From positions 95,935 to 159,934 of the IMG/VR virus record IMGVR_UViG_3300007734_000760: a stretch of 64,000 nucleotides of DNA, one strand, 5' to 3'. Position numbers and translations under genes: made by a program. Each line of letters starts with the position of its first letter. The stretch's first letter is position 1. Of the stretch, positions 1 through 64,000 are shown in pieces. Under the pieces are notes generated by a model, which worked only from the letters and a program-made list of their open reading frames with translations, did not search any database and was not told where the DNA came from. This DNA comes from a virus.

Positions 1-2
1 CT

Positions 3-545
3 TGGACAATTAAGTAAATCTTTTAATTTAGAATTATGATGTATGTCCTTATGTTTAATTATAAAACCCTTTGTAGGTGGTACATAATCATCTTTTGAAG
101 TACCATATCTATTATCTTCTAATATGCTATATCCACTACCTTTAGGATGTATAAAAGATTTATAATTATTTACTAATAAATCATAAGGTATAATATACCA
201 TATCTCAGCTTTTTTATAATTAGAATCTGTATGAAAATAATAATTTTTTATAAATTCTTCATTAATTATTAATGTATCAACTATATTAGATTTTCTAGTA
301 AGTGTTATATTTAATTTATTTTCACTAATATAGTTTTTTAATTTATATGATGGTAGTGTAGATAGTGATGTTAAATAAACATTTGAATTATCTTTTAATT
401 TATTATTTTTAGATTTTTCAATAATATTACATATTTTTTCTTCATAATCTTTAGATATTATATCTACAATATTACTACTATATCCCCTAGTAAATTTATT
501 TGCGCTGTTATCAACCCACAGCATTTGATATTTATTTTCTTCCAT
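3..545 (-). CDS. Hypothetical protein, C-terminus outside window
   Basis: An open frame of 181 codons starts at ATG 545 and runs off the left edge without a stop. The protein is Lys/Asn-rich and begins MEENKYQMLWVDNSANKF. I see no catalytic motif, signal peptide or membrane segment. It lies only 2 nt downstream of the MoxR-like ATPase stop, so it is probably the last visible gene of the ATPase operon. Function unknown; the frame itself is well supported by absence of stops in a 27% GC background. Confidence 0.7.
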   Translation of the reverse strand, partial: MEENKYQMLWVDNSANKFTRGYSSNIVDIISKDYEEKICNIIEKSKNNKLKDNSNVYLTSLSTLPSYKLKNYISENKLNITLTRKSNIVDTLIINEEFIKNYYFHTDSNYKKAEIWYIIPYDLLVNNYKSFIHPKGSGYSILEDNRYGTSKDDYVPPTKGFIIKHKDIHHNSKLKDLLNCP

Positions 546-547
546 AA

Positions 548-1732
548 TTATTTTGTTAAAAAGTTAATAAGAGTTTTATTTAACATTAATAATTTAAAAG
601 CAGATTGATTACCGTTGTAAATTGATTTAACCATATTGTATTTTAAATCTACAGCAAACATTTCTTCATTCATTAATAATGCTAATCTATCAATTAATTC
701 TTTTTCTATTTTATTATTTTTACTATAAAATAAGCTATAATTAATTAAACGAGTTGATAAAATTGATGCTAAATCTGCTCTATAATTTTTATCTTTACCA
801 ATAATTCCTTTTAAAGAATTTAAAACATATTCTTCACTTTTATGAGTTAACATATCTTCTGGTGATATCATTTTGTCTAATTTATTATTAATAAACATAG
901 TAAACATAGTAGTAAACTCAGAACCAACACTACCTTCTCCTATCATTTGTATTAATGATAAACTAGATTCAAACGATTTTAATGATGATATTGAATTAAA
1001 AAATGTTGTAATACTTCTTGAGTTAATATCTGTAGAAACTAATTCTGGATGTTTTAGTAAGAAATTAATACATCTACCATCTACTTGATTATTTTCAGCC
1101 CATGTTGACCAACATTTAATATCATATTTTAAATTAACAGATATAAATCGTGTTTTTTGAGCGTTATCTATACTATTAACTAAATATTCTCCATTATCTG
1201 GATTAGCAGTTAACATTATATGCCAATCTTTAGGCAGTGACCAACTAATATACTGTTGTCTATCAATTAATTCCATTACAGCTTGTATAAACCTAATATC
1301 AGCTCTATTCCAATCATCTAATAATAATATTCCTCCTTTTTCTTTACCAGCAATCCATTCAGGTGGACAATAACTCATACGATTTTGACTTGTTGTTACC
1401 CAACCTTTCTTATGAAAATCTTCTACTGCATGTTCATCAATCCATGATGTAGTTGTATCATTTTTCATTTCAAATTGACGAATTGGAAAACCTACTAAAT
1501 CACCTAATTCTTCAATTTGGGCTAAATTTAGTTTAACAAAACTTAAACCTAATTCTTTAGCTACTTGAATAACCATTGATGTTTTACCTATACCTGAATC
1601 ACCAATAATTTCTGTTGATACAGGCAACTTACCTCCTTCTTGTAAATAACGATTATTACTTACGATGTGTGATAAGAATTCTTTTGCTTCATTAATGTTT
1701 AATGAGACTTGATTTGTTGTTTTTTTAGACAT
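548..1732 (-). CDS. MoxR-like AAA+ ATPase
   Basis: A 394-residue AAA+ ATPase. Walker A is GDSGIGKT at residues 44-51, Walker B is GGILLLDD around 133-140, and a sensor-like MLTANPDNGEY lies near 173-183. The DWNRAD after Walker B and the ANPD sensor fit the MoxR/dynein-related clade. Such ATPases usually work with a VWA-domain protein to remodel a target, and exactly such a gene (1790..2992) is immediately upstream in transcription. A GGCCT-16 nt-TATATTTA promoter precedes the ATG (AAAAGTTATG context). The target is unknown. Family confidence is high, role in the phage is not known. Confidence 0.85.
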   Translation of the reverse strand: MSKKTTNQVSLNINEAKEFLSHIVSNNRYLQEGGKLPVSTEIIGDSGIGKTSMVIQVAKELGLSFVKLNLAQIEELGDLVGFPIRQFEMKNDTTTSWIDEHAVEDFHKKGWVTTSQNRMSYCPPEWIAGKEKGGILLLDDWNRADIRFIQAVMELIDRQQYISWSLPKDWHIMLTANPDNGEYLVNSIDNAQKTRFISVNLKYDIKCWSTWAENNQVDGRCINFLLKHPELVSTDINSRSITTFFNSISSLKSFESSLSLIQMIGEGSVGSEFTTMFTMFINNKLDKMISPEDMLTHKSEEYVLNSLKGIIGKDKNYRADLASILSTRLINYSLFYSKNNKIEKELIDRLALLMNEEMFAVDLKYNMVKSIYNGNQSAFKLLMLNKTLINFLTK

Positions 1733-1761
1733 AACTTTTATTTGTTTTTAAATTTATAAAT

Positions 1762-1790
1762 TAAATATACGTTATAAGATAAAGGAGGCC
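1762..1790 (-). promoter_or_regulatory. Early-type promoter module
   Basis: Reading on the minus strand: GGCCT, 16 nt, TATATTTA. The same module with the same spacing occurs before at least 14 other genes. The spacing from an upstream TTTG/TTAG to TATATTTA (about 20 nt) fits the Bacteroidetes -33/-7 promoter. Here its upstream part overlaps the TAG stop of the preceding VWA gene. It should drive the MoxR-like ATPase. Confidence 0.6.
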
Positions 1791-2992
1791 TAATCTACTA
1801 TTTTAATAGTATTACCCCAACCATTTTCTTTAACTTTATCTATACTTTCACCCTTAGAACATAAAACTAATAACATTGGTTTAAGTGTATTTATTTCTTT
1901 TTGTCCAATAAATCCATCTGTTAATATAATTAAACTATTGTATTGTTTATTTTTGTTAAAATATTCAATAAATGGATTCATATCTGTGCCTCCTCTACCT
2001 GTAACTTTTTCAGGCATTTCACCACTGTATTCATAAACATTATTAATAGCAGCATCTCCTTCAGCTATAGTTATTGAAATACCTGTTTTCCACATATGAT
2101 ATATTTCTCCAAAAAATTCTATTAAATCTTTATTACTAACTGAACCAGATGTGTCTATTCCTACTAATACTCTCTTTTTTGTTTTAATTTTAAGAGCAGG
2201 ATTTTCTGAAAAACGTTTGTTTAATTTACGTCTTGTTTTTTTAGTGTAAATTTTATTTGATGAACCAAAAAATCTTCTAAAATATGATTTCCAATCATAT
2301 GATGGTTCTTTTATTTCAAATAAAGTATCAATATAACTTTGTAACTCCGATGGCACAAATCCTCTATCTTTATTTTGAGATTCAATAATTGATTTAATTT
2401 GATGATCAACTTGTGCTTTAATTAATTTTTTATCAGCTTCAGATAAACTGTCAAACTCTTTCCATGTTGGATGTAAACCATTTTTATCTCCACTACCTCC
2501 TCCATCACATTCTAAACTAGCTAATAAAGCATTTAAAGTTGGACTTGTATTATTTTGTTTTGCTTGTTGCAGCAATTCATAATATTTTTTAGTACCAGCT
2601 TTTAAAGGTAATTTAAGTTCTGGAAAAGTACTTGGTAGTAAAATATCAGGTGTTGGATAATAATCAGGAGTTAAATATTGATTTATTTCTACATCCGCTG
2701 CTATATTATGTAATTCATGATCTGAGTAGTTATCTCTTTCGTTTAAATGATGAAAACATATATGGAGTAATTCATGTTTAAGTAAACCAATTTTTTTCTT
2801 ATCAGTATCTAAACCGCTCCAAAATTCTTCATTAACTATCAATTGATAATTAATTCCGTTTTTACATACTCCAGCTGTGGGTACATCATTTCCAATTTTT
2901 TTATTTAATGTTGATAAAAATACACCATAAAATGGTTCACTTAACATTAATTGTTTTCCTATTTTTGATAGGTCATTATATGTATCTTGCAT
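1790..2992 (-). CDS. VWA-like protein with metallopeptidase domain (DUF2201-type)
   Basis: A 400-residue protein with two parts. The N-terminal half has a zinc-protease motif HELLH at residues 73-77 followed by FHHLNE, typical of the putative metallopeptidase domain of VWA-like proteins. The C-terminal part has the MIDAS motif DTSGSVS at about 280-286 and a later GGTDMNPF and LTDG, typical of a von Willebrand A fold. The pair MoxR ATPase plus VWA protein is a known functional unit, so this is probably the ATPase's adaptor or effector. Intergenic spacing to the ATPase is 57 nt and carries a promoter, so the two may also be expressed separately. Confidence 0.8.
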   Translation of the reverse strand: MQDTYNDLSKIGKQLMLSEPFYGVFLSTLNKKIGNDVPTAGVCKNGINYQLIVNEEFWSGLDTDKKKIGLLKHELLHICFHHLNERDNYSDHELHNIAADVEINQYLTPDYYPTPDILLPSTFPELKLPLKAGTKKYYELLQQAKQNNTSPTLNALLASLECDGGGSGDKNGLHPTWKEFDSLSEADKKLIKAQVDHQIKSIIESQNKDRGFVPSELQSYIDTLFEIKEPSYDWKSYFRRFFGSSNKIYTKKTRRKLNKRFSENPALKIKTKKRVLVGIDTSGSVSNKDLIEFFGEIYHMWKTGISITIAEGDAAINNVYEYSGEMPEKVTGRGGTDMNPFIEYFNKNKQYNSLIILTDGFIGQKEINTLKPMLLVLCSKGESIDKVKENGWGNTIKIVD

Positions 2993-3012
2993 AACTTTTT
3001 TTTAATTTAATA

Positions 3013-3042
3013 TAAAAATAAAAAAGACTTCCTTGGAAGCCT
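3013..3042 (-). terminator. Rho-independent terminator
   Basis: On the minus strand AGGCTTCC-AA-GGAAGTCT is followed by TTTTTTATTTT. It ends the transcript of the 136-residue protein upstream. The 5' arm contains GGCTT, the upstream half of the repeated promoter module, so the VWA gene's promoter overlaps it. Confidence 0.7.
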
Positions 3043-3071
3043 AATTAATTCTATAAATCTTTTATGTTAAT

Positions 3072-3482
3072 CTATTTAAAAATATCATCTTCTAAATCCT
3101 TTAGACTATCAAAAAAATTATTTTTTGATACTCTTTGTTTAGAAAAAGGTGTAAAAGCATTATTTTCTCCTCTTCCTCCTTTAGCAATAATTCCAGATTT
3201 TATTAAACTGTTAATTTTAGGTCTAAGAACGGTGACATAAGATTGCGCGTTTTTATTTTGAAGTTTACTAATATTTTGAATTAAAGCATCAGCAATTTGA
3301 ATAGAATCTAATCCTTTATCTCCTGCTTTTTCTAAAGCATTAATCATTTCTACTATTTCAGGTGTATTAGCATGTAATGTTTTAAGACGTTTAGCTTTTT
3401 CTTTATCAGTAATAATTATATTATCACCAAAACGACCTTGTTTAGCTTCAGCAAGAATTTTTTGAATAAATTTATTTTCCAT
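3072..3482 (-). CDS. Hypothetical protein, possibly DNA-binding
   Basis: A 136-residue, Lys-rich protein. The middle (about residues 40-100) has alternating helices and a pattern like a winged helix: a run of helix, turn, helix, then LRPKINSLIKSGIIAKGGRG, which resembles the recognition helix and wing. This is a weak structural guess. It stands alone between the terminator at 3013-3042 and the FAD gene piece. No family recognised. Confidence 0.6.
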   Translation of the reverse strand: MENKFIQKILAEAKQGRFGDNIIITDKEKAKRLKTLHANTPEIVEMINALEKAGDKGLDSIQIADALIQNISKLQNKNAQSYVTVLRPKINSLIKSGIIAKGGRGENNAFTPFSKQRVSKNNFFDSLKDLEDDIFK

Positions 3483-3504
3483 ACATTATGTTTATATATA
3501 AATA

Positions 3505-4281
3505 TTATAAAAGTAAAGACTCTGCTACATAAATTCCATGTGCTCCACTAACAGTAATACCACGAGCACTTAAAGCATCTCCTACAAAATGTACATTTGG
3601 ATAGTCATTTAATGATAAATTATTATAATTTACTAGTGGTTCAGGACTTAAATACTTGACCTCGGGCATATATACGCCCCAATCATCTCCCATTTCAGGA
3701 AATACAATTTGCATTTCTGTAATAAAATCTTCAATATATTGAGCATATTCTTCACCTAATGCTTCAAATAAAGAATCCATTGTATCTACTTGAATTGCTG
3801 ATACTGTATTGCCTTCAGATGTTAAAGCTGGTTTACGAGTACGATTAGGTGAATAATAAGTGCCAGTACCATCAATTTGTAATTTTTTAACTACTTCTCT
3901 ACTCCATTTAAATGGATCTTCAATACCTTTGATTTCCATTAAAATACCAAAATTAGTCATATCATTTCTAAATTGTTCACCTTTTTTAGCATGACCATTG
4001 TAAGTAACATCACCATATGTTTCTTCAACAGCTACATATGCTGCGTTATTATTTGTACAAAATGAACGTAATGATACTTTATCAAATTTCTTATATAATT
4101 TAAAATCGTAACTTACATCAATTAATTTCTGGAAATATTTTTGTGGTGCTTCAAAACGGACCCCCAATTGCACACTCTTGCTTTCAGTAGGTAAATCATA
4201 TTTTTGAGCTAATTTAGCTGAGAAATCAATTCCAGCTTTTCCTGTACCTACAATACATTTATCAAATTTTATTTTTCTCAT
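3505..4281 (-). CDS. FAD-dependent dehydrogenase (COG2509-like), C-terminal piece
   Basis: This is the C-terminal part of an uncharacterised FAD-dependent dehydrogenase. Hallmarks are the second Rossmann-type turn FDKCIVGTGKAGIDF, the segment VQLGVRFEAP, YDFKLYKKFDKVSLRSFCTNN, and NGH. The C-terminus HFVGDALSARGITVSGAHGIYVAESLL is the usual FAD-ribityl binding end. The N-terminal piece with the dinucleotide-binding GAGVAG is 1.1 kb away at 5387..5905; the interval holds a GIY-YIG endonuclease and another gene. The start at 4281 (MRKIKFDK) lies 1 nt after the endonuclease stop; an in-frame ATG at 4314 lies inside the endonuclease gene. The two halves may associate as a gene-in-pieces enzyme. 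Confidence 0.85.
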   Translation of the reverse strand: MRKIKFDKCIVGTGKAGIDFSAKLAQKYDLPTESKSVQLGVRFEAPQKYFQKLIDVSYDFKLYKKFDKVSLRSFCTNNNAAYVAVEETYGDVTYNGHAKKGEQFRNDMTNFGILMEIKGIEDPFKWSREVVKKLQIDGTGTYYSPNRTRKPALTSEGNTVSAIQVDTMDSLFEALGEEYAQYIEDFITEMQIVFPEMGDDWGVYMPEVKYLSPEPLVNYNNLSLNDYPNVHFVGDALSARGITVSGAHGIYVAESLLL

Positions 4282-4282
4282 A

Positions 4283-4909
4283 TTACTTGTTTTTATATTT
4301 CCATTTATAACCAAATGCTGTTTTTATTTTACCTTTACAAGCTAAATTTATACAACCATTTGTAATTTTCTTATTTAAAGATAAGTAAGCTTCTGAAATA
4401 GAAGACCATTCTTTAATAAAATTATCTTGTAAATCATATTGAAGAATAGATTTATTCATAACCCCCATCATAGATTTACTTTTCTTTTCACAACTCTCCT
4501 TACTCATCTTTTTACCTTTATTAGGTGATATATGGCCTTTTAACCCTTCAGATATTTTTCTTTTAGATTCTTCAGAGTGTTTCATTCCTGTAGTACCAGC
4601 TTTAACACCACATTCTGCTATATTAGCTAATATATAACCTTTATTTCTTAAATCCAATTCTATTTCTCTTTCTTTTAATAATGCCTCTTCTTCACTTAAT
4701 CCTTCAAATAATATTTTAGATTCAAATACACCATTATTTTTATTTACAATATTATGCCAGTATTGGTTTCTACCATATTTTGATTTATCTCGTTTAGGTA
4801 TTCCTTTTCCAACATAAAATGGTTCATTTATATCAGGTCGTATATGAATATAAACTATAAAATTATTGTTTTGTTTTTTTCTCGTGATATTTTTGTTTAA
4901 GTTTTTCAT
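4283..4909 (-). CDS. GIY-YIG homing endonuclease with NUMOD domains
   Basis: The GIY-YIG-type core is at the N-terminus (YIHIRPDINEPFYVGKG). It is followed by a NUMOD3-like repeat (GMKHSEESKRKISEGLKG) and a C-terminal NUMOD1 domain (LQYDLQDNFIKEWSSISEAYLSL, ending TAFGYKWKYK). These are DNA-recognition modules of homing endonucleases. It sits between the two halves of the FAD dehydrogenase. ATG 4909 is chosen; upstream residues in this frame look non-natural, and the likely original N-terminus lies in the +1 frame (47-codon ORF at 4863..5006), separated by an A7 run. Confidence 0.85.
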   Translation of the reverse strand: MKNLNKNITRKKQNNNFIVYIHIRPDINEPFYVGKGIPKRDKSKYGRNQYWHNIVNKNNGVFESKILFEGLSEEEALLKEREIELDLRNKGYILANIAECGVKAGTTGMKHSEESKRKISEGLKGHISPNKGKKMSKESCEKKSKSMMGVMNKSILQYDLQDNFIKEWSSISEAYLSLNKKITNGCINLACKGKIKTAFGYKWKYKNK

Positions 4910-5006
4910 CGATTTTTTCTTTATTAGACCAGTAATATTTCTTACTATATTCTCGTTGTTTAAGAATACGTTCATCTTCTGTTTGGTATTTTTTGATACG
5001 TCCCAT
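4863..5006 (-). CDS. 47-residue ORF, probable out-of-frame N-terminus of the GIY-YIG endonuclease
   Basis: It encodes MGRIKKYQTEDERILKQREY followed by SKKYYWSNKEKIDEKLKQKYHEKK. This Lys/Tyr/Glu-rich helical segment resembles the N-terminal region of many phage and giant-virus homing endonucleases. It overlaps the GIY-YIG frame by 47 nt. Removing one A from the A7 run near its end would fuse it in frame with the nuclease. It is preceded by an ATATTTATAATC motif. Either a frameshift mutation, a sequencing indel or slippage. Confidence 0.55.
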   Translation of the reverse strand: MGRIKKYQTEDERILKQREYSKKYYWSNKEKIDEKLKQKYHEKKTKQ

Positions 5007-5038
5007 CGATTATAAATATTACAGATCTAAGAAAAAAT

Positions 5039-5365
5039 CTAAGAAAGTGCCTCTATTTTTGATTTTAAACTTTCTAAATTATCAAAAGGTTTTACTTTAG
5101 ATAAATCCCACCCTAATTCACCTGCAGATTTTGTATCTCCTGTTGAATTCTTCATAATGATATAATCATCTAAATCTTCTCCTAATTCATTTTCTAATGA
5201 GTATAATACTGATTTTAATCTATCAATAGGTAAAGAAGTATAAATAGGTTCAGTACTTAAATAAATACTATAGTTATTTATATGGCTTGGGTGGGTAAAT
5301 TTATTTTCACTTAATACTTTATTAATTTCCTCTTTAATAATTTGTTGTAATTCAGATTTTTTCAT
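5039..5365 (-). CDS. Small virion-type protein with helical leader
   Basis: A 108-residue protein starting MKKSELQQIIKEEINKVLSE, the leader shared by many proteins in this window and like a capsid-targeting peptide. The rest is acidic, of mixed structure (YLSTEPIYTSLPIDRLKSVL, ENELGEDLDDY) and unknown. It lies between the two FAD dehydrogenase pieces, 21 nt after the N-terminal piece's stop, with AATATTTATATC between them as a likely promoter. Its position inside an interrupted gene suggests it travelled with the endonuclease insertion or arrived by recombination. Confidence 0.65.
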   Translation of the reverse strand: MKKSELQQIIKEEINKVLSENKFTHPSHINNYSIYLSTEPIYTSLPIDRLKSVLYSLENELGEDLDDYIIMKNSTGDTKSAGELGWDLSKVKPFDNLESLKSKIEALS

Positions 5366-5386
5366 GTTTATGTTTTGATATAAATA

Positions 5387-5905
5387 TTAGTCTTTTAATA
5401 TTATCTCACCAGTTTCAAAATCAATATCAGTAACTTCCGTATTCCAAATGAAGTTAACTCCTTTATCAATTAAATATGAATACCAAGCCTTAGCAATCTC
5501 ATGTAAATAGTTTGAGCCAATGTGCCATACTGGGAATAAACGTAAACCAAAATATGGTTTAATAAATTCAGGTTCTTTTTGTGGATCAGAACAGAATATT
5601 TCTTCTGGTTTAGGATGAAAACGAGTAAAGTTATCTACTACTTGTTTCATTAATTCCATTGCTTTATCTTCACCACAATATTTTGCTAATTGACCTCCAA
5701 TTTCAGTATGGTAAGTTAATTTACCATCACTCCAACCACCAGCACCTAACATACCTTCCATTACCTCTTCAGGTTTGCGGTTATATGGATCTTGTCCTTT
5801 ATCTATGATTGTGATTAGATCTCCAGGATATCCATTATCTACTAATTTAGTAGCAGCGTTAATACCTGCTACTCCTGCTCCAATAATTACAATTTTTTTA
5901 TTCAT
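5387..5905 (-). CDS. FAD-dependent dehydrogenase (COG2509-like), N-terminal piece
   Basis: A 172-residue N-terminal piece with the FAD-binding fingerprint IIGAGVAGINAATKL at residues 7-21. A family block GAGGWSDGKLTYHTEIGGQL follows (about 54-73). It stops after ETGEIILKD, a beta-strand end where an intact protein would continue directly into KIKFDKCIVGTGKAG, which begins the piece at 3505..4281. Both pieces are free of stops and end and start at matching points. The family is described as an uncharacterised FAD-dependent dehydrogenase; substrate unknown. Confidence 0.85.
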   Translation of the reverse strand: MNKKIVIIGAGVAGINAATKLVDNGYPGDLITIIDKGQDPYNRKPEEVMEGMLGAGGWSDGKLTYHTEIGGQLAKYCGEDKAMELMKQVVDNFTRFHPKPEEIFCSDPQKEPEFIKPYFGLRLFPVWHIGSNYLHEIAKAWYSYLIDKGVNFIWNTEVTDIDFETGEIILKD

Positions 5906-5909
5906 ATTT

Positions 5910-5938
5910 TAAATATATAATCTTTTATCTAAGAAGCC
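5910..5938 (-). promoter_or_regulatory. Early-type promoter module
   Basis: Minus strand GGCTT, 16 nt, TATATTTA, then AAATATG start of the FAD N-terminal piece. Upstream flank is TTTT, giving TTTTGGCTT, near the Bacteroidetes TTTG -33 element. Confidence 0.6.
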
Positions 5939-5940
5939 AA

Positions 5941-5971
5941 AATAAAAGTGGCATCCTTTTTAGGACGCCAC
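5941..5971 (-). terminator. Rho-independent terminator
   Basis: Minus strand GTGGCGTCC-TAAAA-AGGATGCCAC followed by TTTTATTTT. Nine pairs with one A-C mismatch. It separates the frameshifted leader-peptide gene from the FAD gene. A second small hairpin, GACCG with a 9-nt loop and CGGTC, lies next to it at about 5999-6018. Confidence 0.75.
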
Positions 5972-6028
5972 AGCTGTCATATTTTATCTCTTTTGAGCGA
6001 CCGGCTATGAATCGGTCTGCATTTTTAA

Positions 6029-6299
6029 TTAATATTTAATTCCTAAAAACTTAGCTAGTTTATCAAATTGATCATAATCCATCCAATCAACCCATAATAC
6101 TATTTCTCCTTTTTTTATTCATTACAAAATTTTTAGGTGTAATAAAATCTTGTAATTCAGGGTTATCTAATATAGCATCTTTAGTACTATTATTCATTAT
6201 GATTTTATCTTCTTGATAATCAAATTCTTGATTTTCATTAATCAAACCCGCCAATTTCTGCATGCGTTTAAATTCTTCAGATAATAATTGTTTTTTCAT
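6029..6299 (-). pseudogene. Leader-peptide protein broken by a +1 frameshift at an A7 run
   Basis: The frame from ATG 6299 starts MKKQLLSEEFKRMQKLAGLI, a second leader type of this phage (the MQKLAG motif recurs in 8456..9472 and 18386..18865), and ends early at 6087 after MNKKRRNSIMG. In the +1 frame the sequence continues as GEIVLWVDWMDYDQFDKLAK and stops at 6029. Removing one A from the A7 run around 6110 joins both parts into about 89 residues. The overlap of a natural-looking C-terminus with the early stop makes a recent indel, or slippage-dependent expression, likely. Confidence 0.6.
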
Positions 6300-6325
6300 T
6301 ATGTATTAGTTATATATTATACATA

Positions 6326-6796
6326 TTACATAACCCACTCAGGTTTATTATTTAATTTTTTCCAATCTAATTTTTTAATTTTTATTTTATCATTAATATA
6401 AAAATTCTTATATGCTTCTATAGTATTTTCTTTTTTAAATTCTTCGGGCATACATTGTGGAGGTTCTATAAATCCATTATCAGGTAAAATAGGCTCATTT
6501 TGTTCTAACCATTGTAATACAGTTTTAGTAGCATGTGATTTACCGTAACGTTTTTCAAATTCATTACAAATTTCTAAACCATGTTTAACTAACCATCTAT
6601 AATGATGTATGGATTGTCTTACCCAAATGGTTGATGGATGGTTTTTATGAGCTCGTTTATATGGAGCTTCTCCACCTGTTTCCCAATGGGCTGTACAACA
6701 CATTTGTGCAGATTCTATTTGCATTTTACGAATATGATCGTCTGCTAGTTGTTGTGCAGCAATAGTAGGATTTTCATTAATATAAAATATATTCAT
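6326..6796 (-). CDS. Conserved phage protein resembling pyrimidine-dimer DNA glycosylase
   Basis: A 156-residue protein starting MNIFYINENPTIAAQQLADD. The blocks HIRKMQIESAQMCCTAH, NHPSTIWVRQSIHHYRWLVKHG and the final DWKKLNNKPEWV match a conserved phage family often annotated as pyrimidine-dimer glycosylase-like. I recall this pattern from T4-like phages but cannot confirm the enzyme activity. The many His, Cys and Trp residues in conserved blocks suggest an enzyme. It has its own promoter and lies downstream of a terminator, so it is an independent unit. Confidence 0.6.
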   Translation of the reverse strand: MNIFYINENPTIAAQQLADDHIRKMQIESAQMCCTAHWETGGEAPYKRAHKNHPSTIWVRQSIHHYRWLVKHGLEICNEFEKRYGKSHATKTVLQWLEQNEPILPDNGFIEPPQCMPEEFKKENTIEAYKNFYINDKIKIKKLDWKKLNNKPEWVM

Positions 6797-6800
6797 ACTT

Positions 6801-6829
6801 TAAATATAAAAACTGTTTTTTTGTAAGCC
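6801..6829 (-). promoter_or_regulatory. Early-type promoter module
   Basis: Minus strand TTTGGCTT, 16 nt, TATATTTA, then AAGTATG. TTTG to TA spacing is 20 nt, the closest fit in this window to the Bacteroidetes -33/-7 consensus. It drives the glycosylase-like gene. Confidence 0.65.
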
Positions 6830-6861
6830 AAATAAAGAAAGCCCAATCTTTTAATTGGGCC
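6830..6861 (-). terminator. Rho-independent terminator
   Basis: Minus strand GCCCAAT-TAAAAG-ATTGGGC then TTTCTTTATTT. It ends the leader-protein operon that runs down to 6913. Confidence 0.75.
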
Positions 6862-6912
6862 ACTACTCCATTAATTTGTTTAAACGAACATGTAATGAAT
6901 ATGTTCTATAAG

Positions 6913-7407
6913 TTAAAATTGACCTCTATATTCTTCCATTTTTGTAATCCATGAACTATTAAACATATCACCATTATTGTATAAATAATTATAAAATTTA
7001 AAATCATCAGGATCATCATCAGGAAAAGGAAATTTTACTAATCCATTTTCTAATCCAAATTTAAGTAAAAAAGTATTTGCTACTCTATTGTAGTAATCAT
7101 TAGTAGGCTCTTTATCTACTAAATCACCTAATTCTTCTGTATGGCCATCATATTCAGCTAAATCAAAAGCTAGATTATTTGTAAGATCACTATCTAGATT
7201 ATTTAAAAATTTACTCTCAATAAATATATCGTTACTTAATCTATTTGTCTGATATCCATAAAAGGACGATTTGTTTTTTTGAATTCCTATATCATAATCA
7301 TTTACATAGTCAGCTATTATAGGCTTAACATCATTATACATGTTAGATAGTGATTTAAAAGGCTTAAACACCTTAATTTCTTTTAATATGTTGATTAGTT
7401 TAATCAT
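6913..7407 (-). CDS. Virion-type protein with leader and EIKVFKP motif (tandem paralogue A)
   Basis: A 164-residue acidic protein beginning MIKLINILKEIKVFKPFKSL. The first 12 residues and the block NNLAFDLAEYDG are shared with the next gene (7410..7877), so the two are tandem duplicates. The rest is rich in Asn, Asp and Tyr and lacks known motifs. The EIKVFKP motif also occurs in three larger proteins nearby. It starts 2 nt after the upstream stop, so it is translationally tied to it. Role unknown; an internal head protein is a guess from the leader. Confidence 0.65.
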   Translation of the reverse strand: MIKLINILKEIKVFKPFKSLSNMYNDVKPIIADYVNDYDIGIQKNKSSFYGYQTNRLSNDIFIESKFLNNLDSDLTNNLAFDLAEYDGHTEELGDLVDKEPTNDYYNRVANTFLLKFGLENGLVKFPFPDDDPDDFKFYNYLYNNGDMFNSSWITKMEEYRGQF

Positions 7408-7409
7408 TT

Positions 7410-7877
7410 TTAAAATTGACCTCTATATTTTTCTAATTCTTTAAGATGTAGATTGTTAAGTATGTCACCACCATTGTATGTACTACTTAATTCTTCTTCT
7501 TCAAATCCAGCATGAAATGGAAATTTTAATACTCCAATTTCTAATGCATATTTAAGTAAAAAAGCATTTGCTAACACATTATAATAAATCATTACATTTT
7601 CATTATTAGTAAAATCAGTATAATCTCCGGTAAATCCATCGTACTCAGCTAAATCATAAGCTAAGTTATTGCTTAAGTCTCCATCTTCAAATTCACCTGT
7701 AAAATCATAATAATAAACCGGGTGATCACCATTATTATCTATCTCTATATTACCTACTACTTCACATATATTCATATATACAGCCATTATAGGTTTTATA
7801 TCTTCATACATGTTAGATATTGGTCTTAAATGTTTAAACACCTTAATTTCTTTTAATATGTTGATTAGTTTAATCAT
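7410..7877 (-). CDS. Virion-type protein with leader and EIKVFK motif (tandem paralogue B)
   Basis: A 155-residue protein starting MIKLINILKEIKVFKHLRPI, followed by SNMYEDIKPIMA, closely matching SNMYNDVKPIIA of its neighbour. The NNLAYDLAEYDGFTGD block is shared too. The centre has diverged. Acidic and without catalytic motifs. It is the second member of a tandem pair within one tightly packed operon (2-nt spacers on both sides). Confidence 0.65.
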   Translation of the reverse strand: MIKLINILKEIKVFKHLRPISNMYEDIKPIMAVYMNICEVVGNIEIDNNGDHPVYYYDFTGEFEDGDLSNNLAYDLAEYDGFTGDYTDFTNNENVMIYYNVLANAFLLKYALEIGVLKFPFHAGFEEEELSSTYNGGDILNNLHLKELEKYRGQF

Positions 7878-7879
7878 AA

Positions 7880-8452
7880 TTAATTTTTTGTTGAATAATT
7901 AGTATTCCCACTAGCTTTATTTTTTAAAAACATTAATTGTCTGTCTGTAGCTGTATTTTTATTTTTTTCAATGTCAGCAATTACTTTTTTAGAATAATCA
8001 TCATGTAAAAGCTGTTTATAATATTGAAGATTAATAATAGGTTTACGTTTTTCTTCTCCTAAAGTTTTTGACTCATAAGTTCCTGATGCTACCCGATATG
8101 GATTAGGAAATGTAAAATTATCATTTTTACTTAAATGACCTTTTAATGGAAAATATTTTTTACTATTAATAGTAACTCCAGATCCTAAATTTATAGATTT
8201 TTTTATAGCTGACAAAATTGCTCTCGCCATATTTTCTTTTCCAGTTTCTATGTCTACAAACTCTTGTTTAAATTTAGAATTTGTTACATTCTTATTTAAA
8301 TCATCAACAATAGAAGCTGGTAAGTATAGTACTACTGTGTCCTCTTTATTGGTTTTAATAGCTCCTTTAGCTTTAATAAAATCAAATTGTTTTGGAGTAA
8401 GTTGATAATCAGTAATTACTATTTCTTTTAGTAAATTGGTAAGTTTAATCAT
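7880..8452 (-). CDS. Virion-type protein with short leader
   Basis: A 190-residue protein that begins MIKLTNLLKEI, a variant of the shared leader, then ITDYQLTPKQFDFIKAKGAI. It has a basic middle (FPLKGHLSKNDNFTFPNPYRVASGTYE). No family recognised. It is packed 3 nt from 8456..9472 and 2 nt from 7410..7877, one operon. Confidence 0.6.
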   Translation of the reverse strand: MIKLTNLLKEIVITDYQLTPKQFDFIKAKGAIKTNKEDTVVLYLPASIVDDLNKNVTNSKFKQEFVDIETGKENMARAILSAIKKSINLGSGVTINSKKYFPLKGHLSKNDNFTFPNPYRVASGTYESKTLGEEKRKPIINLQYYKQLLHDDYSKKVIADIEKNKNTATDRQLMFLKNKASGNTNYSTKN

Positions 8453-8455
8453 TAC

Positions 8456-9472
8456 TTAAAAATCAAAAGTTTTAGTTTTATGTTTTCTAATTAATGCATC
8501 TAAAGAAGTTATCATTTCTGCTTTTGAAGCTTCATTGTTAGTAATTTCTTCTATATATGTTAATAAAGCATCAAATAATTTTACTAATTCAGGCACAGTG
8601 TCTATATTTTTTATATTTGATGCTTTAGTTTTAATCATAGCCATTATTGCATCTACATTTAAATCTTTTTCAGAAACAGTTACACCTCCTACAGTTGAAG
8701 AATTAGACTTTTTTGGAGTAGGATTTTGTGTAGCTTCATTGTACTGCTCTTCAGTAATAATACCAGCTAATTTTTGCATATGAAGTACTTCATATATATT
8801 CATATCTTCTTCCATATGACTTCTAGGTCCATATCCACCTGCTGGGTCTGTATTGTCTGGTCCAAAATCAAATTCTGCTTTTTTATCTTCTTCATCTTCA
8901 TACTTTAATTTTGAGGGTAAATTTTGAGCAAAGTCACTAAATGTTTTTCCGTATTTAGTTAAAAATCTATCTGATGTTATCTTATATAATTTATTATCAG
9001 CATTAGAGTCCTTTAAATCTTCATCATTATATCCTAAATCTTCCATAACTTCATCTTCAATTTCTCTCCAAGCATCATTTACATCTTCTTGATCAATAAA
9101 ATAGGTTTTACCAATTGGGCTATTTTCATTTAATGATGTTTCATCAATAATTTCTTCTTTTTCAGTATCTTTTACTTTTTCACTTTTACCATCTTTTGAT
9201 TTAAGTTTTTCTAATTGTTTTTGATATTTAGTTAAACTTTTTTTCAATACTTTAATTTCAGAAGCAAGTTCTTTCATTTTACTTTTATCAATCATGTCAT
9301 GATATGCTTCATCGATACCTTCCATATTCATTTTTCTCTCACGTGTGGTAATAGCATCACCTATCGCGTTAATTTTAGCTTCACAAGCTGCATTTTCACC
9401 AGCGTGATCAATTTCACTAATATAGTTTTGGATTGATTCTCTGATTAATTGTATTAAGTTTTGATTGTTCAT
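8456..9472 (-). CDS. Virion-type protein with leader and internal MQKLAGIITEEQY motif
   Basis: A 338-residue acidic protein. It starts MNNQNLIQLIRESIQNYISE (leader-like), has a coiled-coil stretch of Lys/Glu heptads at about 60-105, and a block MNIYEVLHMQKLAGIITEEQ near residue 235, a motif I know as recurrent in marine T4-like phage structural proteins. Gly/Asp-rich linker GPDNTDPAGGYGP precedes it. ATATTTATAATAAA lies at 9481-9494, directly before the ATG, as a likely late promoter. Confidence 0.65.
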   Translation of the reverse strand: MNNQNLIQLIRESIQNYISEIDHAGENAACEAKINAIGDAITTRERKMNMEGIDEAYHDMIDKSKMKELASEIKVLKKSLTKYQKQLEKLKSKDGKSEKVKDTEKEEIIDETSLNENSPIGKTYFIDQEDVNDAWREIEDEVMEDLGYNDEDLKDSNADNKLYKITSDRFLTKYGKTFSDFAQNLPSKLKYEDEEDKKAEFDFGPDNTDPAGGYGPRSHMEEDMNIYEVLHMQKLAGIITEEQYNEATQNPTPKKSNSSTVGGVTVSEKDLNVDAIMAMIKTKASNIKNIDTVPELVKLFDALLTYIEEITNNEASKAEMITSLDALIRKHKTKTFDF

Positions 9473-9480
9473 GATTTTGA

Positions 9481-9494
9481 TTTATTATAAATAT
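9481..9494 (-). promoter_or_regulatory. Putative late promoter motif ATATTTATAATAAA
   Basis: The identical 14-mer occurs upstream of four minus-strand genes (9481, 18872, 27410 and 44772), with shorter versions before several more structural genes. No GGCTT element lies upstream. A -10-only promoter would fit recognition by a gp55-type sigma factor. Confidence 0.5.
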
Positions 9495-9504
9495 GTGATT
9501 TTTA

Positions 9505-10842
9505 TTATTTCTTATATATTTTTAATTTTAATGTACCTGTACCTTTAATAACACGATGCCATTTATGTTTAGGTATTGATATTTGTTCATTTAATGATTT
9601 AGGCAATTGATTATCTAATTGTATTTTCCAATCTGTTTTATCTACAGCTTCAATAATGCGTTTTTCATTATCACGATGCCACATTAATTCAATTGGATCT
9701 ATATTTTTATTAAATTCACGAATAATATATTTATCTGTTACTTTAATATCTTTATATGGTTTTTTATTTTCTTCTAAACCTAAATCAGATAAACTTATAT
9801 CTTCATCATCTTCTTTATCAGGTGTTGGTTCCATATAGTTTAAAACCCAACTTTTTTGTGATGATGTTAATTTATTATTTATTAAGTCTTCAATAAATTC
9901 AATAAATTCCCTAGCATTACTTTCTCTATATAAATTAGCTAAAAATAACTCAAATGCTACTTTATTACGAATATTTGCATCATTATACAGTTTTAATAAT
10001 ACTTCTTGAATATGAGTACCAAAACCAAAATCTTCAGGTTCATGTTCTAATTTATCAGCAGTATTAGCTATTGCTTGATTAATTTTTTTACTTTTAGTAA
10101 ATCCTTGTAATGATGTAATTTCATATAAACCTTTAATAATTTCATGAATTAAAAATGGAAATATTATACCTGTTGCTCTAATCTTTAATTTACCTTCTTC
10201 TTCATCAAATTTAGCTTCTGACTCTCCACCTTTGCTTTCTCCCCCACCAGCATTACCACCTGCTAGCATAGCTAAAAACATAGCTAATGCTTCTTCATCA
10301 TAAAATATACCAAATACTTTTTTTAAAGTTTCACCATATTTGTCTACACTATTTTCAATTCCACCTAATGTTTCACTATAACTATCTAATAAATTTTCAG
10401 GAACTTCATCTAAAAAATCCATAAATGGTTTATCTAAAGCACCACGAATTGAAGCGCCTTGAGTAATAGCATTTATAAGTCTTCTTTTAGCTACATCATC
10501 ATTCATTATATCTATAGGTTCTTCTTCTTCTTCTTCAGATTCTTCAGGTTCTTCAGGTTCAGAAGATAACTGGTCTTCTCCTAATGTAGCTTCTATTTCA
10601 ATATCAAATTCATCAATAACAGGATACATTCTTTTAACCATATCTACAGCTAATTTTTCTAATTCAGCTTTATATGGTGCTTCATCTTTAGCTAACTGCT
10701 TAACTAACACAGCAGAACGTTGAAGGATTTGTGTTAAACGTTCATTACCAAGCATACGTTCTCTTGATGAAACGTTTTTACCTTTTAAATTTTGAATAGT
10801 TTCAGGATTTTTAAATATATCCTTATATTGTATTTCGTTCAT
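9505..10842 (-). CDS. Large acidic virion-type protein
   Basis: A 445-residue protein. It has a Glu-rich tract (EPEEPEESEEEEEEP) around residues 96-110 and a Gly/Ser-rich linker (AGGNAGGGESKGGESE) around 195. Helical segments follow (FPFLIHEIIKGLYEITSL). The C-terminus is basic (KHKWHRVIKGTGTLKLKIYKK). It overlaps the next upstream gene by one base. Acidic tracts of this kind occur in prohead core or scaffold proteins, but that is a guess. No family recognised. Confidence 0.6.
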   Translation of the reverse strand: MNEIQYKDIFKNPETIQNLKGKNVSSRERMLGNERLTQILQRSAVLVKQLAKDEAPYKAELEKLAVDMVKRMYPVIDEFDIEIEATLGEDQLSSEPEEPEESEEEEEEPIDIMNDDVAKRRLINAITQGASIRGALDKPFMDFLDEVPENLLDSYSETLGGIENSVDKYGETLKKVFGIFYDEEALAMFLAMLAGGNAGGGESKGGESEAKFDEEEGKLKIRATGIIFPFLIHEIIKGLYEITSLQGFTKSKKINQAIANTADKLEHEPEDFGFGTHIQEVLLKLYNDANIRNKVAFELFLANLYRESNAREFIEFIEDLINNKLTSSQKSWVLNYMEPTPDKEDDEDISLSDLGLEENKKPYKDIKVTDKYIIREFNKNIDPIELMWHRDNEKRIIEAVDKTDWKIQLDNQLPKSLNEQISIPKHKWHRVIKGTGTLKLKIYKK

Positions 10843-11201
10843 TATTTCTTTTTTAATAATTTATATCTTTTTACAATGTCTGCTATTCCTTTAGATACAG
10901 CTTCATTTGCTTTTGCTTTGGGTCTTGTTTTTGGGTTAGTATTTGGATTAGGATGAAGAGGATTTTTTTTCTTTTCTTCTTCTTTTGTTTTAGGTTTAGT
11001 AGGAGCTGGTGCTACTTCAGTAGATTTTGCCTTAGGTCTTGTGTTTGGATTAGTGTTTGGGTTAGGGTGAAGAGGATTTTTTTTCTTTTCTTCTTCTTTT
11101 GTTTTAGGCTTAGTAGGAGCTGGAGCTACTTCAGGAGACTTTTCAGCTAATATAGCGCGTAACTCTTCTTTAATAATCTGTTTTAATTTGTTAATTTTCA
11201 T
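10842..11201 (-). CDS. Leader-peptide protein with Pro/Lys-rich direct repeats
   Basis: The ATG at 11201 gives MKINKLKQIIKEELRAILAE, the canonical leader; an in-frame ATG at 11330 would add an unrelated basic stretch. After the leader come two copies of a 34-residue unit, EVAPAPTKPKTKEEEKKKNP followed by LHPNPNTNPNTRPKAK, at about residues 25-90, then a basic tail. The unit is also a DNA direct repeat (about 10930-11020 and 11030-11120). Probably disordered, nucleic-acid or capsid-interior associated; function unknown. Confidence 0.65.
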   Translation of the reverse strand: MKINKLKQIIKEELRAILAEKSPEVAPAPTKPKTKEEEKKKNPLHPNPNTNPNTRPKAKSTEVAPAPTKPKTKEEEKKKNPLHPNPNTNPKTRPKAKANEAVSKGIADIVKRYKLLKKK

Positions 11202-11250
11202 AATTTGCTGTTTTATTTTTATTTTAGTATGTTTATTATTTAATTGGTCC

Positions 11251-11337
11251 TCACTTACGATCGGCAATTCGTTTACAGCGATCTGCTTTTTTCTTTTCTT
11301 CAAGAAGAATTTGTTTAAATATATAAGCAAGATTCAT
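11251..11337 (-). CDS. Small ORF, possible truncated structural-protein end
   Basis: 28 residues, starting MNLAYIFKQILLEEKKKADR and ending CKRIADRK. The block ADRCKRIADRK resembles the C-terminal part of small proteins common in T4-like phages, which normally continue for about 25 more residues, so this may be a truncated copy. Its ATG overlaps the stop of the upstream gene. Without a search this stays a weak call. Confidence 0.35.
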   Translation of the reverse strand: MNLAYIFKQILLEEKKKADRCKRIADRK

Positions 11338-11705
11338 TATATTCCTATGTTATTTAATGTAGGTTCAGCTTTAAATGTAACTACTCCTTTAATACGATTA
11401 ATATTATCAATGATCATTTTAATAGTTTCAATAGTAAAATGACCATTTTTTAAATATGGATATGGATCTACTTTAATAGTAACTCTATTATAACTATATC
11501 CTTGTTTAGGTAAATTAGGAATATATTCTTCTGTGTCCATAGTTGTAACACCAGTTATTGAACGAATATCAGAAAACACTTGTGTTTGTGTTTTTTTAGC
11601 AAAGTCAGTAACTAATAAGCCTTCTATTTTATAAAGTTTTTCAGCTGAGTCTTCACGCAGTATTTTACGTAATTCTTCTCTAATTATTTTTTTTAATTTT
11701 TCCAT
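11337..11705 (-). CDS. Leader-peptide protein
   Basis: A 122-residue protein beginning MEKLKKIIREELRKILREDS, a clear form of the shared amphipathic leader. The remainder (YKIEGLLVTDFAKKTQTQVF, YNRVTIKVDPYPYL, TFKAEPTLN) looks like a compact alpha/beta domain, like a small ferredoxin-type fold. It overlaps the 887-residue protein's stop side by one base, within the same operon. Confidence 0.65.
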   Translation of the reverse strand: MEKLKKIIREELRKILREDSAEKLYKIEGLLVTDFAKKTQTQVFSDIRSITGVTTMDTEEYIPNLPKQGYSYNRVTIKVDPYPYLKNGHFTIETIKMIIDNINRIKGVVTFKAEPTLNNIGI

Positions 11706-14368
11706 TATTTTTTTAATTTAAACCATTCTTTTAATGATTCTTTAACAAATTCTGAAAGTGTATCATTTGGTTTATTTGATGATTGTATATCTTTAATATC
11801 ATATACTCTATTATACTTATCTCCACTATTAGCAAAATCAATTGAAGCAAGCTTATTGTCTTTTTTTAATTGGGGTAAATTATATTTATCTTTTATAACT
11901 TTACCTTGTTCATCCATTAACACCCAAACATCATAGTTGTCATTTGATTGAGGTAAAAATACATATTTTTGACTTCCATCTTTAATAACAAAAGGTAAAG
12001 CATATAATAAATTTTCATATTTTAAATTTTGATTATATCTTTCAACTAATTCAATAATTGAACGTCTTTCTAATGTTGATAAATCGCTCCAATATTTTTG
12101 ATCTATAGCTCTAGGATAAACACCTTGTGTTGGCATAATAGATTTTAATTCTAATTCTTCATCACTCATATTAGTTGATGAAGTAAGCTGCCATGGACCA
12201 TATAATTTTGAATATATATCAAATAATTGTTTTAATTTAGGATTATCAATGTATTTTTCAGGTCCTTTTTCTGGCAAATAGTCTAAATTTTGTATTTGAT
12301 CATTTACATACTTTTTAGTTGTTTCTTTTCCAAAATATTTTTCAATGTATTCAAAGGTTAAAAACTCTTGATATTTTGATAAAATTATTTGTTTTGCGTT
12401 TTCATCTAAATATTTAATATAAGGTAAAGGAAGTAATTTATCAGTATTATTCTCAGCATTATTTTCAGCATTACCACCCTGTCTAAAATTAACTATAGCA
12501 TATCGTTTTGCTAAAGATTCATATTGTTTTAAAATAAAGTAAGGAAAAGTTTGACCATTATTTATAGCTTCATTAGCTAAAGTTGTTGGTTTACCATATT
12601 CATCTACTGTTTTATATTTAGGTAAAATTTCTAATATATCATTAGTTAAACCTTGTTTTTGAGATTTACCTTTAACATAATCTACTTTTTCATCATTAGT
12701 TAATTCTTTAAATTCAGTTAAACTTAAATTTTTACCTGATGCTAATTTTCTAAGGCGTTCAGATTTTGATAATTCTATTGGTTTAAAATAATCTTTTAAA
12801 TTTTTAATTTTTCCCCATATATCTGCTGGTATTTTATTAGATATGTCTTCCCAACTTTTAGCTGTAACATCTGAAGGGTTATCAGCATTGGTTATTTGAT
12901 ATGTTTTACCATCTGATTCTATTCTTATTACAAAAGCATGCCATACATCTTTAAAGGGTTTATGGTCTGGGGTAGAGGGTCTATTTCTATCAAATATAAA
13001 ATAAAATGTAGGCGCAACTTCTCTAAATCTATAACTATCATACATGTTACCTCCTCCAGCTTGAGTTACACACCATGCATATTTTTGCCGACTAGTAGAA
13101 GCTACTTTAGGATTATATGAAATACATTTATGCATATCATCTCCTTTATATATTTCTATTCCGTCTTTATCATATATTTTATCAGCATCTGTAGACACAT
13201 TATTTATCTCTCCAGAAATTTCTTTTTTAGAAGGAAATAAAGCGTCTAACATTTGTTCTAAAGGATGAAATTCCCAATTGCGTGGATCTAAATATAAATT
13301 ATTTCTTAATAAATTTTTAGGAATAAGTTTTTCTACATCTTCTTTAGTATATAATTCATCATCAGTACCATCTATAAGAGCACCTTTTAAATTATTTCTA
13401 TTAGATATAAAACGAGCAACATATGATTGAGCTAGATCTTTACCTATTTGTTCTTTTTCAACAAATTTTTTAACTGCTTCTTTTTTTATGTTTTCTGTAT
13501 TTTCAGGTAATGATTTAATTAACTTAATCATATCATCAAATGAGTATTTATATATATTAAGATAATTTTGTCCTTGTCTTAAAGTATCAGATAAAACTAC
13601 TATGTTTAATTTTTGAGTTAATGAAGCTTTAGCTTTTTCAAAATCAGCAATTTGTTTTTTAAGATATTCATCATGTTTTTTCTGAGTTGCCTCTGTTGGA
13701 AATTCTGTTGCCCATTCTGGATGTTCATTTTTCCAACGTGTTATAGTATCATTAATTACTTTTTCAGCGTATTCTTTAATTAATATTTTAGATTCATCGA
13801 TATCTTCATCATCGTTATCTTCATCATCGTTAATATTTTCAGATTTTTTAACTGCTTCAATAGCATACTTAACACAATAATTAATTATTTGATCAAATTT
13901 TACACTCTTATCTCCCCAATATAAAGGCATTGGAATTCTTTTATAGTGTGCTACCGCTGCCCAAAATGCTTGTTTAGCAGCATTACCTGCCGCCGCCTCA
14001 GCAGATGAAAAGCCCCATCCTAGATGATCAGGATCATAATCATCATCATCATAATCACTACGTCCATAATCTTTATATCTTAAAAGATTAGTGATAGTGG
14101 CAGAATCTGTTGGATTAGCTAAATATGCTTTAGCAGTTTCTATTGCGTTATGAGGAGTTTCACTATGTGTTCCTGGGTGGTATTTTTCAAAAATATGTAA
14201 AACCCTCTCAGCGCATTGAATTGCTAAAGACAGTTTTTCTTTATCATCTTTAGATGCTTCTATTCTAGATTTAAGAGATTGAAGTATAGGAAGTTGTGAA
14301 GGTTTAAATACTTTAATTTCATTAAGTATCTCTTTTTTAATTATATTTATTAATTCTGATTTTTTCAT
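11705..14368 (-). CDS. Large virion-type protein with EIKVFKP module
   Basis: An 887-residue protein. The leader MKKSELINIIKKEILNEIKV runs directly into the module EIKVFKPSQLPILQSLKSRI (from residue 17) and a helical block ending in LAIQCAERVLHIFEKYHPG. That module recurs in 14372..16288 and 20097..21542. The centre holds a separate domain with KCISYNPKVASTSRQKYAWC and APTFYFIFDRNRP, plus a DVWHAFVIRIESDGKTYQIT strand set, which I believe recurs in giant phages but has no function I know. Packed inside the operon (4-nt gap upstream). Likely a head-interior protein by the leader. Confidence 0.65.
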   Translation of the reverse strand: MKKSELINIIKKEILNEIKVFKPSQLPILQSLKSRIEASKDDKEKLSLAIQCAERVLHIFEKYHPGTHSETPHNAIETAKAYLANPTDSATITNLLRYKDYGRSDYDDDDYDPDHLGWGFSSAEAAAGNAAKQAFWAAVAHYKRIPMPLYWGDKSVKFDQIINYCVKYAIEAVKKSENINDDEDNDDEDIDESKILIKEYAEKVINDTITRWKNEHPEWATEFPTEATQKKHDEYLKKQIADFEKAKASLTQKLNIVVLSDTLRQGQNYLNIYKYSFDDMIKLIKSLPENTENIKKEAVKKFVEKEQIGKDLAQSYVARFISNRNNLKGALIDGTDDELYTKEDVEKLIPKNLLRNNLYLDPRNWEFHPLEQMLDALFPSKKEISGEINNVSTDADKIYDKDGIEIYKGDDMHKCISYNPKVASTSRQKYAWCVTQAGGGNMYDSYRFREVAPTFYFIFDRNRPSTPDHKPFKDVWHAFVIRIESDGKTYQITNADNPSDVTAKSWEDISNKIPADIWGKIKNLKDYFKPIELSKSERLRKLASGKNLSLTEFKELTNDEKVDYVKGKSQKQGLTNDILEILPKYKTVDEYGKPTTLANEAINNGQTFPYFILKQYESLAKRYAIVNFRQGGNAENNAENNTDKLLPLPYIKYLDENAKQIILSKYQEFLTFEYIEKYFGKETTKKYVNDQIQNLDYLPEKGPEKYIDNPKLKQLFDIYSKLYGPWQLTSSTNMSDEELELKSIMPTQGVYPRAIDQKYWSDLSTLERRSIIELVERYNQNLKYENLLYALPFVIKDGSQKYVFLPQSNDNYDVWVLMDEQGKVIKDKYNLPQLKKDNKLASIDFANSGDKYNRVYDIKDIQSSNKPNDTLSEFVKESLKEWFKLKK
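14273..14325. repeat. DNA direct repeat inside the EIKVFKP module, copy 1
   Basis: This stretch is almost identical to 15583..15635 (one base change in the last part) and similar to 21425..21470. It encodes the SLKSRI...EIKVFKP region of the module. Near identity at DNA level between neighbouring genes suggests recent duplication or gene conversion. Confidence 0.7.
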
Positions 14369-14371
14369 GTT

Positions 14372-16288
14372 TTACCAATATCCACTAAAATTTGATTTAA
14401 TACCTAACAATTTAGCATATCTTGGTAAATTACAACTCCAATATGATGCTTTTGTTCTGTCTTTTTTATTTTTACAATCATGGCGGGATGCAAATGCTTT
14501 ACGAGCTTTTGGATTGTTTAATTTAGCATGTAAACCGCCTCCAGCCATACCAAAACTAACTTTTTTAATTTTTTTAGTTTTAGGATTACGTACATATACA
14601 TAAAATTTCTTAGATCCGCCACGTTTAGGTTTATTTAAAGGTGGAGCTTTTTTATCTTTAGATTCATTAAGATTGTAAAATTCTTGAAAATAATTACTAA
14701 ACATGTCATACACCAGTTCTTTAATACTAGTATCAGCACTTACTTCTATGTAATCATATATATCTATGTCACGACCATCTTTTTTAAAGTCACAATCATC
14801 TACATATGTCCATCCATTTTGTTTTAAATGAGTAGCTATAAATGGAAGAATAAATCTATATATTATAATATAACAACTATCTTCTACTCCTCCAGTTTGT
14901 ATGTCAAATAATTCTTCTTTAGAATTAGGATAAGCGTGGTATAAGTAGTCAGGATAATCTTGATTATTTTCTATGTCTAGTTCCATATATACATCAGTAT
15001 ACCGCTCCCATATATTATTTATAATTTCTGAAGTGTGATTTTGTATCATCATGGGTATATCAGAATCTTTAAATATATCTTTATCATTTTTAAAAATATC
15101 ATAAATTTCTTTAGCAAAAGGTAAAGTTAAAAAAGATTTAAAAGATGTAGATGAGTTAGGTTTGAATACTTTAATTTCTTTAAGATTTTTGAATTTTTCA
15201 ATTGCTTTAATAGCATAATCAACTGCCAAATCATAAGAGTTATATTCATTTGAATATAGCTCCAAGGAGCTAATAGATACTTCAATAGCTTTAAGAGCTA
15301 AAAAAGCCGCTTCATATCTTTCAAAATCTTCATCAAAACCTTCTGGGTCCATGTCATATTCAAGAGACTGAACTATAGTTTCAATATCAAAACTAGCATG
15401 GTCTGCTGTTTGTTTCTTTTCTTCTGTTGGATTTGCTAGATATGTTTTAGTAGCCTCTATTGCTTTACGAGGACTTTTATTATCAGGATATTTTTCTTCC
15501 CAAATATATAAAACCCTCTCAGCGCATTGGATAGCTAGAGATTGTTTTTCTTTAGCATCTTTAGTTGCTTTTATTCTAGATTTAAGAGATTGAAGTATAG
15601 GAAGTTGTGAAGGTTTAAATACTTTAATTTCACTAAGTCCTGCTTTTGCAGCGGTTAATAATATATTAACTTCTTGATTTGTTAAGTATTTTTTTAATAC
15701 TATTAATACTTCATAATAGTTTACTTTATTTTTTGGATCTTGTGTAAACAGTTCTTGTAGTTCATTATATAAATTAAGATAAGTTTTATTCTCATTAGTA
15801 TCAAAATATTTATTCATTACTATCCCAAGTAAATTACTTAATGGTTGAAATCTAATATCTTTAGCATACTCTACATCGTCTTTAGTACCTCTTTCATCTG
15901 TTATTTCTTCATCTTTTTCTTCCATTATCATATCTAATGGCACTTTTTTACCATCATACATTCCATATTCACCTAAATTTGTTTCTAAAATAATATGTTT
16001 ATCATCATTATTTACATGAATAGCATTACGAGAATATAAATAACGTGCTTCAGCCCATAAATCTAAAAACGATTCTGAACCATAACGAAATGTATTTTCT
16101 GTAATTGATAACTTATTTTTAACATGATGCTGCATGTTTTCAGTCATAGTTATTTTAGCTCTTAGACTTTCATTTAATACTGGACCTTTGTTACCTACAT
16201 TTTCACATGAATGACAACCACAATTACATGATTCTTTTTTAGGTGGGGTAGAGAGTAATTCTCTTATAAGTTTATTAATGCGCTCCAT
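14372..16288 (-). CDS. Large virion-type protein with two EIKVFKP motifs and a Cys/His C-terminal domain
   Basis: A 638-residue protein. Residues 1-30 are leader-like with a CNCGCHSC cluster (about 21-28). The EIKVFKPSQLPILQSLKSRI module lies near residue 219 and a second EIKVFKPNSST motif near 378. The C-terminal 80 residues (KFYVYVRNPKTKKIKKVSFG ... RHDCKNKKDRTKASYWSCNL) form a basic domain I recognise as recurrent in phage structural proteins. The protein looks like a mosaic of modules joined by duplication; about 50 nt of the module is nearly identical to the neighbouring gene at DNA level. Confidence 0.65.
   Translation of the reverse strand: MERINKLIRELLSTPPKKESCNCGCHSCENVGNKGPVLNESLRAKITMTENMQHHVKNKLSITENTFRYGSESFLDLWAEARYLYSRNAIHVNNDDKHIILETNLGEYGMYDGKKVPLDMIMEEKDEEITDERGTKDDVEYAKDIRFQPLSNLLGIVMNKYFDTNENKTYLNLYNELQELFTQDPKNKVNYYEVLIVLKKYLTNQEVNILLTAAKAGLSEIKVFKPSQLPILQSLKSRIKATKDAKEKQSLAIQCAERVLYIWEEKYPDNKSPRKAIEATKTYLANPTEEKKQTADHASFDIETIVQSLEYDMDPEGFDEDFERYEAAFLALKAIEVSISSLELYSNEYNSYDLAVDYAIKAIEKFKNLKEIKVFKPNSSTSFKSFLTLPFAKEIYDIFKNDKDIFKDSDIPMMIQNHTSEIINNIWERYTDVYMELDIENNQDYPDYLYHAYPNSKEELFDIQTGGVEDSCYIIIYRFILPFIATHLKQNGWTYVDDCDFKKDGRDIDIYDYIEVSADTSIKELVYDMFSNYFQEFYNLNESKDKKAPPLNKPKRGGSKKFYVYVRNPKTKKIKKVSFGMAGGGLHAKLNNPKARKAFASRHDCKNKKDRTKASYWSCNLPRYAKLLGIKSNFSGYW
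15583..15635. repeat. DNA direct repeat inside the EIKVFKP module, copy 2
   Basis: Partner of 14273..14325. The copies lie about 1.3 kb apart in direct orientation, in adjacent genes, and could recombine to fuse or delete intervening modules. Confidence 0.7.
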
Positions 16289-16306
16289 AATAATAAATAT
16301 TATTAA

Positions 16307-17149
16307 TTATAGTTTAAGTTGAGGATATGAACTAGAAGGCGTAATAGCTGTAAAATTTATGTTGCCTTTTATTGCTTTTGCTTTTAATTCATCTCCATTA
16401 TATATGTTATAGTTATTAGTATTTGAAGATATTAATAAGTAATAATCGCTTTGTTTTATATTAATGTAACTTGACACATATTTTAATATTAATATGTTTT
16501 TAAGATTATTTAGATTGTCAGGTGTAACATTTATGTTTGAATTAGGATATATGTTATTTAGTTTAAAATTTATATCTTTTAAAAATAATTCTTTGTCTAG
16601 TGTTGAGTTATATATTTTTTTAATATATTCTGGCAGATGTGATACACGAGGTACTTCATATGTTTTATCTAAATAAGAAAATAGTTTTTGAATATTGCCT
16701 CCTCGACCTATACCCTTACCTGGAAATCTAGCATATGATCCTTTAATTTCTATAATATTTCCATTAATGTTTATATCACCTTTATATTTTTTTGACTTTG
16801 CAGCATTTTTAAAGAATAATATTAATGCCATTTCAGATTTACCAATACCGTTGCCGCTTTCACTAGGCACTATACCTATTATATTATTAATAAATTCTTC
16901 ATCAAATCCAGTTTGTTTAATAAGTTCTACTAAATTAGTATTAACTTTTAAATCATCAAGTGTTAACTTAGGATCATCTAAATATTTAGATAATTTAACA
17001 TCTTGATCAGAATGCATAGCTATAATTACTATTAATTTACTTAAACTTTCACTTAAGTTTTTTAGTTTAAGTTTTTCTTTTAATTCTAAATTTAAAGATT
17101 TTTTTTCTTTTTTAGAAAATGTTTTTAAAAACCTATTTATTATGTCCAT
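16307..17149 (-). CDS. Probable PD-(D/E)XK-fold phage protein
   Basis: A 280-residue basic protein. The stretch SGNGIGKSEMALILFF, then GDININGNIIEIKGSYARFP (about 110-145), fits a PD-(D/E)XK core: a Glu/Ser-rich helix, Asp at the strand start and ExK in IEIKGS. Phage proteins with this GD...IEvKGSgAR pattern are structural or terminase-associated nucleases of unknown role. It ends one base into 17149..17673's frame side, in the same operon. Nuclease activity is inferred only. Confidence 0.55.
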   Translation of the reverse strand: MDIINRFLKTFSKKEKKSLNLELKEKLKLKNLSESLSKLIVIIAMHSDQDVKLSKYLDDPKLTLDDLKVNTNLVELIKQTGFDEEFINNIIGIVPSESGNGIGKSEMALILFFKNAAKSKKYKGDININGNIIEIKGSYARFPGKGIGRGGNIQKLFSYLDKTYEVPRVSHLPEYIKKIYNSTLDKELFLKDINFKLNNIYPNSNINVTPDNLNNLKNILILKYVSSYINIKQSDYYLLISSNTNNYNIYNGDELKAKAIKGNINFTAITPSSSYPQLKL

Positions 17150-17673
17150 TAAGCTGGTGTTTCTTTAGTTGGAGGTGTTTCTGGAGCGGATGATTCAGGT
17201 GCTGGTGCTTCTGCTTCAGGTGCAGGCGCAACTTCTGAAGTAGAATCTGTTGGTACTTCTTCTTTAACTACTTCTTTAGCACCATAAGATAAAATTCTAG
17301 CTATAGCTTCAATACAGTTTTGTTCTTCACTTAAATTTAATAAATAATATCTTTTACCTTCTACTTTACTAATCCATGTTCTATCAGTATAAATTAAGTA
17401 AAATACTTGATCATTACCTAATATAATACGAAATGTTGTAGGACGTGGTGCTACCCACTCAATATCTTTTAAAAATAAATCAAATTGGGTTGTTAGTAAT
17501 TTAACTAAAGCATCATATAATGTAGGGAATTTATTTAACACTGGGAATCGAGTATTGTCTAAAGATACAGCAGATGGATTATCTAAATCTATTTCATCTG
17601 ATTTAGTATTAATTTTAGAATATACTTGTTTAACTAGTGTTTTAATTCTATTTTTAAATTCACTTTTAGTCAT
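17149..17673 (-). CDS. Leader-peptide protein with Pro/Ala/Glu tail
   Basis: A 174-residue protein starting MTKSEFKNRIKTLVKQVYSK. The middle is a compact domain (RTWISKVEGKRYYLLNLSEE). The C-terminal 35 residues are a disordered tail of EAPAPESSAPETPPTKETPA type. Overlaps both neighbours by one base, indicating coupled translation. Function unknown. Confidence 0.65.
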   Translation of the reverse strand: MTKSEFKNRIKTLVKQVYSKINTKSDEIDLDNPSAVSLDNTRFPVLNKFPTLYDALVKLLTTQFDLFLKDIEWVAPRPTTFRIILGNDQVFYLIYTDRTWISKVEGKRYYLLNLSEEQNCIEAIARILSYGAKEVVKEEVPTDSTSEVAPAPEAEAPAPESSAPETPPTKETPA

Positions 17674-18179
17674 TATGATTTTAATTTATTTATTACTTTT
17701 TTAACTAATTCATTAATTTGATTTTCACTTTCTGGAGGTATTATAGAATTATAATCTGTCATATCTAATGTTTTACCGTTTTGAGCTAATTTAATCATAT
17801 TTTCAGTAGCTGAGTGTAAATCCATATCTGTTTTAGCATCTTCTCTTGCAAACTCCATAACACGAATTAGTAATGGAATATCCATTGTAACAATATCTAT
17901 AGGATTTTCTCCTACTGTTTTACGAGTTTTAACATAATTAGCTGAATCTATTTTAGGAGCAAATAATGTTTTTTTAATTACTTCTTTGATTCGCTGTTGT
18001 TCATTTTTCATAGATTTACTTTTAGCTAATTTAATTGCTCTACCCCAAGCTACTTTTTCAGCATCGGGACCGTATTTATCTACAAAATCATCAACTTTTT
18101 GAAGATATCCACCAAAAATATCTTTAGCTATTGCTAATTCTCTAGTGGATAAGTCTTCAAAAAGGATTGATTTTTTCAT
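17673..18179 (-). CDS. Virion-type helical protein
   Basis: A 168-residue, mostly helical, charged protein starting MKKSILFEDLSTRELAIAKD. It has no catalytic motif or membrane segment. It lies 1 nt upstream of the histone-H1-like gene's stop side and overlaps the neighbour downstream by one base, so it belongs to the structural operon. No family recognised. Confidence 0.6.
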   Translation of the reverse strand: MKKSILFEDLSTRELAIAKDIFGGYLQKVDDFVDKYGPDAEKVAWGRAIKLAKSKSMKNEQQRIKEVIKKTLFAPKIDSANYVKTRKTVGENPIDIVTMDIPLLIRVMEFAREDAKTDMDLHSATENMIKLAQNGKTLDMTDYNSIIPPESENQINELVKKVINKLKS

Positions 18180-18180
18180 A

Positions 18181-18354
18181 TTACTTTACTTTCGCTTCAG
18201 CTACTGAGGCTTTGTTGTAAGCAGCGATTATTTTTTTCATTTCGCTTAATGCTTTACGAGCTCTACCTTTAGCAGCTTTAGGTGTGTCTTCATGATTTAC
18301 TTTAGCAGTTTCAAATAACTCACTAATTTTTGTAAATAGTTCTTGTGTGTTCAT
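18181..18354 (-). CDS. Histone-H1-like (Hc1-type) DNA-binding protein
   Basis: 57 residues beginning MNTQELFTKISELFETAKVN; the C-terminal half is KAAKGRARKALSEMKKIIAA then YNKASVAEAKVK. This matches the short histone-H1-like proteins of Bacteroidetes, which have an acidic helical start and a basic KAAGxRARKxxxxxxKxxKxYRKxS tail. It probably binds DNA and could help pack the genome inside the head, given its place in the head operon. It is shorter than 60 residues and easily missed. The family call is from memory of the pattern. Confidence 0.6.
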   Translation of the reverse strand: MNTQELFTKISELFETAKVNHEDTPKAAKGRARKALSEMKKIIAAYNKASVAEAKVK

Positions 18355-18385
18355 AGATTTGATTTATTTATTGGTTTATATTGTT

Positions 18386-18865
18386 TTAAACATTAGATTG
18401 TTGTCCACCACCTAACATAATTTTATTTAAAAATTGAATCGTGTTACGAATTTGAGTTATTAATTTTTCATCATTAGATTTTAATGCTGAGTCATATGCT
18501 GACATTAAGTGACTATGAATATCTTTTTGTTCTGGGGTAATACTTTGGGGTGAAGCCATTGTGTCACTTGTAGTAGGATTTTGAGGTATATCTAATGATG
18601 TATCTGCTGGTGGAGAAGTTTCGTCTGGTTTAGTTGGTACTTCAGGTATTTCCGCTTCTGGATCTTGAGGCATCACGTCTTTAGCTTTTTTCTTTTTAGC
18701 TTCATCTAAATCAAGTTCATCGATTTGAGGTGAATTATATTCATTTAAAATTATTTCTCTAATTTTTTCTTTCATTTGAGATTTAGTCATTTTATCTCCT
18801 ATTGACTCTTTGATAAGTACTTTACCAAACGCCAACTTTTGCATATTTTCAAATTGATTATTCAT
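18386..18865 (-). CDS. Leader-peptide protein with disordered acidic/Pro-rich middle
   Basis: A 159-residue protein starting MNNQFENMQKLAFGKVLIKE, a variant of the MQKLAG leader, followed by a second leader-like helix MTKSQMKEKIREIILNEYNS. Residues 60-110 are Pro/Asp/Glu-rich and low complexity. The C-terminus is helical (LMSAYDSALKSNDEKLITQI). The exact 14-mer ATATTTATAATAAA lies just before the ATG (18872-18885). Confidence 0.65.
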   Translation of the reverse strand: MNNQFENMQKLAFGKVLIKESIGDKMTKSQMKEKIREIILNEYNSPQIDELDLDEAKKKKAKDVMPQDPEAEIPEVPTKPDETSPPADTSLDIPQNPTTSDTMASPQSITPEQKDIHSHLMSAYDSALKSNDEKLITQIRNTIQFLNKIMLGGGQQSNV

Positions 18866-18871
18866 TGTAGT

Positions 18872-18885
18872 TTTATTATAAATAT
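18872..18885 (-). promoter_or_regulatory. Putative late promoter motif ATATTTATAATAAA
   Basis: Identical to the 14-mers at 9481, 27410 and 44772. It lies 6 nt upstream of the ATG of 18386..18865, which would give a very short leader transcript. Confidence 0.5.
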
Positions 18886-18892
18886 TGTGTTT

Positions 18893-19531
18893 TTATTTTC
18901 TATCATGTAAATAATCAGTTAATATTGTACCTATCGCGCCAGTTTTTTGTCTTAATAAAATCCATTCATCTAATGATAATATATGTTCCTTTTTATAATA
19001 AGACAAGGTTAAAGATGCAATAAAGTCATTATTTAAATCTTGTATAGATAACATATAAAAAGATTTAGTTTTATATTCTTTATTATGAACAGGAAATAAT
19101 CCACAATCTACAGTATTATTTTTACAATTAGATATAGCAATTTCACCAGTATTATATAATGTTGAAAATACTTTAGGAAATAATGATACAGGAATATTTT
19201 GAAACATATCTTTTACTGATGGAGCATCACTTGTTGTTTGTTCATAAAATATACTAAACTTTTTAATAGATTTACCTGTTGGATAAAAATTACCACCATT
19301 ATGAAATTGAGAAATACATATTCTATCACATTCTAATTCTTTCATAAGTAATTCAAGTTGCATATCTACTTTTTCATCAATTTTAATTGATTCTCCTAAC
19401 GCACAGGTATGTTTTTTATTTATAACTTTAACTTTAATAAATTCTACTATTATAGGAGATATTAAAGCTGTTATTAAAGCTGTCACTACAGTTATTAATG
19501 AAGCATTTATTGAAATTATAGAGTAAATCAT
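18893..19531 (-). CDS. Membrane-anchored GAF-like protein
   Basis: A 212-residue protein. Residues 1-30 form one hydrophobic segment (IISINASLITVVTALITALI), so it is probably anchored in the inner membrane. The rest (CDRICISQFHNGGNFYPTGK, FYMLSIQDLNNDFIASLTLS) has the look of a GAF/PAS-type alpha-beta sheet. Two or three Cys in the region NCKNNTVDCG. It overlaps the zinc-ribbon gene by 4 nt. Role unknown. Confidence 0.6.
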   Translation of the reverse strand: MIYSIISINASLITVVTALITALISPIIVEFIKVKVINKKHTCALGESIKIDEKVDMQLELLMKELECDRICISQFHNGGNFYPTGKSIKKFSIFYEQTTSDAPSVKDMFQNIPVSLFPKVFSTLYNTGEIAISNCKNNTVDCGLFPVHNKEYKTKSFYMLSIQDLNNDFIASLTLSYYKKEHILSLDEWILLRQKTGAIGTILTDYLHDRK

Positions 19532-20097
19532 TTTTTTAAATTTTGTAAGTATTTGATTGTTTCTTCTTTATTTTCTAATAACTTATTTTTAGTTAAACCA
19601 ACCCAACGTTCTATATCACCAGCTTCAGTAATAAATGAATCATTAGAACTATTTATAACTTCATCCATCCATATACTATAGTCTTTAATAGTATTATCTA
19701 TATCTGAATTTATAATATTTTTTTCATATTCTTCCCACAACCCCAGTTTACGTAAATCTGTTTCAAAATCAATTTGACAATTAAAACATCTATTATATTG
19801 AATGTAAAATTGCTTGTCAAATTTATTTTTCATTAAATTAGAACAACAAGGACAAAATAATGGTAATACTATTGAACGTTTTGCTTTATCTAATTTAGTT
19901 AAATTTTGTTTAATACCATTTTTAATAGTCCATGTACGATCATCTTCTTCCCATACATCTCCTTCTTCATGAAATTGTTTTTGTTTATCATAACCTATAC
20001 TAGTGATAGTTTTATCACCATGTTTACCTTGAACTAAATTGCGAAGGCGTTGTATATCGTGTTGTTTAAAATCTTTTTTTAAAACTGATTCTTTCAT
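19528..20097 (-). CDS. Conserved phage protein with zinc ribbon
   Basis: A 189-residue protein with a four-Cys zinc ribbon, LFCPCCSNLM at about residues 75-84 and YNRCFNCQIDFE at about 96-107. The N-terminus is basic and contains LRNLVQGKHGDKTITSIGYD and VWEEDDRTWTIKNG. I recall this combination from T4-like phage neck or head regions, but no function is established to me. It overlaps the 18893 gene by 4 nt and the 20097 gene by 1 nt. Confidence 0.65.
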   Translation of the reverse strand: MKESVLKKDFKQHDIQRLRNLVQGKHGDKTITSIGYDKQKQFHEEGDVWEEDDRTWTIKNGIKQNLTKLDKAKRSIVLPLFCPCCSNLMKNKFDKQFYIQYNRCFNCQIDFETDLRKLGLWEEYEKNIINSDIDNTIKDYSIWMDEVINSSNDSFITEAGDIERWVGLTKNKLLENKEETIKYLQNLKK

Positions 20098-21542
20098 TAT
20101 AACTTAGGTTGTTTTTTTAATGTATAATCTTCATTAGTTAAAATTTCTTCTTTTTTAAGATTACTTAATATTTTATTTAAATTAGCGGTATCAGATAATG
20201 GAAATCTAATTGTAGTAGAATTAATTATATCTGGATGTAGTTCTGGTCTTGATCCAGTTTCTTTATTTTGAGTAGCATAAAAATCTTTTACTAAATTATA
20301 ATTTTTAGTAGTCTTTTTTAAAAATATAAATATTATTTTATTTTTATCATCACGTGTTTCATCAAAATCAAGTGGACTAAGAGTTACTCCTTTTTCTCTT
20401 CCAAAACTAGCTAACTTTTTATATAGTTCACGACCATTTTCTTGATATGTTTTAATATTAGTAGCGTTTGAAACTGTAGGTTCGCCAAATATTGTTTTTT
20501 CAAAGTTTTTATAATTTTCACTTTTATTAGTAAACGCACCAACAAAATATTTTGGATCCATTAATTTACTTTTTAACTCTTCAGCGTTAATATTATCAGT
20601 TAAAATTTCAAGTTCCCACTCGTTTTCTGTACTAGTATTACTAAATGTAGGTTCTTCATTTTCATTTATATTATTTTTAATTTTATCTTCCCAATTTCTA
20701 AGACATATATTACCTTTTAAATATGCTTCTTTTTCTAGTTCTTCTAATTCATCTCCTTCATTAGTATTAGTAGTATGAATATTTTGTAATCTACCTTCAT
20801 TATCTTGTATACGATGAATCATTTCATGAGCATATGAGCGTAATATATCTTTTGGGAGACGATTCATTGTATATAATGTAATTGAACAATCATTTGGATC
20901 ATAATGTGCTGTTTTACCTAAAATATTAGATGCGTTTTTAGAATCGTTGTTTATTAATTTTAATTTAGGTAAAGGTTTAATGTCCATACCTTTATTAATC
21001 ATATACTTAGTTAATGATTTTATTGCTTCTTTTAAATTAATAGGAATATTTGATTTCATTTCATTAATTGGTTCATTAATGTTGTAGTATAGTTTAACTG
21101 CTTTAATAGCATATTCAGCAGCATAAGCACCAGCAGCAGCAGCATAAGCAGCATCAGCAGCAGCATAAGCAGCATCAGCAGCATAACCATAAGCAATATT
21201 GCCAGCGGCATTTATAATAAACGTTTTAGCGGCATAAAAAGCGGCATTTATATTTTCTTTTGTTAGGTCAGCTAAACACGCTTTAGCAGCCTCTATTGCT
21301 TTACGAGGACGATTATCGTTTGGATATTTTTCTTCAAAAATATGTAAAACTATTTCAGCACATTGAATTGCTAAAGATAGTTTTTCTTTAGCATCTCGAG
21401 ATGCTAATATTCTAGATTGAAGAGATAAGAGTTGAGGAAGTGGTGAAGGTTTAAATACTTTGATTTCGTTAATATATTTTAATGAAGATATCATTTTATC
21501 TTTAAGTAATTCTTCTGTTAAGATATTTATTAAATTTTTCAT
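20097..21542 (-). CDS. Zinc metallopeptidase-like virion protein with EIKVFKP module and Ala repeats
   Basis: A 481-residue protein. Order of parts: leader MKNLINILTEELLKDKM; EIKVFKPSPLPQLLSLQSRI module ending LAIQCAEIVLHIFEEKYP; a repeat stretch of AYAADAAYAAADAAYAAAAG type at about 118-145; then a protease-like domain with the zinc motif YAHEMIHRIQ (HExxH) near residue 240. The C-terminal half shows a small-domain pattern, LVKDFYATQNKETG. The HExxH suggests a virion peptidase, perhaps acting on other leader-bearing proteins, which is speculation. Followed by a 60-nt gap with a hairpin-like GACTTAGAC-TATC-TAAGTC. Confidence 0.7.
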   Translation of the reverse strand: MKNLINILTEELLKDKMISSLKYINEIKVFKPSPLPQLLSLQSRILASRDAKEKLSLAIQCAEIVLHIFEEKYPNDNRPRKAIEAAKACLADLTKENINAAFYAAKTFIINAAGNIAYGYAADAAYAAADAAYAAAAGAYAAEYAIKAVKLYYNINEPINEMKSNIPINLKEAIKSLTKYMINKGMDIKPLPKLKLINNDSKNASNILGKTAHYDPNDCSITLYTMNRLPKDILRSYAHEMIHRIQDNEGRLQNIHTTNTNEGDELEELEKEAYLKGNICLRNWEDKIKNNINENEEPTFSNTSTENEWELEILTDNINAEELKSKLMDPKYFVGAFTNKSENYKNFEKTIFGEPTVSNATNIKTYQENGRELYKKLASFGREKGVTLSPLDFDETRDDKNKIIFIFLKKTTKNYNLVKDFYATQNKETGSRPELHPDIINSTTIRFPLSDTANLNKILSNLKKEEILTNEDYTLKKQPKL

Positions 21543-21554
21543 GTTTAATTGATA

Positions 21555-21578
21555 AAAGACTTAGATAGTCTAAGTCCC
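21555..21578 (-). terminator. Inverted repeat upstream of the metallopeptidase gene
   Basis: Minus strand GACTTAGACTATCTAAGTC contains complementary arms GACTTAGA/TCTAAGTC with a short CTA loop. It lies between the nuclease gene (21606..22394) and the metallopeptidase gene, so it may be a terminator or processing site; the T-run is short. Confidence 0.4.
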
Positions 21579-21605
21579 TTATAAATATTAAAAGTATACG
21601 AAAAT

Positions 21606-22394
21606 TTATGATTTTAGTTTAACTGTTGTAGGAAATTTATTAAACGATGGTTCATTATGAGTATTTTCTAATTTATATATATCATATATTTTAGTAAATA
21701 AACTCCAGTTTTCTTCAAGTGGACGTGGGGAAGTTGATATTTCCCATCCTTTACCTTGAATGTTAGTACCTTTTTTATCTGGTCCACGTTTAGATGATTT
21801 TAACCATATTACACCAGTATTTTTTATTTTAGATTCATGATTTTCATTCCAACAGGTAGTGTAAGCTGCTAACTGTAAATCATATGATGTGTGTAAACTG
21901 TTTGATGTTTTAATGTCTAATATCCATAATTCATCTTTTAATTTAACAACTAAGTCACAAGTGCCAGCTATTTTGTGTTCATGTGAAAACAAATGAATTT
22001 CACTTTCAATAAGTTCTGGTTTTTCTGTTTCCCAAAATTCAACAAATTTAAGCAACATTTGCCAAACATGTAATGAATAAAGAGCATTACCTTTATCATC
22101 TAACCAATCAAGTTTTTCACCTGTTAAGTATCTTTCAATTAAACTATGAGTTTGAGTACCATCATCTGCTGATTTTTTAGCTATGAATTCAGCATTGTGT
22201 CCTACATCTTTTAACCAATTTTCAAAAAATTTACCTTTAGGAAAGTACTGTAAAATACTTGTTACTGAGGGATAATACAAATCTCCATGTTTATAAAATC
22301 TATTATCTAAAAAATTAATTTGATTACTTTTACTATCTACTTCAAGTAATCGTTTGATACCTTTACTATGTATCGAGTTTCCTTTTTCTATCAT
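21606..22394 (-). CDS. RecB/Cas4-like PD-(D/E)XK exonuclease
   Basis: A 262-residue nuclease. Visible motifs: THSLIERYL near residue 84, GTCDLVVKL (active-site Asp) around 141-149, LWILDIKTSN (the DxK pair) around 154-163, and YDLQLAAY (QxxxY) around 169-176. This is the RecB-nuclease/Cas4 layout, used in phages for DNA end processing and recombination. The start overlaps the primase gene's stop by 4 nt, so nuclease and primase are co-expressed. Confidence 0.85.
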   Translation of the reverse strand: MIEKGNSIHSKGIKRLLEVDSKSNQINFLDNRFYKHGDLYYPSVTSILQYFPKGKFFENWLKDVGHNAEFIAKKSADDGTQTHSLIERYLTGEKLDWLDDKGNALYSLHVWQMLLKFVEFWETEKPELIESEIHLFSHEHKIAGTCDLVVKLKDELWILDIKTSNSLHTSYDLQLAAYTTCWNENHESKIKNTGVIWLKSSKRGPDKKGTNIQGKGWEISTSPRPLEENWSLFTKIYDIYKLENTHNEPSFNKFPTTVKLKS

Positions 22395-23344
22395 ATTGTT
22401 TTTAATTTATTCTCAATTAAGTTTGAGAAGGTTAGTGGTAATGTTTTTTGAATAAGATTAGTAAATTTTTCAAATCCCATATCAGAAGGATCTTTTTCAT
22501 TTATGTCTACTAAATAAACTTCTTTACCCTCATTCATTAGTGTTTCACAAAAGTTTAAAGCTTGTTTAATAGCATCCTTGTCTAAAGCTATGTATATTTT
22601 TTCAACTGATGAGTTAATGATTTTTTTCATTAATTCAGGTTGAATGTTTTTACCTAATAAAGGAATAGCATTACGTTTAATAGCTATAGCATCAAATATA
22701 CCTTCACATAAAACAAGAGGTACATTCCAATTTATAAATAATTCTAATCCAATTATGTCTCTTGACACATCTGGATTTTTATATTTTATTTTAGAATTTT
22801 TATTAAAACTGCGTGATGTAAAGTAATTTAAATTACCGTTTGAATCATATGATGGTAATATAATCATATTAGAATAAACGCCAAATTCACAGTATCCTAT
22901 ATTATATTTAAGTATATCGATTTTATTAATACCTCGTTTATTTAAATAATGTATGGCTTGTTTAGCGGTAAGATTACTTGGTGGATTTAATAAAGATATA
23001 AATTCTATAGGTAAAGATACTCTTTTAAGTGTTGTTTCTTGGCGATTATCTTTAGGTGATGATTTAATTAAAAATCTTAATTCATTTACTTTATCTGAAT
23101 CAGCCTCTATTTTTTTAAATAATGTAGTTAGTTTTTTACCTCTAAATTGATCACAAACCCAACAATGGTATGATTGAAAGTTAGAAGAAATCTCATCTAA
23201 ATTAATTTCTAATTTTAGTTTAGTAGGATGACATCCTTTAGGACAAAAAAATGCTCTGTTACCTTTAGAAGTAGATTTAGATTTTCCTAATACCGATTCT
23301 AATAAATAAATTAGAGCACTATTTGTGTTTCCATTTATAACCAT
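22391..23344 (-). CDS. DNA primase (CHC2 zinc finger plus TOPRIM)
   Basis: A 317-residue primase of gp61 size. The zinc finger is formed by FFCPKGCHPTK and YHCWVC (about 33-80). The TOPRIM core shows LVLCEGIFDAIAIKR (Glu) and IYIALDKDAIKQA (DxD). It makes RNA primers for lagging-strand synthesis. The only in-frame ATG encodes MVINGN, which comes from the last codons of the overlapping endonuclease gene read in another frame, so the original start was probably replaced by an insertion. The native protein probably begins near ALIYLLESVLGKSK. Confidence 0.85.
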   Translation of the reverse strand: MVINGNTNSALIYLLESVLGKSKSTSKGNRAFFCPKGCHPTKLKLEINLDEISSNFQSYHCWVCDQFRGKKLTTLFKKIEADSDKVNELRFLIKSSPKDNRQETTLKRVSLPIEFISLLNPPSNLTAKQAIHYLNKRGINKIDILKYNIGYCEFGVYSNMIILPSYDSNGNLNYFTSRSFNKNSKIKYKNPDVSRDIIGLELFINWNVPLVLCEGIFDAIAIKRNAIPLLGKNIQPELMKKIINSSVEKIYIALDKDAIKQALNFCETLMNEGKEVYLVDINEKDPSDMGFEKFTNLIQKTLPLTFSNLIENKLKTI

Positions 23345-23954
23345 AAGCTGTTTTTTGTTTTTTTAAGCAACAATCTGCTATGTTTCTACTAGTTCTTTTT
23401 TTATCCGTTCTGGTATTCTCTTCAGCTTCAGAAGCAGTAATCCATTCTTTTATAAAATTTTCTTGTAAATCATATTGTAAAACAGGTTTACCTTTAGTAT
23501 TTTTAGTATTCTCAGAAATTTTTCTTTTCCAATTTTCAGAAATTTTTCTTCCTATTAATGATTTACTTATGTTTGTTTTCCAATTTTTAGTTAATATTCT
23601 TTCACTTTTATGGATTTCAGAAATTAATTTTTTAGTATTTTCTTTCATCGGTTTAGATAAACCTGTATGTGTTTTACTTATTAATTTTTTAGTTTTAATA
23701 CTGTGATGTGTAACACCCCCACCCCCACTATTTTTATTTTCTAATTTAAAATTCCAACTTTTAAATAAACTTATATAATGTTTTTCCCAAAATTTCCAAT
23801 CTTTAGTTAAAACTATATCTAATAAAACTATATTTACTCCGTTTTGAAATTTATGATGATTAGATAATCTTTGTCTTAAAGAACATGATGTTTTTCCTAT
23901 ATAAAACGGAATATTATCTTTTTCTAAAAAATATATTTTAGTTAAAACATCCAT
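23319..23954 (-). CDS. GIY-YIG homing endonuclease with NUMOD domains
   Basis: A 211-residue endonuclease. The GIY-YIG core has IYFLEKDNIPFYIGKTSCSL near the start. It is followed by basic NUMOD3-like repeats (KKLISKTHTGLSKP, RKISENWKRKISENTKN) and a C-terminal NUMOD1 domain (LQYDLQENFIKEWITASEAE ... TAYGYKWKHK). Its last 26 nt overlap the primase start in a different frame. Similar C-termini occur in 4283..4909 and 59379..60071, so these elements are a related set. Confidence 0.85.
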   Translation of the reverse strand: MDVLTKIYFLEKDNIPFYIGKTSCSLRQRLSNHHKFQNGVNIVLLDIVLTKDWKFWEKHYISLFKSWNFKLENKNSGGGGVTHHSIKTKKLISKTHTGLSKPMKENTKKLISEIHKSERILTKNWKTNISKSLIGRKISENWKRKISENTKNTKGKPVLQYDLQENFIKEWITASEAEENTRTDKKRTSRNIADCCLKKQKTAYGYKWKHK

Positions 23955-23990
23955 ATAATTAATATAAATAAAAATTTTAAATAAGCCTAA

Positions 23991-24425
23991 TTAAAAATCT
24001 CTTCTATGAAATTTTGCTAGAATATTATCGTTATAACTGTCAATGAACAATACATCTTCTTTAACTTGATGCATTACCTCATAATATGTTAATTGTTTTT
24101 TTGTTTTGCAGATTGTTAAGATTTCTCTTTTAAATTTATCTTCACCTAATGATTTAACATCGTTTAAAAGAGGTTTACAACTACCCCAATATGTTAACCA
24201 ATTTGATTCAGATATAATTAATTTTGTAGATGGTGTTCTACCACGTTGTGTTGGTAAAGCAGCAATTTCTTTTTTACCTAGTTTTTTATTAATTTTTGAT
24301 AAAAGTTGTTTTTTACCTATATATGATTTACCATTTACTAAATTAGTAATTCGATAAACATATCCAAATGTGCCTTCAGGGAAATCTTCTGTTTTTTCTA
24401 TAACTTTATTTTCGTATAACCACAT
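23991..24425 (-). CDS. GIY-YIG-like putative nuclease (phage conserved)
   Basis: A 144-residue protein with FGYVYRITNLVNGKSYIGKK near residues 20-39, the GIY-YIG signature, followed by SNWLTYWGSCKPL, KREILTICKTKKQLTYYEVM and NILAKFHRRDF. Unlike the mobile endonucleases it lacks NUMOD repeats; this family is common in T4-like phages. Probable nuclease; target unknown. A GGCTT-16 nt-TATATTAA element lies between it and the next gene. Confidence 0.75.
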   Translation of the reverse strand: MWLYENKVIEKTEDFPEGTFGYVYRITNLVNGKSYIGKKQLLSKINKKLGKKEIAALPTQRGRTPSTKLIISESNWLTYWGSCKPLLNDVKSLGEDKFKREILTICKTKKQLTYYEVMHQVKEDVLFIDSYNDNILAKFHRRDF

Positions 24426-24430
24426 TTTAT

Positions 24431-24772
24431 TTATTTATTTTTAATTAACAACTCACCTAACACTTCTAATCTACCCATTTCAGTTTGAAATTCATTTTGA
24501 GTCATATTTAATGATATGCTTTTTAAAGTTTTATCAAATTCTTTTTTAGCATCATCTAGATTTAATTTACCAGCTGCTGCTTTTTTATAATATGGTAATT
24601 TAACTTTATAGTGTTTATAAGTTAATAAAGATAAACCGCCTGCTTTTTGAGTGGTATCAGCTATTTTTTCAGCACCTTTACCTCGAGTTTCTGCAAACTC
24701 TTCAAGTGCTTTTTCTGTAGGGATATTCTTTTCTTTAAGAGCCTCACTTAATATGTTAATCAGTTTTATCAT
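24431..24772 (-). CDS. Leader-peptide protein
   Basis: A 113-residue helical protein beginning MIKLINILSEALKEKNIPTE. The body is Lys-rich (LTYKHYKVKLPYYKKAAAGK, LDDAKKEFDKTLKSIS). No family recognised. The first base of its start codon overlaps the last base of the tail gene at 24772, coupling translation. Confidence 0.6.
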   Translation of the reverse strand: MIKLINILSEALKEKNIPTEKALEEFAETRGKGAEKIADTTQKAGGLSLLTYKHYKVKLPYYKKAAAGKLNLDDAKKEFDKTLKSISLNMTQNEFQTEMGRLEVLGELLIKNK

Positions 24773-25671
24773 TATCTATCTAAATTAATTATAATATTCA
24801 TATCTGTAGTGTGTGATGAAAGTAGTGGCTTAGCTAATTTAGCTACAGCTAATAACTCTTGATTATCATTATATAAACCTACTGTTGTAACATATGGTGC
24901 AAAAAATGATCCAGTAGTATAATCATATACTGTACTGCCTGATAGTAATGATAAATTATAACTTAAATTAAATTCATTTTCACGTATGTTACATTTATAT
25001 TGAGTTTCATATATAGTATATGTACTAGCAAAAGACATAGTAACTGTAGATTGATTTATGAATCCATTTATAAGAGAACTACTATAAGTAGAATTAGTTA
25101 AAACTATAACCCCATGAGAATAAATAATATCTCCTACATTAATGTTAATTGAACTAGATGTGTATATTATATTACCTTCTCCATCATCTGAAATACTGCC
25201 GCTTAATGAGGTCATATTAAAACTTAAAGGACGAATTTGTTCTCCAAACAGTGTTGTAGGAATAGATATTACTCCTATTTGATTATTTGAACCTGTAGGA
25301 ATATATCTTGATGAAGTTAAGGTTGATTGTAAATAATTTTCATAACTTGGTTGTTGATTATTTGCTTGAATTAAAATTCCATTAACATCTATTGTTAATG
25401 TTGCTTCACTACCTAAACTAGAAGATAAATAATTAGAATAATATAATTCTTTAATTGAGTTATATATTAGTCTTTGATATGAACCACTATTTATAAATCC
25501 AGTTGTCGGATCAGTTACTAAACTAAATAGTCCAGTAATGTTTGTACCTGTAAATCTATCAATACCAGCATATGAAGTTGTAAATTCACTACCACTAAAA
25601 GTAAAATTTTTATTTACTCCAAAGGGTGTGACAATTAAGTCAGATGATAAAAATTGTTTGAATACACTCAT
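24772..25671 (-). CDS. Tail/baseplate-associated structural protein (paralogue 1)
   Basis: A 299-residue Ser/Thr/Tyr/Gly-rich beta protein (SGSEFTTSYAGIDRFTGTNI). Its C-terminus, TVGLYNDNQELLAVAKLAKP then LLSSHTTDMNIIINLD, aligns with that of 25683..26705, so the two are paralogues. Composition and position just after the giant tail protein cluster suggest a tail-tip or fibre-attachment protein. No known domain by eye. Confidence 0.65.
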   Translation of the reverse strand: MSVFKQFLSSDLIVTPFGVNKNFTFSGSEFTTSYAGIDRFTGTNITGLFSLVTDPTTGFINSGSYQRLIYNSIKELYYSNYLSSSLGSEATLTIDVNGILIQANNQQPSYENYLQSTLTSSRYIPTGSNNQIGVISIPTTLFGEQIRPLSFNMTSLSGSISDDGEGNIIYTSSSININVGDIIYSHGVIVLTNSTYSSSLINGFINQSTVTMSFASTYTIYETQYKCNIRENEFNLSYNLSLLSGSTVYDYTTGSFFAPYVTTVGLYNDNQELLAVAKLAKPLLSSHTTDMNIIINLDR

Positions 25672-25682
25672 TCATTATTAAC

Positions 25683-26705
25683 TTAGAAATCTAATTTAAC
25701 TCTTAAAAGCATTTCTTTAGTAAAATCTTTTTTAAGTGGTTTTGACAATTTAGCTACAGCTAATAATTCATTATTATCGTTATATAATCCTACAGTAGTA
25801 ATAAATGTTTGAGGATTATTTATAAAACTGTCGTATAATACAGATCCATTACTTCCAGATATAAAACTTGGATTTTCTGAATAATTAAATTCTGAGTTAC
25901 GAGCACGAATAAAAACAAAATCTGATGTTAAAGTTTCTTGAGAATTTAAAGAAAAAGAAGCTCCACTTTGAATAGCAGTAAGTAACTTTCTATTATTTAA
26001 TCCTGGAGAGTTAAAACTTTGACTTACAGATAAAACTATGCCTCCACCTGCTACTGTTGTTGCTAAAGCAGATGAATTTAATATTAATGTACTAATATCT
26101 GGTAAAAAATATCCGTATGAACCTGAATTAAAACTAAAACCGTTAGCATTTAATGCTGAGTATTTTATACCTCCAGCTGAACCACTTATTAAGTTATATA
26201 CTCTACCTGAATCTGTGAATACATTAGTAGAAGTATATTGAGAATCATCAATTAATAATATTGAATTAGATCCAGATGTTAATCTTAATCTTAGTGAACC
26301 TGGAAATAAACTTTCTTTATATCTATTTCTTTCTAAACTAATAACATGAAAATTTGACTGAGTAACATTACCAAATACAAAATTAGCATTTTCGTCTCCT
26401 AAAGTTAAACTTCTATATTGACCATATATTGTTCTAGATGGGGAAGAGCCAGACACTGCACTATCATAAAAATAACTTCCGCTTCCTGCTTTATCTCCAT
26501 AAGCTATGTCAAACTGTATTTCAGCGTTTGAAAGAAGTGATTCAGTATTATATACATTTAAATAATACGCTCCTGCTTCTGTTTGTTCTTGTATTGCAGA
26601 TGTATAAAATGTAGTTAAGGTTGGAATGTATCCAGTCCATAATGTAGAAGTAATACTATCTGATGATAGTAATAAATCTTCGGGGTCTAATCTTTTAAAT
26701 GACAT
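25683..26705 (-). CDS. Tail/baseplate-associated structural protein (paralogue 2)
   Basis: A 340-residue beta-rich protein. It begins MSFKRLDPEDLLLSSDSITS and has Gly/Ser-rich repeats, e.g. SGSNSILLIDDSQYTSTNVF. The last 37 residues, TVGLYNDNNELLAVAKLSKP plus LKKDFTKEMLLRVKLDF, match the end of the neighbouring gene product. Both probably share a C-terminal docking domain. Operon position between 26729 and 24772 with 11-23 nt spacers. Confidence 0.65.
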   Translation of the reverse strand: MSFKRLDPEDLLLSSDSITSTLWTGYIPTLTTFYTSAIQEQTEAGAYYLNVYNTESLLSNAEIQFDIAYGDKAGSGSYFYDSAVSGSSPSRTIYGQYRSLTLGDENANFVFGNVTQSNFHVISLERNRYKESLFPGSLRLRLTSGSNSILLIDDSQYTSTNVFTDSGRVYNLISGSAGGIKYSALNANGFSFNSGSYGYFLPDISTLILNSSALATTVAGGGIVLSVSQSFNSPGLNNRKLLTAIQSGASFSLNSQETLTSDFVFIRARNSEFNYSENPSFISGSNGSVLYDSFINNPQTFITTVGLYNDNNELLAVAKLSKPLKKDFTKEMLLRVKLDF

Positions 26706-26728
26706 TTTTTATATTTTAGTTTTTAATT

Positions 26729-27397
26729 TTAAACTTTTGTAACAGTGATAGGTATTACTAATCTAGCACCACTGTCTCTTCCTACTACTATTAAAGAAGC
26801 AAATATTTTAGCACCTACTCCAGCTCCGTTTCCAAATAAAGTATTAATTGAAGTTGCTGTTAAGTTAATTGTAGTACCTACTACTGTTTTAGAAACATTA
26901 GTTCCAAGTGTAGTAGTTTGATTATTTAATGATTGAGCGGAAGTTGTATTAACTCCTGTTGCAGAAAAATTACTTAATAATCTAATATCTGAAACTGTTG
27001 CAGTGTATCCTGAGGCTTCATTTGTTGTGTTGTTACCTAAATAATTTAAAGTTTGAGGAGTTATAGCTAATGAAGCTCCTTGCTTTAAAGTAATCGCTGC
27101 ATAACCTAAATCTAAAATAGGTAGCTTTGATGTTCCACGAGGTAATGTAGCTAATTTATACTTCATTACTTGATTTTCATCTGGGAAAGCTTCTAGTAAA
27201 GGCATATTATCAATTGCTTGACCATAATAAGCTGAGCCAGATGGATGATTTGGATTATACATTGTGTAATCAATTTCATCATCTGCTAAAGCAAATTGAG
27301 TAATTTTAAATGAACCGTCGCCTTTAGCTAATAATTCACGACCTTTTTTTGTTAATATTGCGTCAATAGTTATGACAGAGTTATTTAAGTATCCCAT
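26729..27397 (-). CDS. Phage virion structural protein
   Basis: A 222-residue protein with the N-terminal signature MGYLNNSVITIDAILTKKGR and LLAKGDGSFKITQFALADDE (residues 21-40) followed by IDY. I recognise this opening as recurrent in virion proteins of large marine phages. The rest is a Thr/Asn/Ala-rich beta region. The exact 14-mer ATATTTATAATAAA lies upstream at 27410. Tail location is inferred from neighbours. Confidence 0.65.
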   Translation of the reverse strand: MGYLNNSVITIDAILTKKGRELLAKGDGSFKITQFALADDEIDYTMYNPNHPSGSAYYGQAIDNMPLLEAFPDENQVMKYKLATLPRGTSKLPILDLGYAAITLKQGASLAITPQTLNYLGNNTTNEASGYTATVSDIRLLSNFSATGVNTTSAQSLNNQTTTLGTNVSKTVVGTTINLTATSINTLFGNGAGVGAKIFASLIVVGRDSGARLVIPITVTKV

Positions 27398-27409
27398 TTT
27401 ATGTTAATT

Positions 27410-27423
27410 TTTATTATAAATAT
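27410..27423 (-). promoter_or_regulatory. Putative late promoter motif ATATTTATAATAAA
   Basis: Identical 14-mer as at 9481, 18872 and 44772. It sits between the giant tail gene and 26729..27397, so the downstream tail genes can be transcribed independently of the giant gene. Confidence 0.5.
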
Positions 27424-27424
27424 A

Positions 27425-30400
27425 TTAAGTTTTAGGTCTATTTCCAAAGTTTTGAGTTATATAATCTAAGTTATTTTGAATAAATGGTAAAACTGTTGGG
27501 GTTGTGAAATTACCTTGTGAGTTTATATTTTGAGGAATTTTATCTATAAGTACACCTCCTCCATTTTTATTATCTTTCCATAATAAAGCTGATATAAGAG
27601 GATATTGATCAGAACCAATATACACTGTTGAATCAAATTTACCATTAGCTGTAGGGACAACACAGTATAAACTTAAATTATTAGATTGTATACTAGAACT
27701 TATAATTTTAAAAACTGAACGATTTCCAGTTACAGAATTAACAGTAGTAGAAGCAGAAATAATTTGACTATTTATTATTGTTGTTAGAGTAGTAGATGGA
27801 GATATTGATATTGGGTATGTAAAAGAACCAGTGTATAAAGTTAAATACCATGATTCCCCACTTAATATAGATTCACTTATATCTGTTGCAAACTGAATAG
27901 TTGGGCTTATAGTACCTAATATATATGAATTATTTTGAGTAGTTATATTAGCTACACTACCTATTGTAGATACTTTAATCACATTTGAACCTGACTCTAT
28001 AATAAGAGGTGACACAGATTTATCTCCGTTGTTAAATGGAATAGTTGGAGACCACACATTATAACTAGTTGGAGATGCAAAACCTTTAGCTTTTAAAGTA
28101 AAAGGTAAATTATTAAAAGAAGCATTATAGTATGACGCTTTTAATAAATCATTATTTTTAATTTTTTCTTTAATAAAAGTAAAAACAGGATTTGACGATG
28201 CTATAGTCACAGCACTAGATGTAGTATCAGTATTAATTATTTGATTAACATTAATTTTACTAAGAAAAGGTAATTCATATGGAGTATTTATTGAACTAAA
28301 TTCATAAATTAAAGTATCATAATTATCTGCTACACTTTGATTTTTTGAAGGATATAAATAAAGTCCTCCACTAGTTTTTGTTTGTAATTTATTTACTTGT
28401 ACTATTGATGAAGTATTAAAATTGTCAGATGAGTTTCTACTTCCATTGTACCTTGGATAAATATGTCTTTTCGCTTGATAATAAAAATCTTTAACATCAG
28501 CTTTTTTAGCTGATCCTGAAAGAAGCTGTTTAAAATATTCACTATTAATTGTGTTGTAACTATTATATTCTACTTTTTGATAGTTTTTACTTGCTTCCAT
28601 TTTATCTATGCTGCCGTATAAAACATCATAGTTTGTACCTTCAAAAGGTTGAGGAAGAAATGGTGATAAAAGTATTGAATTAGAATTAGGAGCTTGTGAG
28701 GCGCTTAAAGGATTAATAGTTAAAACAGCTAGTGATGCTGAAATAGGTACTACATTAGCGTTAGGGCAGCCTATTAAAACAAAATAACTGTCTCCATATT
28801 TTGGATTAGTATCAATAACTTTAACATTAAAACTACCAGTTTGATAATCAAATGCGAGAGGTGCAAACTCTTGAATTGTACTTACTAATTCAGCATTAGG
28901 CTGATTTTGTAAACCGTTGCCGCCTCCTCCTGTTATAACATCAAATGAAAGAGCACTTTTACCAGCAGTGACATAATTATATTTCCATATAGAAACTGTC
29001 CCAGTCCATTTATTAGGACTGCTTATATTATTAGTGGTAAGCAAACCGCTTGCTGTAATAGCTATAGGTATGTTTATATAGTCTTTTATTGTATATATAC
29101 TAGCTGTGACATTAATAGCTGGGTTATTAGGATTATCAAAAGATCCAGTATAATATCCTCTTGGGTCAACTTGAGCCGCAGAACTACTAAGTGTAAATAT
29201 AATAGGTGCTGAGTCTCCAACAGTAGTACCTGTACCACCAGTAAAAGGAGTAAAATTTGTACCTTTAATATTTCCAGATGCTGATAAGTTATAGTCTAAA
29301 ATATTATTATCTAGACTATAGTTTGTTAGATTTTTTTTAATTGTAAGTACAAAATAATTTATAAATTCGTTTTTATAAATTACATCATATGTTATTACTT
29401 GAGCGTTTGTATAAAAAACCTTTAATGTTTGTAAATATCTTAAACTAAGTGTATTATTTACTCCGTTTTTATCTTGTTTACTAATTAATATTTTGCTGTA
29501 CTCGTTTGTAGTTGATGTAATGTCTAAAGTAAAAATCATTTTACCTAAGTCAGTGGCTGTGACAAAATATGTTCTGTAATCAAATAACGGAATGTCATAA
29601 TAAAATTTTAAATCATAATCAAAAGATTTAGGCAACTCATGATCAAAAGGATTAGCAGCTGTTAAACTTTGAGTAGATACTGTTAAAATAGATCCTTTAA
29701 ATTCACCGGTAAAGAGTTCTACTAGATCTGTATGGAAAAATGTACTTAATCCTAAAGGACCATTATTTAGTTCTGTCCATCTTTGAGCTACATTTACTGC
29801 CCCTGGATATGAATTTGTTGTAATATAACTACCAGAACGTCCATCTAAATAAGGAAACATTCCTCCTGGACCTCCAGAAAACTCATATAATATTGATCCT
29901 GAGTAGTTACTAGGAAACGATTTAAAAGAGCTTGTATAGTTTTGAGTTTGAAGCTCATGTTCTATTTGAGCAGGTGAATATCTATTTCTTTCTAATAAAT
30001 GTTGTTTTATTACAACCCCAGATGCTAAATTAGTTCTAGCTGGAGTAAAATCTTTAATTAATTTAAATAATGAATTATCAAAATATTTAATTAAACGAAC
30101 ATAATCAAGCGTATTATAACTACTAGAATATTTTAAAAAATAATCATCTCTAATCTTATTAAAATCAGGATAAAAAGTAGTATTTTTGTTAACTAATTGT
30201 CTAGGATCACCAATATAATCACCAATATTAAAATAACCTAATTGAGTTGAAATATCATTATTTATTTCATTTTGTGGAGAAAAAGCTACTTCTACATAAT
30301 TAGTATCACGAGTATAGCTTTCACTTACTATATAGTTTTGTTGTAATGATCTATTAGTAGATAAAACGTTTCCTGTTGGTAATGTATTATTTTTTATTTT

Positions 30401-32977
30401 TACTTTATTAGAAACAATATTTTTAATACCTGCAGGAAATTGATCTAAGTATATTATTTCTGTATTAGGTAAAAATGAATAAGAACCACTTAATGTATAA
30501 GCATTAGTTCCTAATGTTGTTGCTGGGGCTTTAGGATGAATTGAGTTTCTAGTTGAACCACTAATATCTAATAAACTACCTAATGGAGCTCTAAATATTA
30601 ATGAATTATAAGATGATTGAGAACCACTTAATTGATTTGATTCAATTGAATAAGGATTCATTACATAATCATCAAATACGCTTTGACTTATTTGAGTACT
30701 ATAAAATCTTAATTCTTGAAATGATCCTGAAAATGGAGTATATGTTTTTCCTACTATGGTTTTATTAGTAGGATATGATAAATAAAAATTACTTGCTAAT
30801 GCTGAGTCAATCCAATATCCTCCTCCTAATACACTACTTGATGCTTGAAAACCTATTTTGTTTCCATCATATCCAGAATATATTTTATTTTTAGTGTATA
30901 AACTACTAGTATTATTATTAGTAGTAACTAATACTGACCACCAATCTTTATTAAAAAAAGGTAAATAAATACTAGCTGAGACATTATTTTTGTCTATTAA
31001 TTTTAAAGTACCATACTGGTTATTTGTATCAGGAATAGAACTATCATATGAACCACTAGTATATCCACTTCCGCTATATTCTAAAACTACGTTAAAAAAT
31101 GAACCAGAAAATGAAGCTAAAGATTGACTAAAACTAGAAGTAACAGGAATGCCTGTTGATTTAAATCTAAATTCAATTGAACTTAATGAAGAACTATTTA
31201 TACCTAATGGTATACTTTTTATTAAATAACCTGAACTAGTTGTAAAAAATTCATAATTAAATTGATTTTGAAATTGATCCCAATCATTAGTATTAATTTT
31301 ATTTTTACCTCCAAATTCACTTATTCTAAGAATAGTATCAGGAATGCCATAAATATTAATCAATAATCTTAAACCTTCTATTGTGCCTTTTTTCTTATAT
31401 AATAAAGGTAAATTATGATAAATGCGTTTATAAAGTTCTGTGTTAACATCATCTAATGGAATAATACTATTAGAAGCAGTAACATAGTTTGTAATTAATT
31501 CACTTCCTGTAGGAGGAAGTAATCCTAAATTAGAAGTAATACCTAAAAATGAAGAATATAAGTCTGTTGTAGAAAAATTATTTTGATAAATCTTAATTCC
31601 AAAATCTCTTAAAATATCAGATATTACATCTTTTGATGTGTTATAATTTATTCTATTATCTGAATTGTATTTGTTAGTTACTTCACCATAATATAGATAT
31701 AAAGTATCAAAATGTTGACCTAACATTTCAATAAATAATTCGTATTGAGCGTTATTTGGATCTTCTCTTAAATATAAAGGAATGTTATTTATTAACGCAT
31801 CTTTATTTTCTGAATCGTATAAAGAAGCTGAAACTAATTGAGTTATTAAAAACGCATTGCCTAATGAAGAGGTAGTAGCATAATTAATATATGGTTGTAA
31901 TGTGTTAGATTTAGGCCAAGAAGTACTACCTGAATTGTAATATAAATGGTATTCGTATCCATCTAATCCCTCTTCTATTTCTTTAATTTTATTTAAAAAT
32001 ACATTTTGACTAGAAGATAAATAATAATTAGAAGAACCATTTGAAGAACTTATATATTGTCTATTATATTGTTCAAGTAAAGATAACTTATAATAAAAGT
32101 TTTCTAATCTAGTTTCAGCTGAGGAAAAATGAATAAAGTTATTATAATCTGTATAATCTATATTTAATCTAATTGATTTATTATTTAATATATTATTTAA
32201 CTGATTAGATAAAGAAGAAGATTTTGTACTTTGGAGTGTGTTATAATTAGTATATAAAGTAGAATTATTAATTTTATCTTTTGTAAAAATATTAAAGTTA
32301 GGACCTTTAATTTGAGTAATATTTAAATTATTTTCAAATACAGATATTAGTTCTATAAAGTTAGCTATAGAATCAGCTAATTTTATCCCACTCCAAAATT
32401 CAGAATTTATGTCAAACTGTTGAGGTAAAGGTTCATATAATTTAATTAATAAATCTGTTCCATCTAATAATATATTGTTAGCTATAATTAGATCGTTTTC
32501 TCCAAAGTTTAAATAAAAATCAGGAAAATAATTTGTATTATTATATTTATTTACAAAATCATTATATCCACTTATAATAAAAGAAGGATTTAATACATTA
32601 GAAGATATTCTTAATTCAGTTCTATCTGAACTTATAAGTGATATGTAATAAGTATTATCAATTGAAGAATTAAGAATAGGTTCAAAAAAATGATATAAAA
32701 CATAATATTGACCTTCATTAAAATTATATTTTTCTAAATCTGCTTTAAAATCTAAAACTACATCATTATTTAAAGTAGTATATTCTTTAAAATCATAATT
32801 AGAAAAAACAATATTTTTATTGTAATCTAAAACATGATATTCAATTTTATTAATATCGGGGTTGAATATAATGTCACTTATATTAAATGAAGATATTAAT
32901 GTACTATCATTAGTTTGATAGTTTTGAAATTCTAAAGTGTCTGCGTCAACAGATTGTATATTAATTATATTATCCAT
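27425..32977 (-). CDS. Giant tail/baseplate protein with LamG-like region
   Basis: At 1850 residues this is the largest gene in the window. Near residue 530 the block LPLLYKKKGTIEGLRLLINI with YGIPDTILRISEFGGK resembles the tail-protein-I type segment of contractile tail baseplates. Around 700-770 there is a concanavalin/LamG-like region (YTPFSGSFQELRFYSTQISQ, then SVFDDYVMNP). The rest is Ser/Thr/Asn/Tyr-rich beta structure with many SGS turns. A fused baseplate-plus-receptor-binding protein is plausible. It begins one base overlapping the 32977..33339 gene. No frameshift seen. Confidence 0.75.
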   Translation of the reverse strand: MDNIINIQSVDADTLEFQNYQTNDSTLISSFNISDIIFNPDINKIEYHVLDYNKNIVFSNYDFKEYTTLNNDVVLDFKADLEKYNFNEGQYYVLYHFFEPILNSSIDNTYYISLISSDRTELRISSNVLNPSFIISGYNDFVNKYNNTNYFPDFYLNFGENDLIIANNILLDGTDLLIKLYEPLPQQFDINSEFWSGIKLADSIANFIELISVFENNLNITQIKGPNFNIFTKDKINNSTLYTNYNTLQSTKSSSLSNQLNNILNNKSIRLNIDYTDYNNFIHFSSAETRLENFYYKLSLLEQYNRQYISSSNGSSNYYLSSSQNVFLNKIKEIEEGLDGYEYHLYYNSGSTSWPKSNTLQPYINYATTSSLGNAFLITQLVSASLYDSENKDALINNIPLYLREDPNNAQYELFIEMLGQHFDTLYLYYGEVTNKYNSDNRINYNTSKDVISDILRDFGIKIYQNNFSTTDLYSSFLGITSNLGLLPPTGSELITNYVTASNSIIPLDDVNTELYKRIYHNLPLLYKKKGTIEGLRLLINIYGIPDTILRISEFGGKNKINTNDWDQFQNQFNYEFFTTSSGYLIKSIPLGINSSSLSSIEFRFKSTGIPVTSSFSQSLASFSGSFFNVVLEYSGSGYTSGSYDSSIPDTNNQYGTLKLIDKNNVSASIYLPFFNKDWWSVLVTTNNNTSSLYTKNKIYSGYDGNKIGFQASSSVLGGGYWIDSALASNFYLSYPTNKTIVGKTYTPFSGSFQELRFYSTQISQSVFDDYVMNPYSIESNQLSGSQSSYNSLIFRAPLGSLLDISGSTRNSIHPKAPATTLGTNAYTLSGSYSFLPNTEIIYLDQFPAGIKNIVSNKVKIKNNTLPTGNVLSTNRSLQQNYIVSESYTRDTNYVEVAFSPQNEINNDISTQLGYFNIGDYIGDPRQLVNKNTTFYPDFNKIRDDYFLKYSSSYNTLDYVRLIKYFDNSLFKLIKDFTPARTNLASGVVIKQHLLERNRYSPAQIEHELQTQNYTSSFKSFPSNYSGSILYEFSGGPGGMFPYLDGRSGSYITTNSYPGAVNVAQRWTELNNGPLGLSTFFHTDLVELFTGEFKGSILTVSTQSLTAANPFDHELPKSFDYDLKFYYDIPLFDYRTYFVTATDLGKMIFTLDITSTTNEYSKILISKQDKNGVNNTLSLRYLQTLKVFYTNAQVITYDVIYKNEFINYFVLTIKKNLTNYSLDNNILDYNLSASGNIKGTNFTPFTGGTGTTVGDSAPIIFTLSSSAAQVDPRGYYTGSFDNPNNPAINVTASIYTIKDYINIPIAITASGLLTTNNISSPNKWTGTVSIWKYNYVTAGKSALSFDVITGGGGNGLQNQPNAELVSTIQEFAPLAFDYQTGSFNVKVIDTNPKYGDSYFVLIGCPNANVVPISASLAVLTINPLSASQAPNSNSILLSPFLPQPFEGTNYDVLYGSIDKMEASKNYQKVEYNSYNTINSEYFKQLLSGSAKKADVKDFYYQAKRHIYPRYNGSRNSSDNFNTSSIVQVNKLQTKTSGGLYLYPSKNQSVADNYDTLIYEFSSINTPYELPFLSKINVNQIINTDTTSSAVTIASSNPVFTFIKEKIKNNDLLKASYYNASFNNLPFTLKAKGFASPTSYNVWSPTIPFNNGDKSVSPLIIESGSNVIKVSTIGSVANITTQNNSYILGTISPTIQFATDISESILSGESWYLTLYTGSFTYPISISPSTTLTTIINSQIISASTTVNSVTGNRSVFKIISSSIQSNNLSLYCVVPTANGKFDSTVYIGSDQYPLISALLWKDNKNGGGVLIDKIPQNINSQGNFTTPTVLPFIQNNLDYITQNFGNRPKT

Positions 32978-33339
32978 TATGTTGGAACTTTAGGTATTGT
33001 AGATTTAATAGTATTTACTAATTGTAATTGTAATTGTAAGTTTTCATTTCTTAAAACAGTAACTTCATCTAAAAGAGCTTTAGCTCCATCATCAATAAAT
33101 TTGTAATCAGCAAATTCACTACTTGTTTTTATAAGATAAGCATGAGAATTAATATCTCCAAATTTTGGAATATCAAAAAATAACTTTTGGTATTGAGCAA
33201 AAAATTCAGAAACCTGATCTACAACAGGAACTTCAGGTGGGATTATTATAGGAGCTACTAATTCTTTAAAAGAAGTATCAATTATTTTTGTATACTGTCT
33301 TTTTTCGTATACAGTTTTATTTAAATTTATTTTATCCAT
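32977..33339 (-). CDS. Small structural protein with C-terminal coiled coil
   Basis: A 120-residue protein. It has VAPIIIPPEVPVVDQVSEFF in the middle and ends with a coiled-coil-like run, DEVTVLRNENLQLQLQLVNT. It overlaps the DNRLRE-like gene by 8 nt and the giant protein by 1 nt. Probably a small trimeric or linker part of the tail. No family recognised. Confidence 0.6.
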   Translation of the reverse strand: MDKINLNKTVYEKRQYTKIIDTSFKELVAPIIIPPEVPVVDQVSEFFAQYQKLFFDIPKFGDINSHAYLIKTSSEFADYKFIDDGAKALLDEVTVLRNENLQLQLQLVNTIKSTIPKVPT

Positions 33340-34468
33340 TTATTACTTTAAAATAATAATCATCATCTAATATTAATGTTTCTCCATTAATTAAAGTTTT
33401 AACTAATATCTTATAATATCTTTCAGGTTCAAGACCATTCATGTATATTTTAATATAATTGCCTTCACTATCTGCACTTATTTTAGTATAAACTGTGTCA
33501 AAATCAATTATAAACTCATTAGTATCTAAATCTTTTACAGCATAGTAAGAAGATGTAGGCAAGTAATAATTAGAAATATAAAATGAACTTGTTTGGAATG
33601 TACGAACAGGATATTGAGGACGCACATTTAATTTAAATTTTTTTATACTATTTTGATTAAAAAATCCTTCATTATTAGGCAATGTAATAACTATTTGTGA
33701 AGAAGTAATAAATGTATTTGTACTAGAACCTGTATTAAAAATATAATCATTCCATCTAAATTCTAATTGTGGAGGATAAATAGTATGAGTATCTACTGAA
33801 AATAAACTCATGTTAGGTTCAACTGATCCGCTTTGGTTGTATTCTAAACTTGAACTCCATTTTAAGATAACTCCATAATTATTAATACTTGATGAATACC
33901 AAGATTTAACTATATCAGTAATATCAGTATTAACATCTTTAATGCTTCTAATATTAAAAGATTGGGTTACATTATATTTTAATCCAGTTGAAGAGCCTGT
34001 GTACCAAACTCCTCCTCCAGGATTTGAAGTTTTAAATGAAGCTGTTACATAAGCACCAAATGAAGATGTAGCCCATTTATTTCCCCCACTAAATGTAGTC
34101 CAAGTCCAGCTTGTTCCATTTTGGGTTTCAGGTATGTTATCTGATTTTCCAGTTCCGTTTTCCCAATCTTGAGCTAAAGGATGAATAAATAAAGTTGAAT
34201 TATTAATTACTCCTGTAGTTTTAGCATTAAATAATCTAAGATTAGATTGCCACTGAGAGCTACTTACTAAATCATTTAATACATCTGATATTTCAGTAGA
34301 ATCAAAAGATATTAATGTTCTAGCTATTTCTGCGGTTGATATAAAAATTGGGTCTGAGTAGTATGTTTTGTTGTAAATCTCAAGTATAGAATCTAATCCT
34401 GAATTTTTGTCAGGATATAAAGAATATAATGTTGTATCTTTATTTGGAAATAGTTTATAAATAGCCAT
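33332..34468 (-). CDS. DNRLRE-like tail protein
   Basis: A 378-residue protein. The N-terminus, MAIYKLFPNKDTTLYSLYPD then NSGLDSILEI and ARTLISFD, fits the DNRLRE-type beta-sandwich. A Trp/Gly-rich block WENGTGKSDN ... GTSWTWTTFSGGNKW supports it. Such domains appear in surface and tail proteins, possibly for binding or stability. It follows the gp6-like gene with a 9-nt gap, so it is a likely tail-periphery component. Confidence 0.65.
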   Translation of the reverse strand: MAIYKLFPNKDTTLYSLYPDKNSGLDSILEIYNKTYYSDPIFISTAEIARTLISFDSTEISDVLNDLVSSSQWQSNLRLFNAKTTGVINNSTLFIHPLAQDWENGTGKSDNIPETQNGTSWTWTTFSGGNKWATSSFGAYVTASFKTSNPGGGVWYTGSSTGLKYNVTQSFNIRSIKDVNTDITDIVKSWYSSSINNYGVILKWSSSLEYNQSGSVEPNMSLFSVDTHTIYPPQLEFRWNDYIFNTGSSTNTFITSSQIVITLPNNEGFFNQNSIKKFKLNVRPQYPVRTFQTSSFYISNYYLPTSSYYAVKDLDTNEFIIDFDTVYTKISADSEGNYIKIYMNGLEPERYYKILVKTLINGETLILDDDYYFKVING

Positions 34469-34477
34469 TGTATATTT

Positions 34478-36334
34478 TTATAATGATACTACACGTCCGT
34501 TAATATCTTGATTTAAATTTTTTACTTCAAATATAGAAGGATCTAATGAAGGATAAACTACATTATTATAAGTAGCTCCTTTAATATCATATCCATATTG
34601 AGAATATCCTAAACTTTCTCCAGCTTTATTAACAATTTCTACTACTTGAACGGTTTGAACACCTTCTACTTTATCTAATAAAACGTATATATCTCTTAAA
34701 ATAATAGGTTGATTTATTTGCCATTTATCTATAGAAAAATAACTTTGTAAAGCAACAATACAATTATTAAGAACATCATTATTATTATAATCAGGTAATA
34801 CTATTATATCAAAGTTAACACCTATATTAATAATAAAAGCATCTTTAATTTTAATAGTATCTCCTATTACTCTATATTGAGATAAATAAGTTGATAAATT
34901 TTGTTTTAATGTTACTGAGGCGTTGTTTAGGTTTTTATTTATATTATATGTTAAGACATATAAATCAAGTATAGACGGAATTTCTCCTATACCTATATTT
35001 GTAAGTTTAGCAGATTCAACATGTATTTTAGTAATTACTCCAAATCTAGAAGGCATGCTTAAAGCTCTAATCATGTAGTCATCTTGAGTAACAGTTCTTA
35101 ATTGCGTACTATAATTAGAAATAGTATTTTGTCTTATTTCTTCTAATGTATCTCCATCTCCTCCTCCATCAGCTGCTTCTAAATTATTCACTGCTAATGA
35201 ATTACGAATGGTTTGTGCAGTTACAGAATTTAAATTGCTGTTTAAAAATTTAATAGTTCCAGTAATTTGAGTTAAAGTATTTGAAGGGGCATTAGATGTA
35301 GCTCCTCCTCCTGTTAGATATCTTACTGTTAAAGTAGTATTTGAAGGAGCAATACCGTATGTGTTTGTAAAAATAAAATTAGTAGGACTATAAGCACTAG
35401 TTAATTTACTTTGTCCAAACGGAAGTCCTAATCCTACATTATCAGAATTAGGAATTATATTTTCATCAACATCGTTAGTTGTTCCAGCTCCAAATTGTAA
35501 TTGAAGTGAACCAGTATTTATAAATCTAGTTACAAATCGTCTTTGTACTTTTTTTAATTTTAATAAATATGGAGCGTCACCAACATTTTGATAATTATTA
35601 GGATCATTAGGATTTGTATTTTTTAAAGAATCATAAATAACATCTTGTGCTAAATGATCTACTTGATACCATTCATTACCTTCACTGTCTATTATATCTA
35701 ATACATCTATGATTTTTGAATTATTAATATTAACAGTTGAAAATTTTAATGGATTACCAAATGAAAATGTAGTAGTATTAATAGCTGCAGATATTGCTTT
35801 TACTTCTTTTTTTAATAAATAAAGCGTTGGGTTACCAGATGATATTTGATACACTGTTACTTCAGTAGGATCAGTAGAACTAGAAATTGAAAAATCTACT
35901 TCATCTTGAGTTATAAACGGAGCACCTCCTACAAAAGTAGAAGATACAGATGCATTTCTATTTATTTTTAAAGAATAATCAAAATCAGGAATATATGTAC
36001 TACCACTTAATTTTGATGGTAATAATTGATAAACTGATAACATTGAAGAAGCTACTCCTGTTACTTTTGGAGTATAATTAAACATGTAAGCTAATTCAAA
36101 TATATTATTTGATTGTCGAGCATATTGTAAATAGGTTTCTTGTACTTGATTATCTAAATAAAACGATAAAATATCACCAACGTATGCTGACATTTCCATA
36201 ACCATCATGCCTGGTGAAGCAGGACTAAAATCATTATAAGTAGTAGGAAAATACGTTTTAGTATAGTCTATTAAACTTGTTTTAAATGAATTAAAGTCTC
36301 TATTTAAGTATTTTATGTCTTTTTTATCAGCCAT
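34478..36334 (-). CDS. Baseplate wedge protein, T4 gp6-like (baseplate J family)
   Basis: A 618-residue protein starting MADKKDIKYLNRDFNSFKTS. The block FSPASPGMMVMEMSAYVGDI followed by LSFYLDNQVQETYLQYARQ (about 40-80) is the hallmark of gp6/gpJ wedge proteins. The C-terminal half has DDYMIRALSMPSRFGVITKI, the typical conserved core. T4 gp6 is 660 residues, so length fits. It builds the wedge ring with gp25, encoded just upstream with no gap (36335). Confidence 0.9.
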   Translation of the reverse strand: MADKKDIKYLNRDFNSFKTSLIDYTKTYFPTTYNDFSPASPGMMVMEMSAYVGDILSFYLDNQVQETYLQYARQSNNIFELAYMFNYTPKVTGVASSMLSVYQLLPSKLSGSTYIPDFDYSLKINRNASVSSTFVGGAPFITQDEVDFSISSSTDPTEVTVYQISSGNPTLYLLKKEVKAISAAINTTTFSFGNPLKFSTVNINNSKIIDVLDIIDSEGNEWYQVDHLAQDVIYDSLKNTNPNDPNNYQNVGDAPYLLKLKKVQRRFVTRFINTGSLQLQFGAGTTNDVDENIIPNSDNVGLGLPFGQSKLTSAYSPTNFIFTNTYGIAPSNTTLTVRYLTGGGATSNAPSNTLTQITGTIKFLNSNLNSVTAQTIRNSLAVNNLEAADGGGDGDTLEEIRQNTISNYSTQLRTVTQDDYMIRALSMPSRFGVITKIHVESAKLTNIGIGEIPSILDLYVLTYNINKNLNNASVTLKQNLSTYLSQYRVIGDTIKIKDAFIINIGVNFDIIVLPDYNNNDVLNNCIVALQSYFSIDKWQINQPIILRDIYVLLDKVEGVQTVQVVEIVNKAGESLGYSQYGYDIKGATYNNVVYPSLDPSIFEVKNLNQDINGRVVSL

Positions 36335-36739
36335 TTATAGTGTAATTTCTAGTTTATCAGATATATTAGTATAGGGTATGCTATAATTTAAAGATATATT
36401 TACAATATTAGTATCTTGAAATTGGGTTACTTCTAAATTATTTACTTCTATGTTAGGAAAGTATTGATTAATTTTTGTTTGAATATCATCTTTTAAAAAT
36501 GCTAAAGAATCATTATTTATTTGTTCAAATATAAATGCTTTTATGTTAGCTCCAAAATCATTATTTAAATATCTTTCATTTTTATTAGTTAAAAAATAAT
36601 TAATTAAATTAGCTTTTATAGCATCTTTAGTTAAATATGTAGAGTTAAATACCGCACTGCCATTAAAGGGAATATTAATTCCAATAGCTGTACTAGGTTT
36701 AGTATCTAAAGGAAATATTTTTCTTTCATTAAAAGCCAT
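36335..36739 (-). CDS. Baseplate wedge protein, T4 gp25-like
   Basis: A 134-residue protein, near T4 gp25's 132. Visible features: SAVFNSTYLTKDAIKANLIN, then YFLTNKNERYLNNDFGANIK and a final beta segment NLEVTQFQDTNIVNISLNYS. This is the gp25/lysozyme-like baseplate fold common to contractile tails. It joins directly to the gp6-like gene, the same order as in other contractile systems. Confidence 0.88.
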   Translation of the reverse strand: MAFNERKIFPLDTKPSTAIGINIPFNGSAVFNSTYLTKDAIKANLINYFLTNKNERYLNNDFGANIKAFIFEQINNDSLAFLKDDIQTKINQYFPNIEVNNLEVTQFQDTNIVNISLNYSIPYTNISDKLEITL

Positions 36740-37095
36740 TATTTTTTAATTAAATTCATTATTTGATCTAATCCTAATTGTCCTTCAGGTAAAGAACCAT
36801 TAACTGGATCTACTGGGCCTGTTACTTTAAAATTACCATCAAAACCCGATTTAGGTCCTTGTGATATTTCACCTAGTATATCCATATATGCTTTTTTAGT
36901 ATCTATATTTGATTTAACTGGTGATTGGGATTGGTGAGGAATCATATTAGTATTAAAATTTAACGTCTTATTATCGGATTCAGTAATAGACTGTTTGTTT
37001 CCGCGAATTGCTTCTAATAAAACTTCTTTTAATTCTTCTTGGATTGCTTCCTTTACAGCTTCTTTAATTAAATTTTTTAAAATGTCGGTTTTCAT
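36739..37095 (-). CDS. Leader-peptide protein within the baseplate operon
   Basis: A 118-residue protein beginning MKTDILKNLIKEAVKEAIQE, an extended amphipathic helix that continues ELKEVLLEAIRG. The rest is disordered, with Pro/Gly (GEISQGPKSGFDGNFKVTGP). It overlaps gp25 by one base. Position among tail genes is odd for a head-targeted protein, so the helix may serve another assembly role here. Confidence 0.6.
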   Translation of the reverse strand: MKTDILKNLIKEAVKEAIQEELKEVLLEAIRGNKQSITESDNKTLNFNTNMIPHQSQSPVKSNIDTKKAYMDILGEISQGPKSGFDGNFKVTGPVDPVNGSLPEGQLGLDQIMNLIKK

Positions 37096-37115
37096 CTGTT
37101 ATAAATATTATATTT

Positions 37116-38006
37116 TTATAGTTTTAAATCATCTCTATCAATTACATATATAAGTTCTTTTATTAATACTTGAGGAGACGCGGTAAATGAAGATTCACTT
37201 TGTAATACTATTACACCTGCTGGAGTTTTAGCAACAGCGTATTGTTTTGGAAAGCGAGTTTTATTTGTATTATCTGTTAATATTTCAAATTTAAATCCTT
37301 TATATGAATTTATAGGAGTTGGTTTTTCATTTTGTAAAGCATTAATTAATGGAGAATTTTGTATATTTGTTAAATTAGTAAATGTAAATCTATCTATAGG
37401 TACACCAGTATCACTTATTAAAGTATTAGCTTTAATATTTAAATTATTAAGAGCACCGTTTTGAGGATTATCAGGGACATTGTTTAAATCATTTAAATCA
37501 GTTGTGTTTGCTTCATTTATAAATTCTGCAGCGCAATCTTCTATTTTAGCATCTAATTGACTTAATAATACTAATATTTCATCTATAACTTCTACTATAA
37601 AATCTTTAATAGCGGAAAAAGCACTTACATTAGAAGAAAGAAAAGTTACTGTTTCTTTTGATATTGCTAATACATCACCATACACAATAGGAACACTCAT
37701 AGGAACACCTACTCCACCAATAGCTGTAGGAATAGGAATTAATTTTAAAATACTAATAGTAGTATCTAAAATAGGTAAAGTTTCATTTAAAGGTTTTATT
37801 ACTGTATTTACTTTGTTTATTTCATCTCTCATTTGAGTTAGTAGTTCTACTATTTCATTTCTAATTTTTATTATTCTTTCTAATTCAGATGGTATAGGAC
37901 ATCCTCTTTCAAATTTTTTAAGTAAATCTAATATTTGATTTATTATCAAAGATTTATTAGATACTATTAATTTTATAACAGATATTGCAAGTTGCGGTAA
38001 ACCCAT
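37116..38006 (-). CDS. Baseplate-associated structural protein
   Basis: A 296-residue protein with two long helical stretches (QLAISVIKLIVSNKSLIINQ; FIVEVIDEILVLLSQLDAKI) and a conserved-looking GVGVPMSVPIVYGDVLAI near the middle. The C-terminus forms a compact domain ending QVLIKELIYVIDRDDLKL. It lies between the hub protein (gap of 1 nt) and the 36739 gene. I do not recognise a family; tail-hub association is by context. Confidence 0.6.
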   Translation of the reverse strand: MGLPQLAISVIKLIVSNKSLIINQILDLLKKFERGCPIPSELERIIKIRNEIVELLTQMRDEINKVNTVIKPLNETLPILDTTISILKLIPIPTAIGGVGVPMSVPIVYGDVLAISKETVTFLSSNVSAFSAIKDFIVEVIDEILVLLSQLDAKIEDCAAEFINEANTTDLNDLNNVPDNPQNGALNNLNIKANTLISDTGVPIDRFTFTNLTNIQNSPLINALQNEKPTPINSYKGFKFEILTDNTNKTRFPKQYAVAKTPAGVIVLQSESSFTASPQVLIKELIYVIDRDDLKL

Positions 38007-38007
38007 A

Positions 38008-39246
38008 TTAATCTAAAAAAACAGTTTTTGATGTTAAATTACCATTATTTTTAATCTCAGCTTTTAATGCTGTTAATTCCATCTCGGCATTAGCTGCAGC
38101 AGCATTTACCGCCGCGTATGGAGCAGCAGGAAGTATTTCAATTAATGATGATAAAGCTTTAGCTATTTTTATTGTTTGTGTTAATATTCTGTCTAAAGCA
38201 TCTAATGTTTGTATTCCTCGTAGTGCGGGTTGACTAGCTGTTTTACTTCCTAATTGAATTTTTTCAGCACTAACTATAAAATTAGATTCAGTATCAAAAT
38301 TAAATCCCTTAACTGAGTTAAATCCTATTGTTAAAAAAGAATTTAATAATATATGATCTTTATTTGAATTAATTAATATACGATTAGCATTTAATATTAC
38401 TTGACTTCCAATGTATTGATTTAGTTTATCTGGAGCGCCAGTTTTATAACTTTTAGTTAAAAACTGAGCCGGAACGATTGGAATTTTTTGATTACTAGTA
38501 AGATAAATAGAAGATAAATCTTTATTTATATCTTCAGAAATAGGAATGTATCCTTCTTTTGATGAGTCTTCAGGTTGACCATTACTAATTATAGTAATTG
38601 GACTGCCATTTTCTCCAACATTAGACCAAGAATTTAATGGTGATTTAAATGTATTTCCTAAACGAATTGAGTTACTCCATCTTCCTTCTAAAATAAGATC
38701 ACCAGGAAATGGCCATAATGGATGTATGTTTCCTCGTTCTATAACTCCTGCTCCTAAATTAATGTTAGGTTGTTGAGAAGTTTCTTTATTAGTACTTCCT
38801 AAAGAAGATACTTTATAATTTTTATTTGTAGCGGATACTATAGGGACAGCATTGTGGTGAGGTGTATTCCACATATTAATAGCATTACTATAATAATGTT
38901 TTTTTGTTGGTTTTTTATCATCATCAAGTATACTTGTGTCATAAGTAGTAAAAATTTGAACTAATTCATTAACTAAAGGATATATTTTGATATTTGAGTT
39001 TAAAGGAGAAGCATTATTTATAGTAGAAGGTTTATTAATGTCTTCAAAAAATATAGTTCCTATTGTACTCCATTCACCTCTTTCAATAAAATAAGGATGT
39101 TTATCTGTTAAAACAATATCTGTTACTTTACCTACAATTTTATCATTATTACTTTCTAATTTATTATTAAATGATATATTGCTTAGTGATTCTAAATTTT
39201 TATTTAAAGATGCATTTAGTCCACCAAATCCTACTTTATTACTCAT
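38008..39246 (-). CDS. Baseplate hub/spike protein with OB-fold (gp5/VgrG-like)
   Basis: A 412-residue protein. After a short N-terminus, DKIVGKVTDIVLTDKHPYFI then GTIFFEDINKPS and YPLVNELVQIFTTYD (about 34-110) fit the OB-fold opening of phage hub proteins. The middle (FPGDLILEGRWSNSIRLGNT) and following strands may form the central spike. The C-terminal 70 residues are helical. Function is inferred: sits at the centre of the baseplate and pierces the membrane. No lysozyme motif is visible. Confidence 0.75.
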   Translation of the reverse strand: MSNKVGFGGLNASLNKNLESLSNISFNNKLESNNDKIVGKVTDIVLTDKHPYFIERGEWSTIGTIFFEDINKPSTINNASPLNSNIKIYPLVNELVQIFTTYDTSILDDDKKPTKKHYYSNAINMWNTPHHNAVPIVSATNKNYKVSSLGSTNKETSQQPNINLGAGVIERGNIHPLWPFPGDLILEGRWSNSIRLGNTFKSPLNSWSNVGENGSPITIISNGQPEDSSKEGYIPISEDINKDLSSIYLTSNQKIPIVPAQFLTKSYKTGAPDKLNQYIGSQVILNANRILINSNKDHILLNSFLTIGFNSVKGFNFDTESNFIVSAEKIQLGSKTASQPALRGIQTLDALDRILTQTIKIAKALSSLIEILPAAPYAAVNAAAANAEMELTALKAEIKNNGNLTSKTVFLD

Positions 39247-39580
39247 TTTTCTTTAATTTATCTATACTAGATAGTAATTGACTTTTTTCTGCTTCTGAAA
39301 TAGTAAATGGGTTGTCTCCATTATTTGTAGAAGAGTTTTGCATTCTTTGAATTATAGTTGCTAATTTAACTAACTGTTCGTCGTTTTTAACCCCAATTTC
39401 AAGGTATTCTTTAATTAAAGGAACAATTAATGTAGCATCGCCTATATCGCCTATCATAGGTTTTAATTCATTGATTAAGGCTGATATTTGTGTTTCTTTT
39501 TTCTTTTGATTATCGTAAATTTCTCCTAATAAGTCAGAAAATTTCTTTTTACCAAATATTATTTTATCTAAATCACTCAT
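39239..39580 (-). CDS. Helical structural protein
   Basis: A 113-residue helical, charged protein starting MSDLDKIIFGKKKFSDLLGE, with YDNQKKKETQISALINELKP. No catalytic motif. It overlaps the hub gene by 8 nt, so the two are coupled. A chaperone or linker for the hub is possible. Preceded by ATATTTATTATTATATG, a late-type promoter form. Confidence 0.6.
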   Translation of the reverse strand: MSDLDKIIFGKKKFSDLLGEIYDNQKKKETQISALINELKPMIGDIGDATLIVPLIKEYLEIGVKNDEQLVKLATIIQRMQNSSTNNGDNPFTISEAEKSQLLSSIDKLKKNE

Positions 39581-39601
39581 ATAATAATAAATATATATAT
39601 G

Positions 39602-40312
39602 TTAGAATTTTACATATCCGTATTCTAAATAAAAAAGATAATTAGTTTTAAATATATCATTTAATTTATTAGATATTTTAGTTATGCGGGGAGTTTTAAC
39701 ATTTATAATTTCTCGTATATAAATATATAATGCTTTTTTATTAAATATTGTTAATTGATCTCGTTTTCTAAATAATTCAAGTATAGCATCTGCTATTTTA
39801 GCTTCTTCTTCTTTAGTAAATAAAGTAAATATATTATTAGTACAATATTCAACATATAAATCTACAAACAATGATAATTTATCATTGTAAGGTAATTTAT
39901 CATTAGGTAAGTGATTTTCCTCTATAACATATGGTTCAATAAGATCATCATTTAAAGCAGTAATAGGAATAGATATTACTTTCTTTTTATAATTTTTTTC
40001 ATTATATAAAATTAACCAACGTTTAACTATAGTTCCAAAATATGAAAATGCCTTAGCTCCTCTAGTTGAATCAAATAAATGAATTTTACTTAATAAGAAA
40101 GTTATGATTTCATGTTGTAAATCCTCTATATTTTCTACTTCAGTATGATAGAATTTAAAAGTATGAATTATATTTTGAGTTAATTTAAAAAAAGCATAAT
40201 GAATTTCTTCACCATATATTTTATTTTTTAAAGCAAAATCGTTTGTGCTGTTGTATCTTACAATAGCATCTTCAGTTGCTTGGGTAAAATAATTTTTATT
40301 AGGAGGAGCCAT
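39602..40312 (-). CDS. Late-transcription sigma factor, T4 gp55-like
   Basis: A 236-residue protein. The region EDLQHEIITFLLSKIHLFDS followed by GAKAFSYFGTIVKRWLI (about 62-98) matches sigma region 2 as seen in gp55-type factors (a sequence of hydrophobic helix, then (A/F)xYFxxIxxrwl). gp55 directs RNA polymerase to late promoters that have only a -10 element; the ATATTTATAA motifs before structural genes are candidates. T4 gp55 is 185 residues, so this form has a longer C-terminus. It overlaps the next gene by 1 nt. Confidence 0.75.
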   Translation of the reverse strand: MAPPNKNYFTQATEDAIVRYNSTNDFALKNKIYGEEIHYAFFKLTQNIIHTFKFYHTEVENIEDLQHEIITFLLSKIHLFDSTRGAKAFSYFGTIVKRWLILYNEKNYKKKVISIPITALNDDLIEPYVIEENHLPNDKLPYNDKLSLFVDLYVEYCTNNIFTLFTKEEEAKIADAILELFRKRDQLTIFNKKALYIYIREIINVKTPRITKISNKLNDIFKTNYLFYLEYGYVKF

Positions 40313-40581
40313 TATTTTTTTAATTTAAAGTCGTTTAGTTGATTTTGTAAATATTTTATTTGATCAAAGAAAAATCCTACTTCATCATCACTTTTAAATG
40401 TTTCTTTAGCATCTATTTCTTTTAATTTTTTATCTGAAAAATCAATTACGTTAGATATATTTTCCATATAGTTTTTACAAAACTCAATTGTATCTTCTTG
40501 ACTTTCATTTTTCTTAAGTAAATTATAAGTTGTATAACTTAATATTACTATTAGTATTAACATTATAATAGTTATTATCAT
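40312..40581 (-). CDS. Small membrane-anchored phage protein
   Basis: An 89-residue protein with an N-terminal membrane segment (MIITIIMLILIVILSYTTYN) and a charged cytoplasmic or periplasmic tail that ends KSDDEVGFFFDQIKYLQNQL. The FxSDDEVGFFF motif occurs in short proteins near sigma or terminase genes of T4-like phages, by my recollection. Function unknown. It shares an operon with the sigma factor. Confidence 0.6.
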   Translation of the reverse strand: MIITIIMLILIVILSYTTYNLLKKNESQEDTIEFCKNYMENISNVIDFSDKKLKEIDAKETFKSDDEVGFFFDQIKYLQNQLNDFKLKK

Positions 40582-40591
40582 ATTTTATTGA

Positions 40592-40624
40592 ATAGAAAAG
40601 GTTGTGGCTTTATTAACCACAACC
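40592..40624 (-). terminator. Rho-independent terminator
   Basis: Minus strand GGTTGTGG-TTAATAAAG-CCACAACC followed by TTTTCTATT. It ends the HD-hydrolase transcript just before the sigma-factor operon. Confidence 0.75.
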
Positions 40625-40643
40625 CTTATTAGTTTTTAATTAG

Positions 40644-41429
40644 TTATTTAAAAAATCCGTCCATCACATTTTTTAATCCTTCACTTTTAACACTAGCTAA
40701 TGCTTTTGTTTTAATTGGGACTTTTTTAGTTGTCGGCTTTTCATTTAATGTAATATTTGTATTTTGGGAAGACAAGTTACTTTTAAATTTAGGTAAATAT
40801 TCTCTTTCCCATTCAATTCTAGCAGCCATTAAATCGGCTTGATGAACAATAAATATTAATGAAGTACGTGGTTTAGTTTCTGGCGACCAAGATAATAAAT
40901 AAGGCTTATTAGCATCATCATATAAACCATCATGTAATTTAATAGTTAAAAATTCATTTTTAGTATAATTAATACCATGCTGATTTAATAAATAAAGACC
41001 ACGATCTGGAACTGACATGTATTCTAATTTAGTGTTAAAAGTATAATCTTCACCTAATTTATCTTTACGCCACTGATCTGTTTGTGGAATATATGATTCA
41101 TTTTCTGAATCACCCATTTTACCTAAATCATGATTCATAGCTGAAAATACTAATTCTTCAATAGTATACGTTTCACCTACTCCAAATTTAGACCATACTG
41201 AATTAATTTCTAAAGCAGCAGCAATAACTCGGTTAACATGTTCAACATATCCGCCTGGAAATGCATTATGGTATTCTTTTTTATGTGAAGCAGGCATGAA
41301 CATAATACGTTCAGCATATTTATCGTAAAACTCTTTTAATTTTGATGCTCTAGGTTCTGAGATATAAGTATCAATATAATTGATAAATGTTACCCAATTT
41401 TCTTGAAGCTGTTCAGCTGTTAATTTCAT
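40644..41429 (-). CDS. HD-domain phosphohydrolase
   Basis: A 261-residue protein. His and Asp residues follow the HD pattern: HVNRVIAAALEIN, then MNHDLGKMGDSENESYIP (the HD pair, residues about 99-100), KLHDGLYDD, and VHQADLMAARIEWE. HD domains hydrolyse phosphate bonds, including nucleotides or cyclic dinucleotides. Substrate is not clear; in T4-like phages such genes are common near metabolic genes. It has a terminator after it and starts in an AAAAGTTATG context, so it is an independent unit. Confidence 0.8.
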   Translation of the reverse strand: MKLTAEQLQENWVTFINYIDTYISEPRASKLKEFYDKYAERIMFMPASHKKEYHNAFPGGYVEHVNRVIAAALEINSVWSKFGVGETYTIEELVFSAMNHDLGKMGDSENESYIPQTDQWRKDKLGEDYTFNTKLEYMSVPDRGLYLLNQHGINYTKNEFLTIKLHDGLYDDANKPYLLSWSPETKPRTSLIFIVHQADLMAARIEWEREYLPKFKSNLSSQNTNITLNEKPTTKKVPIKTKALASVKSEGLKNVMDGFFK

Positions 41430-41447
41430 AACTTTTATTTTTAAATA

Positions 41448-41642
41448 TTAAATTGAATTCATTTCATTACCTACAATAGGTTCGTTTTCAATGTACCCTT
41501 TGATTTGATCTAATTGTTCTCTGATATTGATTATTAGTTCAAATGCGCCTTCTCTATTTCCTTGATTTAAGGAAAAATTTAATTTACTTAAATTAGATTC
41601 AACACTGTCTAATTTTCTAAGCACTGGTTCTCTATGTTTCAT
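41448..41642 (-). CDS. Small helical protein
   Basis: A 64-residue charged helical protein (KHREPVLRKLDSVESNLSKL, GAFELIINIREQLDQIKGYI). No recognisable family. It lies between the HD hydrolase (18-nt gap) and a promoter at 41739-41767 that would give it a 97-nt purine-rich leader. Confidence 0.55.
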   Translation of the reverse strand: MKHREPVLRKLDSVESNLSKLNFSLNQGNREGAFELIINIREQLDQIKGYIENEPIVGNEMNSI

Positions 41643-41738
41643 ATGTTATTTTATTTGTTTATTTCTTATCCCCGTTATATTCATCCGTTTCTTTTTCCCG
41701 TTTCCTCTTATTCCCTTATTTCCTCAAAACCCGTAATA

Positions 41739-41767
41739 TAAATATATATTAAAAGGATCGACAAGCC
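41739..41767 (-). promoter_or_regulatory. Early-type promoter module with long purine-rich leader
   Basis: Minus strand TTTGGCTT, 16 nt, TATATTTA. The ATG of 41448..41642 is about 97 nt downstream. The leader is unusually purine-rich for the genome (GAGGAAATAAGGG, AAACGGGAAAAAG). It may be a regulated or structured 5' UTR. Confidence 0.6.
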
Positions 41768-41787
41768 AAATTTAAATTAAAAAAAGT

Positions 41788-43044
41788 TTAATCATATTTA
41801 ATTAACATGTTTTTTAAATTTTTATTATAAATGTCTTGATATTTTTTACCTTCCTGTTTATTTACCTTCCCAGCTAAAGCTATAACATTTAGGGTAGAAA
41901 TTTTATTTTTAGTTAATTTAAGTTTAGATGATACTTCTTTAGCTTTTAAATTCCATTCTGGTTTAGAATTAGTATTTTCATTTACTTTTTTAATAATAGT
42001 TGTAATTAATATTTTCCAATCATCTGATGATATTTTAGAAGATGATATGCCTGGAATAGGCACAGCTGTTACTTTTTTAATAGCTTCAGATTGAGTCAAA
42101 TATAATTCTTCTGTGTCTGCAGTTTTGATGTCATTTAAAAAATTTGTAAAAGCTATCATTAAAACAGTTAGTTTTGAAAGATATCCTGCTAATAATAATT
42201 TATATGAAGCTAAATCGGCACTCATCAAAAACCCAGCAGCTATTATATCACTATCTCTAGTTGATTTAGGAGGAAACTCGACTAAATTAGCTGCTTTTGC
42301 TAATTGAAAATTAGAATCCATATAAAATAATATTTCTTTATATAACTCTCCTTCACCAGATAAGCTTTCAAGAAAAAATCCATATATCCAATTCACCCAA
42401 TTTAAACTTTTACTATCTTCTAATAGTTTTTCTCTATCAGATAAAGGAATTACATTAATTTGAGTTATAATTATATTATAAAGTTTAAAAGCTTCTTTAC
42501 TTAACTTACTAAATTCAGAATTAATAGTTCCTCCTTTACCTGTTAACTTATTTATATTTTCTTCTTTTTCTTTAGATTGTTTAAAATTAGTAAAATTTTC
42601 ATACCGTATAATACTACCATCAGTGTAAATTAAAAGTTCATTTACAACTTCATCTATTAAATAATTTTCAATACCTTTATCATCTCCTTCAATTATATAT
42701 CCAAAATCACTAAAAGATTTAATACGTTTTTTTTGTGATACTATTTTATCTTTAAAACCACTATTAAACTTTATTAATTTTTCTTTTGTTTCTTTAGTAA
42801 CTTTAGTTACAGTATTAATAGGTACTTCATTTATTGCTACATTATGAAATGTAGATTTAGGAACAGGTAAAAGAGAATAAGGCAAATCTTTACTTTCAGG
42901 AAGATAAATGAAATCAATATTATAATATAAAAACGCTTTTACAAGCATATTATCTATTATAATAGGAGGAACTATGTCCTCTACAACAGTAGTAGTTACA
43001 GTTTTATCTTTTTCTTCTTTTCGTGTTTTTTGCCACTTCTTCAT
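41788..43044 (-). CDS. Hypothetical structural-type protein
   Basis: A 418-residue Lys/Ser-rich protein. N-terminal residues are charged; the block VKAFLYYNIDFIYLPESKDL is followed by mixed alpha/beta regions, and a helical stretch near 270-310 (KLLLAGYLSKLTVLMIAFTN). No catalytic motif or signal peptide seen. It overlaps the 43004 gene by 41 nt in a different frame. No family recognised. Confidence 0.6.
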   Translation of the reverse strand: MKKWQKTRKEEKDKTVTTTVVEDIVPPIIIDNMLVKAFLYYNIDFIYLPESKDLPYSLLPVPKSTFHNVAINEVPINTVTKVTKETKEKLIKFNSGFKDKIVSQKKRIKSFSDFGYIIEGDDKGIENYLIDEVVNELLIYTDGSIIRYENFTNFKQSKEKEENINKLTGKGGTINSEFSKLSKEAFKLYNIIITQINVIPLSDREKLLEDSKSLNWVNWIYGFFLESLSGEGELYKEILFYMDSNFQLAKAANLVEFPPKSTRDSDIIAAGFLMSADLASYKLLLAGYLSKLTVLMIAFTNFLNDIKTADTEELYLTQSEAIKKVTAVPIPGISSSKISSDDWKILITTIIKKVNENTNSKPEWNLKAKEVSSKLKLTKNKISTLNVIALAGKVNKQEGKKYQDIYNKNLKNMLIKYD

Positions 43045-43468
43045 TTAGTAAATTTATTTTATCTTTGATTTCTTTTAAAAAAGCACATTTTTCATATTCT
43101 TCTAATCGTTCAAAAAATAAAATTGAAGATGTTAAAGATTCTAATAATACATCATCTGCTTTTAATTTTAAACAATCTATGTGAAAAGAATTAGACAAAT
43201 TTATATTTTTAATATAATTCCAAGCTTTATTATAAATAATAACTTCACTTAACTTTTTAATATTTTCTATGTCAACATCTAAAGATGTTTTTTTAATATT
43301 TTTAGTCATATACTGAGTAAAAAATACATAGTTATTTATTACTTTATTAAAGTATCCAATCCAATATAATGGATGTTCTGAAAAGTCAACTAATAAAGAA
43401 AGATCATCTGTGTCTTTACTAACATTGCTTTTATCAAACGCGTCAAATATTTTATTTAAATTTATCAT
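43004..43468 (-). CDS. Hypothetical protein with UVR-like motif
   Basis: A 154-residue protein. Near the C-terminus (about 120-140) FFERLEEYEKCAFLKEIKDK resembles the UVR/UvrB-C interaction motif (LxxYExAAxLRDxI). The rest is helical with aromatic residues (LYWIGYFNKVINNYVFFTQY). The 41-nt overlap with the following gene is longer than others here. Role unknown. Confidence 0.55.
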   Translation of the reverse strand: MINLNKIFDAFDKSNVSKDTDDLSLLVDFSEHPLYWIGYFNKVINNYVFFTQYMTKNIKKTSLDVDIENIKKLSEVIIYNKAWNYIKNINLSNSFHIDCLKLKADDVLLESLTSSILFFERLEEYEKCAFLKEIKDKINLLNEEVAKNTKRRKR

Positions 43469-43472
43469 AATA

Positions 43473-43504
43473 GAGAAAAAGCTTCATATAATTAATATGA
43501 AGCT
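43473..43504 (-). terminator. Rho-independent terminator
   Basis: Minus strand AGCTTCATAT-TAATT-ATATGAAGCT followed by TTTTCTC. It ends the short lipoprotein transcript that runs from 43693. Confidence 0.7.
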
Positions 43505-43525
43505 ATAACTTAAATAAATTACTAA

Positions 43526-43693
43526 TTATTTATTAGTTGCATTAGTGTCTGTTTCAACAGGACATGGTAATGCACAACCATTAGTGTCAACAACTGATGT
43601 TGAATCTACATTAACTACAACTTCTGAAGGTGTAGTAGAACTGCATGACATAATTAATGCCGATACAATTAGGATTAAAATTGTGTTTTTCAT
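43526..43693 (-). CDS. Small lipoprotein
   Basis: 55 residues starting MKNTILILIVSALIMSCSST. The N-terminal Lys, hydrophobic core and IMSC lipobox predict a lipoprotein with Cys17 as the lipidated residue. The mature part is Thr/Val/Asp-rich with two more Cys. It could be an outer-membrane lysis component or superinfection-exclusion factor, which is a guess. A late-type motif ATATTTATAATC precedes the ATG. Shorter than 60 residues. Confidence 0.65.
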   Translation of the reverse strand: MKNTILILIVSALIMSCSSTTPSEVVVNVDSTSVVDTNGCALPCPVETDTNATNK

Positions 43694-43796
43694 GATTATA
43701 AATATATGATAATTTAATCATTTTCCAAATTTAAATTAAAAATTTAGTTAGGCTTTCAAAAAATTTTTACTTATATTTATAAAAAAATAAAAGGTT

Positions 43797-44276
43797 ATGA
43801 GAATAAATATTTTAAATAAAATGATAGAAACAAGTTTAAATCCATATGTAGCATTTTACATTAAACTTAATCATACAAAAGAAGAATATGATAAGTTATA
43901 TGAAAAAGCAAATGATATTATAACAAAAGACTTTTTAGAAAAATTCCACAACAATGTGTTAGACATTGATTTATCATATGATGCTAGTTACATTTTAATT
44001 AGACAAAATTTTATATACGAGTATAAACAAATGATGAATCAGTGTAATCTTAATTATGTGATGGTAGATGCAATAGATGAATTGTGGGAATTAGAAGATT
44101 TAACTCCACTATTAAACATAGAAGATTCATATTTTGACGATGAGTTTTTAGAGGGTTTAAAAACGATTGTAGAACGTAAATATGATGTAGACGATGTTTT
44201 AGATAAAATTAGTAGAAGCAGTTATCAATCGCTTAATGTGTTAAATAAACATATTTTAAATAAAAAAAGCCGCTAA
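43797..44276 (+). CDS. Hypothetical protein, only plus-strand gene
   Basis: A 159-residue acidic protein starting MRINILNKMIETSLNPYVAF, with helices such as IELWELEDLTPLLNIEDSYF-like stretches and a C-terminal LDKISRSSYQSLNVLNKHIL. It is the only convincing gene on the plus strand. It shares a terminator (44266-44286) with the convergent minus-strand gene, whose stop lies in the hairpin. Upstream (43700-43790) is AT-rich and may hold its promoter. No family recognised. Confidence 0.75.
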   Translation: MRINILNKMIETSLNPYVAFYIKLNHTKEEYDKLYEKANDIITKDFLEKFHNNVLDIDLSYDASYILIRQNFIYEYKQMMNQCNLNYVMVDAIDELWELEDLTPLLNIEDSYFDDEFLEGLKTIVERKYDVDDVLDKISRSSYQSLNVLNKHILNKKSR

Positions 44277-44286
44277 AAGCGGCTTT
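44266..44286. terminator. Bidirectional terminator
   Basis: AAAGCCGCT-AAA-AGCGGCTTT, a perfect 9-bp stem with A tract on the left and TTTAATTTTT on the right. It lies between the plus-strand gene (whose TAA is inside the loop side) and the minus-strand 44305..44757. It can end transcription from both sides. Confidence 0.85.
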
Positions 44287-44304
44287 AATTTTTACATTAA
44301 TATT

Positions 44305-44757
44305 TTATCTACCTGTAGTAGTTGAATCAGTACTATAATAAAACTGTGGTGCAATTTTATTACCTGTACGTTTACTAATTCCTGCGGCTTGATAGCCTAA
44401 TTTACCACCTTTAAAACTAGATGTTTTAGCTATAGCTCTTACATCTGTTTTCATTTTTTCTAAATTTGGTGCGTTTTCTAATTTTTTATCTTTAATTAAT
44501 GCTTCTAATTCTGCTTCAAAATCAGCTATGTCTTTTTTACTAGGACCAAAAAATCCTTCATTTGTTGAAGTATTATGAATATTTACGGCATAATTATATC
44601 CCTCAAGATATCCTGCTTTATAAGCATCTTCTGTATCTTTATAAGACTGTGTAGCTTTTTCATTATCTAATCCTGGACATAATATGTGAATTTCATCTAG
44701 TGATGTTTCTTCAGCAATTATTTCTTTTATAAGAATTCTTAATTCGTTTATTTTCAT
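44305..44757 (-). CDS. Leader-peptide virion-type protein
   Basis: A 150-residue protein with leader MKINELRILIKEIIAEETSL. Then comes an acidic helical part (DTEDAYKAGYLEGYNYAVNI; KKDIADFEAELEALIKDKKL) and a basic C-terminus (GGKLGYQAAGISKRTGNKIA). Position after the exact 14-mer at 44772 fits late expression. No known domain. Confidence 0.65.
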   Translation of the reverse strand: MKINELRILIKEIIAEETSLDEIHILCPGLDNEKATQSYKDTEDAYKAGYLEGYNYAVNIHNTSTNEGFFGPSKKDIADFEAELEALIKDKKLENAPNLEKMKTDVRAIAKTSSFKGGKLGYQAAGISKRTGNKIAPQFYYSTDSTTTGR

Positions 44758-44771
44758 GGTAGTAAAATTAT

Positions 44772-44785
44772 TTTATTATAAATAT
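44772..44785 (-). promoter_or_regulatory. Putative late promoter motif ATATTTATAATAAA
   Basis: Identical to the 14-mers at 9481, 18872 and 27410. Gives a leader of about 15 nt to the ATG of 44305..44757. Confidence 0.5.
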
Positions 44786-44827
44786 ATAGTAGGAATAAAA
44801 AAATGTAGGTCCCTTAACGGGTTTAAT

Positions 44828-45115
44828 TTATGATTTAATTAATTGTTTAGATGCTGATAATTTATCAATTCGAGAATCAATGTACGAATGAGCATCATCT
44901 ATTCGTCTGTGTAATTGCTCTACTTCTTTATCTATCCTTTGATAAACGTTTTTGTCGCCATCAAAGATTTGTGTGTGAGTATGACTAAGATCGCCGTGTA
45001 ACTCTTTTATTTGTTTTTGCAGTTTTAATACCTTCACAATACTCAAAACAACAACTACCATAAAAACGGTAGCTATCACAGAAAGTACTCCAAAAGTAAA
45101 CGATATTATTTCCAT
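44828..45115 (-). CDS. Membrane protein with coiled-coil tail
   Basis: A 95-residue protein with an N-terminal membrane helix (MEIISFTFGVLSVIATVFMV and VVVLSIVKVL) followed by a charged coiled coil (KQIKELHGDLSHTHTQIFDG ... RIDKEVEQLHRRIDDAHSYI). The layout, membrane anchor plus coiled coil, resembles short phage membrane proteins that include spanin-like forms. Function unproved. Confidence 0.6.
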   Translation of the reverse strand: MEIISFTFGVLSVIATVFMVVVVLSIVKVLKLQKQIKELHGDLSHTHTQIFDGDKNVYQRIDKEVEQLHRRIDDAHSYIDSRIDKLSASKQLIKS

Positions 45116-45199
45116 ATTATTTGCTTTTTTGTTTTAATCAAAGAACGTCACACTTATGTTTTAATATAGCCATAAAGATACAACTTTACAACTTTAATA

Positions 45200-45572
45200 T
45201 GGTGGATCCGGAGGGAATCGAACCCTCGTGCAAACGATCAGACTAAGAAAATCATTCACAGGCTTAGTCGTGTTTTTCTAAACAAACAAAATAATCAATT
45301 TTTTGGATCTTTGAAGAAACTGATAAAAACTATGCAACCAGATAAGTCAGGCTTACTTCACCGTTTGTGTCCTTCTGTTCCTAGGATAGACACATCCCGT
45401 TAACTAGGCTGCTATTGCAACTTCGTTGCTTACGAAAGACAATGCGTCTTCGAAAGTGAAATCAGAGATTTCGTTTGCGGTTAAGCTTTTATATAGGTGA
45501 TTAAAGTGCTTCCAATACTAGCACTGCCTGCATTTCAAAGAACTCGATCGCCTGTCAATACCGGTCGGACCC
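45200..45572 (-). ncRNA. ssrA: tmRNA (transfer-messenger RNA)
   Basis: On the minus strand, 5' GGGTCCG pairs with 3' CGGATCC, followed by the encoded ACCA end (one G-U pair). The 3' part has the T arm GAGGGTTCGATTCCCTC. After TTAACC the resume codon GCA starts a reading frame of 24 codons: it begins ANEISDFTFE, continues DALSFVS and ends NEVAIAA with TAG. Pseudoknot-rich regions flank it. Length 373 nt fits a normal tmRNA. It would rescue stalled ribosomes during infection. A 24-residue tag is long, and the first codon is Ala, where I recall Gly in host Bacteroidetes tags. Confidence 0.85.
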
Positions 45573-45584
45573 ATAATCTTTTTG

Positions 45585-45638
45585 TAGTCAGGACAGGATT
45601 CGAACCTGTAGTAACGGATACTATTCCTCTACCTGACT
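45585..45638 (-). ncRNA. tRNA-like gene lacking an anticodon arm
   Basis: 54 nt with a perfect 7-bp acceptor (AGTCAGG/CCTGACT), a T arm ACAGG-TTCGAAT-CCTGT, discriminator A and a small GGA-ATAGTA-TCC hairpin at the D-arm position. No anticodon stem can be drawn, and no CCA is encoded. It lies between tmRNA and the copy-1 RNA element. It shares acceptor, T-arm and flanks with the larger tRNA at 56640..56730, from which it could derive by loss of about 40 nt, or it could be a dedicated tRNA-like RNA. Confidence 0.6.
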
Positions 45639-45644
45639 AAATTG

Positions 45645-45705
45645 CTCCTTATAAATCCTTCCCGTGCACGGAACAAGAAACTGGGGAGACGTTGTTTCTA
45701 CTTTT
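45645..45705 (-). ncRNA. Conserved 61-nt RNA element, copy 1
   Basis: 57 of 61 bases match copy 2 (56788..56848). On the minus strand the sequence runs AGTAGAAACAACGTCTCCCC, a hairpin TTCCG-TGCA-CGGGAA, then GGATTTATAAGGAG. Three of the four differences fall in the hairpin stem, and all keep pairing (C-G to U-A, and U-G to U-A). A CUCC/GGAG pairing can close the element. It lies 6 nt 5' of the tRNA-like gene. Could be a processing signal, self-cleaving RNA or regulatory RNA; I do not recognise a known class. Confidence 0.65.
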
Positions 45706-45761
45706 CAGAGGCTTAGTTACCCTCATCTGACCGTTTAGCAGGTTGAAGCTGCACTTTGGCG

Positions 45762-45833
45762 TACTCTGTACGGGAATCGAACCCGTATTTTGTCCGTGAA
45801 AGGGACACGTCCTAGCCCTTAGACGAACGGAGC
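45762..45833 (-). tRNA. tRNA-Glu (anticodon TTC)
   Basis: Minus strand sequence from GCTCCGTTCGTCTAAGGGCT; anticodon arm TGTCC-CTTTCAC-GGACA gives anticodon TTC. T arm is ACGGG-TTCGATT-CCCGT. The acceptor has a G-U first pair and one C-A mismatch near the middle. The CCA end is not encoded. First tRNA in the cluster with tRNA-like and tmRNA genes. Confidence 0.85.
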
Positions 45834-45839
45834 AAGTGT

Positions 45840-45977
45840 TTACCGTTTGTTGAATCCTTTTATAGGAACAAATCTTTCAACATTTTCTTTAACTACAGAT
45901 TTAGGCTTTCTTTTTAAACTGCCTAACCATTGAATTAAACAGTCAACCTTTAATTTTACATTTTTTACTTTTGCCAT
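45840..45977 (-). CDS. Small basic protein next to tRNA-Glu
   Basis: 45 residues: MAKVKNVKLKVDCLIQWLGS then LKRKPKSVVKENVERFVPIK. Very basic. Its stop lies 6 nt upstream of tRNA-Glu, so it may share the transcript. Below the usual size cutoff; function unknown. Confidence 0.5.
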   Translation of the reverse strand: MAKVKNVKLKVDCLIQWLGSLKRKPKSVVKENVERFVPIKGFNKR

Positions 45978-46037
45978 TTTACTTATTTTAAGTTATTAAT
46001 TACATTACCTCATATCTTTATACATAAATATGTATAT

Positions 46038-46203
46038 ACTACTTATAGCGCTTTTGCCAAACATCATTTGTGCCTAAAATTCCAAGCGTACAAAGCAAAC
46101 GAGCAACCCAATGCCAATGTGATGGATTTAAGTCAAATATTATTAGTGAAAAAATCAAATACCACATTATAAGCGCGGTTAAAAGTATTGCTAATTGTCT
46201 CAT
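46038..46203 (-). CDS. Small two-segment membrane protein
   Basis: About 54 residues from ATG 46203 (MRQLAILLTALIMWYLIFSL ...). Two hydrophobic stretches predict membrane insertion. A longer in-frame start at 46278 would overlap hpt by 47 nt and encode a less natural N-terminus, so I prefer 46203, which lies 29 nt after the hpt stop. Function unknown. Confidence 0.5.
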
Positions 46204-46231
46204 ATTTATTTGTTTAAGTGTTTTAAAATCG

Positions 46232-46735
46232 TTATTTGCACCAAATGTCGCTATAATTTCTACGTATGCCATTATCATCTAAACCATAACCAAAAGTCCA
46301 CTCATTGTCAATGTCAAATGCATGAAAGTCAACGGGAAATGTTGATGTGCGACGGTGTAATAGTGTTACTACTTTAACTTCAACTGGCTGTTTATTGTTT
46401 ACTCGTATAAGTATTTCTAACATTGTGTTGCCTGAGTCTATCATGTCCTCTATGATGTACACTCTTTTACCTTTGAGAGACAGTTCAATGTCTTTTGTTA
46501 TTTCAACTCCGTCTGAATTGTCTTGGCCTGTGTATGATTTAGCCCTTATGAAGTCTACCTCGTGTGGCACTTTTACACTTTTTGTTAAATCTGAGAAAAA
46601 CATGTATGCACCATTTAACACACAAATAAACACAGGCGGTAAAGTGTTTGGGCTTTTTGTGTGATCATCGTCAATAGCTTGAGCTAGTTCTTTTATGCGA
46701 CTTTGAATTTCTAAGTTGGTTATTAACTTTTTCAT
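46232..46735 (-). CDS. hpt: Hypoxanthine phosphoribosyltransferase
   Basis: A 167-residue phosphoribosyltransferase. The PRPP-binding loop is VYIIEDMIDSGNTM at residues 92-105; VLNGAYMFFSDL at 39-50 and GYGLDDNGIRRNY near the C-terminus (149-161) fit HPRT. It transfers ribose phosphate to hypoxanthine or guanine in purine salvage. It is unusual in a phage and sits beside the tRNA region rather than other nucleotide genes. Base composition is richer in GC than its surroundings, so it may be a host-derived acquisition. Confidence 0.85.
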   Translation of the reverse strand: MKKLITNLEIQSRIKELAQAIDDDHTKSPNTLPPVFICVLNGAYMFFSDLTKSVKVPHEVDFIRAKSYTGQDNSDGVEITKDIELSLKGKRVYIIEDMIDSGNTMLEILIRVNNKQPVEVKVVTLLHRRTSTFPVDFHAFDIDNEWTFGYGLDDNGIRRNYSDIWCK

Positions 46736-47114
46736 TTTTACTTAATATATATACTTTTACTGTGGCAGCCAAGTTGTTTAAAAGAAACTTTTGAGATTTG
46801 TGAGGGGTTGGCAAAAGGGCACTTTTGGAAGTTGGTGTGGTATATAAGTATATATTTGATCGATGGTAAAAAGGTATACTCGATCTATACATCAATCCAG
46901 CTCCTGATTTTAAACACGTGCATATATCATGGATAACAACGCGCGTGGTCCTTACCATATACGTACGTACATAGTACGCGCACCTAACGCAGGACTATCC
47001 TTCACATCTTTCAAACTTAAACAAAATGCACACTTAAGTGCATTTTATTTTACTTTATTTATTTATTAATTATCACACCATTTACATCCTTTAATTATTA
47101 ACTTATCTAAACGT
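46736..47114. other. Non-coding region with unusual composition and palindromes
   Basis: About 380 bases between hpt and a basic secreted protein, with no convincing gene. It is less AT-rich than the flanks and contains palindromes: TACGTACGTA near 46960, CACGCGCGTG-like tracts, GATCGA...TCGATC around 46860-46880. At 47022-47047 AAAATGCAC-ACTTAA-GTGCATTTT forms a perfect hairpin usable as a terminator on either strand. It may hold regulatory or replication signals; nothing definite. Confidence 0.45.
47022..47047. terminator. Palindromic terminator
   Basis: AAAATGCAC-ACTTAA-GTGCATTTT, nine base pairs with T-rich flank on both strands. It divides the early small-gene region from the hpt region. 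Confidence 0.6.
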
Positions 47115-47312
47115 TTAATTAATCCTAATATGGTTACTTAACTTATTTTGATATCGAGCGTTCATAAACGAGTGTCTTAATTTCTTTTTAAATTTATTTA
47201 TATTAATTCTATGATGTACACGATGTACTTTACGTCTGTGTCTAGTGTCTGATGCTGACACATTTATTGTTACTAGAATTAATACTAGTATTATTGCTAC
47301 TTGTTTTGTCAT
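47115..47312 (-). CDS. Small secreted basic protein
   Basis: A 65-residue protein with a signal peptide (MTKQVAIILVLILVTINVSA) and a very basic mature part rich in His/Arg/Lys (DTRHRRKVHRVHHRININKF). Likely exported to the periplasm. Small cationic phage proteins may act on membranes or nucleic acids; this is a guess. Starts in AAAAGTTATG context. Confidence 0.55.
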   Translation of the reverse strand: MTKQVAIILVLILVTINVSASDTRHRRKVHRVHHRININKFKKKLRHSFMNARYQNKLSNHIRIN

Positions 47313-47357
47313 AACTTTTATTTATTAATTATTAATTTATTTTACTTTTTTTATTTA

Positions 47358-47642
47358 TTAATCAACATAATATATTTCTTTAATATGTTCAATTAAATCT
47401 TCCATGGCGTCATGAATCAAAATCTTTACAGTATCATTATTAAAATCATAATTTTTATCATCTAATTTTAAATTTATTTTACTACACGCTTCTGCTAATT
47501 CTTTATTATCACTTTCATAAATACTATCTAATTGTTCTGAATAATTTTCTATTTTATTTATTACATTATCATTTATTATTTCTATAATAAATTCATCTTG
47601 TAATATTAATTCACTTTTAATTAATTCTTTTAAATGTTTCAT
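47358..47642 (-). CDS. Small acidic helical protein
   Basis: A 94-residue protein starting MKHLKELIKSELILQDEFII. It is acidic and mostly helical with several Ile/Asn-rich segments. One of a long series of similar small genes from here to 56000. No family recognised. Confidence 0.55.
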   Translation of the reverse strand: MKHLKELIKSELILQDEFIIEIINDNVINKIENYSEQLDSIYESDNKELAEACSKINLKLDDKNYDFNNDTVKILIHDAMEDLIEHIKEIYYVD

Positions 47643-47771
47643 TTTTATTTATTTTTAATTATTTAATAAATTACTTTTTATTATTATATATAAAATTTAT
47701 AATTTATTAATTATTTAAATATAATATAATTTATTTAATTATTTAAATATCATTTAATATTCTATTAATAA

Positions 47772-47803
47772 ACATAAAAGGTGCATTTTTAATATACACC
47801 CTT
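47772..47803 (-). terminator. Rho-independent terminator
   Basis: Minus strand GGTGTAT-ATTAAAA-ATGCACC (one T-G pair) followed by TTTTATG. It ends 47819..48205. Confidence 0.6.
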
Positions 47804-47818
47804 TACATTTACATTACT

Positions 47819-48205
47819 TTATTGCTCTAACCACATTTCATAATTCATTCCTAAATTTTCACTTATGTCACTTTTATAATCTAATAATTCCCAAAATAAA
47901 TCACTTCCACTTTCTTCACTTCCATTTTGATAAAAATTACTTCCATTTAAAATCCATCCATCATTAATCAAATTATCAGTAAACGCATTACTAAATCTTT
48001 CAAATACTATTAATTCACACATGTCAAATAATATCATTTCACTGTCGTCCTCAATGTTACTACAATAATCTTTATAAATTTTATTTATAACATCATCGTC
48101 TTTTAATATTTCTTCAATACCATCATAAAATTTATTACTTTTATCATAATCAAAAGCATCTAAATAATTTTTAATTTCTAACTTAATTTCACTTTCGTTT
48201 CTCAT
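47819..48205 (-). CDS. Small acidic protein
   Basis: A 128-residue, very acidic protein (many Asp and Glu), with EDDSEMILFDMCELIVFERF in the middle and GSEESGSDLFWELLDYKSDI later. No motif identified. Acidic small phage proteins often mimic DNA or inhibit host enzymes, but nothing here proves it. Confidence 0.5.
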   Translation of the reverse strand: MRNESEIKLEIKNYLDAFDYDKSNKFYDGIEEILKDDDVINKIYKDYCSNIEDDSEMILFDMCELIVFERFSNAFTDNLINDGWILNGSNFYQNGSEESGSDLFWELLDYKSDISENLGMNYEMWLEQ

Positions 48206-48289
48206 TTTTTTAATTATTATTAATTTATAATTTATTTAATTAATTTAAATATAATAAAAATAATTTAATTATTTAAATATCATTTAATA

Positions 48290-48321
48290 AACAAATAAGG
48301 GCACATATTACATGCACCCTT
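48290..48321 (-). terminator. Rho-independent terminator
   Basis: Minus strand AAGGGTGCA-TGTAATA-TGTGCCCTT (one mismatch) followed by ATTTGTTTATT. It ends 48334..48732. Confidence 0.6.
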
Positions 48322-48333
48322 ATTATATTATCA

Positions 48334-48732
48334 TTATTTACTATACTCTTTTACTAACGCCTCAATTAAATCATTTACTTTTAAATCTTTATCAATAGAC
48401 ATTAAAACAATTTTATTATATAAATTACCACAATTATCATGACTAACCCATATATTTAAATCATTTACTATATTATTATTATAACTATTAATACAAAACG
48501 TATACTGTTTATTATACTTTTTATGTAAACTTTCTGTTATTTTACTCATCTCAATATTTATATTATTTATTTTATTATTTAATAATTTTTTATCATTATT
48601 TAATTTTATTAAATTAATACAATCTTTATCTTTTTTACTTTTTTCTTTAATATCTTTTAATTTAATTTCATTTACTTTGTTTCTTACTTCTTGAGTAATC
48701 ACATTTACTTCATTTCTACTTAATTTTTTCAT
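48334..48732 (-). CDS. Helical Lys/Asn-rich protein
   Basis: A 132-residue protein starting MKKLSRNEVNVITQEVRNKV. The first half is a long charged helix or coiled coil up to about residue 75 (KLLNNKINNINIEMSKITES). The second half (SHDNCGNLYNKIVLMSIDKD) is more compact. No family recognised. Confidence 0.5.
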   Translation of the reverse strand: MKKLSRNEVNVITQEVRNKVNEIKLKDIKEKSKKDKDCINLIKLNNDKKLLNNKINNINIEMSKITESLHKKYNKQYTFCINSYNNNIVNDLNIWVSHDNCGNLYNKIVLMSIDKDLKVNDLIEALVKEYSK

Positions 48733-48830
48733 AACTTGTTTTTTTTAATTATTAATTATTTATTTATTTATTATTAATTTAAATATATATAAAATTATTT
48801 TATAACCCTATAAACATTAATATTTATTTA

Positions 48831-49034
48831 TTAATATTCAAACTCTAAAACAATTGTTTCTTCAAATATATCAAATAACACTGATTCAATTTTTTTATTT
48901 GTCTCATTTTGAATTCTACTAAATATCTCACAATGTTTATCATTTTGGTCATCATGTTCTTCACCTACTTCTTCAGTGAACTTTTTTTCCCACATGTTAC
49001 CCATGTCATCAAAATCAATCTTAATTGTAATCAT
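48831..49034 (-). CDS. Small acidic protein
   Basis: A 67-residue protein with MITIKIDFDDMGNMWEKKFT at the start and acidic segments after. It resembles a small alpha/beta fold. Start context AAAGTTATG. No function known. Confidence 0.45.
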   Translation of the reverse strand: MITIKIDFDDMGNMWEKKFTEEVGEEHDDQNDKHCEIFSRIQNETNKKIESVLFDIFEETIVLEFEY

Positions 49035-49128
49035 AACTTTTTTAATTTTATTTATTAATTTATAATTTATTTAATTAATATAAATATAATAAAATTTATT
49101 TAATTATTTAAATTACATTTAATAAACA

Positions 49129-49410
49129 TTAAATAATTCTAAATGCGAACTTATCTAAATCATCAAAGGCACTTTCACTTTCAACAAGTGACTCATTAAA
49201 CACACTTTCATCACCACTTTCAATGTACTTCCAATTTAATTTAATATAATATTCTTCACTCATGTCATCAATGTACTTCATGTTAAACTCATAAAAGTCA
49301 CATTCACTTATATATTTATTTATTTTAAATTTACTTTTAAAGTCTTTTAAAATGTCTTCATCTTCATAAGACTCAATAACTTCTAAAACTACATCATAAT
49401 TATTTATCAT
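49129..49410 (-). CDS. Small acidic protein
   Basis: A 93-residue, acidic protein (MINNYDVVLEVIESYEDEDI ...; ESESAFDDLDKFAFRII at the end). No domain recognised. It shares the AAAAGTTATG start context of the early region. Confidence 0.45.
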   Translation of the reverse strand: MINNYDVVLEVIESYEDEDILKDFKSKFKINKYISECDFYEFNMKYIDDMSEEYYIKLNWKYIESGDESVFNESLVESESAFDDLDKFAFRII

Positions 49411-49496
49411 AACTTTTTTTTATTTATATTATTATTATTAATTTTTTATATAATTTAAATATATATTAATTAATTATATAACCCTATAAACATTAA

Positions 49497-49673
49497 TTAA
49501 AACACTATTAAATCAATTACTTGTTCACCTGTTGGCTTTCCATTACACATAATTTCATAGTTTGGGTCCATTCCACTTTCTACTACTGCGTTCACTAATG
49601 CGTCTATTGAGTAAAACTCATTTTCCCAGTACTTACAGTCTAATGTGTACACATTTAATTTATTATTTTTCAT
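49497..49673 (-). CDS. Small protein, 58 residues
   Basis: MKNNKLNVYTLDCKYWENEF followed by YSIDALVNAVVESGMDPNYE and an ending IDLIVF. The frame overlaps 49663..49827 by 11 nt. An alpha/beta pattern is visible, but no family. It is too short for standard length filters. Confidence 0.5.
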   Translation of the reverse strand: MKNNKLNVYTLDCKYWENEFYSIDALVNAVVESGMDPNYEIMCNGKPTGEQVIDLIVF

Positions 49674-49827
49674 AACTACTCATTATATTTAATTCGGTTA
49701 TTGTTCCTTTAATTACACCTTGTAGGTATCCCACTATATAGGCATGACTACGTTCACCATCTTTCCACAATTGTTCTGAAATTTCAAATTCTTTTTGCAA
49801 AAGATCTGCTAATATTTTTTCTTTCAT
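49663..49827 (-). CDS. Small protein, 54 residues
   Basis: MKEKILADLLQKEFEISEQL then WKDGERSHAYIVGYLQGVIK. It overlaps the start of 49497..49673, suggesting coupling. Pattern of a helical protein with an aromatic core (SHAYIVGYLQG). Function unknown. Confidence 0.5.
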   Translation of the reverse strand: MKEKILADLLQKEFEISEQLWKDGERSHAYIVGYLQGVIKGTITELNIMSSYEK

Positions 49828-49897
49828 ATTATTTATTATTAATTATTAATTTATTTATAATTTAAATATATAAAATTTAATTTTATAATCCAATAAA

Positions 49898-49927
49898 CAA
49901 ATAAAAGTGGCCCTTATTTGGGCCACT
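49898..49927 (-). terminator. Rho-independent terminator
   Basis: Minus strand GTGGCCC-AAATAA-GGGCCAC followed by TTTTATTTG, a perfect 7-bp GC-rich stem. It ends the AT-hook gene 49937..50284. Confidence 0.8.
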
Positions 49928-49936
49928 TATTATTAA

Positions 49937-50284
49937 TTACTCACCTTTTTCTAGTTCAATTAAATCAAACCCTGGATCTGTTAATATATCCATTTTTGGT
50001 CTACCACGTTTTAACTGTATCCCTTGACTTAATTTTAAGTCTCTCATTTGTAGAACTTGTTGGCGTTTACTACCTTCTTTTACTGGTCGGCCACGTTTTA
50101 AATCACCATTCTCACGTTTTGACTCTAATTCTTTTAAACGTTTTTGTCGTTCACTGTCCTCCTTTACTGGTCGGCCCAATTTAAACATACCGTTTTGTTT
50201 TTTCAATTCTCTCTCTTGTAGAATTTGTTGTCTTTTGCTTTCGCTGTTTACTGGACGTCCCAGTTGTTTTACTTCATTTGTCAT
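49937..50284 (-). CDS. AT-hook repeat DNA-binding protein
   Basis: A 115-residue protein with four GRP hooks at residues 9, 37, 65 and 94, within roughly 28-residue tandem repeats of form LGRPVKExSxRQxxLxxxEL. The central two and the last are RGRP or LGRP with flanking Lys. AT-hooks bind the minor groove of AT-rich DNA, fitting this genome. It could organise phage DNA or affect transcription. It starts MTNEVKQLGRP, like the RadA-like protein's MTNEIKRRGRP (57571). Confidence 0.7.
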   Translation of the reverse strand: MTNEVKQLGRPVNSESKRQQILQERELKKQNGMFKLGRPVKEDSERQKRLKELESKRENGDLKRGRPVKEGSKRQQVLQMRDLKLSQGIQLKRGRPKMDILTDPGFDLIELEKGE

Positions 50285-50350
50285 AACTTTTCTTTTTTGT
50301 TTTTTATTTATTATTTATTTATTTATTTTATTAATTTAAATATATATTAA

Positions 50351-50563
50351 TTAATTTTGAGAGCCTAAATATATTTTTAAACATTCTTCACATCCAATGT
50401 GTTCAACATTTTCAATTTTGGCCCAATTAGTACTTAACATTGGTACTTCACATAATGTTCTTCCACTAAATGTGCCCACTTGTGCAATATGTGCACTGTT
50501 ACTCCATACATTACCTTTATTTCCAAATAAATAGTAATTACTTTTTAATTCTTTTACTTTCAT
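50351..50563 (-). CDS. Small Cys-containing protein
   Basis: A 70-residue protein (MKVKELKSNYYLFGNKGNVW ...). It has three Cys, LCEVPM and HIGCEECLKIYLG near the end, which might form part of a small metal site. It is preceded by GGCTC-16 nt-TATATTTA far upstream. Unknown. Confidence 0.45.
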   Translation of the reverse strand: MKVKELKSNYYLFGNKGNVWSNSAHIAQVGTFSGRTLCEVPMLSTNWAKIENVEHIGCEECLKIYLGSQN

Positions 50564-50643
50564 AACTTTTAATTTATTTATTATTAATTATTAATTTATT
50601 TATAATTTAAATATATATTAATTAATTTTATAACCCTATATAC

Positions 50644-50790
50644 TTAAAAATCACTTATAATTAATTTCTCAATAAATTTATTAATTTTACTTAACATTTC
50701 TGAGGTGGTTTCATTGTTGTTTTTAACTTCCTTCAACATTTCCCCAATAATACTATCAATTACTATTTGTTTTTCTTCATTTAGTGTCAT
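50644..50790 (-). CDS. Small helical protein, 48 residues
   Basis: MTLNEEKQIVIDSIIGEMLK followed by EVKNNNETTSEMLSKINKFI. Charged helix with no motif. It is too short for standard filters; the frame is open from ATG to TAA and follows the gene spacing of the region. Confidence 0.45.
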   Translation of the reverse strand: MTLNEEKQIVIDSIIGEMLKEVKNNNETTSEMLSKINKFIEKLIISDF

Positions 50791-50809
50791 TTTGTATATA
50801 TTTTTTAAT

Positions 50810-50900
50810 TGTTAATGAAGGGGTGGGGCGATCCATGAAGGGGTTGATTTTCACACCACTCCATACCACACACCCACACCCCCGTTTACCACATACTATT
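50810..50900. other. Short G/C-skewed tract
   Basis: In a very AT-rich genome this stretch has GGGGTGGGG, AAGGGGTT and CACACACCCACACCCCC runs; ATGAAGGGGT occurs twice, 20 nt apart. The plus strand could form a G-quadruplex-like structure with three G4 runs. No gene is convincing across it; the plus-strand frame through it is short and looks artificial. Confidence 0.4.
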
Positions 50901-50917
50901 ACTACTTACCAATTTTA

Positions 50918-51166
50918 TCATACTATCAATTTGTCACGTATAACTCGTTTATCACCCGTTAAATAAAAATAAGATATAAATGTGCTTACTAATGATGAAT
51001 CTCTATCATCATACATTCCCTGTTTTAATTTATATACTACCTTAAATCCATATCGTTCTTTACTACATTTTACTAATTCTTGTGCTTCATTACCACAACG
51101 TCTTAGTATGTCTTTTTCCTCACACGTATATTCTTTATTTTCGTATTTAAATGTTCTTGTTCCCAT
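50918..51166 (-). CDS. Small hypothetical protein
   Basis: An 82-residue protein starting MGTRTFKYENKEYTCEEKDI. Basic and aromatic (CSKERYGFKVVYKLKQGMYD). It overlaps the stop of 51166..51411 by one base. No family recognised. Confidence 0.45.
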   Translation of the reverse strand: MGTRTFKYENKEYTCEEKDILRRCGNEAQELVKCSKERYGFKVVYKLKQGMYDDRDSSLVSTFISYFYLTGDKRVIRDKLIV

Positions 51167-51411
51167 TACACCACTCCTATGTTAATTAACAATACAGGTG
51201 TTCCTACATAATCACTATTTTCATCAAACATATCTTCATCTAATTCCGTATCATCTACTCCTGAATACCCACTCTCATTATACGGATGTCCCGTTGTGAT
51301 TGTGGTGATTGGGGTTTTGTACATATAATCGGAATAGTCGTTTGATTCAATCAACACGTTCATATCTGGATTATGCTTTTTTAGTTCTTCTATTAATTCT
51401 TTTACTGTCAT
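51166..51411 (-). CDS. Small acidic protein with MTVKELIEEL opening
   Basis: An 81-residue protein starting MTVKELIEELKKHNPDMNVL. This opening, and that of 52354..52641 (MKIKDLIKHLETLDQEKKLI), match a widely distributed small protein pattern (MTVxELIExLxxxxPDxxV). Strongly acidic C-terminal half. Function unknown; the two genes are paralogues. Confidence 0.5.
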   Translation of the reverse strand: MTVKELIEELKKHNPDMNVLIESNDYSDYMYKTPITTITTGHPYNESGYSGVDDTELDEDMFDENSDYVGTPVLLINIGVV

Positions 51412-51471
51412 GTTTTTGCTTTTTAATTGGTTAATTTGAATATATGTTGCTTTGTTTTGTAAGCCTATACT

Positions 51472-51711
51472 TTAAATTAATTCTAATAGTTGTTCCTCAG
51501 TAAAACCATTAAGTGCTAAATTTGCCATAAAATTATTTATACATTCTAATTCACTTTCTTCGGAATCATTAAAGTCACTATCTATAAATTTGTCATAGAG
51601 TTTAAGTGCTTTACTCCATCTAACGTCGTTATCTCTATTGTTTTTTAATTGTATAGCAATACAAAATACACCGTAACCGTTATTGATTAATAAATTTTCG
51701 TTTTTTGTCAT
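51472..51711 (-). CDS. Small hypothetical protein
   Basis: A 79-residue protein (MTKNENLLINNGYGVFCIAI ...), ending in a helical acidic segment (ESELECINNFMANLALNGFT). Preceded by GGCTT-16 nt-TATATTCA for the next gene downstream. No motif found. Confidence 0.45.
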   Translation of the reverse strand: MTKNENLLINNGYGVFCIAIQLKNNRDNDVRWSKALKLYDKFIDSDFNDSEESELECINNFMANLALNGFTEEQLLELI

Positions 51712-51737
51712 AACCTTTATTTTTTTATTATTTTTAA

Positions 51738-51953
51738 TTATTTTAAATAGATATTAGTTAACTTATATGGACAATCTTTTTCTAATTCAAATCGTTCTGA
51801 TATTTTATGTATTACTTCATCAAGTGGACGAGTCATTATTAATTGACTACACATTTGTTCTTCCATCATTATCTTTTTAAGAATATATTGAATTGTGTCT
51901 CCATCTACTTCCTTTAATGTTCGGATGATGTTATTTTGTTGTTCTATTGTCAT
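51738..51953 (-). CDS. Small helical protein
   Basis: A 71-residue protein (MTIEQQNNIIRTLKEVDGDT ...) with a helical pattern and one or two Cys. Its start follows AAAGGTTATG and an AGCTT-16 nt-TATATTCA module. No family. Confidence 0.45.
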   Translation of the reverse strand: MTIEQQNNIIRTLKEVDGDTIQYILKKIMMEEQMCSQLIMTRPLDEVIHKISERFELEKDCPYKLTNIYLK

Positions 51954-52004
51954 AACCTTTATTTTTATTTATAATATGAATATATAATTGTTTATTTTGT
52001 AAGC

Positions 52005-52271
52005 TTAATTAAATCCACATACTATTTGTTCAATACAATGCTTTTCTCCTAAATTTGTACTCCATACACTTCTAATTTGTTTTTTCTTATTACCTTTTAT
52101 TCCTATCACTTTCATAATACTTTCATTCCCGTTATATCCTTTACACCCTTCTTTTCTTTTCCAATAATAAAAAGTTATAATTATATCATTTACAACCACA
52201 TCCTTTTCCCAATATTGATTCATACAATATTCGTCGGTTGAATTAACTTGAATTTCTCTAAAATTTTTCAT
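52005..52271 (-). CDS. Small hypothetical protein
   Basis: An 88-residue protein (MKNFREIQVNSTDEYCMNQY ...) with a Trp/Tyr/Lys-rich middle (FYYWKRKEGCKGYNGNES). Likely a compact beta-type fold. No family. Confidence 0.45.
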   Translation of the reverse strand: MKNFREIQVNSTDEYCMNQYWEKDVVVNDIIITFYYWKRKEGCKGYNGNESIMKVIGIKGNKKKQIRSVWSTNLGEKHCIEQIVCGFN

Positions 52272-52353
52272 TTTTTTAATTATTAATTTATATAAAATTA
52301 AATATATATAAAATTATTTTATAACCCTATATATATTTAATTAACTATTTATA

Positions 52354-52641
52354 TTAACAACTCATATTAATTATGTAACATTTTACTCTTTCATCATCGT
52401 CATCATCGTCATCATCGTCGTCATCATCGTCATCATCATTGTCATCATCATCATTAATTTCAGGCATTATCATTAGTCCATCTAATCCATTATCTTCACA
52501 TGGATAAACATCACCTTCAGTAATACTTTTATCATCTACCATTTCTCCATATTCCCATCCTGTTGGATCAGTAGCAATTACAATTAGTTTTTTTTCTTGA
52601 TCTAATGTTTCTAAATGTTTAATAAGATCTTTAATTTTCAT
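52354..52641 (-). CDS. Small protein with C-terminal poly-Asp tract
   Basis: A 95-residue protein starting MKIKDLIKHLETLDQEKKLI, paralogous in opening to 51166..51411. Around residues 62-84 it has an Asp-only tract interrupted by one Asn, encoded by alternating GAT/GAC microsatellite (52385-52455). The repeat can change length by slippage. The tail after it ends KCYIINMSC. Unknown role; could mimic DNA by its charge. Confidence 0.55.
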   Translation of the reverse strand: MKIKDLIKHLETLDQEKKLIVIATDPTGWEYGEMVDDKSITEGDVYPCEDNGLDGLMIMPEINDDDDNDDDDDDDDDDDDDDDERVKCYIINMSC

Positions 52642-52687
52642 AACTTTTTTTGTTTTAATTATTATTAATTTATTTATTTAATTAATA

Positions 52688-52716
52688 TAAATATAAAATA
52701 AGGGGTTAAATAAGCC
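52688..52716 (-). promoter_or_regulatory. Early-type promoter nested in a terminator loop
   Basis: Minus strand GGCTT, 16 nt, TATATTTA. The GGCTT lies in the loop of the hairpin GGGGTTA-GGCTTAT-TTAACCCC (52702-52723), a terminator for the upstream gene. The promoter serves 52354..52641. Confidence 0.6.
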
Positions 52717-52741
52717 TAACCCCATATTTTAAATTCAATAT

Positions 52742-52954
52742 TTACTCTTTTACTTCTAAATAATCACCTTCTTCATTAAAATTACTCATCCATAATGTTA
52801 ATAACGGTCTTACTTCTTGTTTTGTTAACCCAAATTCACTTTCTACATACGGTCCAGCTCCAAACATATTAACTACTCCTGATAGTCTTAAATCGTTCAA
52901 ATACTCACATACGCATTGTTCGAGTTCTGTTGTTTTTCTCATTGTTTGTGTCAT
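52742..52954 (-). CDS. Small hypothetical protein
   Basis: A 70-residue protein (MTQTMRKTTELEQCVCEYLN ...). Two Cys in CVCEYL near the start, and helical structure. Followed by the terminator/promoter hairpin at 52702. No family. Confidence 0.45.
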   Translation of the reverse strand: MTQTMRKTTELEQCVCEYLNDLRLSGVVNMFGAGPYVESEFGLTKQEVRPLLTLWMSNFNEEGDYLEVKE

Positions 52955-53034
52955 AACTTTTTTTGTTTTTATTATTAATTATTAATTTATTTTATTAATT
53001 TAAATATATATTAATTAATTTTAATGTCCAATAA

Positions 53035-53211
53035 TCATTTTTTTAACTTATTTGTGTAATAAATAATTTCATCAAATCCTTCATACTTAGGATCAATTGA
53101 AGGTATTGATGTAAAATAATGAACAGTTAGTTCCCAATTGTATGGTCTTAATAACTTACTTGGTTGACATTTTATGTATTTTTTCGCTTCTTCTTCTGTT
53201 ATTTGGATCAT
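53035..53211 (-). CDS. Small protein, 58 residues
   Basis: MIQITEEEAKKYIKCQPSKL then LRPYNWELTVHYFTSIPSID. Mixed charge with several Tyr. Below the usual length cutoff but open from ATG to TGA with no gap. Unknown. Confidence 0.45.
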   Translation of the reverse strand: MIQITEEEAKKYIKCQPSKLLRPYNWELTVHYFTSIPSIDPKYEGFDEIIYYTNKLKK

Positions 53212-53232
53212 ATAATTTTTAAGTATAATTAA

Positions 53233-53283
53233 ATGGGGTTCAGATATTGTCAGTTTACGCTTAAACTATAACATAGAACCCCA
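53233..53283. other. Structured hairpin region
   Basis: Outer arms ATGGGGTTC / GAACCCCAT (9 bp) surround an inner perfect hairpin AGTTTA-CGCT-TAAACT. There is no strong T-run, so it looks like a stable RNA or processed structure rather than a simple terminator. It lies between 53035..53211 and 53312..53566. Confidence 0.5.
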
Positions 53284-53311
53284 TTGCTTTTATCTTTATA
53301 GATAAAATATT

Positions 53312-53566
53312 TTATTTTGATGAATCGACCGTGTATGAAACGTAATATAGTATATCTTCAATGTCTACTATAAATTTGAATGCTGAATAACAATTACCTA
53401 ATATTTGTTCCTCTTCAGGTTCAGATATTTGAAATTTTCTTAATTCATTTAGTAATTCATTTGAATTTACACTCTGTCCATTTAGAGATCCTAATTCTAT
53501 CCATTCGTGATCATCATCCGAATACGATTTAACATTTGTTATTGCTTCTTTTAATATATTTTTCAT
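53312..53566 (-). CDS. Small protein with leader-like start
   Basis: An 84-residue acidic protein starting MKNILKEAITNVKSYSDDDH. The opening resembles the leader helix but is shorter. It has ELLNELRKFQISEPEEEQIL and ends YYVSYTVDSS. Role unknown. Confidence 0.45.
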   Translation of the reverse strand: MKNILKEAITNVKSYSDDDHEWIELGSLNGQSVNSNELLNELRKFQISEPEEEQILGNCYSAFKFIVDIEDILYYVSYTVDSSK

Positions 53567-53620
53567 ATTTATTAATTTTATAATTTAAATATATAATAAT
53601 TTATTTTAAAAGCCTATAAT

Positions 53621-53818
53621 TTAAAATAAACATTCTTTAATTAAACATAATACACCTAACTCAATTTGAATATCTTCACAAATTGATTGTAAATCATCTA
53701 CTTCATCCCATTTTTCTTCTGTAACTTTTTGTAGAAATTTATGTTCAGTTTGTAAACCTTCTTTTACTAGAATTATTAGTCTATTTTCTATTTCAAGTTG
53801 ATATTGTGACTTTATCAT
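53621..53818 (-). CDS. Small helical protein
   Basis: A 65-residue helical protein (MIKSQYQLEIENRLIILVKE ...) with acidic residues and a Cys near the end (SICEDIQIELGVLCLIKECL). It belongs to the early small-gene series, with a GGCTT-16 nt-TATATTTA module before the gene at 53312. No family. Confidence 0.45.
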   Translation of the reverse strand: MIKSQYQLEIENRLIILVKEGLQTEHKFLQKVTEEKWDEVDDLQSICEDIQIELGVLCLIKECLF

Positions 53819-53823
53819 AATAT

Positions 53824-54126
53824 TTATCTACTTTTTACTTCTTCAATTACAGCTGTTCCTGAGTTAATCATTGCTATAACTCCACCCCATTTCTTTTCAT
53901 CAGCTTCCCATTCAATATCATGTATTTGATGTTTGAATTGCCAATTTGAAAGTGAAAATCCACCACCACTCATTTTAAAATCACCTTCTTCATTTTTCTT
54001 GAATTTTAGATAATGAACATTATCACATATACATGATACTGTTTTAAATATTACCTCTCTAGCACCTTCTCTAACAGTTAGTTTAGGTGGATTTTTTCTT
54101 AATTCTTGATATTTATCCATTTTCAT
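53824..54126 (-). CDS. Small hypothetical protein
   Basis: A 100-residue protein (MKMDKYQELRKNPPKLTVRE ...) with LKFKKNEEGDFKMSGGGFSL and a Trp-containing core (NWQFKHQIHDIEWEADEKKW). Possibly a small beta-barrel-like domain. Promoter GGCCA-16 nt-TATATTTA lies upstream. Unknown. Confidence 0.5.
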   Translation of the reverse strand: MKMDKYQELRKNPPKLTVREGAREVIFKTVSCICDNVHYLKFKKNEEGDFKMSGGGFSLSNWQFKHQIHDIEWEADEKKWGGVIAMINSGTAVIEEVKSR

Positions 54127-54162
54127 ATTTTTTATTAATTTTATAATTTAAATATATTATAA

Positions 54163-54426
54163 TTAATTATGGTGGCCTAAAGGCACAAAATAATACCAAT
54201 ATTTACGAGTATCTTTATTCTTAAATTGGATCCTTATTCTATCTATTTTACCTTTAAAATAAGCTCTTCGTAATACATCAGCGTATTTTTTATTACTTTC
54301 TTTAGATTTTTGTCTATTATAACCCCATACATTTAATTGTATTTCTGTTTCAGTCTTACATGGGTTTGTTAGTAGATAATCTATTACTTGTTGTTGAGTG
54401 TTTCTCGGATCTTTAGAATTTGCCAT
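54163..54426 (-). CDS. Small basic protein, possibly winged helix
   Basis: An 87-residue protein (MANSKDPRNTQQQVIDYLLT ...). The arrangement QQQVIDYLLTNPCKTETEIQ followed by YADVLRRAYFKGKIDRIRIQ fits a small winged-helix with a basic wing, and the C-terminus KDTRKYWYYFVPL. DNA-binding is an inference. Start follows AAAAGTTATG. Confidence 0.5.
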   Translation of the reverse strand: MANSKDPRNTQQQVIDYLLTNPCKTETEIQLNVWGYNRQKSKESNKKYADVLRRAYFKGKIDRIRIQFKNKDTRKYWYYFVPLGHHN

Positions 54427-54479
54427 AACTTTTATTTATTAATTTATAATTTAAATATATAGTTTTTTATTTTAAAAGC

Positions 54480-54782
54480 CTATTTATTTAATAAATCTAA
54501 TAATTCTGACTTTGCTTGTCTTGTTACACCAACACTATGTCCTCCAATGTGGAATTCAATTGTTTCATCCATTTTAATTGGTCTATAATACTTCCAATCA
54601 TAAATTGTAAATACATCACCCGATTCTGTTTCACAATCGAAATCTACATTTACTTTATTTTCACCTTCATTATCAAAACATTGTGGTTCACCTAATACTT
54701 TAATTAGCTTTGCTAATGTTGTTTTAATTGTAGTGTCGTAGAAACTAGTTCCACCTGTTGATTTACTTGTTAGTTTTGTCAT
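54480..54782 (-). CDS. Small hypothetical protein
   Basis: A 100-residue protein (MTKLTSKSTGGTSFYDTTIK ...). The middle has FDCETESGDVFTIYDWKYYR and the C-terminus IGGHSVGVTRQAKSELLDLL. It looks like a compact alpha/beta fold. Promoter at 54813. No family. Confidence 0.5.
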   Translation of the reverse strand: MTKLTSKSTGGTSFYDTTIKTTLAKLIKVLGEPQCFDNEGENKVNVDFDCETESGDVFTIYDWKYYRPIKMDETIEFHIGGHSVGVTRQAKSELLDLLNK

Positions 54783-54812
54783 AACCTTTATTTTATTTGT
54801 TAATTTATAATT

Positions 54813-54841
54813 TAAATATATTATAATTTATTTTAAGGGCC
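54813..54841 (-). promoter_or_regulatory. Early-type promoter module
   Basis: Minus strand TAGGCCC, 16 nt, TATATTTAAATTATAAATTAA, then AAAGGTTATG. The 3' AT-rich flank after TATATTTA is also conserved among the copies in this region. The TAG of TAGGCC is the upstream gene's stop codon. Confidence 0.6.
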
Positions 54842-54843
54842 TA

Positions 54844-55365
54844 TTACTCTTCTCCAAACGTAATTGTATCACCTTTAATTTTAAATTGTTCGGCTTTGCC
54901 TATTTTGAATTGGCGATATTTTGATGTTCTTAAATTTTTTCTAATTATATTTTTTGCTATTGTTAGTGGCTTACTATTTTTTTCTTTATATTCACCTTCA
55001 GACAATATTGTTTTATGTACTAACATTCCATAAACATACAACTCATTATTTTCAGTATGTTGTTTTAAGCCATTTGTAATATGAGTAAAATTATTCGTTT
55101 TTATTTTTTCTTTACTAATAGTTTTTTCAAAATCATTTATTAATGATTGAGTTGCTTCTGTTAATAAATCAACTGATAATTCACTGTTTAATTCAGTTAT
55201 GTCTAAATTCTTTAGATATTCTAAATCTTTCTGTTTTGACTTTTCATAACTTACTCCAACATTAAATGTTGTATGTTGTTTTTCGTTTTGTTCATTAGTG
55301 TAAATTACAGACACAAACGATACGCCTGTAATTGTTTTTAACTTCTCTAATAATTCTTCTGTCAT
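54844..55365 (-). CDS. Hypothetical early protein
   Basis: A 173-residue protein (MTEELLEKLKTITGVSFVSV ...). N-terminal alpha/beta pattern, middle charged helices (KKNSKPLTIAKNIIRKNLRT), C-terminal beta segment ending IKGDTITFGEE. It may bind nucleic acid by its basic helix, but no motif confirms it. Start in an early-type context. Confidence 0.55.
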   Translation of the reverse strand: MTEELLEKLKTITGVSFVSVIYTNEQNEKQHTTFNVGVSYEKSKQKDLEYLKNLDITELNSELSVDLLTEATQSLINDFEKTISKEKIKTNNFTHITNGLKQHTENNELYVYGMLVHKTILSEGEYKEKNSKPLTIAKNIIRKNLRTSKYRQFKIGKAEQFKIKGDTITFGEE

Positions 55366-55393
55366 AATATTTATTAATTATTAATTTATAATT

Positions 55394-55422
55394 TAAATAT
55401 ATAATAATTTATTTTAAAAGCC
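55394..55422 (-). promoter_or_regulatory. Early-type promoter module
   Basis: Minus strand TTAGGCTT, 16 nt, TATATTTAAATTATAAATTAA. This is among the most typical copies of the module. It drives 54844..55365. Confidence 0.6.
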
Positions 55423-55429
55423 TAAAAAC

Positions 55430-55672
55430 TTAATAATTATCATCTTCAACACTATTAAGTGTGTCTAAATCTATTTTTCTATTTAAATAATCTTTTTTAT
55501 ATTGAATATCATCTAAATGATTTTGATAACATTTAGTACAAACATTAAATCCTAATTTCATTTTATTAGATAATTTATCTCTAATAAATTTTAGACCATT
55601 CATTAAGTTTGAGTCATGACATATTGTACATATTTTAAAATCAGCCATTTTAATTAGAAACTTTTTGTTCAA
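55430..55672 (-). CDS. Small zinc-ribbon-like protein
   Basis: An 80-residue protein with two Cys pairs: CTICHDSN near residue 16 and NVCTKCYQNH near 46. This is a typical zinc-ribbon or knuckle, like HNH-associated or transcription-related small proteins. It overlaps 55650..56456 by 23 nt. DNA or RNA binding is probable but unproved. Confidence 0.6.
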   Translation of the reverse strand: MNKKFLIKMADFKICTICHDSNLMNGLKFIRDKLSNKMKLGFNVCTKCYQNHLDDIQYKKDYLNRKIDLDTLNSVEDDNY

Positions 55673-56456
55673 TTAAATTCATATTATGATGAACAAATGA
55701 TGTTATATCTAACTTTTTAATTCGTTTGTTTATATTACTTTTAACTAATTCAAATATACCTTCTATACTATTTCCTTCTTTATCATAAAATTCATTAGTT
55801 CTTCTAGAACTAATATATGATAAAGTATATGTTTTTCCTGTTCCATTTACTTCCCAAAACCAATGATCTGAACTTACAATATCCCATCTTGATGGACCAT
55901 AACAATAAGTAATATTCTTTTTTAACTTAAATGTACCTGAATCAAATATGGTTTGAAAAGTATCATTTACTTCTTTATCATTTATCTTTTTTATTTCATT
56001 TTCAATTTGATAAAGTTGTTTTTGTAATGGGCCTATATTTACTTTATATAACCTATCACATTCATCCATTAATGTTATTAAATCTCCCCAATAAGATGTA
56101 TTGTTTAAACATTCTTTTGCTAAAATGCCTAAACAAATCATCTTTTTTAATTCTTTTTCATCTTTACTACTCATTGAAGATGATTCTATACAGGCTTTAG
56201 TAAAAGTATGTCCGGCCTCAGTGTATTTTGTACTTCTACTAATTCTAAAATTAAACCAACTATCTGTTGTTAATTTAAAATCAATATCAGTACTTGATAC
56301 TTTAATAGTAAAATCTTCAAACAAATCATCTAAATTAGAAGTAATACTGTTTGCTTCTTCTACTAATTCTTTGTCACGTAATACTTCTTGACGCTGAATT
56401 TCTTCACTTAACTCAGTAAGTGTTTTTTTAAGTGTTTCTTTAATAATGTCTGTCAT
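55650..56456 (-). CDS. Hypothetical protein
   Basis: A 268-residue protein starting MTDIIKETLKKTLTELSEEI. First and last parts are helical; the middle (DNIDFKLTTDSWFNFRIS-like region and YCYGPSRWDIVSSDHWFWEV) is beta-rich with several Trp. No catalytic motif found. The largest gene between tmRNA and RadA-like gene; function unknown. Confidence 0.6.
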   Translation of the reverse strand: MTDIIKETLKKTLTELSEEIQRQEVLRDKELVEEANSITSNLDDLFEDFTIKVSSTDIDFKLTTDSWFNFRISRSTKYTEAGHTFTKACIESSSMSSKDEKELKKMICLGILAKECLNNTSYWGDLITLMDECDRLYKVNIGPLQKQLYQIENEIKKINDKEVNDTFQTIFDSGTFKLKKNITYCYGPSRWDIVSSDHWFWEVNGTGKTYTLSYISSRRTNEFYDKEGNSIEGIFELVKSNINKRIKKLDITSFVHHNMNLIEQKVSN

Positions 56457-56531
56457 AACCTTTATTTTTTAATTTATAATTTATTTTTATTAATTTAAAT
56501 ATATAATAATTTATTTTGAGAGCCTAAAATC

Positions 56532-56624
56532 TTAATTTAAAAACACTTCACATATTATTGTACAAACTTTACTATCTATAATGAATACTTCTATTTTTGT
56601 CTCAATTAAATATTTATCTTCCAT
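56532..56624 (-). CDS. Very small protein, 30 residues
   Basis: MEDKYLIETKIEVFIIDSKV then CTIICEVFLN. Starts in the AAAAGTTATG context typical of the region and lies 15 nt downstream of the tRNA at 56640, so it may be translated from the same transcript. Size makes the call weak. Confidence 0.35.
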   Translation of the reverse strand: MEDKYLIETKIEVFIIDSKVCTIICEVFLN

Positions 56625-56639
56625 AACTTTTATTTTTAG

Positions 56640-56730
56640 TAGTCAGAACAAGATTTGAACTTGTAGCCAGGTACTTTCCCCTGCGTCATCTGTCTATAAG
56701 AATCTGTGTTACCTATTACACCACCTGACT
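56640..56730 (-). tRNA. tRNA with long variable arm, anticodon uncertain
   Basis: 91 nt on the minus strand. Acceptor AGTCAGG/TCTGACT (one G-T pair), D arm GTGT-AATAGGTA-ACAC, long variable arm with CAGG/CCTG, T arm ACAAG-TTCAAAT-CTTGT. The anticodon stem is not a normal 5-bp stem; possible loops would read Ile-, Tyr- or Ser-type, but none pairs well. It may be degenerate. It is homologous to the arm-less tRNA-like gene at 45585, and both lie downstream of the 61-nt element. Confidence 0.55.
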
Positions 56731-56787
56731 AACACCTTTTTCTGTTTATTGTTGAGTTACAAAAGATAACCGTCACTCAATCTCATT

Positions 56788-56848
56788 CTCCTTATAAATC
56801 CTTTCTGTGCACAGAACAAGAAAATGGGGAGACGTTGTTTCTACTTTT
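56788..56848 (-). ncRNA. Conserved 61-nt RNA element, copy 2
   Basis: 57 of 61 bases match 45645..45705. The hairpin is TTCTG-TGCA-CAGAAA, the U-A version of copy 1's C-G pairs. It lies 57 nt upstream of the long-variable-arm tRNA; the gap contains a TTGAGT...ACTCAA hairpin. Directly downstream of the stop of 56848..57093 in transcription. Structure conserved while sequence changes in the stem argues for a selected RNA. Confidence 0.65.
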
Positions 56849-57093
56849 TAATATACTAATTTGTGCCAGGTTGTTGTACTTGACATTGCAAATGTAACGC
56901 TTTTTTTATTATCAACATATGAAAAGTGATATTCTTTATTACTTTCATTTATTATTTCTGCTAATAAATTATTATTATTTACTCTTAATACTTTAAATAA
57001 AACTGGTAGTAAAGTAGATCCTTCTGGTTTAATATCAAATATTAAATCACTTTCTTTTAATTCTGTAGTTGAAACTTCAATTGTTTTTAACAT
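56848..57093 (-). CDS. Small hypothetical protein
   Basis: An 81-residue protein (MLKTIEVSTTELKESDLIFD ...). Beta-rich, with LFKVLRVNNNNLLAEIINES and KSVTFAMSSTTTWHKLVY. A small barrel-like fold is plausible. Its stop codon is the first base group of the copy-2 RNA element. Start AAAGGTTATG. Confidence 0.5.
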   Translation of the reverse strand: MLKTIEVSTTELKESDLIFDIKPEGSTLLPVLFKVLRVNNNNLLAEIINESNKEYHFSYVDNKKSVTFAMSSTTTWHKLVY

Positions 57094-57144
57094 AACCTTT
57101 ATTTTATTTATTAATTTAAATATATTAAATTTAATTTTAAGGGC

Positions 57145-57468
57145 CTAGTGAATCATATCTTTAACTAATTCATCTGTAAAGTAAGTTTCATAAACCATTG
57201 AAATAAATTCTTTAGTAGGTGTTCCATAAATAATACCTAACTCTTTTCCTGTTTTTCGATGTTTAATAACTGTTATATTTTCATTACCTTTATTCTTTAT
57301 AAATTTAACTTTAAACATACAACAAAAACTAGAGTCAATTTCTAATTTTTTTACTTGATCTAAAAATTTAGTATTTGAATATTTATATTCTAATATCAAT
57401 TTAGGTTCATCGTGTTTTGCACTTAAATTAAGTGTAGCTAAAACACATAGTGTTAATATTTTTTTCAT
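57145..57468 (-). CDS. Small exported protein
   Basis: A 107-residue protein. Residues 1-17 (MKKILTLCVLATLNLSA) look like a signal peptide. The mature part is Lys/Glu-rich with CCMFKVKFIKNKGNENITVI. It is probably exported to the periplasm. No family. It has its own GGCTT-type promoter at 57489. Confidence 0.55.
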   Translation of the reverse strand: MKKILTLCVLATLNLSAKHDEPKLILEYKYSNTKFLDQVKKLEIDSSFCCMFKVKFIKNKGNENITVIKHRKTGKELGIIYGTPTKEFISMVYETYFTDELVKDMIH

Positions 57469-57488
57469 ATTTTTATTAATTTATAACT

Positions 57489-57517
57489 TAAATATATAAA
57501 AGGAGGTTTGATAAGCC
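57489..57517 (-). promoter_or_regulatory. Early-type promoter nested in a terminator
   Basis: Minus strand TTTGGCTT, 16 nt, TATATTTA. The hairpin GGAGGTTTG-GCTTAT-CAAACCTCC (57502-57525) contains the GGCTT in its loop and ends the RadA-like gene. The promoter is for 57145..57468. Confidence 0.65.
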
Positions 57518-57525
57518 AAACCTCC
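57502..57525 (-). terminator. Rho-independent terminator
   Basis: Perfect 9-bp stem GGAGGTTTG/CAAACCTCC with loop GCTTAT and a T-rich 3' side (TTTTATATATTT). Ends 57571..58410 while overlapping the next promoter. Confidence 0.75.
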
Positions 57526-57570
57526 TCTTTTTCTTATATTAGAGTTATGACGGAAACTAATATAGAATAT

Positions 57571-58410
57571 TTATTTATTTTCAATTTCTACTTCTTCTTC
57601 AACACGTGCCTCTATATTTGAGTACACTATACTACTACCTGTCAATTGGTATGATAATTTAACTGCAACGTGACCGTTTCTATTTTTACTAAATTCAATG
57701 TATGTTCCTCCTCCATCACTTTCTTTATTACGACGCATTTCTCCCATTGCATCAACCATATGTTTCATTTTATTACTGCCTACAAATACTCCAGCTTTAG
57801 TTACTTGTTGTATTAATAGAAACGTACTAAATATATTTGCTTCATTTATTCCTTTATTATTTTTAGTACACATATCTACTAACCATGATTCAGCTATTTT
57901 TCTATCCCATCCATTATCATCTCTCACACCATCAATTATTTCTGCTGCTGAATCTATTAACACTAAATCCCATCCTATGTTTAAAACTTGTTCTAATACT
58001 TCTTTAGTGTTATAATCAGTATAATCACTAACAAACATAGTATCTACTGTTCCAAATTGTGGAAATCGTTGTGTGTACTTCCACATTTGTTTTTTTCCCA
58101 TTTCACCTGAAATGAATAAACATTTACGTTTTGGATTTTTAATTTGTACTGATGCTAGTAAATCTAACAATACTGTTGTTTTACCTACTCCTGGGTCACC
58201 TATGATCATTATATTAGTTGCACACGGAATTCCTCCTTCATGACTAATTAATTTATCAATTGTTAATCCACTTTCCATTTGTTCCATCATTCGAGCATCA
58301 ATGTTTAATGAATTTAATTTAGCTATTTGGCTAAAATCAATTTGAATGTGGGGTGGATAATTTTGTCTTTGTAGTGGTGGACGTCCACGTCTTTTAATTT
58401 CGTTTGTCAT
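57571..58410 (-). CDS. RadA/RecA-fold ATPase with N-terminal AT-hook
   Basis: A 279-residue ATPase. Walker A is GDPGVGKTT at 71-79, followed by a RecA-type ISGEM (about 96-100). Walker B is DLVLIDSAAE near 155. The block FVGSNKMKHMVDAMGEMRRN and the spacing of these motifs resemble RadA/Sms repair proteins more than UvsX. It probably acts on recombination or branch migration. Residues 7-12 are RRGRPP, an AT-hook, which may help bind the AT-rich genome. The start MTNEIK is shared with the AT-hook repeat protein 49937..50284. Confidence 0.75.
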   Translation of the reverse strand: MTNEIKRRGRPPLQRQNYPPHIQIDFSQIAKLNSLNIDARMMEQMESGLTIDKLISHEGGIPCATNIMIIGDPGVGKTTVLLDLLASVQIKNPKRKCLFISGEMGKKQMWKYTQRFPQFGTVDTMFVSDYTDYNTKEVLEQVLNIGWDLVLIDSAAEIIDGVRDDNGWDRKIAESWLVDMCTKNNKGINEANIFSTFLLIQQVTKAGVFVGSNKMKHMVDAMGEMRRNKESDGGGTYIEFSKNRNGHVAVKLSYQLTGSSIVYSNIEARVEEEVEIENK

Positions 58411-58436
58411 AACTTTTATTTTATTAATTTATAATT

Positions 58437-58465
58437 TAAATATATAAAGGGGAGTTTAATAAGCC
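58437..58465 (-). promoter_or_regulatory. Early-type promoter nested in a terminator
   Basis: Minus strand TTTGGCTT, 16 nt, TATATTTAAATTATAAATTAA. The hairpin GGGGAGTTTGGCTTATTAAACTCCCC (58449-58474) holds the GGCTT. Promoter for the RadA-like ATPase, terminator for the DUF932 gene. Confidence 0.65.
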
Positions 58466-58474
58466 AAACTCCCC
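58449..58474 (-). terminator. Rho-independent terminator
   Basis: GGGGAGTTT-GGCTTAT-TAAACTCCCC-type hairpin, 9 bp or more, followed by TTTATATATTT. Ends 58486..59289. Confidence 0.75.
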
Positions 58475-58485
58475 TTAAATTTATC

Positions 58486-59289
58486 TTAGTTACAATATTC
58501 AGCTGCTAATTCATATAATTTTGAATTTACAACCATGTCCTGTTGGAAATTCTTAATTCTTCTAGCTTTACGTGTTCTGTTTCCAAAATTATAACTAAAA
58601 TCACCTTCAATTACTTTTTCTTGAACACGATTAAACACACTCCATAAATCATTACCTGCGTCTTCATTTCGTACTGGTCTTAAAAAGTCAGTTAAATCAA
58701 CTGTAATACGTTTTACTTCATCTGCCCCATATCTTACTTCAAGTGCCTTTTTAGCAAAATCCATTATTTGATTTTCTACTAAAATAGTTTGTTTAAACTT
58801 ATTCATTGACTCAACTGTAAGTGGTAATTTTTCTACCATTGATGTAATAGTCTTTTGTAATTCTTTAAAATCATAACCCATATGTCTAATTCGTAAATCA
58901 GCAAATTCATCAGTTGATATTACTAAACCATTTTCACATATTAATCTAAAAATTCCAGCTTTAAATGTAAATGCATTTTTTCCATCTGAACTATTAGTTA
59001 ATAATATTTGTGGAAATACTGTGTCATCATCTTTACCTTCAATTACTAATTCATTGTTGCGAAATACAACTAAGTGTTTTTGATAACCTACATTTGTTTT
59101 TCTTGATTTGACTTGTTTAACATCAACTACTCCCCAACCTAGCAATTTCATATCTTCAATTACATTTGCGGTTGAGATGTGTGAATATTTTTCACTAGTA
59201 CATTCGGCACCTTGTGCTGCAAATATACTATTTGCTTTTTCTTTAATTTCCTCAGTTGTAAGGAACTTATTGTTTTTTAAATCTAACAT
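58486..59289 (-). CDS. DUF932-family phage/plasmid protein
   Basis: A 267-residue protein. Blocks STANVIEDMKLLGWGVVDVK, QKHLVVFRNNELVIEG and PQILLTNSSDGKNAFTFKAG with IFRLICENGLV (about 95-130) match the DUF932 family found in phages and plasmids. The C-terminal NFGNRTRKARRIKNF is basic. Function is unknown in the family, though often linked to DNA replication or defence modules. It lies between the RadA-like ATPase and the HNH endonuclease. Confidence 0.75.
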   Translation of the reverse strand: MLDLKNNKFLTTEEIKEKANSIFAAQGAECTSEKYSHISTANVIEDMKLLGWGVVDVKQVKSRKTNVGYQKHLVVFRNNELVIEGKDDDTVFPQILLTNSSDGKNAFTFKAGIFRLICENGLVISTDEFADLRIRHMGYDFKELQKTITSMVEKLPLTVESMNKFKQTILVENQIMDFAKKALEVRYGADEVKRITVDLTDFLRPVRNEDAGNDLWSVFNRVQEKVIEGDFSYNFGNRTRKARRIKNFQQDMVVNSKLYELAAEYCN

Positions 59290-59378
59290 AACTTTTATTT
59301 TTAATTATTAATATGAGTTAAATATAATTATAATTATAGGGGAAGCCAAATTATTCGTAATCTCTAATTGCTATTACT

Positions 59379-60071
59379 TTATTTATATTTCCAAATAAAA
59401 CCGTAGGCTGTCTTTTGTCGTCCCCTACAACAATCCGCTGTATTATTTCCTTTTCCACCCATTTTCATATCAGCTTCTTTAGATGAGTTGAAAGTATTTA
59501 TTAAATTACCTTTTAAATCATATTGCTCTACTTGTCTAGAAGATTTAATCCATGGTTTTCTATTTTTAAGTGCAATCCTAAGATTTTCAGCATGTTGTGG
59601 AGTAAGAGATTTACCTTTTTTAGCCTGGCTTATTTTTTGTTTTTGTTCTTCAGTATGTTTAGTTCCTTTATTTCTACTTATTCCTTTATTAGCTTGACTA
59701 ATTTTATTCTTTAAACCATCAGACATAAAATCTTTTGGTTTTGGTTTACCTTTAACTTTTAATTGCCATTCAATTTTTATTCTCTCATATGTTTTACCAG
59801 ATATGTTATAGTGATTTTCTCTTTTTTTATTTTTACCTATAGCCATCAAAAATAAAGCATATTTTAATTTATCTATTGATGGGTATATCTCACATAATAA
59901 ACGATGACATAAGAAATGTTCTTTAGCGGTTAATTCAACTATATTATTTATATCCTTACCTCCTATACAACGAGGTATTATGTGGTGTTTTTCTTTATAA
60001 CAATTTAGTTGTCTTGTTTTTGCTCGTTCAATAATTTGGTTATATATTCTTTGATAATCCATGTTTTCCAA
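59379..60071 (-). CDS. HNH homing endonuclease with NUMOD domains
   Basis: A 230-residue endonuclease. The HNH motif is EKHHIIPRCIGGKDINNIVE followed by LTAKEHFLCHRLLCEIYP (about 24-63). Then NUMOD3-like repeats (KNKISQANKGISRNKGTKHT, EEQKQKISQAKKGKSLTP) and a C-terminal NUMOD1 (QYDLKGNLINTFNSSKEADM ... TAYGFIWKYK). Its NUMOD1 end resembles those of the two GIY-YIG endonucleases. Stands free between ligase and DUF932 genes. Confidence 0.85.
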   Translation of the reverse strand: MENMDYQRIYNQIIERAKTRQLNCYKEKHHIIPRCIGGKDINNIVELTAKEHFLCHRLLCEIYPSIDKLKYALFLMAIGKNKKRENHYNISGKTYERIKIEWQLKVKGKPKPKDFMSDGLKNKISQANKGISRNKGTKHTEEQKQKISQAKKGKSLTPQHAENLRIALKNRKPWIKSSRQVEQYDLKGNLINTFNSSKEADMKMGGKGNNTADCCRGRQKTAYGFIWKYK

Positions 60072-60112
60072 TAAATATATAACCTATCATTGGAAATACT
60101 AATTTAAGTTGG

Positions 60113-61180
60113 CTATTCATAGGTTTCTCTTCCTATCTGAATAACTTTTGGGAAGCGAGGAATACCATCACTAGTTAATTCAAAATATTTTATAGTAGCA
60201 GTTTGTCCAATTAACTCATCTTTATGTAGCCATAACTCCTCTAAATATTCATGACTTCCATTTACAGCTGAATCGAATCCATCAAATATTAGTTTACCCA
60301 CCTTATTCTGTAGTTTTCCTTTTCCTTCAACTACACCTTTAATTATAAATTCACTATCCATAAATGACTTGTTTTTTAACAAATAAGATGAACGTTTATT
60401 TTGGTATGGTGAATCTAATACTCTCAGCATTTGTCCTTCAAACCCATCATTAATATATTGTTTATATAATTCAATTACTTCAGCTTCAATACGAGCTAAT
60501 TCAGTAGAAACTAAAACACAACATTTAGGTAGATTTAATGTTTTTAAAAACGCTGTACGTTCAGAAAACACACCATTAAATGATGGGCAATCATATATCC
60601 AATATTGAATATATTTTTTACTTTCAATTAAGTCCTCAGGTTTTGGTTTTGTTTTTTTAACACAAGATATAATTTTATTAAAATCACAACTTTCCTTTAA
60701 AGCAAAAAGTTCTCCATCTAATATTAGATTAGGATTAGACTCAAATAGTGGTTTTAATGATTCAAAAATATGTGGTGACGATACAATTTTTTTTCCATTT
60801 CTACTCCACATACCATCTTTTTTAATAAGAGATCTTACTCCATCTAACTTTTTCTGACTAGCGAGAGGGAATTTAACTTTATCTTTATAATCTTCCCACT
60901 TATTAGCTAACATTGGCTCAAAAAATGTTTCATTATCTATATCAGCAATACTCTCAAATGCTCCTGCTTCTATTTTTTTACGATGCATTGCCGTTGCTTC
61001 TTTTATGGCTTGTTCTTCTGCTGTACAATATGATTTTACTTCACAAGTGGTCCATTCAGATATTGTTTTAATTCCATCATCAAATCCACTTGTTGTTCTA
61101 AATTGATTACCTTGAACTTCAATAAACCAAGTATTTATTTTACCGTTTACTGAGCGTGAGTATAATGTTGTTAATTTCAT
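60113..61180 (-). CDS. ATP-dependent DNA ligase
   Basis: A 355-residue ligase. Nucleotidyl-transferase motif I KLDGVR with catalytic Lys at residue 111; motif III-like LILDGELFAL (about 152-161), FEGQMLRV, and YLLKNKSFMDSEFIIKGVVE (motif V side). The C-terminal part forms the OB fold (IKYFELTSDGIPRFPKVIQI). The N-terminal 75 residues (WFIEVQGNQFRTTSGFDDGI) look like a WGR-type domain. It seals nicks in replication and repair. Promoter at 61204. Confidence 0.9.
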   Translation of the reverse strand: MKLTTLYSRSVNGKINTWFIEVQGNQFRTTSGFDDGIKTISEWTTCEVKSYCTAEEQAIKEATAMHRKKIEAGAFESIADIDNETFFEPMLANKWEDYKDKVKFPLASQKKLDGVRSLIKKDGMWSRNGKKIVSSPHIFESLKPLFESNPNLILDGELFALKESCDFNKIISCVKKTKPKPEDLIESKKYIQYWIYDCPSFNGVFSERTAFLKTLNLPKCCVLVSTELARIEAEVIELYKQYINDGFEGQMLRVLDSPYQNKRSSYLLKNKSFMDSEFIIKGVVEGKGKLQNKVGKLIFDGFDSAVNGSHEYLEELWLHKDELIGQTATIKYFELTSDGIPRFPKVIQIGRETYE

Positions 61181-61203
61181 AACCTTTATTTTTAAATATA
61201 AGT

Positions 61204-61232
61204 TAAATATATTAAATTTAATTAAGGAAGCC
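61204..61232 (-). promoter_or_regulatory. Early-type promoter module
   Basis: Minus strand TTAGGCTT, 16 nt, TATATTTA, then ACTTATATTTAAAAATAAAGGTTATG into the ligase gene. Confidence 0.6.
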
Positions 61233-61250
61233 TAATTCAATAAAAAAGCT

Positions 61251-61340
61251 TTAATTGTTAGGTACAATTGGATCTATGTCTTCTAATACTTCGGTTTCTT
61301 GATCGTGTCCTATGCACGGTGGTGTTTTTGGTTTGTTCAT
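61251..61340 (-). CDS. Very small protein, 29 residues
   Basis: MNKPKTPPCIGHDQETEVLE then DIDPIVPNN. Open from ATG to TAA, between ligase promoter and 61349..61684 (8-nt gap). Too short for a firm call, but spacing fits a real gene. Confidence 0.35.
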   Translation of the reverse strand: MNKPKTPPCIGHDQETEVLEDIDPIVPNN

Positions 61341-61348
61341 ATCTTTTA

Positions 61349-61684
61349 TTATTTAAAGTAATCTTCTTTAACTAGAAATTCATGTAAGCCTTTTAAGTCT
61401 TTGCATATCTCTTTGCCATCCTTATCAGTTGCATTTAAGTCTTCTCTTGGGTTACCTGAGAAACCCTCTTTTTCATAGAGATACCAATTTAACCATTCGT
61501 TACCATCTTCAGTTAATACTTCTTCCCAAAGTACTTCAACAGCTCTTTGTATGTCATTCATGACGTCTGATAGATCAATATTACATTTGTAAATTTCATC
61601 CATTTTATTATTGTGACTTATTTGATAGTCAATAATTTGTTTAAATTTTTTGTATTTCATAACTTTTCTATTTCTTTTACACAA
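61349..61684 (-). CDS. Small acidic protein
   Basis: A 111-residue protein (MCKRNRKVMKYKKFKQIIDY ...), acidic after the first 20 residues (DVMNDIQRAVEVLWEEVLTE). ATG at about 61660 (MKYKKFKQ) in AAAAGTTATG context may be the true start, since the segment before it lies inside the upstream gene's end. No family. Confidence 0.5.
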   Translation of the reverse strand: MCKRNRKVMKYKKFKQIIDYQISHNNKMDEIYKCNIDLSDVMNDIQRAVEVLWEEVLTEDGNEWLNWYLYEKEGFSGNPREDLNATDKDGKEICKDLKGLHEFLVKEDYFK

Positions 61685-62144
61685 TTTTTATAATCTCGTT
61701 CAATCGTCTAATCTCAGCAATTACATCATCACCTAATTCAATTTTAGACATTGCTGTTAAGTCCATTATTTGACAAAATAATAGATTAATTAATTCACTT
61801 TTTGCTTTCTCTCTTGGCGTTGTATCCTCTGGCCAATCTTCAGTATGTTCATATGGTTCATTTTCTAAACCATCATTTAAAGTTACATCCCAATCTTTTA
61901 ATTCAGCTTCTTCAGATGTAATTATCTTAGCGTATTTAGGAAAGTGATCAGGTCCGTTGTTATCATAATCAGTGACTATTTCAAAATCTACTTCTAACCC
62001 TTCATTAGAGTCGTATAGTTTTAAACCATCTATATGGCCATTGTCTATTAATGGATACTGGTTGATTAGTTTAGCATGTGTTCCTTCTTTAACTACTTGC
62101 TTTACTACCCACCCACGATTTGTTTTATTTAATATTCCTTTCAT
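61677..62144 (-). CDS. Hypothetical acidic protein
   Basis: A 155-residue protein (MKGILNKTNRGWVVKQVVKE ...). N-terminal half is beta-like (KLYDSNEGLEVDFEIVTDYD); C-terminal half helical. Its ATG overlaps the stop of the RHH gene (ATGA), so they are coupled. No family recognised. Confidence 0.55.
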   Translation of the reverse strand: MKGILNKTNRGWVVKQVVKEGTHAKLINQYPLIDNGHIDGLKLYDSNEGLEVDFEIVTDYDNNGPDHFPKYAKIITSEEAELKDWDVTLNDGLENEPYEHTEDWPEDTTPREKAKSELINLLFCQIMDLTAMSKIELGDDVIAEIRRLNEIIKIV

Positions 62145-62314
62145 ATTAGTCTTGTTTTTATTTCTTTTATTTTTTTCCAGTCTTTTTGTAATTTTTCTTT
62201 AATAGCCAAACGAATAAATTGATTTACATTAACTCCATAATTTTGTAAAATATTTAAACTATTGATTTGCTGTTCAGTAAATCTAATTGTTTTACTTTTA
62301 GTTAGTTGCTTCAT
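62141..62314 (-). CDS. Ribbon-helix-helix DNA-binding protein
   Basis: 57 residues: MKQLTKSKTIRFTEQQINSL, then NILQNYGVNVNQFIRLAIKE. The KTIRFTEQQ beta strand followed by two helices with VNVNQFIRLAIKEKL is the RHH/CopG pattern, e.g. MobC-like or antitoxin-type repressors. Likely a small transcriptional regulator, perhaps of the operon it starts (coupled ATGA with 61677..62144). Shorter than 60 residues. Confidence 0.65.
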   Translation of the reverse strand: MKQLTKSKTIRFTEQQINSLNILQNYGVNVNQFIRLAIKEKLQKDWKKIKEIKTRLI

Positions 62315-62374
62315 ATTTGAGTTACATTTATTAGTTTTATCAAGTAGTTATCAGGAATACTACGATTCCGTTTT

Positions 62375-62566
62375 TCAACACGTTTGGTCGCAGTATCCGC
62401 TTAAGCAACATTGCAAAGAACAATATCCTGTTTTATCTTCAAATTTATCATTGCAATCGTCACATAAATCATAACCTTTGCTATTCCAATTGTCTAAATT
62501 ATCTGTAAACTCTTCACATCCTATGCACCATTTATCGCATTTATCTGTTTTTTTTTCGCTTTTCAT
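62375..62566 (-). CDS. Cys-rich small protein (zinc finger-like)
   Basis: A 63-residue protein with 11 Cys: KCDKWCIGCEEF, LCDDCNDKF, YCSLQCCLSGYCDQTC. Pairs with CxxC spacing suggest at least two zinc sites. It lies at the left border of the cassette-like region. Function unknown. Confidence 0.55.
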   Translation of the reverse strand: MKSEKKTDKCDKWCIGCEEFTDNLDNWNSKGYDLCDDCNDKFEDKTGYCSLQCCLSGYCDQTC

Positions 62567-62600
62567 AACATATTTATTTTTTAATTAATTCGTACTCCTG

Positions 62601-62676
62601 ATAACAACCGTTACAACCCACCGCCGAATCTACGCAACTACTTAGGCGGCGTGCTGTAGCGGTAAGCGTTATAACC
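62601..62676. repeat. attC-like imperfect inverted repeat J1
   Basis: ATAAC...GTTAT at the ends, ACCGTTACA/TGTAGCGGT inside (8 of 9 pair), and CACCGCC/GGCGGcGTG with a bulged C near the loop. Such bulged cruciforms ending in GTTAT are typical of integron cassette recombination sites. Follows the stop of 62681..62842. Clearly richer in GC than the phage core. Confidence 0.5.
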
Positions 62677-62680
62677 AATG

Positions 62681-62842
62681 CTAAAGAATCGACATTCTAA
62701 ATTCATCATCTTTGCTATCAGTCCCTTCGACATAGATTATTATTTCAGTTCCACTACAAAGCAATTTAAAAGCATAAGTTTGATGCTTCTTTTTCATAGC
62801 CCTTAACCATTTGACCATTTTCCAATATTTCCAGTTAATCAT
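62681..62842 (-). CDS. Cassette-type small protein, 53 residues
   Basis: MINWKYWKMVKWLRAMKKKH followed by QTYAFKLLCSGTEIIIYVEG. Very basic and aromatic start, acidic tail. The gene lies between two attC-like structures. No family recognised. Confidence 0.5.
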   Translation of the reverse strand: MINWKYWKMVKWLRAMKKKHQTYAFKLLCSGTEIIIYVEGTDSKDDEFRMSIL

Positions 62843-62922
62843 GTGTATAGTTTTTAATTGTTTTCTTTATATGTTTTTTTAATCGTGTATAGATTTTGGC
62901 ACTTTTCTTTACATATCATAAG

Positions 62923-63005
62923 CACTGGTTATAACAGCACCTATACGCAATTTTCACACCGCACAAAACCGACACACAACTGCGTATAGCTGCATCACGT
63001 TAGTG
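62923..63005. repeat. attC-like imperfect inverted repeat J2
   Basis: A perfect 9-bp arm pair CTATACGCA/TGCGTATAG with a 31-nt loop, flanked by bulged GCAc/cTGC and CACT/AGTG. The right end overlaps the TAA of 63000..63203, a typical cassette layout. The left boundary holds GGTTATAAC. Confidence 0.55.
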
Positions 63006-63203
63006 GCAAGGCATCAGACGATAAGTCATAACCGACCAAGTGTAATTACTATTAGGTGCTTTTACAACTGTAAACAACCTTTGAGGCGTTTGTTCTACAA
63101 CTTCAACCTTCGATTTATTTGACAGGTCGTAATCTAGCCAAACAATTTGCCCAGCCACTAACAGCTTTTTTGAGCAAGTGACTTCTGTGTTTAATTTATT
63201 CAT
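63000..63203 (-). CDS. Cassette-type small protein, 67 residues
   Basis: MNKLNTEVTCSKKLLVAGQI then VWLDYDLSNKSKVEVVEQTP; ends YTWSVMTYRLMPCH. A small beta-like fold. Between J3 and J2. Higher GC than the phage core, so it may come from the host. No family recognised. Confidence 0.55.
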   Translation of the reverse strand: MNKLNTEVTCSKKLLVAGQIVWLDYDLSNKSKVEVVEQTPQRLFTVVKAPNSNYTWSVMTYRLMPCH

Positions 63204-63236
63204 GGTTTTATGTTTTTATTATTAGTTATTAATTTA

Positions 63237-63285
63237 TACATTCGGCAAGCTTTTCCACCTGCTCAAAGACGCAGCACGTTATGTA
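63237..63285. repeat. Possible attC-like repeat J3
   Basis: TACAT/ATGTA ends with partial inner pairing around GCAAGC/GCAGC, and ACGTTATG at the right end. Weaker than J1, J2 and J4, so I rate it low, but it occupies the expected place between two small genes. Confidence 0.35.
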
Positions 63286-63519
63286 TCATTTTTTCTTGCG
63301 CATCACATCAGTAATAGCATAATTCCATCTTTCCATCAATTCACCATCCGCTTGGTTATGGAAAATTTTAATCATTTCCATACTTGTAAATCTTTCAGGT
63401 GAACCTTTAAGGTAGAAATGAGAATTACCACTTGGTTTATAATCAGGAAATGATTCCGTTTTATAATGTTGTATATCTAATTCTACCAACCAATCTAACA
63501 TCTTTTCTAAATTTTCCAT
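63286..63519 (-). CDS. Cassette-type small protein
   Basis: About 77 residues from MENLEKMLDWLVELDIQHYK; an alternative in-frame ATG at 63540 adds 7 unlikely residues. It is acidic/aromatic with FTSMEMIKIFHNQADGELME. No known family. Between J4 and J3. Confidence 0.55.
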   Translation of the reverse strand: MENLEKMLDWLVELDIQHYKTESFPDYKPSGNSHFYLKGSPERFTSMEMIKIFHNQADGELMERWNYAITDVMRKKK

Positions 63520-63533
63520 AATAAAAACGATAC

Positions 63534-63661
63534 ATAACAAAGTGTATAAGTAATAACCGAGTTATGTGGTTTATTTAAGTTACTACTTCTATTTAACATT
63601 ATCTTTAATTCAAACTTTTGTACTTCTAAATCGGTTACTACTCATACACTCAACCGTTATC
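63534..63661. repeat. attC-like imperfect inverted repeat J4
   Basis: Arms 63541-63560 and 63631-63650 pair at 18 of 20 positions (AGTGTATAAGTAATAACCGA and its partner). Outer ATAAC/GTTAT completes the attC-like outline. The loop is about 70 nt. The strongest of the four repeats. Confidence 0.6.
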
Positions 63662-63672
63662 GGCAATATATA

Positions 63673-63819
63673 TCAGTTATCAATACATTTGTCATATAAT
63701 CGTTCTTTAAGCATCCCCTCGATAAGAATAAGATAATTAATTGCATCACCTATTTTCTCCTCAATATATTTATCGGTAAAGTTTACAGTTCCATTATCAA
63801 CTGAATCACTAAATAAAAA
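63673..63819 (-). pseudogene. Open frame without a start, C-terminal fragment
   Basis: A 49-codon open stretch reading FSDSVDNGTVNFTDKYIEEK then IGDAINYLILIEGMLKERLY, without an ATG. It looks like a C-terminal helical fragment. It overlaps the end of the metallophosphoesterase in another frame; removing one T from a T5 run near 63818 would join the two. May be a degraded gene or fused domain. Confidence 0.35.
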
Positions 63820-64000
63820 TCACATTTCCGTTACTAGTTAATTTACCAAACTTACCATCAGTTACTACACTTCCATTACTATAGATTGTATCACTTATTG
63901 ATAGTTTCATTGTTCCTGCATTAATGATGTCTTCACAATTATGGATATGACCAAACAAGCATAGTTTAGGTTTTAAATCTAACATACGCTTTTTAAGTGA
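63809..64000 (-). CDS. Metallophosphoesterase, C-terminal part (runs off window)
   Basis: The visible 63 residues include KPKLCLFGHIHNC (the GHxH motif of calcineurin-like phosphoesterases) followed by AGTMKLSISDTIYSNGSVVT and a final TSNGNVIFI. It hydrolyses phosphodiesters or monoesters; substrate unknown. The start lies beyond base 64000. TAG at 63809-63811. Confidence 0.75.
   Translation of the reverse strand, partial: SLKKRMLDLKPKLCLFGHIHNCEDIINAGTMKLSISDTIYSNGSVVTDGKFGKLTSNGNVIFI

Follow-up and report, generated by a model that had tools for sequence, protein, structure and literature searches.

A family of small phage RNAs with a covarying pseudoknot fold, found mostly beside tRNA and tRNA-like genes

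ToxI, CptI and the phage-borne pseudo-ToxI are small phage- or host-encoded H-type pseudoknot RNAs that can occur in tandem (PMC3475682, PMC5086642). The element reported here, which we refer to as element A, appears closest in kind to these type III antitoxins and to their phage mimic pseudo-ToxI (PMC3475682), as pseudoknot RNAs of phages that are directed against the machinery of the host, although this likeness need not imply membership. It is likewise predicted to be an H-type pseudoknot RNA, and two tandem copies are present in three phages. Unlike the 36-nt ToxI, however, element A is about 60 nt long, contains an extra hairpin, is usually present as a single copy, and has no Rfam match. 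A search of 396 Bacteroidota genomes, taken as candidate hosts, for the ToxN family alone (PF13958) gave nothing above the cut-off. The theta ribozymes, HDV-like self-cleaving RNAs of gut phages, are located at tRNA 3′ ends with cleavage sites within 5 nt (PMC10879173). Element A is similar in being a pseudoknotted RNA beside phage tRNAs, but it has no P3 hairpin, and most copies precede a tRNA 5′ end.

Structured RNAs of other kinds share single features with element A. In the preQ1-II riboswitch a pseudoknot stem is followed by a nested strand, an inserted hairpin, and a closing strand that often contains AAGGAG; the hairpin of element A correspondingly lies between the 3′ strands of stems 1 and 2 of an H-type pseudoknot. 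Unlike preQ1-II, element A has neither a sequence or Rfam match nor the position of an ORF leader, the 3′ strand of its P1 helix does not resemble a Shine-Dalgarno sequence in L086, L087, L091 and L099, and most loci precede a tRNA or a second element, D. GOLLD and ROOL are structured phage RNAs located partly near tRNAs, but they are hundreds of nucleotides long as compared to about 60 for element A, which matches neither in Rfam. In MALAT1-mascRNA a folded RNA sits immediately upstream of a tRNA-like RNA that is cut by RNase P; that system differs in being eukaryotic, with a triple helix containing an ENE, there is no sequence relation, and element A is also found without a tRNA-like RNA.

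The window, by which we mean the whole 64,000-nucleotide stretch analyzed, derives from a large contractile-tailed phage encoding T4-like baseplate wedge and DNA ligase proteins, and the features discussed are listed in Table 1. A preliminary description reported that two 61-nt stretches, 45645–45705 and 56788–56848, agree at 57 of 61 positions, that three of the four differences preserve pairing in a minus-strand hairpin, and that the gaps to the nearby tRNA or tRNA-like genes are 6 nt and 57 nt. All three statements hold on recounting. The mismatches are at 45661, 45663, 45670 and 45681, the first three altering one pair of a single hairpin (P2) from C-G to U-A and another from U-G to U-A, whereas the fourth, at 45681, is in the end pair of S1, a helix missed previously. 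The gaps, measured to the acceptor stem, lead to a tRNA-like RNA for copy 1 and a tRNA-Leu for copy 2, with the 57-nt gap of copy 2 being occupied by the conserved pseudoknot D. Using copy 1 as a blastn query against the 159,934-base virus record returned only two places, with E-values of 1.7e-32 and 9.3e-22, so the similarity of the copies is not due to chance. The gene order is tRNA-Glu, element B, A, a 53–55 nt tRNA-like RNA and tmRNA at copy 1, and the stop codon of an ORF, A, D and tRNA-Leu at copy 2.

Table 1. Coordinates of the RNA elements, helices and neighboring RNA genes at the two loci of the window.
Feature	Position	Strand	Basis or remark
Element A copy 1, pseudoknot RNA	45645..45701	-	35-copy alignment, pair counts, covariance model match of 92 bits
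Copy 1 helix S1	45699-45694 with 45681-45676	-	
Copy 1 helix P1	45690-45685 with 45648-45643	-	4 bp plus G-C across a bulged U
Copy 1 hairpin P2	45673-45669 with 45664-45660	-	loop UGCA 45668-45665
Element A copy 2	56788..56844	-	3 nt past stop codon of ORF 56848-57093; covariance model match of 92 bits
Element D, predicted second H-type pseudoknot	56732..56787	-	directly after A; 14-copy alignment
D helix D1	56780-56775 with 56757-56752	-	
D helix D2	56767-56761 with 56740-56734	-	
Element B, ~44-nt conserved module GCUUCAACCUGCUAAACGGU...GGGUAACUAAGCCUCU	45707..45750	-	between tRNA-Glu and A
tRNA-like RNA, 53-55 nt	45586..45638	-	Rfam tRNA 31.1 bits, cut-off 29; begins 6 nt after A
tRNA-Leu(tag)	56639..56730	-	follows A-D
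tRNA-Glu(ttc)	45761..45833	-	upstream of B and A copy 1
tmRNA, tag ANEISDFTFEDALSFVSNEVAIAA	45200..45572	-	ARAGORN and Rfam; downstream of A copy 1 and the tRNA-like RNA

Pattern scans of IMG/VR yielded 35 distinct aligned copies of element A, and the pattern of substitutions among them strongly supports an H-type pseudoknot formed by S1 and P1, the hairpin P2 being contained in its long loop. The consensus helices are AGAAAC/GUUUCU for S1 (alignment columns 9–14/27–32) and RNYUCC/GGARNY for P1 (columns 18–23/62–67), with P2 (columns 35–41/44–50) between; L1 is 2–3 nt and L2 is 3 nt, which suits the classic H-type geometry. Over the 35 sequences 93.7% of the cells at these positions are paired, and changes on both sides are seen at 12 of 18 pairs as compared to 6.0 in shuffles, amounting to 64 cells against 13.0 in the shuffled controls; shifting the pairing partners abolishes the signal. 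Both sides are changed in five P1 pairs and six P2 pairs, and the P1 forms include ACAUCC/GGAUGU (L086), ACUUUC/GAAAGU (L087), UUCUCC/GGAGAA (L036) and CCCGCC/GGUGGG (L091). S1 looked invariant until a scan in which it was left free returned GUAAAAAC with a matching UUUUU in the L092 group, L096 and L099. The S1 pair 10–31 is thus G-C in 30 copies and A-U in five, a change that looks to have occurred in three separate lineages represented by these three; L082 and L099 differ at both S1 positions, and appear related judging by their upstream ORF and hairpin. Because the scored cells include 49 G-U but no A-C combinations, the element is an RNA of the window's minus strand rather than a palindrome in DNA. 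In all 35 copies the bases that open and close the P2 tetraloop (columns 41 and 44) complement each other (UA in 32, CG in two, GC in one), which may reflect either a two-base loop or a contact between two molecules. The preliminary suggestion of a selected minus-strand RNA with compensatory changes is thus borne out by covariation in S1, P1 and P2.

The support for the fold is comparative rather than single-sequence, since the RNAfold z-scores of the two window copies (0.3 and −1.4) are unremarkable. Single-sequence folding prefers a lower stem, 30–33/50–53, that competes with S1; we rejected it, as it leaves the paired changes of G10 to A10 and C31 to U31 unexplained.

Element A is present in at least 41 phage records, all from uncultured phages in IMG/VR, and these homologues carry pairing changes. 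A covariance model (R1) trained on the first 25 copies scores 63–94 bits for aligned copies and 48–56 bits for degenerate tandem copies, and whole-record scans located A in 24 of 28 and in 17 of 17 records. Many of the scanned records being fragments, 37 of 41 contain one copy and three contain two in tandem (G424, G425 and G431), with the window's phage alone having two distant copies, 11 kb apart. The near single-copy occurrence argues against a dispersed or mobile (REP-like) repeat, for which many copies per genome would be expected. The tandem pairs at L078, L079 and L088 have a 68-nt spacing, and the second copy has a degenerate P1. We note that the scan patterns fixed parts of the sequence, such that invariance at those columns is overstated or partly imposed. 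Five pattern matches (L080, L081, L085, L089 and L090) and many in the range L017–L047 (e.g. L017, L018, L029 and L047) were discarded as false.

No believable copy was found among cultured phages in INPHARED (blastn and tblastn), plasmids in PLSDB (blastn), or GTDB contigs by pattern scans, where the sole match (L090) lies inside a coding gene. R1 returned a single weak chance match from the 396 Bacteroidota genomes, within a response-regulator-like gene, and thus no host copy to mimic. At the gathering score of Rfam 15 no family covers A, B or D, only tRNA, tmRNA and permuted tmRNA being reported, and a literature search made largely without preprints and subscription papers found no description of the RNA. 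We conclude that element A is a real, strand-resolved and previously uncatalogued family of small phage RNAs of about 60 nt. Phage structured RNAs are seldom catalogued, and the covariance model together with the S1, P1 and P2 rules provides annotators with a new RNA family. Copy 1 and the element of L091/L101 are the same at 53 of 60 positions, whereas the baseplate proteins of these two phages share 31% identity. This slow change suggests that the RNA contacts something invariant in the host, or holds a catalytic core.

Element D is predicted to be a second conserved H-type pseudoknot, often extending A. A model of D (R2) detects a single copy in each of 17 records out of 43, and all copies that were read sit directly after A. 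In the 14-copy alignment the cells are 98.9% paired, with 24 both-side changes as compared to 7.5 when shuffled; D1 has four covarying pairs, and the end pair of D2 is G-C in seven copies and A-U in six. The sole ATG within D is absent from L025 and L096, indicating that the A-D unit of the L101 lineage has no conserved reading frame.

By hand count, a tRNA or tRNA-like RNA lies on at least one side of A at about 29 of 37 loci (about three quarters), in agreement with the association noted in the preliminary description; at the remainder A adjoins B, an ORF or a terminator. In 11 loci the 5′ end of a tRNA or tRNA-like RNA is 5–8 nt after A, and elsewhere it follows A-D; at others a tRNA 3′ end is 5–7 nt upstream of A. 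A abuts an ORF in a few phages, and a cis role is possible there. The tRNA-like RNA following copy 1 has an acceptor stem and a T arm without normal D and anticodon arms, and is not called by ARAGORN. In L101 and its near-identical relatives, 13 nt separate the end of a putative promoter TTTGCA-N-TATCTTTG (TTTGCACATTAAATTTATTTCGTTTATCTTTG) from A, and D is followed immediately by a terminator, such that A-D in this lineage is, on sequence grounds, a gene of its own from promoter to terminator. The 10.7 kb of L101 contain 23 matches to TTTG-N18–22-TANNTTTG, the promoter of A-D among them, with 1.2 expected by chance, and these constitute a strongly conserved array of predicted Bacteroidota-type phage promoters. 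Nearly all of the matches are on one strand, and many are near-identical. A Bacteroidota promoter motif shows no enrichment in the window, with five found and 4.6 expected.

We consider it about an even chance (roughly 0.5) that A, with or without D, is a small RNA of the phage that exists in free form and acts in trans, likely as a decoy or inhibitor of a conserved host protein or ribonucleoprotein. In the window, A would be transcribed within a tRNA-bearing transcript. RNase P cleavage at the tRNA or tRNA-like RNA that follows A, together with tRNA 3′ processing on its upstream side, would leave a free, compact and nuclease-resistant RNA. An acceptor stem with a T arm suffices as an RNase P substrate. 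In L101 and its relatives this RNA would be made from its own promoter and terminator, and the free RNA would most likely bind its host target in trans; RNase P release, trans action and the decoy role are the components that we infer. The slow sequence change described above is suggestive of contact with something conserved in the host. The preliminary description also considered a regulator of the tRNA transcript, but this is weakened since about a quarter of the homologues are without a tRNA and one lineage has a stand-alone promoter-to-terminator unit. More tentatively, and unlikely as it stands, A and A-D could be phage-specific pseudoknot RNAs that disarm a host defense or hijack a conserved RNA-binding machine in trans, with the minimal tRNA-like RNAs as cutting signals; if so, they would represent an RNA-based counter-defense family with no known relative.

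The chief rival to the trans-acting reading is a cap in cis, in which RNase P cleaves at the tRNA-like RNA that follows, and the pseudoknot then shields the upstream RNA, at its newly formed 3′ end, from 3′–5′ exonucleases, much as the MALAT1 triple helix beside mascRNA protects a 3′ end. This fits a subset of loci: those 11 at which A stops just short of a tRNA or tRNA-like 5′ end, those where A-D precedes one, and those where A closely trails a stop codon (window copy 2, L036, L037 and L086); several of the downstream tRNA-like RNAs also have no normal anticodon arm and look like mere cutting signals. We nonetheless regard a cap as unlikely, because in L101 A opens its own short transcript ending in a normal terminator, no tRNA follows A in L013, L007, L019, L038 or L043, and a purely structural role would need fewer conserved unpaired bases than A has. 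A processive antitermination RNA, similar to HK022 put and modifying RNA polymerase on long untranslated tRNA transcripts or before a terminator, would account for the location in tRNA arrays and for the L101 order of promoter, A-D, terminator and next gene. That gene has its own promoter, however, and A is often late in an array or right before a terminator (L082, L086 and L099), so that antitermination is something of a long shot.

A role in maturation of the tRNA transcript, as a self-cleaving ribozyme of HDV/theta-like or new type, is suggested by a compact pseudoknot beside phage tRNAs and by the theta precedent (PMC10879173), and HDV-like ribozymes were named as a precedent in the preliminary description. 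This parallel is unsupported: the nested double pseudoknot of HDV-like RNAs has its P3 hairpin after the 5′ strand of P2 and before the 3′ strand of P1 (in their nomenclature), a site that in element A is occupied by 3 nt, CCA in 33 of 35 copies and CTA or CCT in the remaining two; the two window regions gave no HDV-type Rfam match at E-values up to 5 and 10; and the theta-like spacing from a tRNA 3′ end holds, exactly or nearly, at only about six loci (L007, L013, L041, L079, L092 and L095), the others being mostly before tRNA 5′ ends or free of tRNAs. We consider a ribozyme quite improbable. A riboswitch or translational leader with an AAGGAG ribosome-binding site hidden in P1 shares its topology with preQ1-II, and AAGGAG does end most copies, with an ATG close behind in L007 and L013; yet P1 covaries away from the Shine-Dalgarno sequence (AAGAAAG in L087, GGAUGU in L086, GGUGGG in L091 and GGAAGC in L099), tRNAs rather than ORFs follow most copies, and no Rfam riboswitch matches, making such a role highly improbable. 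Lastly, the nearly palindromic P2 hairpin and loop (UGCA, CGCG and GGCC) and the sharp borders of A could reflect a DNA-level element such as a protein-binding palindrome, recombination site or mobile repeat. Because wobble pairs are strand-specific, the presence of G-U but never A-C cells effectively refutes this, and the covariation across 40 nt and the single copy in nearly every record also speak against it. Given its three helices, its companion pseudoknot, and the lineage that carries it as a separate gene, the RNA lends itself to straightforward probing, deletion and pull-down.

Other modules are present in these regions. The tRNA-like RNAs near A in L004, L006, L011, L014, L016, L019, L036 and L041 mostly start with AGTCAGG and end with CCTGACT, and they have a Leu-like D arm and an anticodon region that is abnormal, elongated or filled by a hairpin. 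Element B (GCUKCAACCUGCUAAACGGU...GAGGGUAACCAAGCCUC) is conserved and RNA-like, and is found before, after or without A (L003, L006, L009 and L048–L052), and element C (CCAGCCACUGUA...GGYGUGGAG) is a conserved hairpin-like module upstream of B (L006, L008, L051 and L052). A long structured non-coding stretch around A and B in L003, L024 and L049, module E (CUUCCCAAGGGUAGACAGUUGUAA...ACAACUGAGUNCAGAGGG), is possibly a large ornate phage RNA. The tRNA region of L033 that contains A also encodes a permuted tmRNA (Rfam RF04321, 57 bits; positions 3075–3335).
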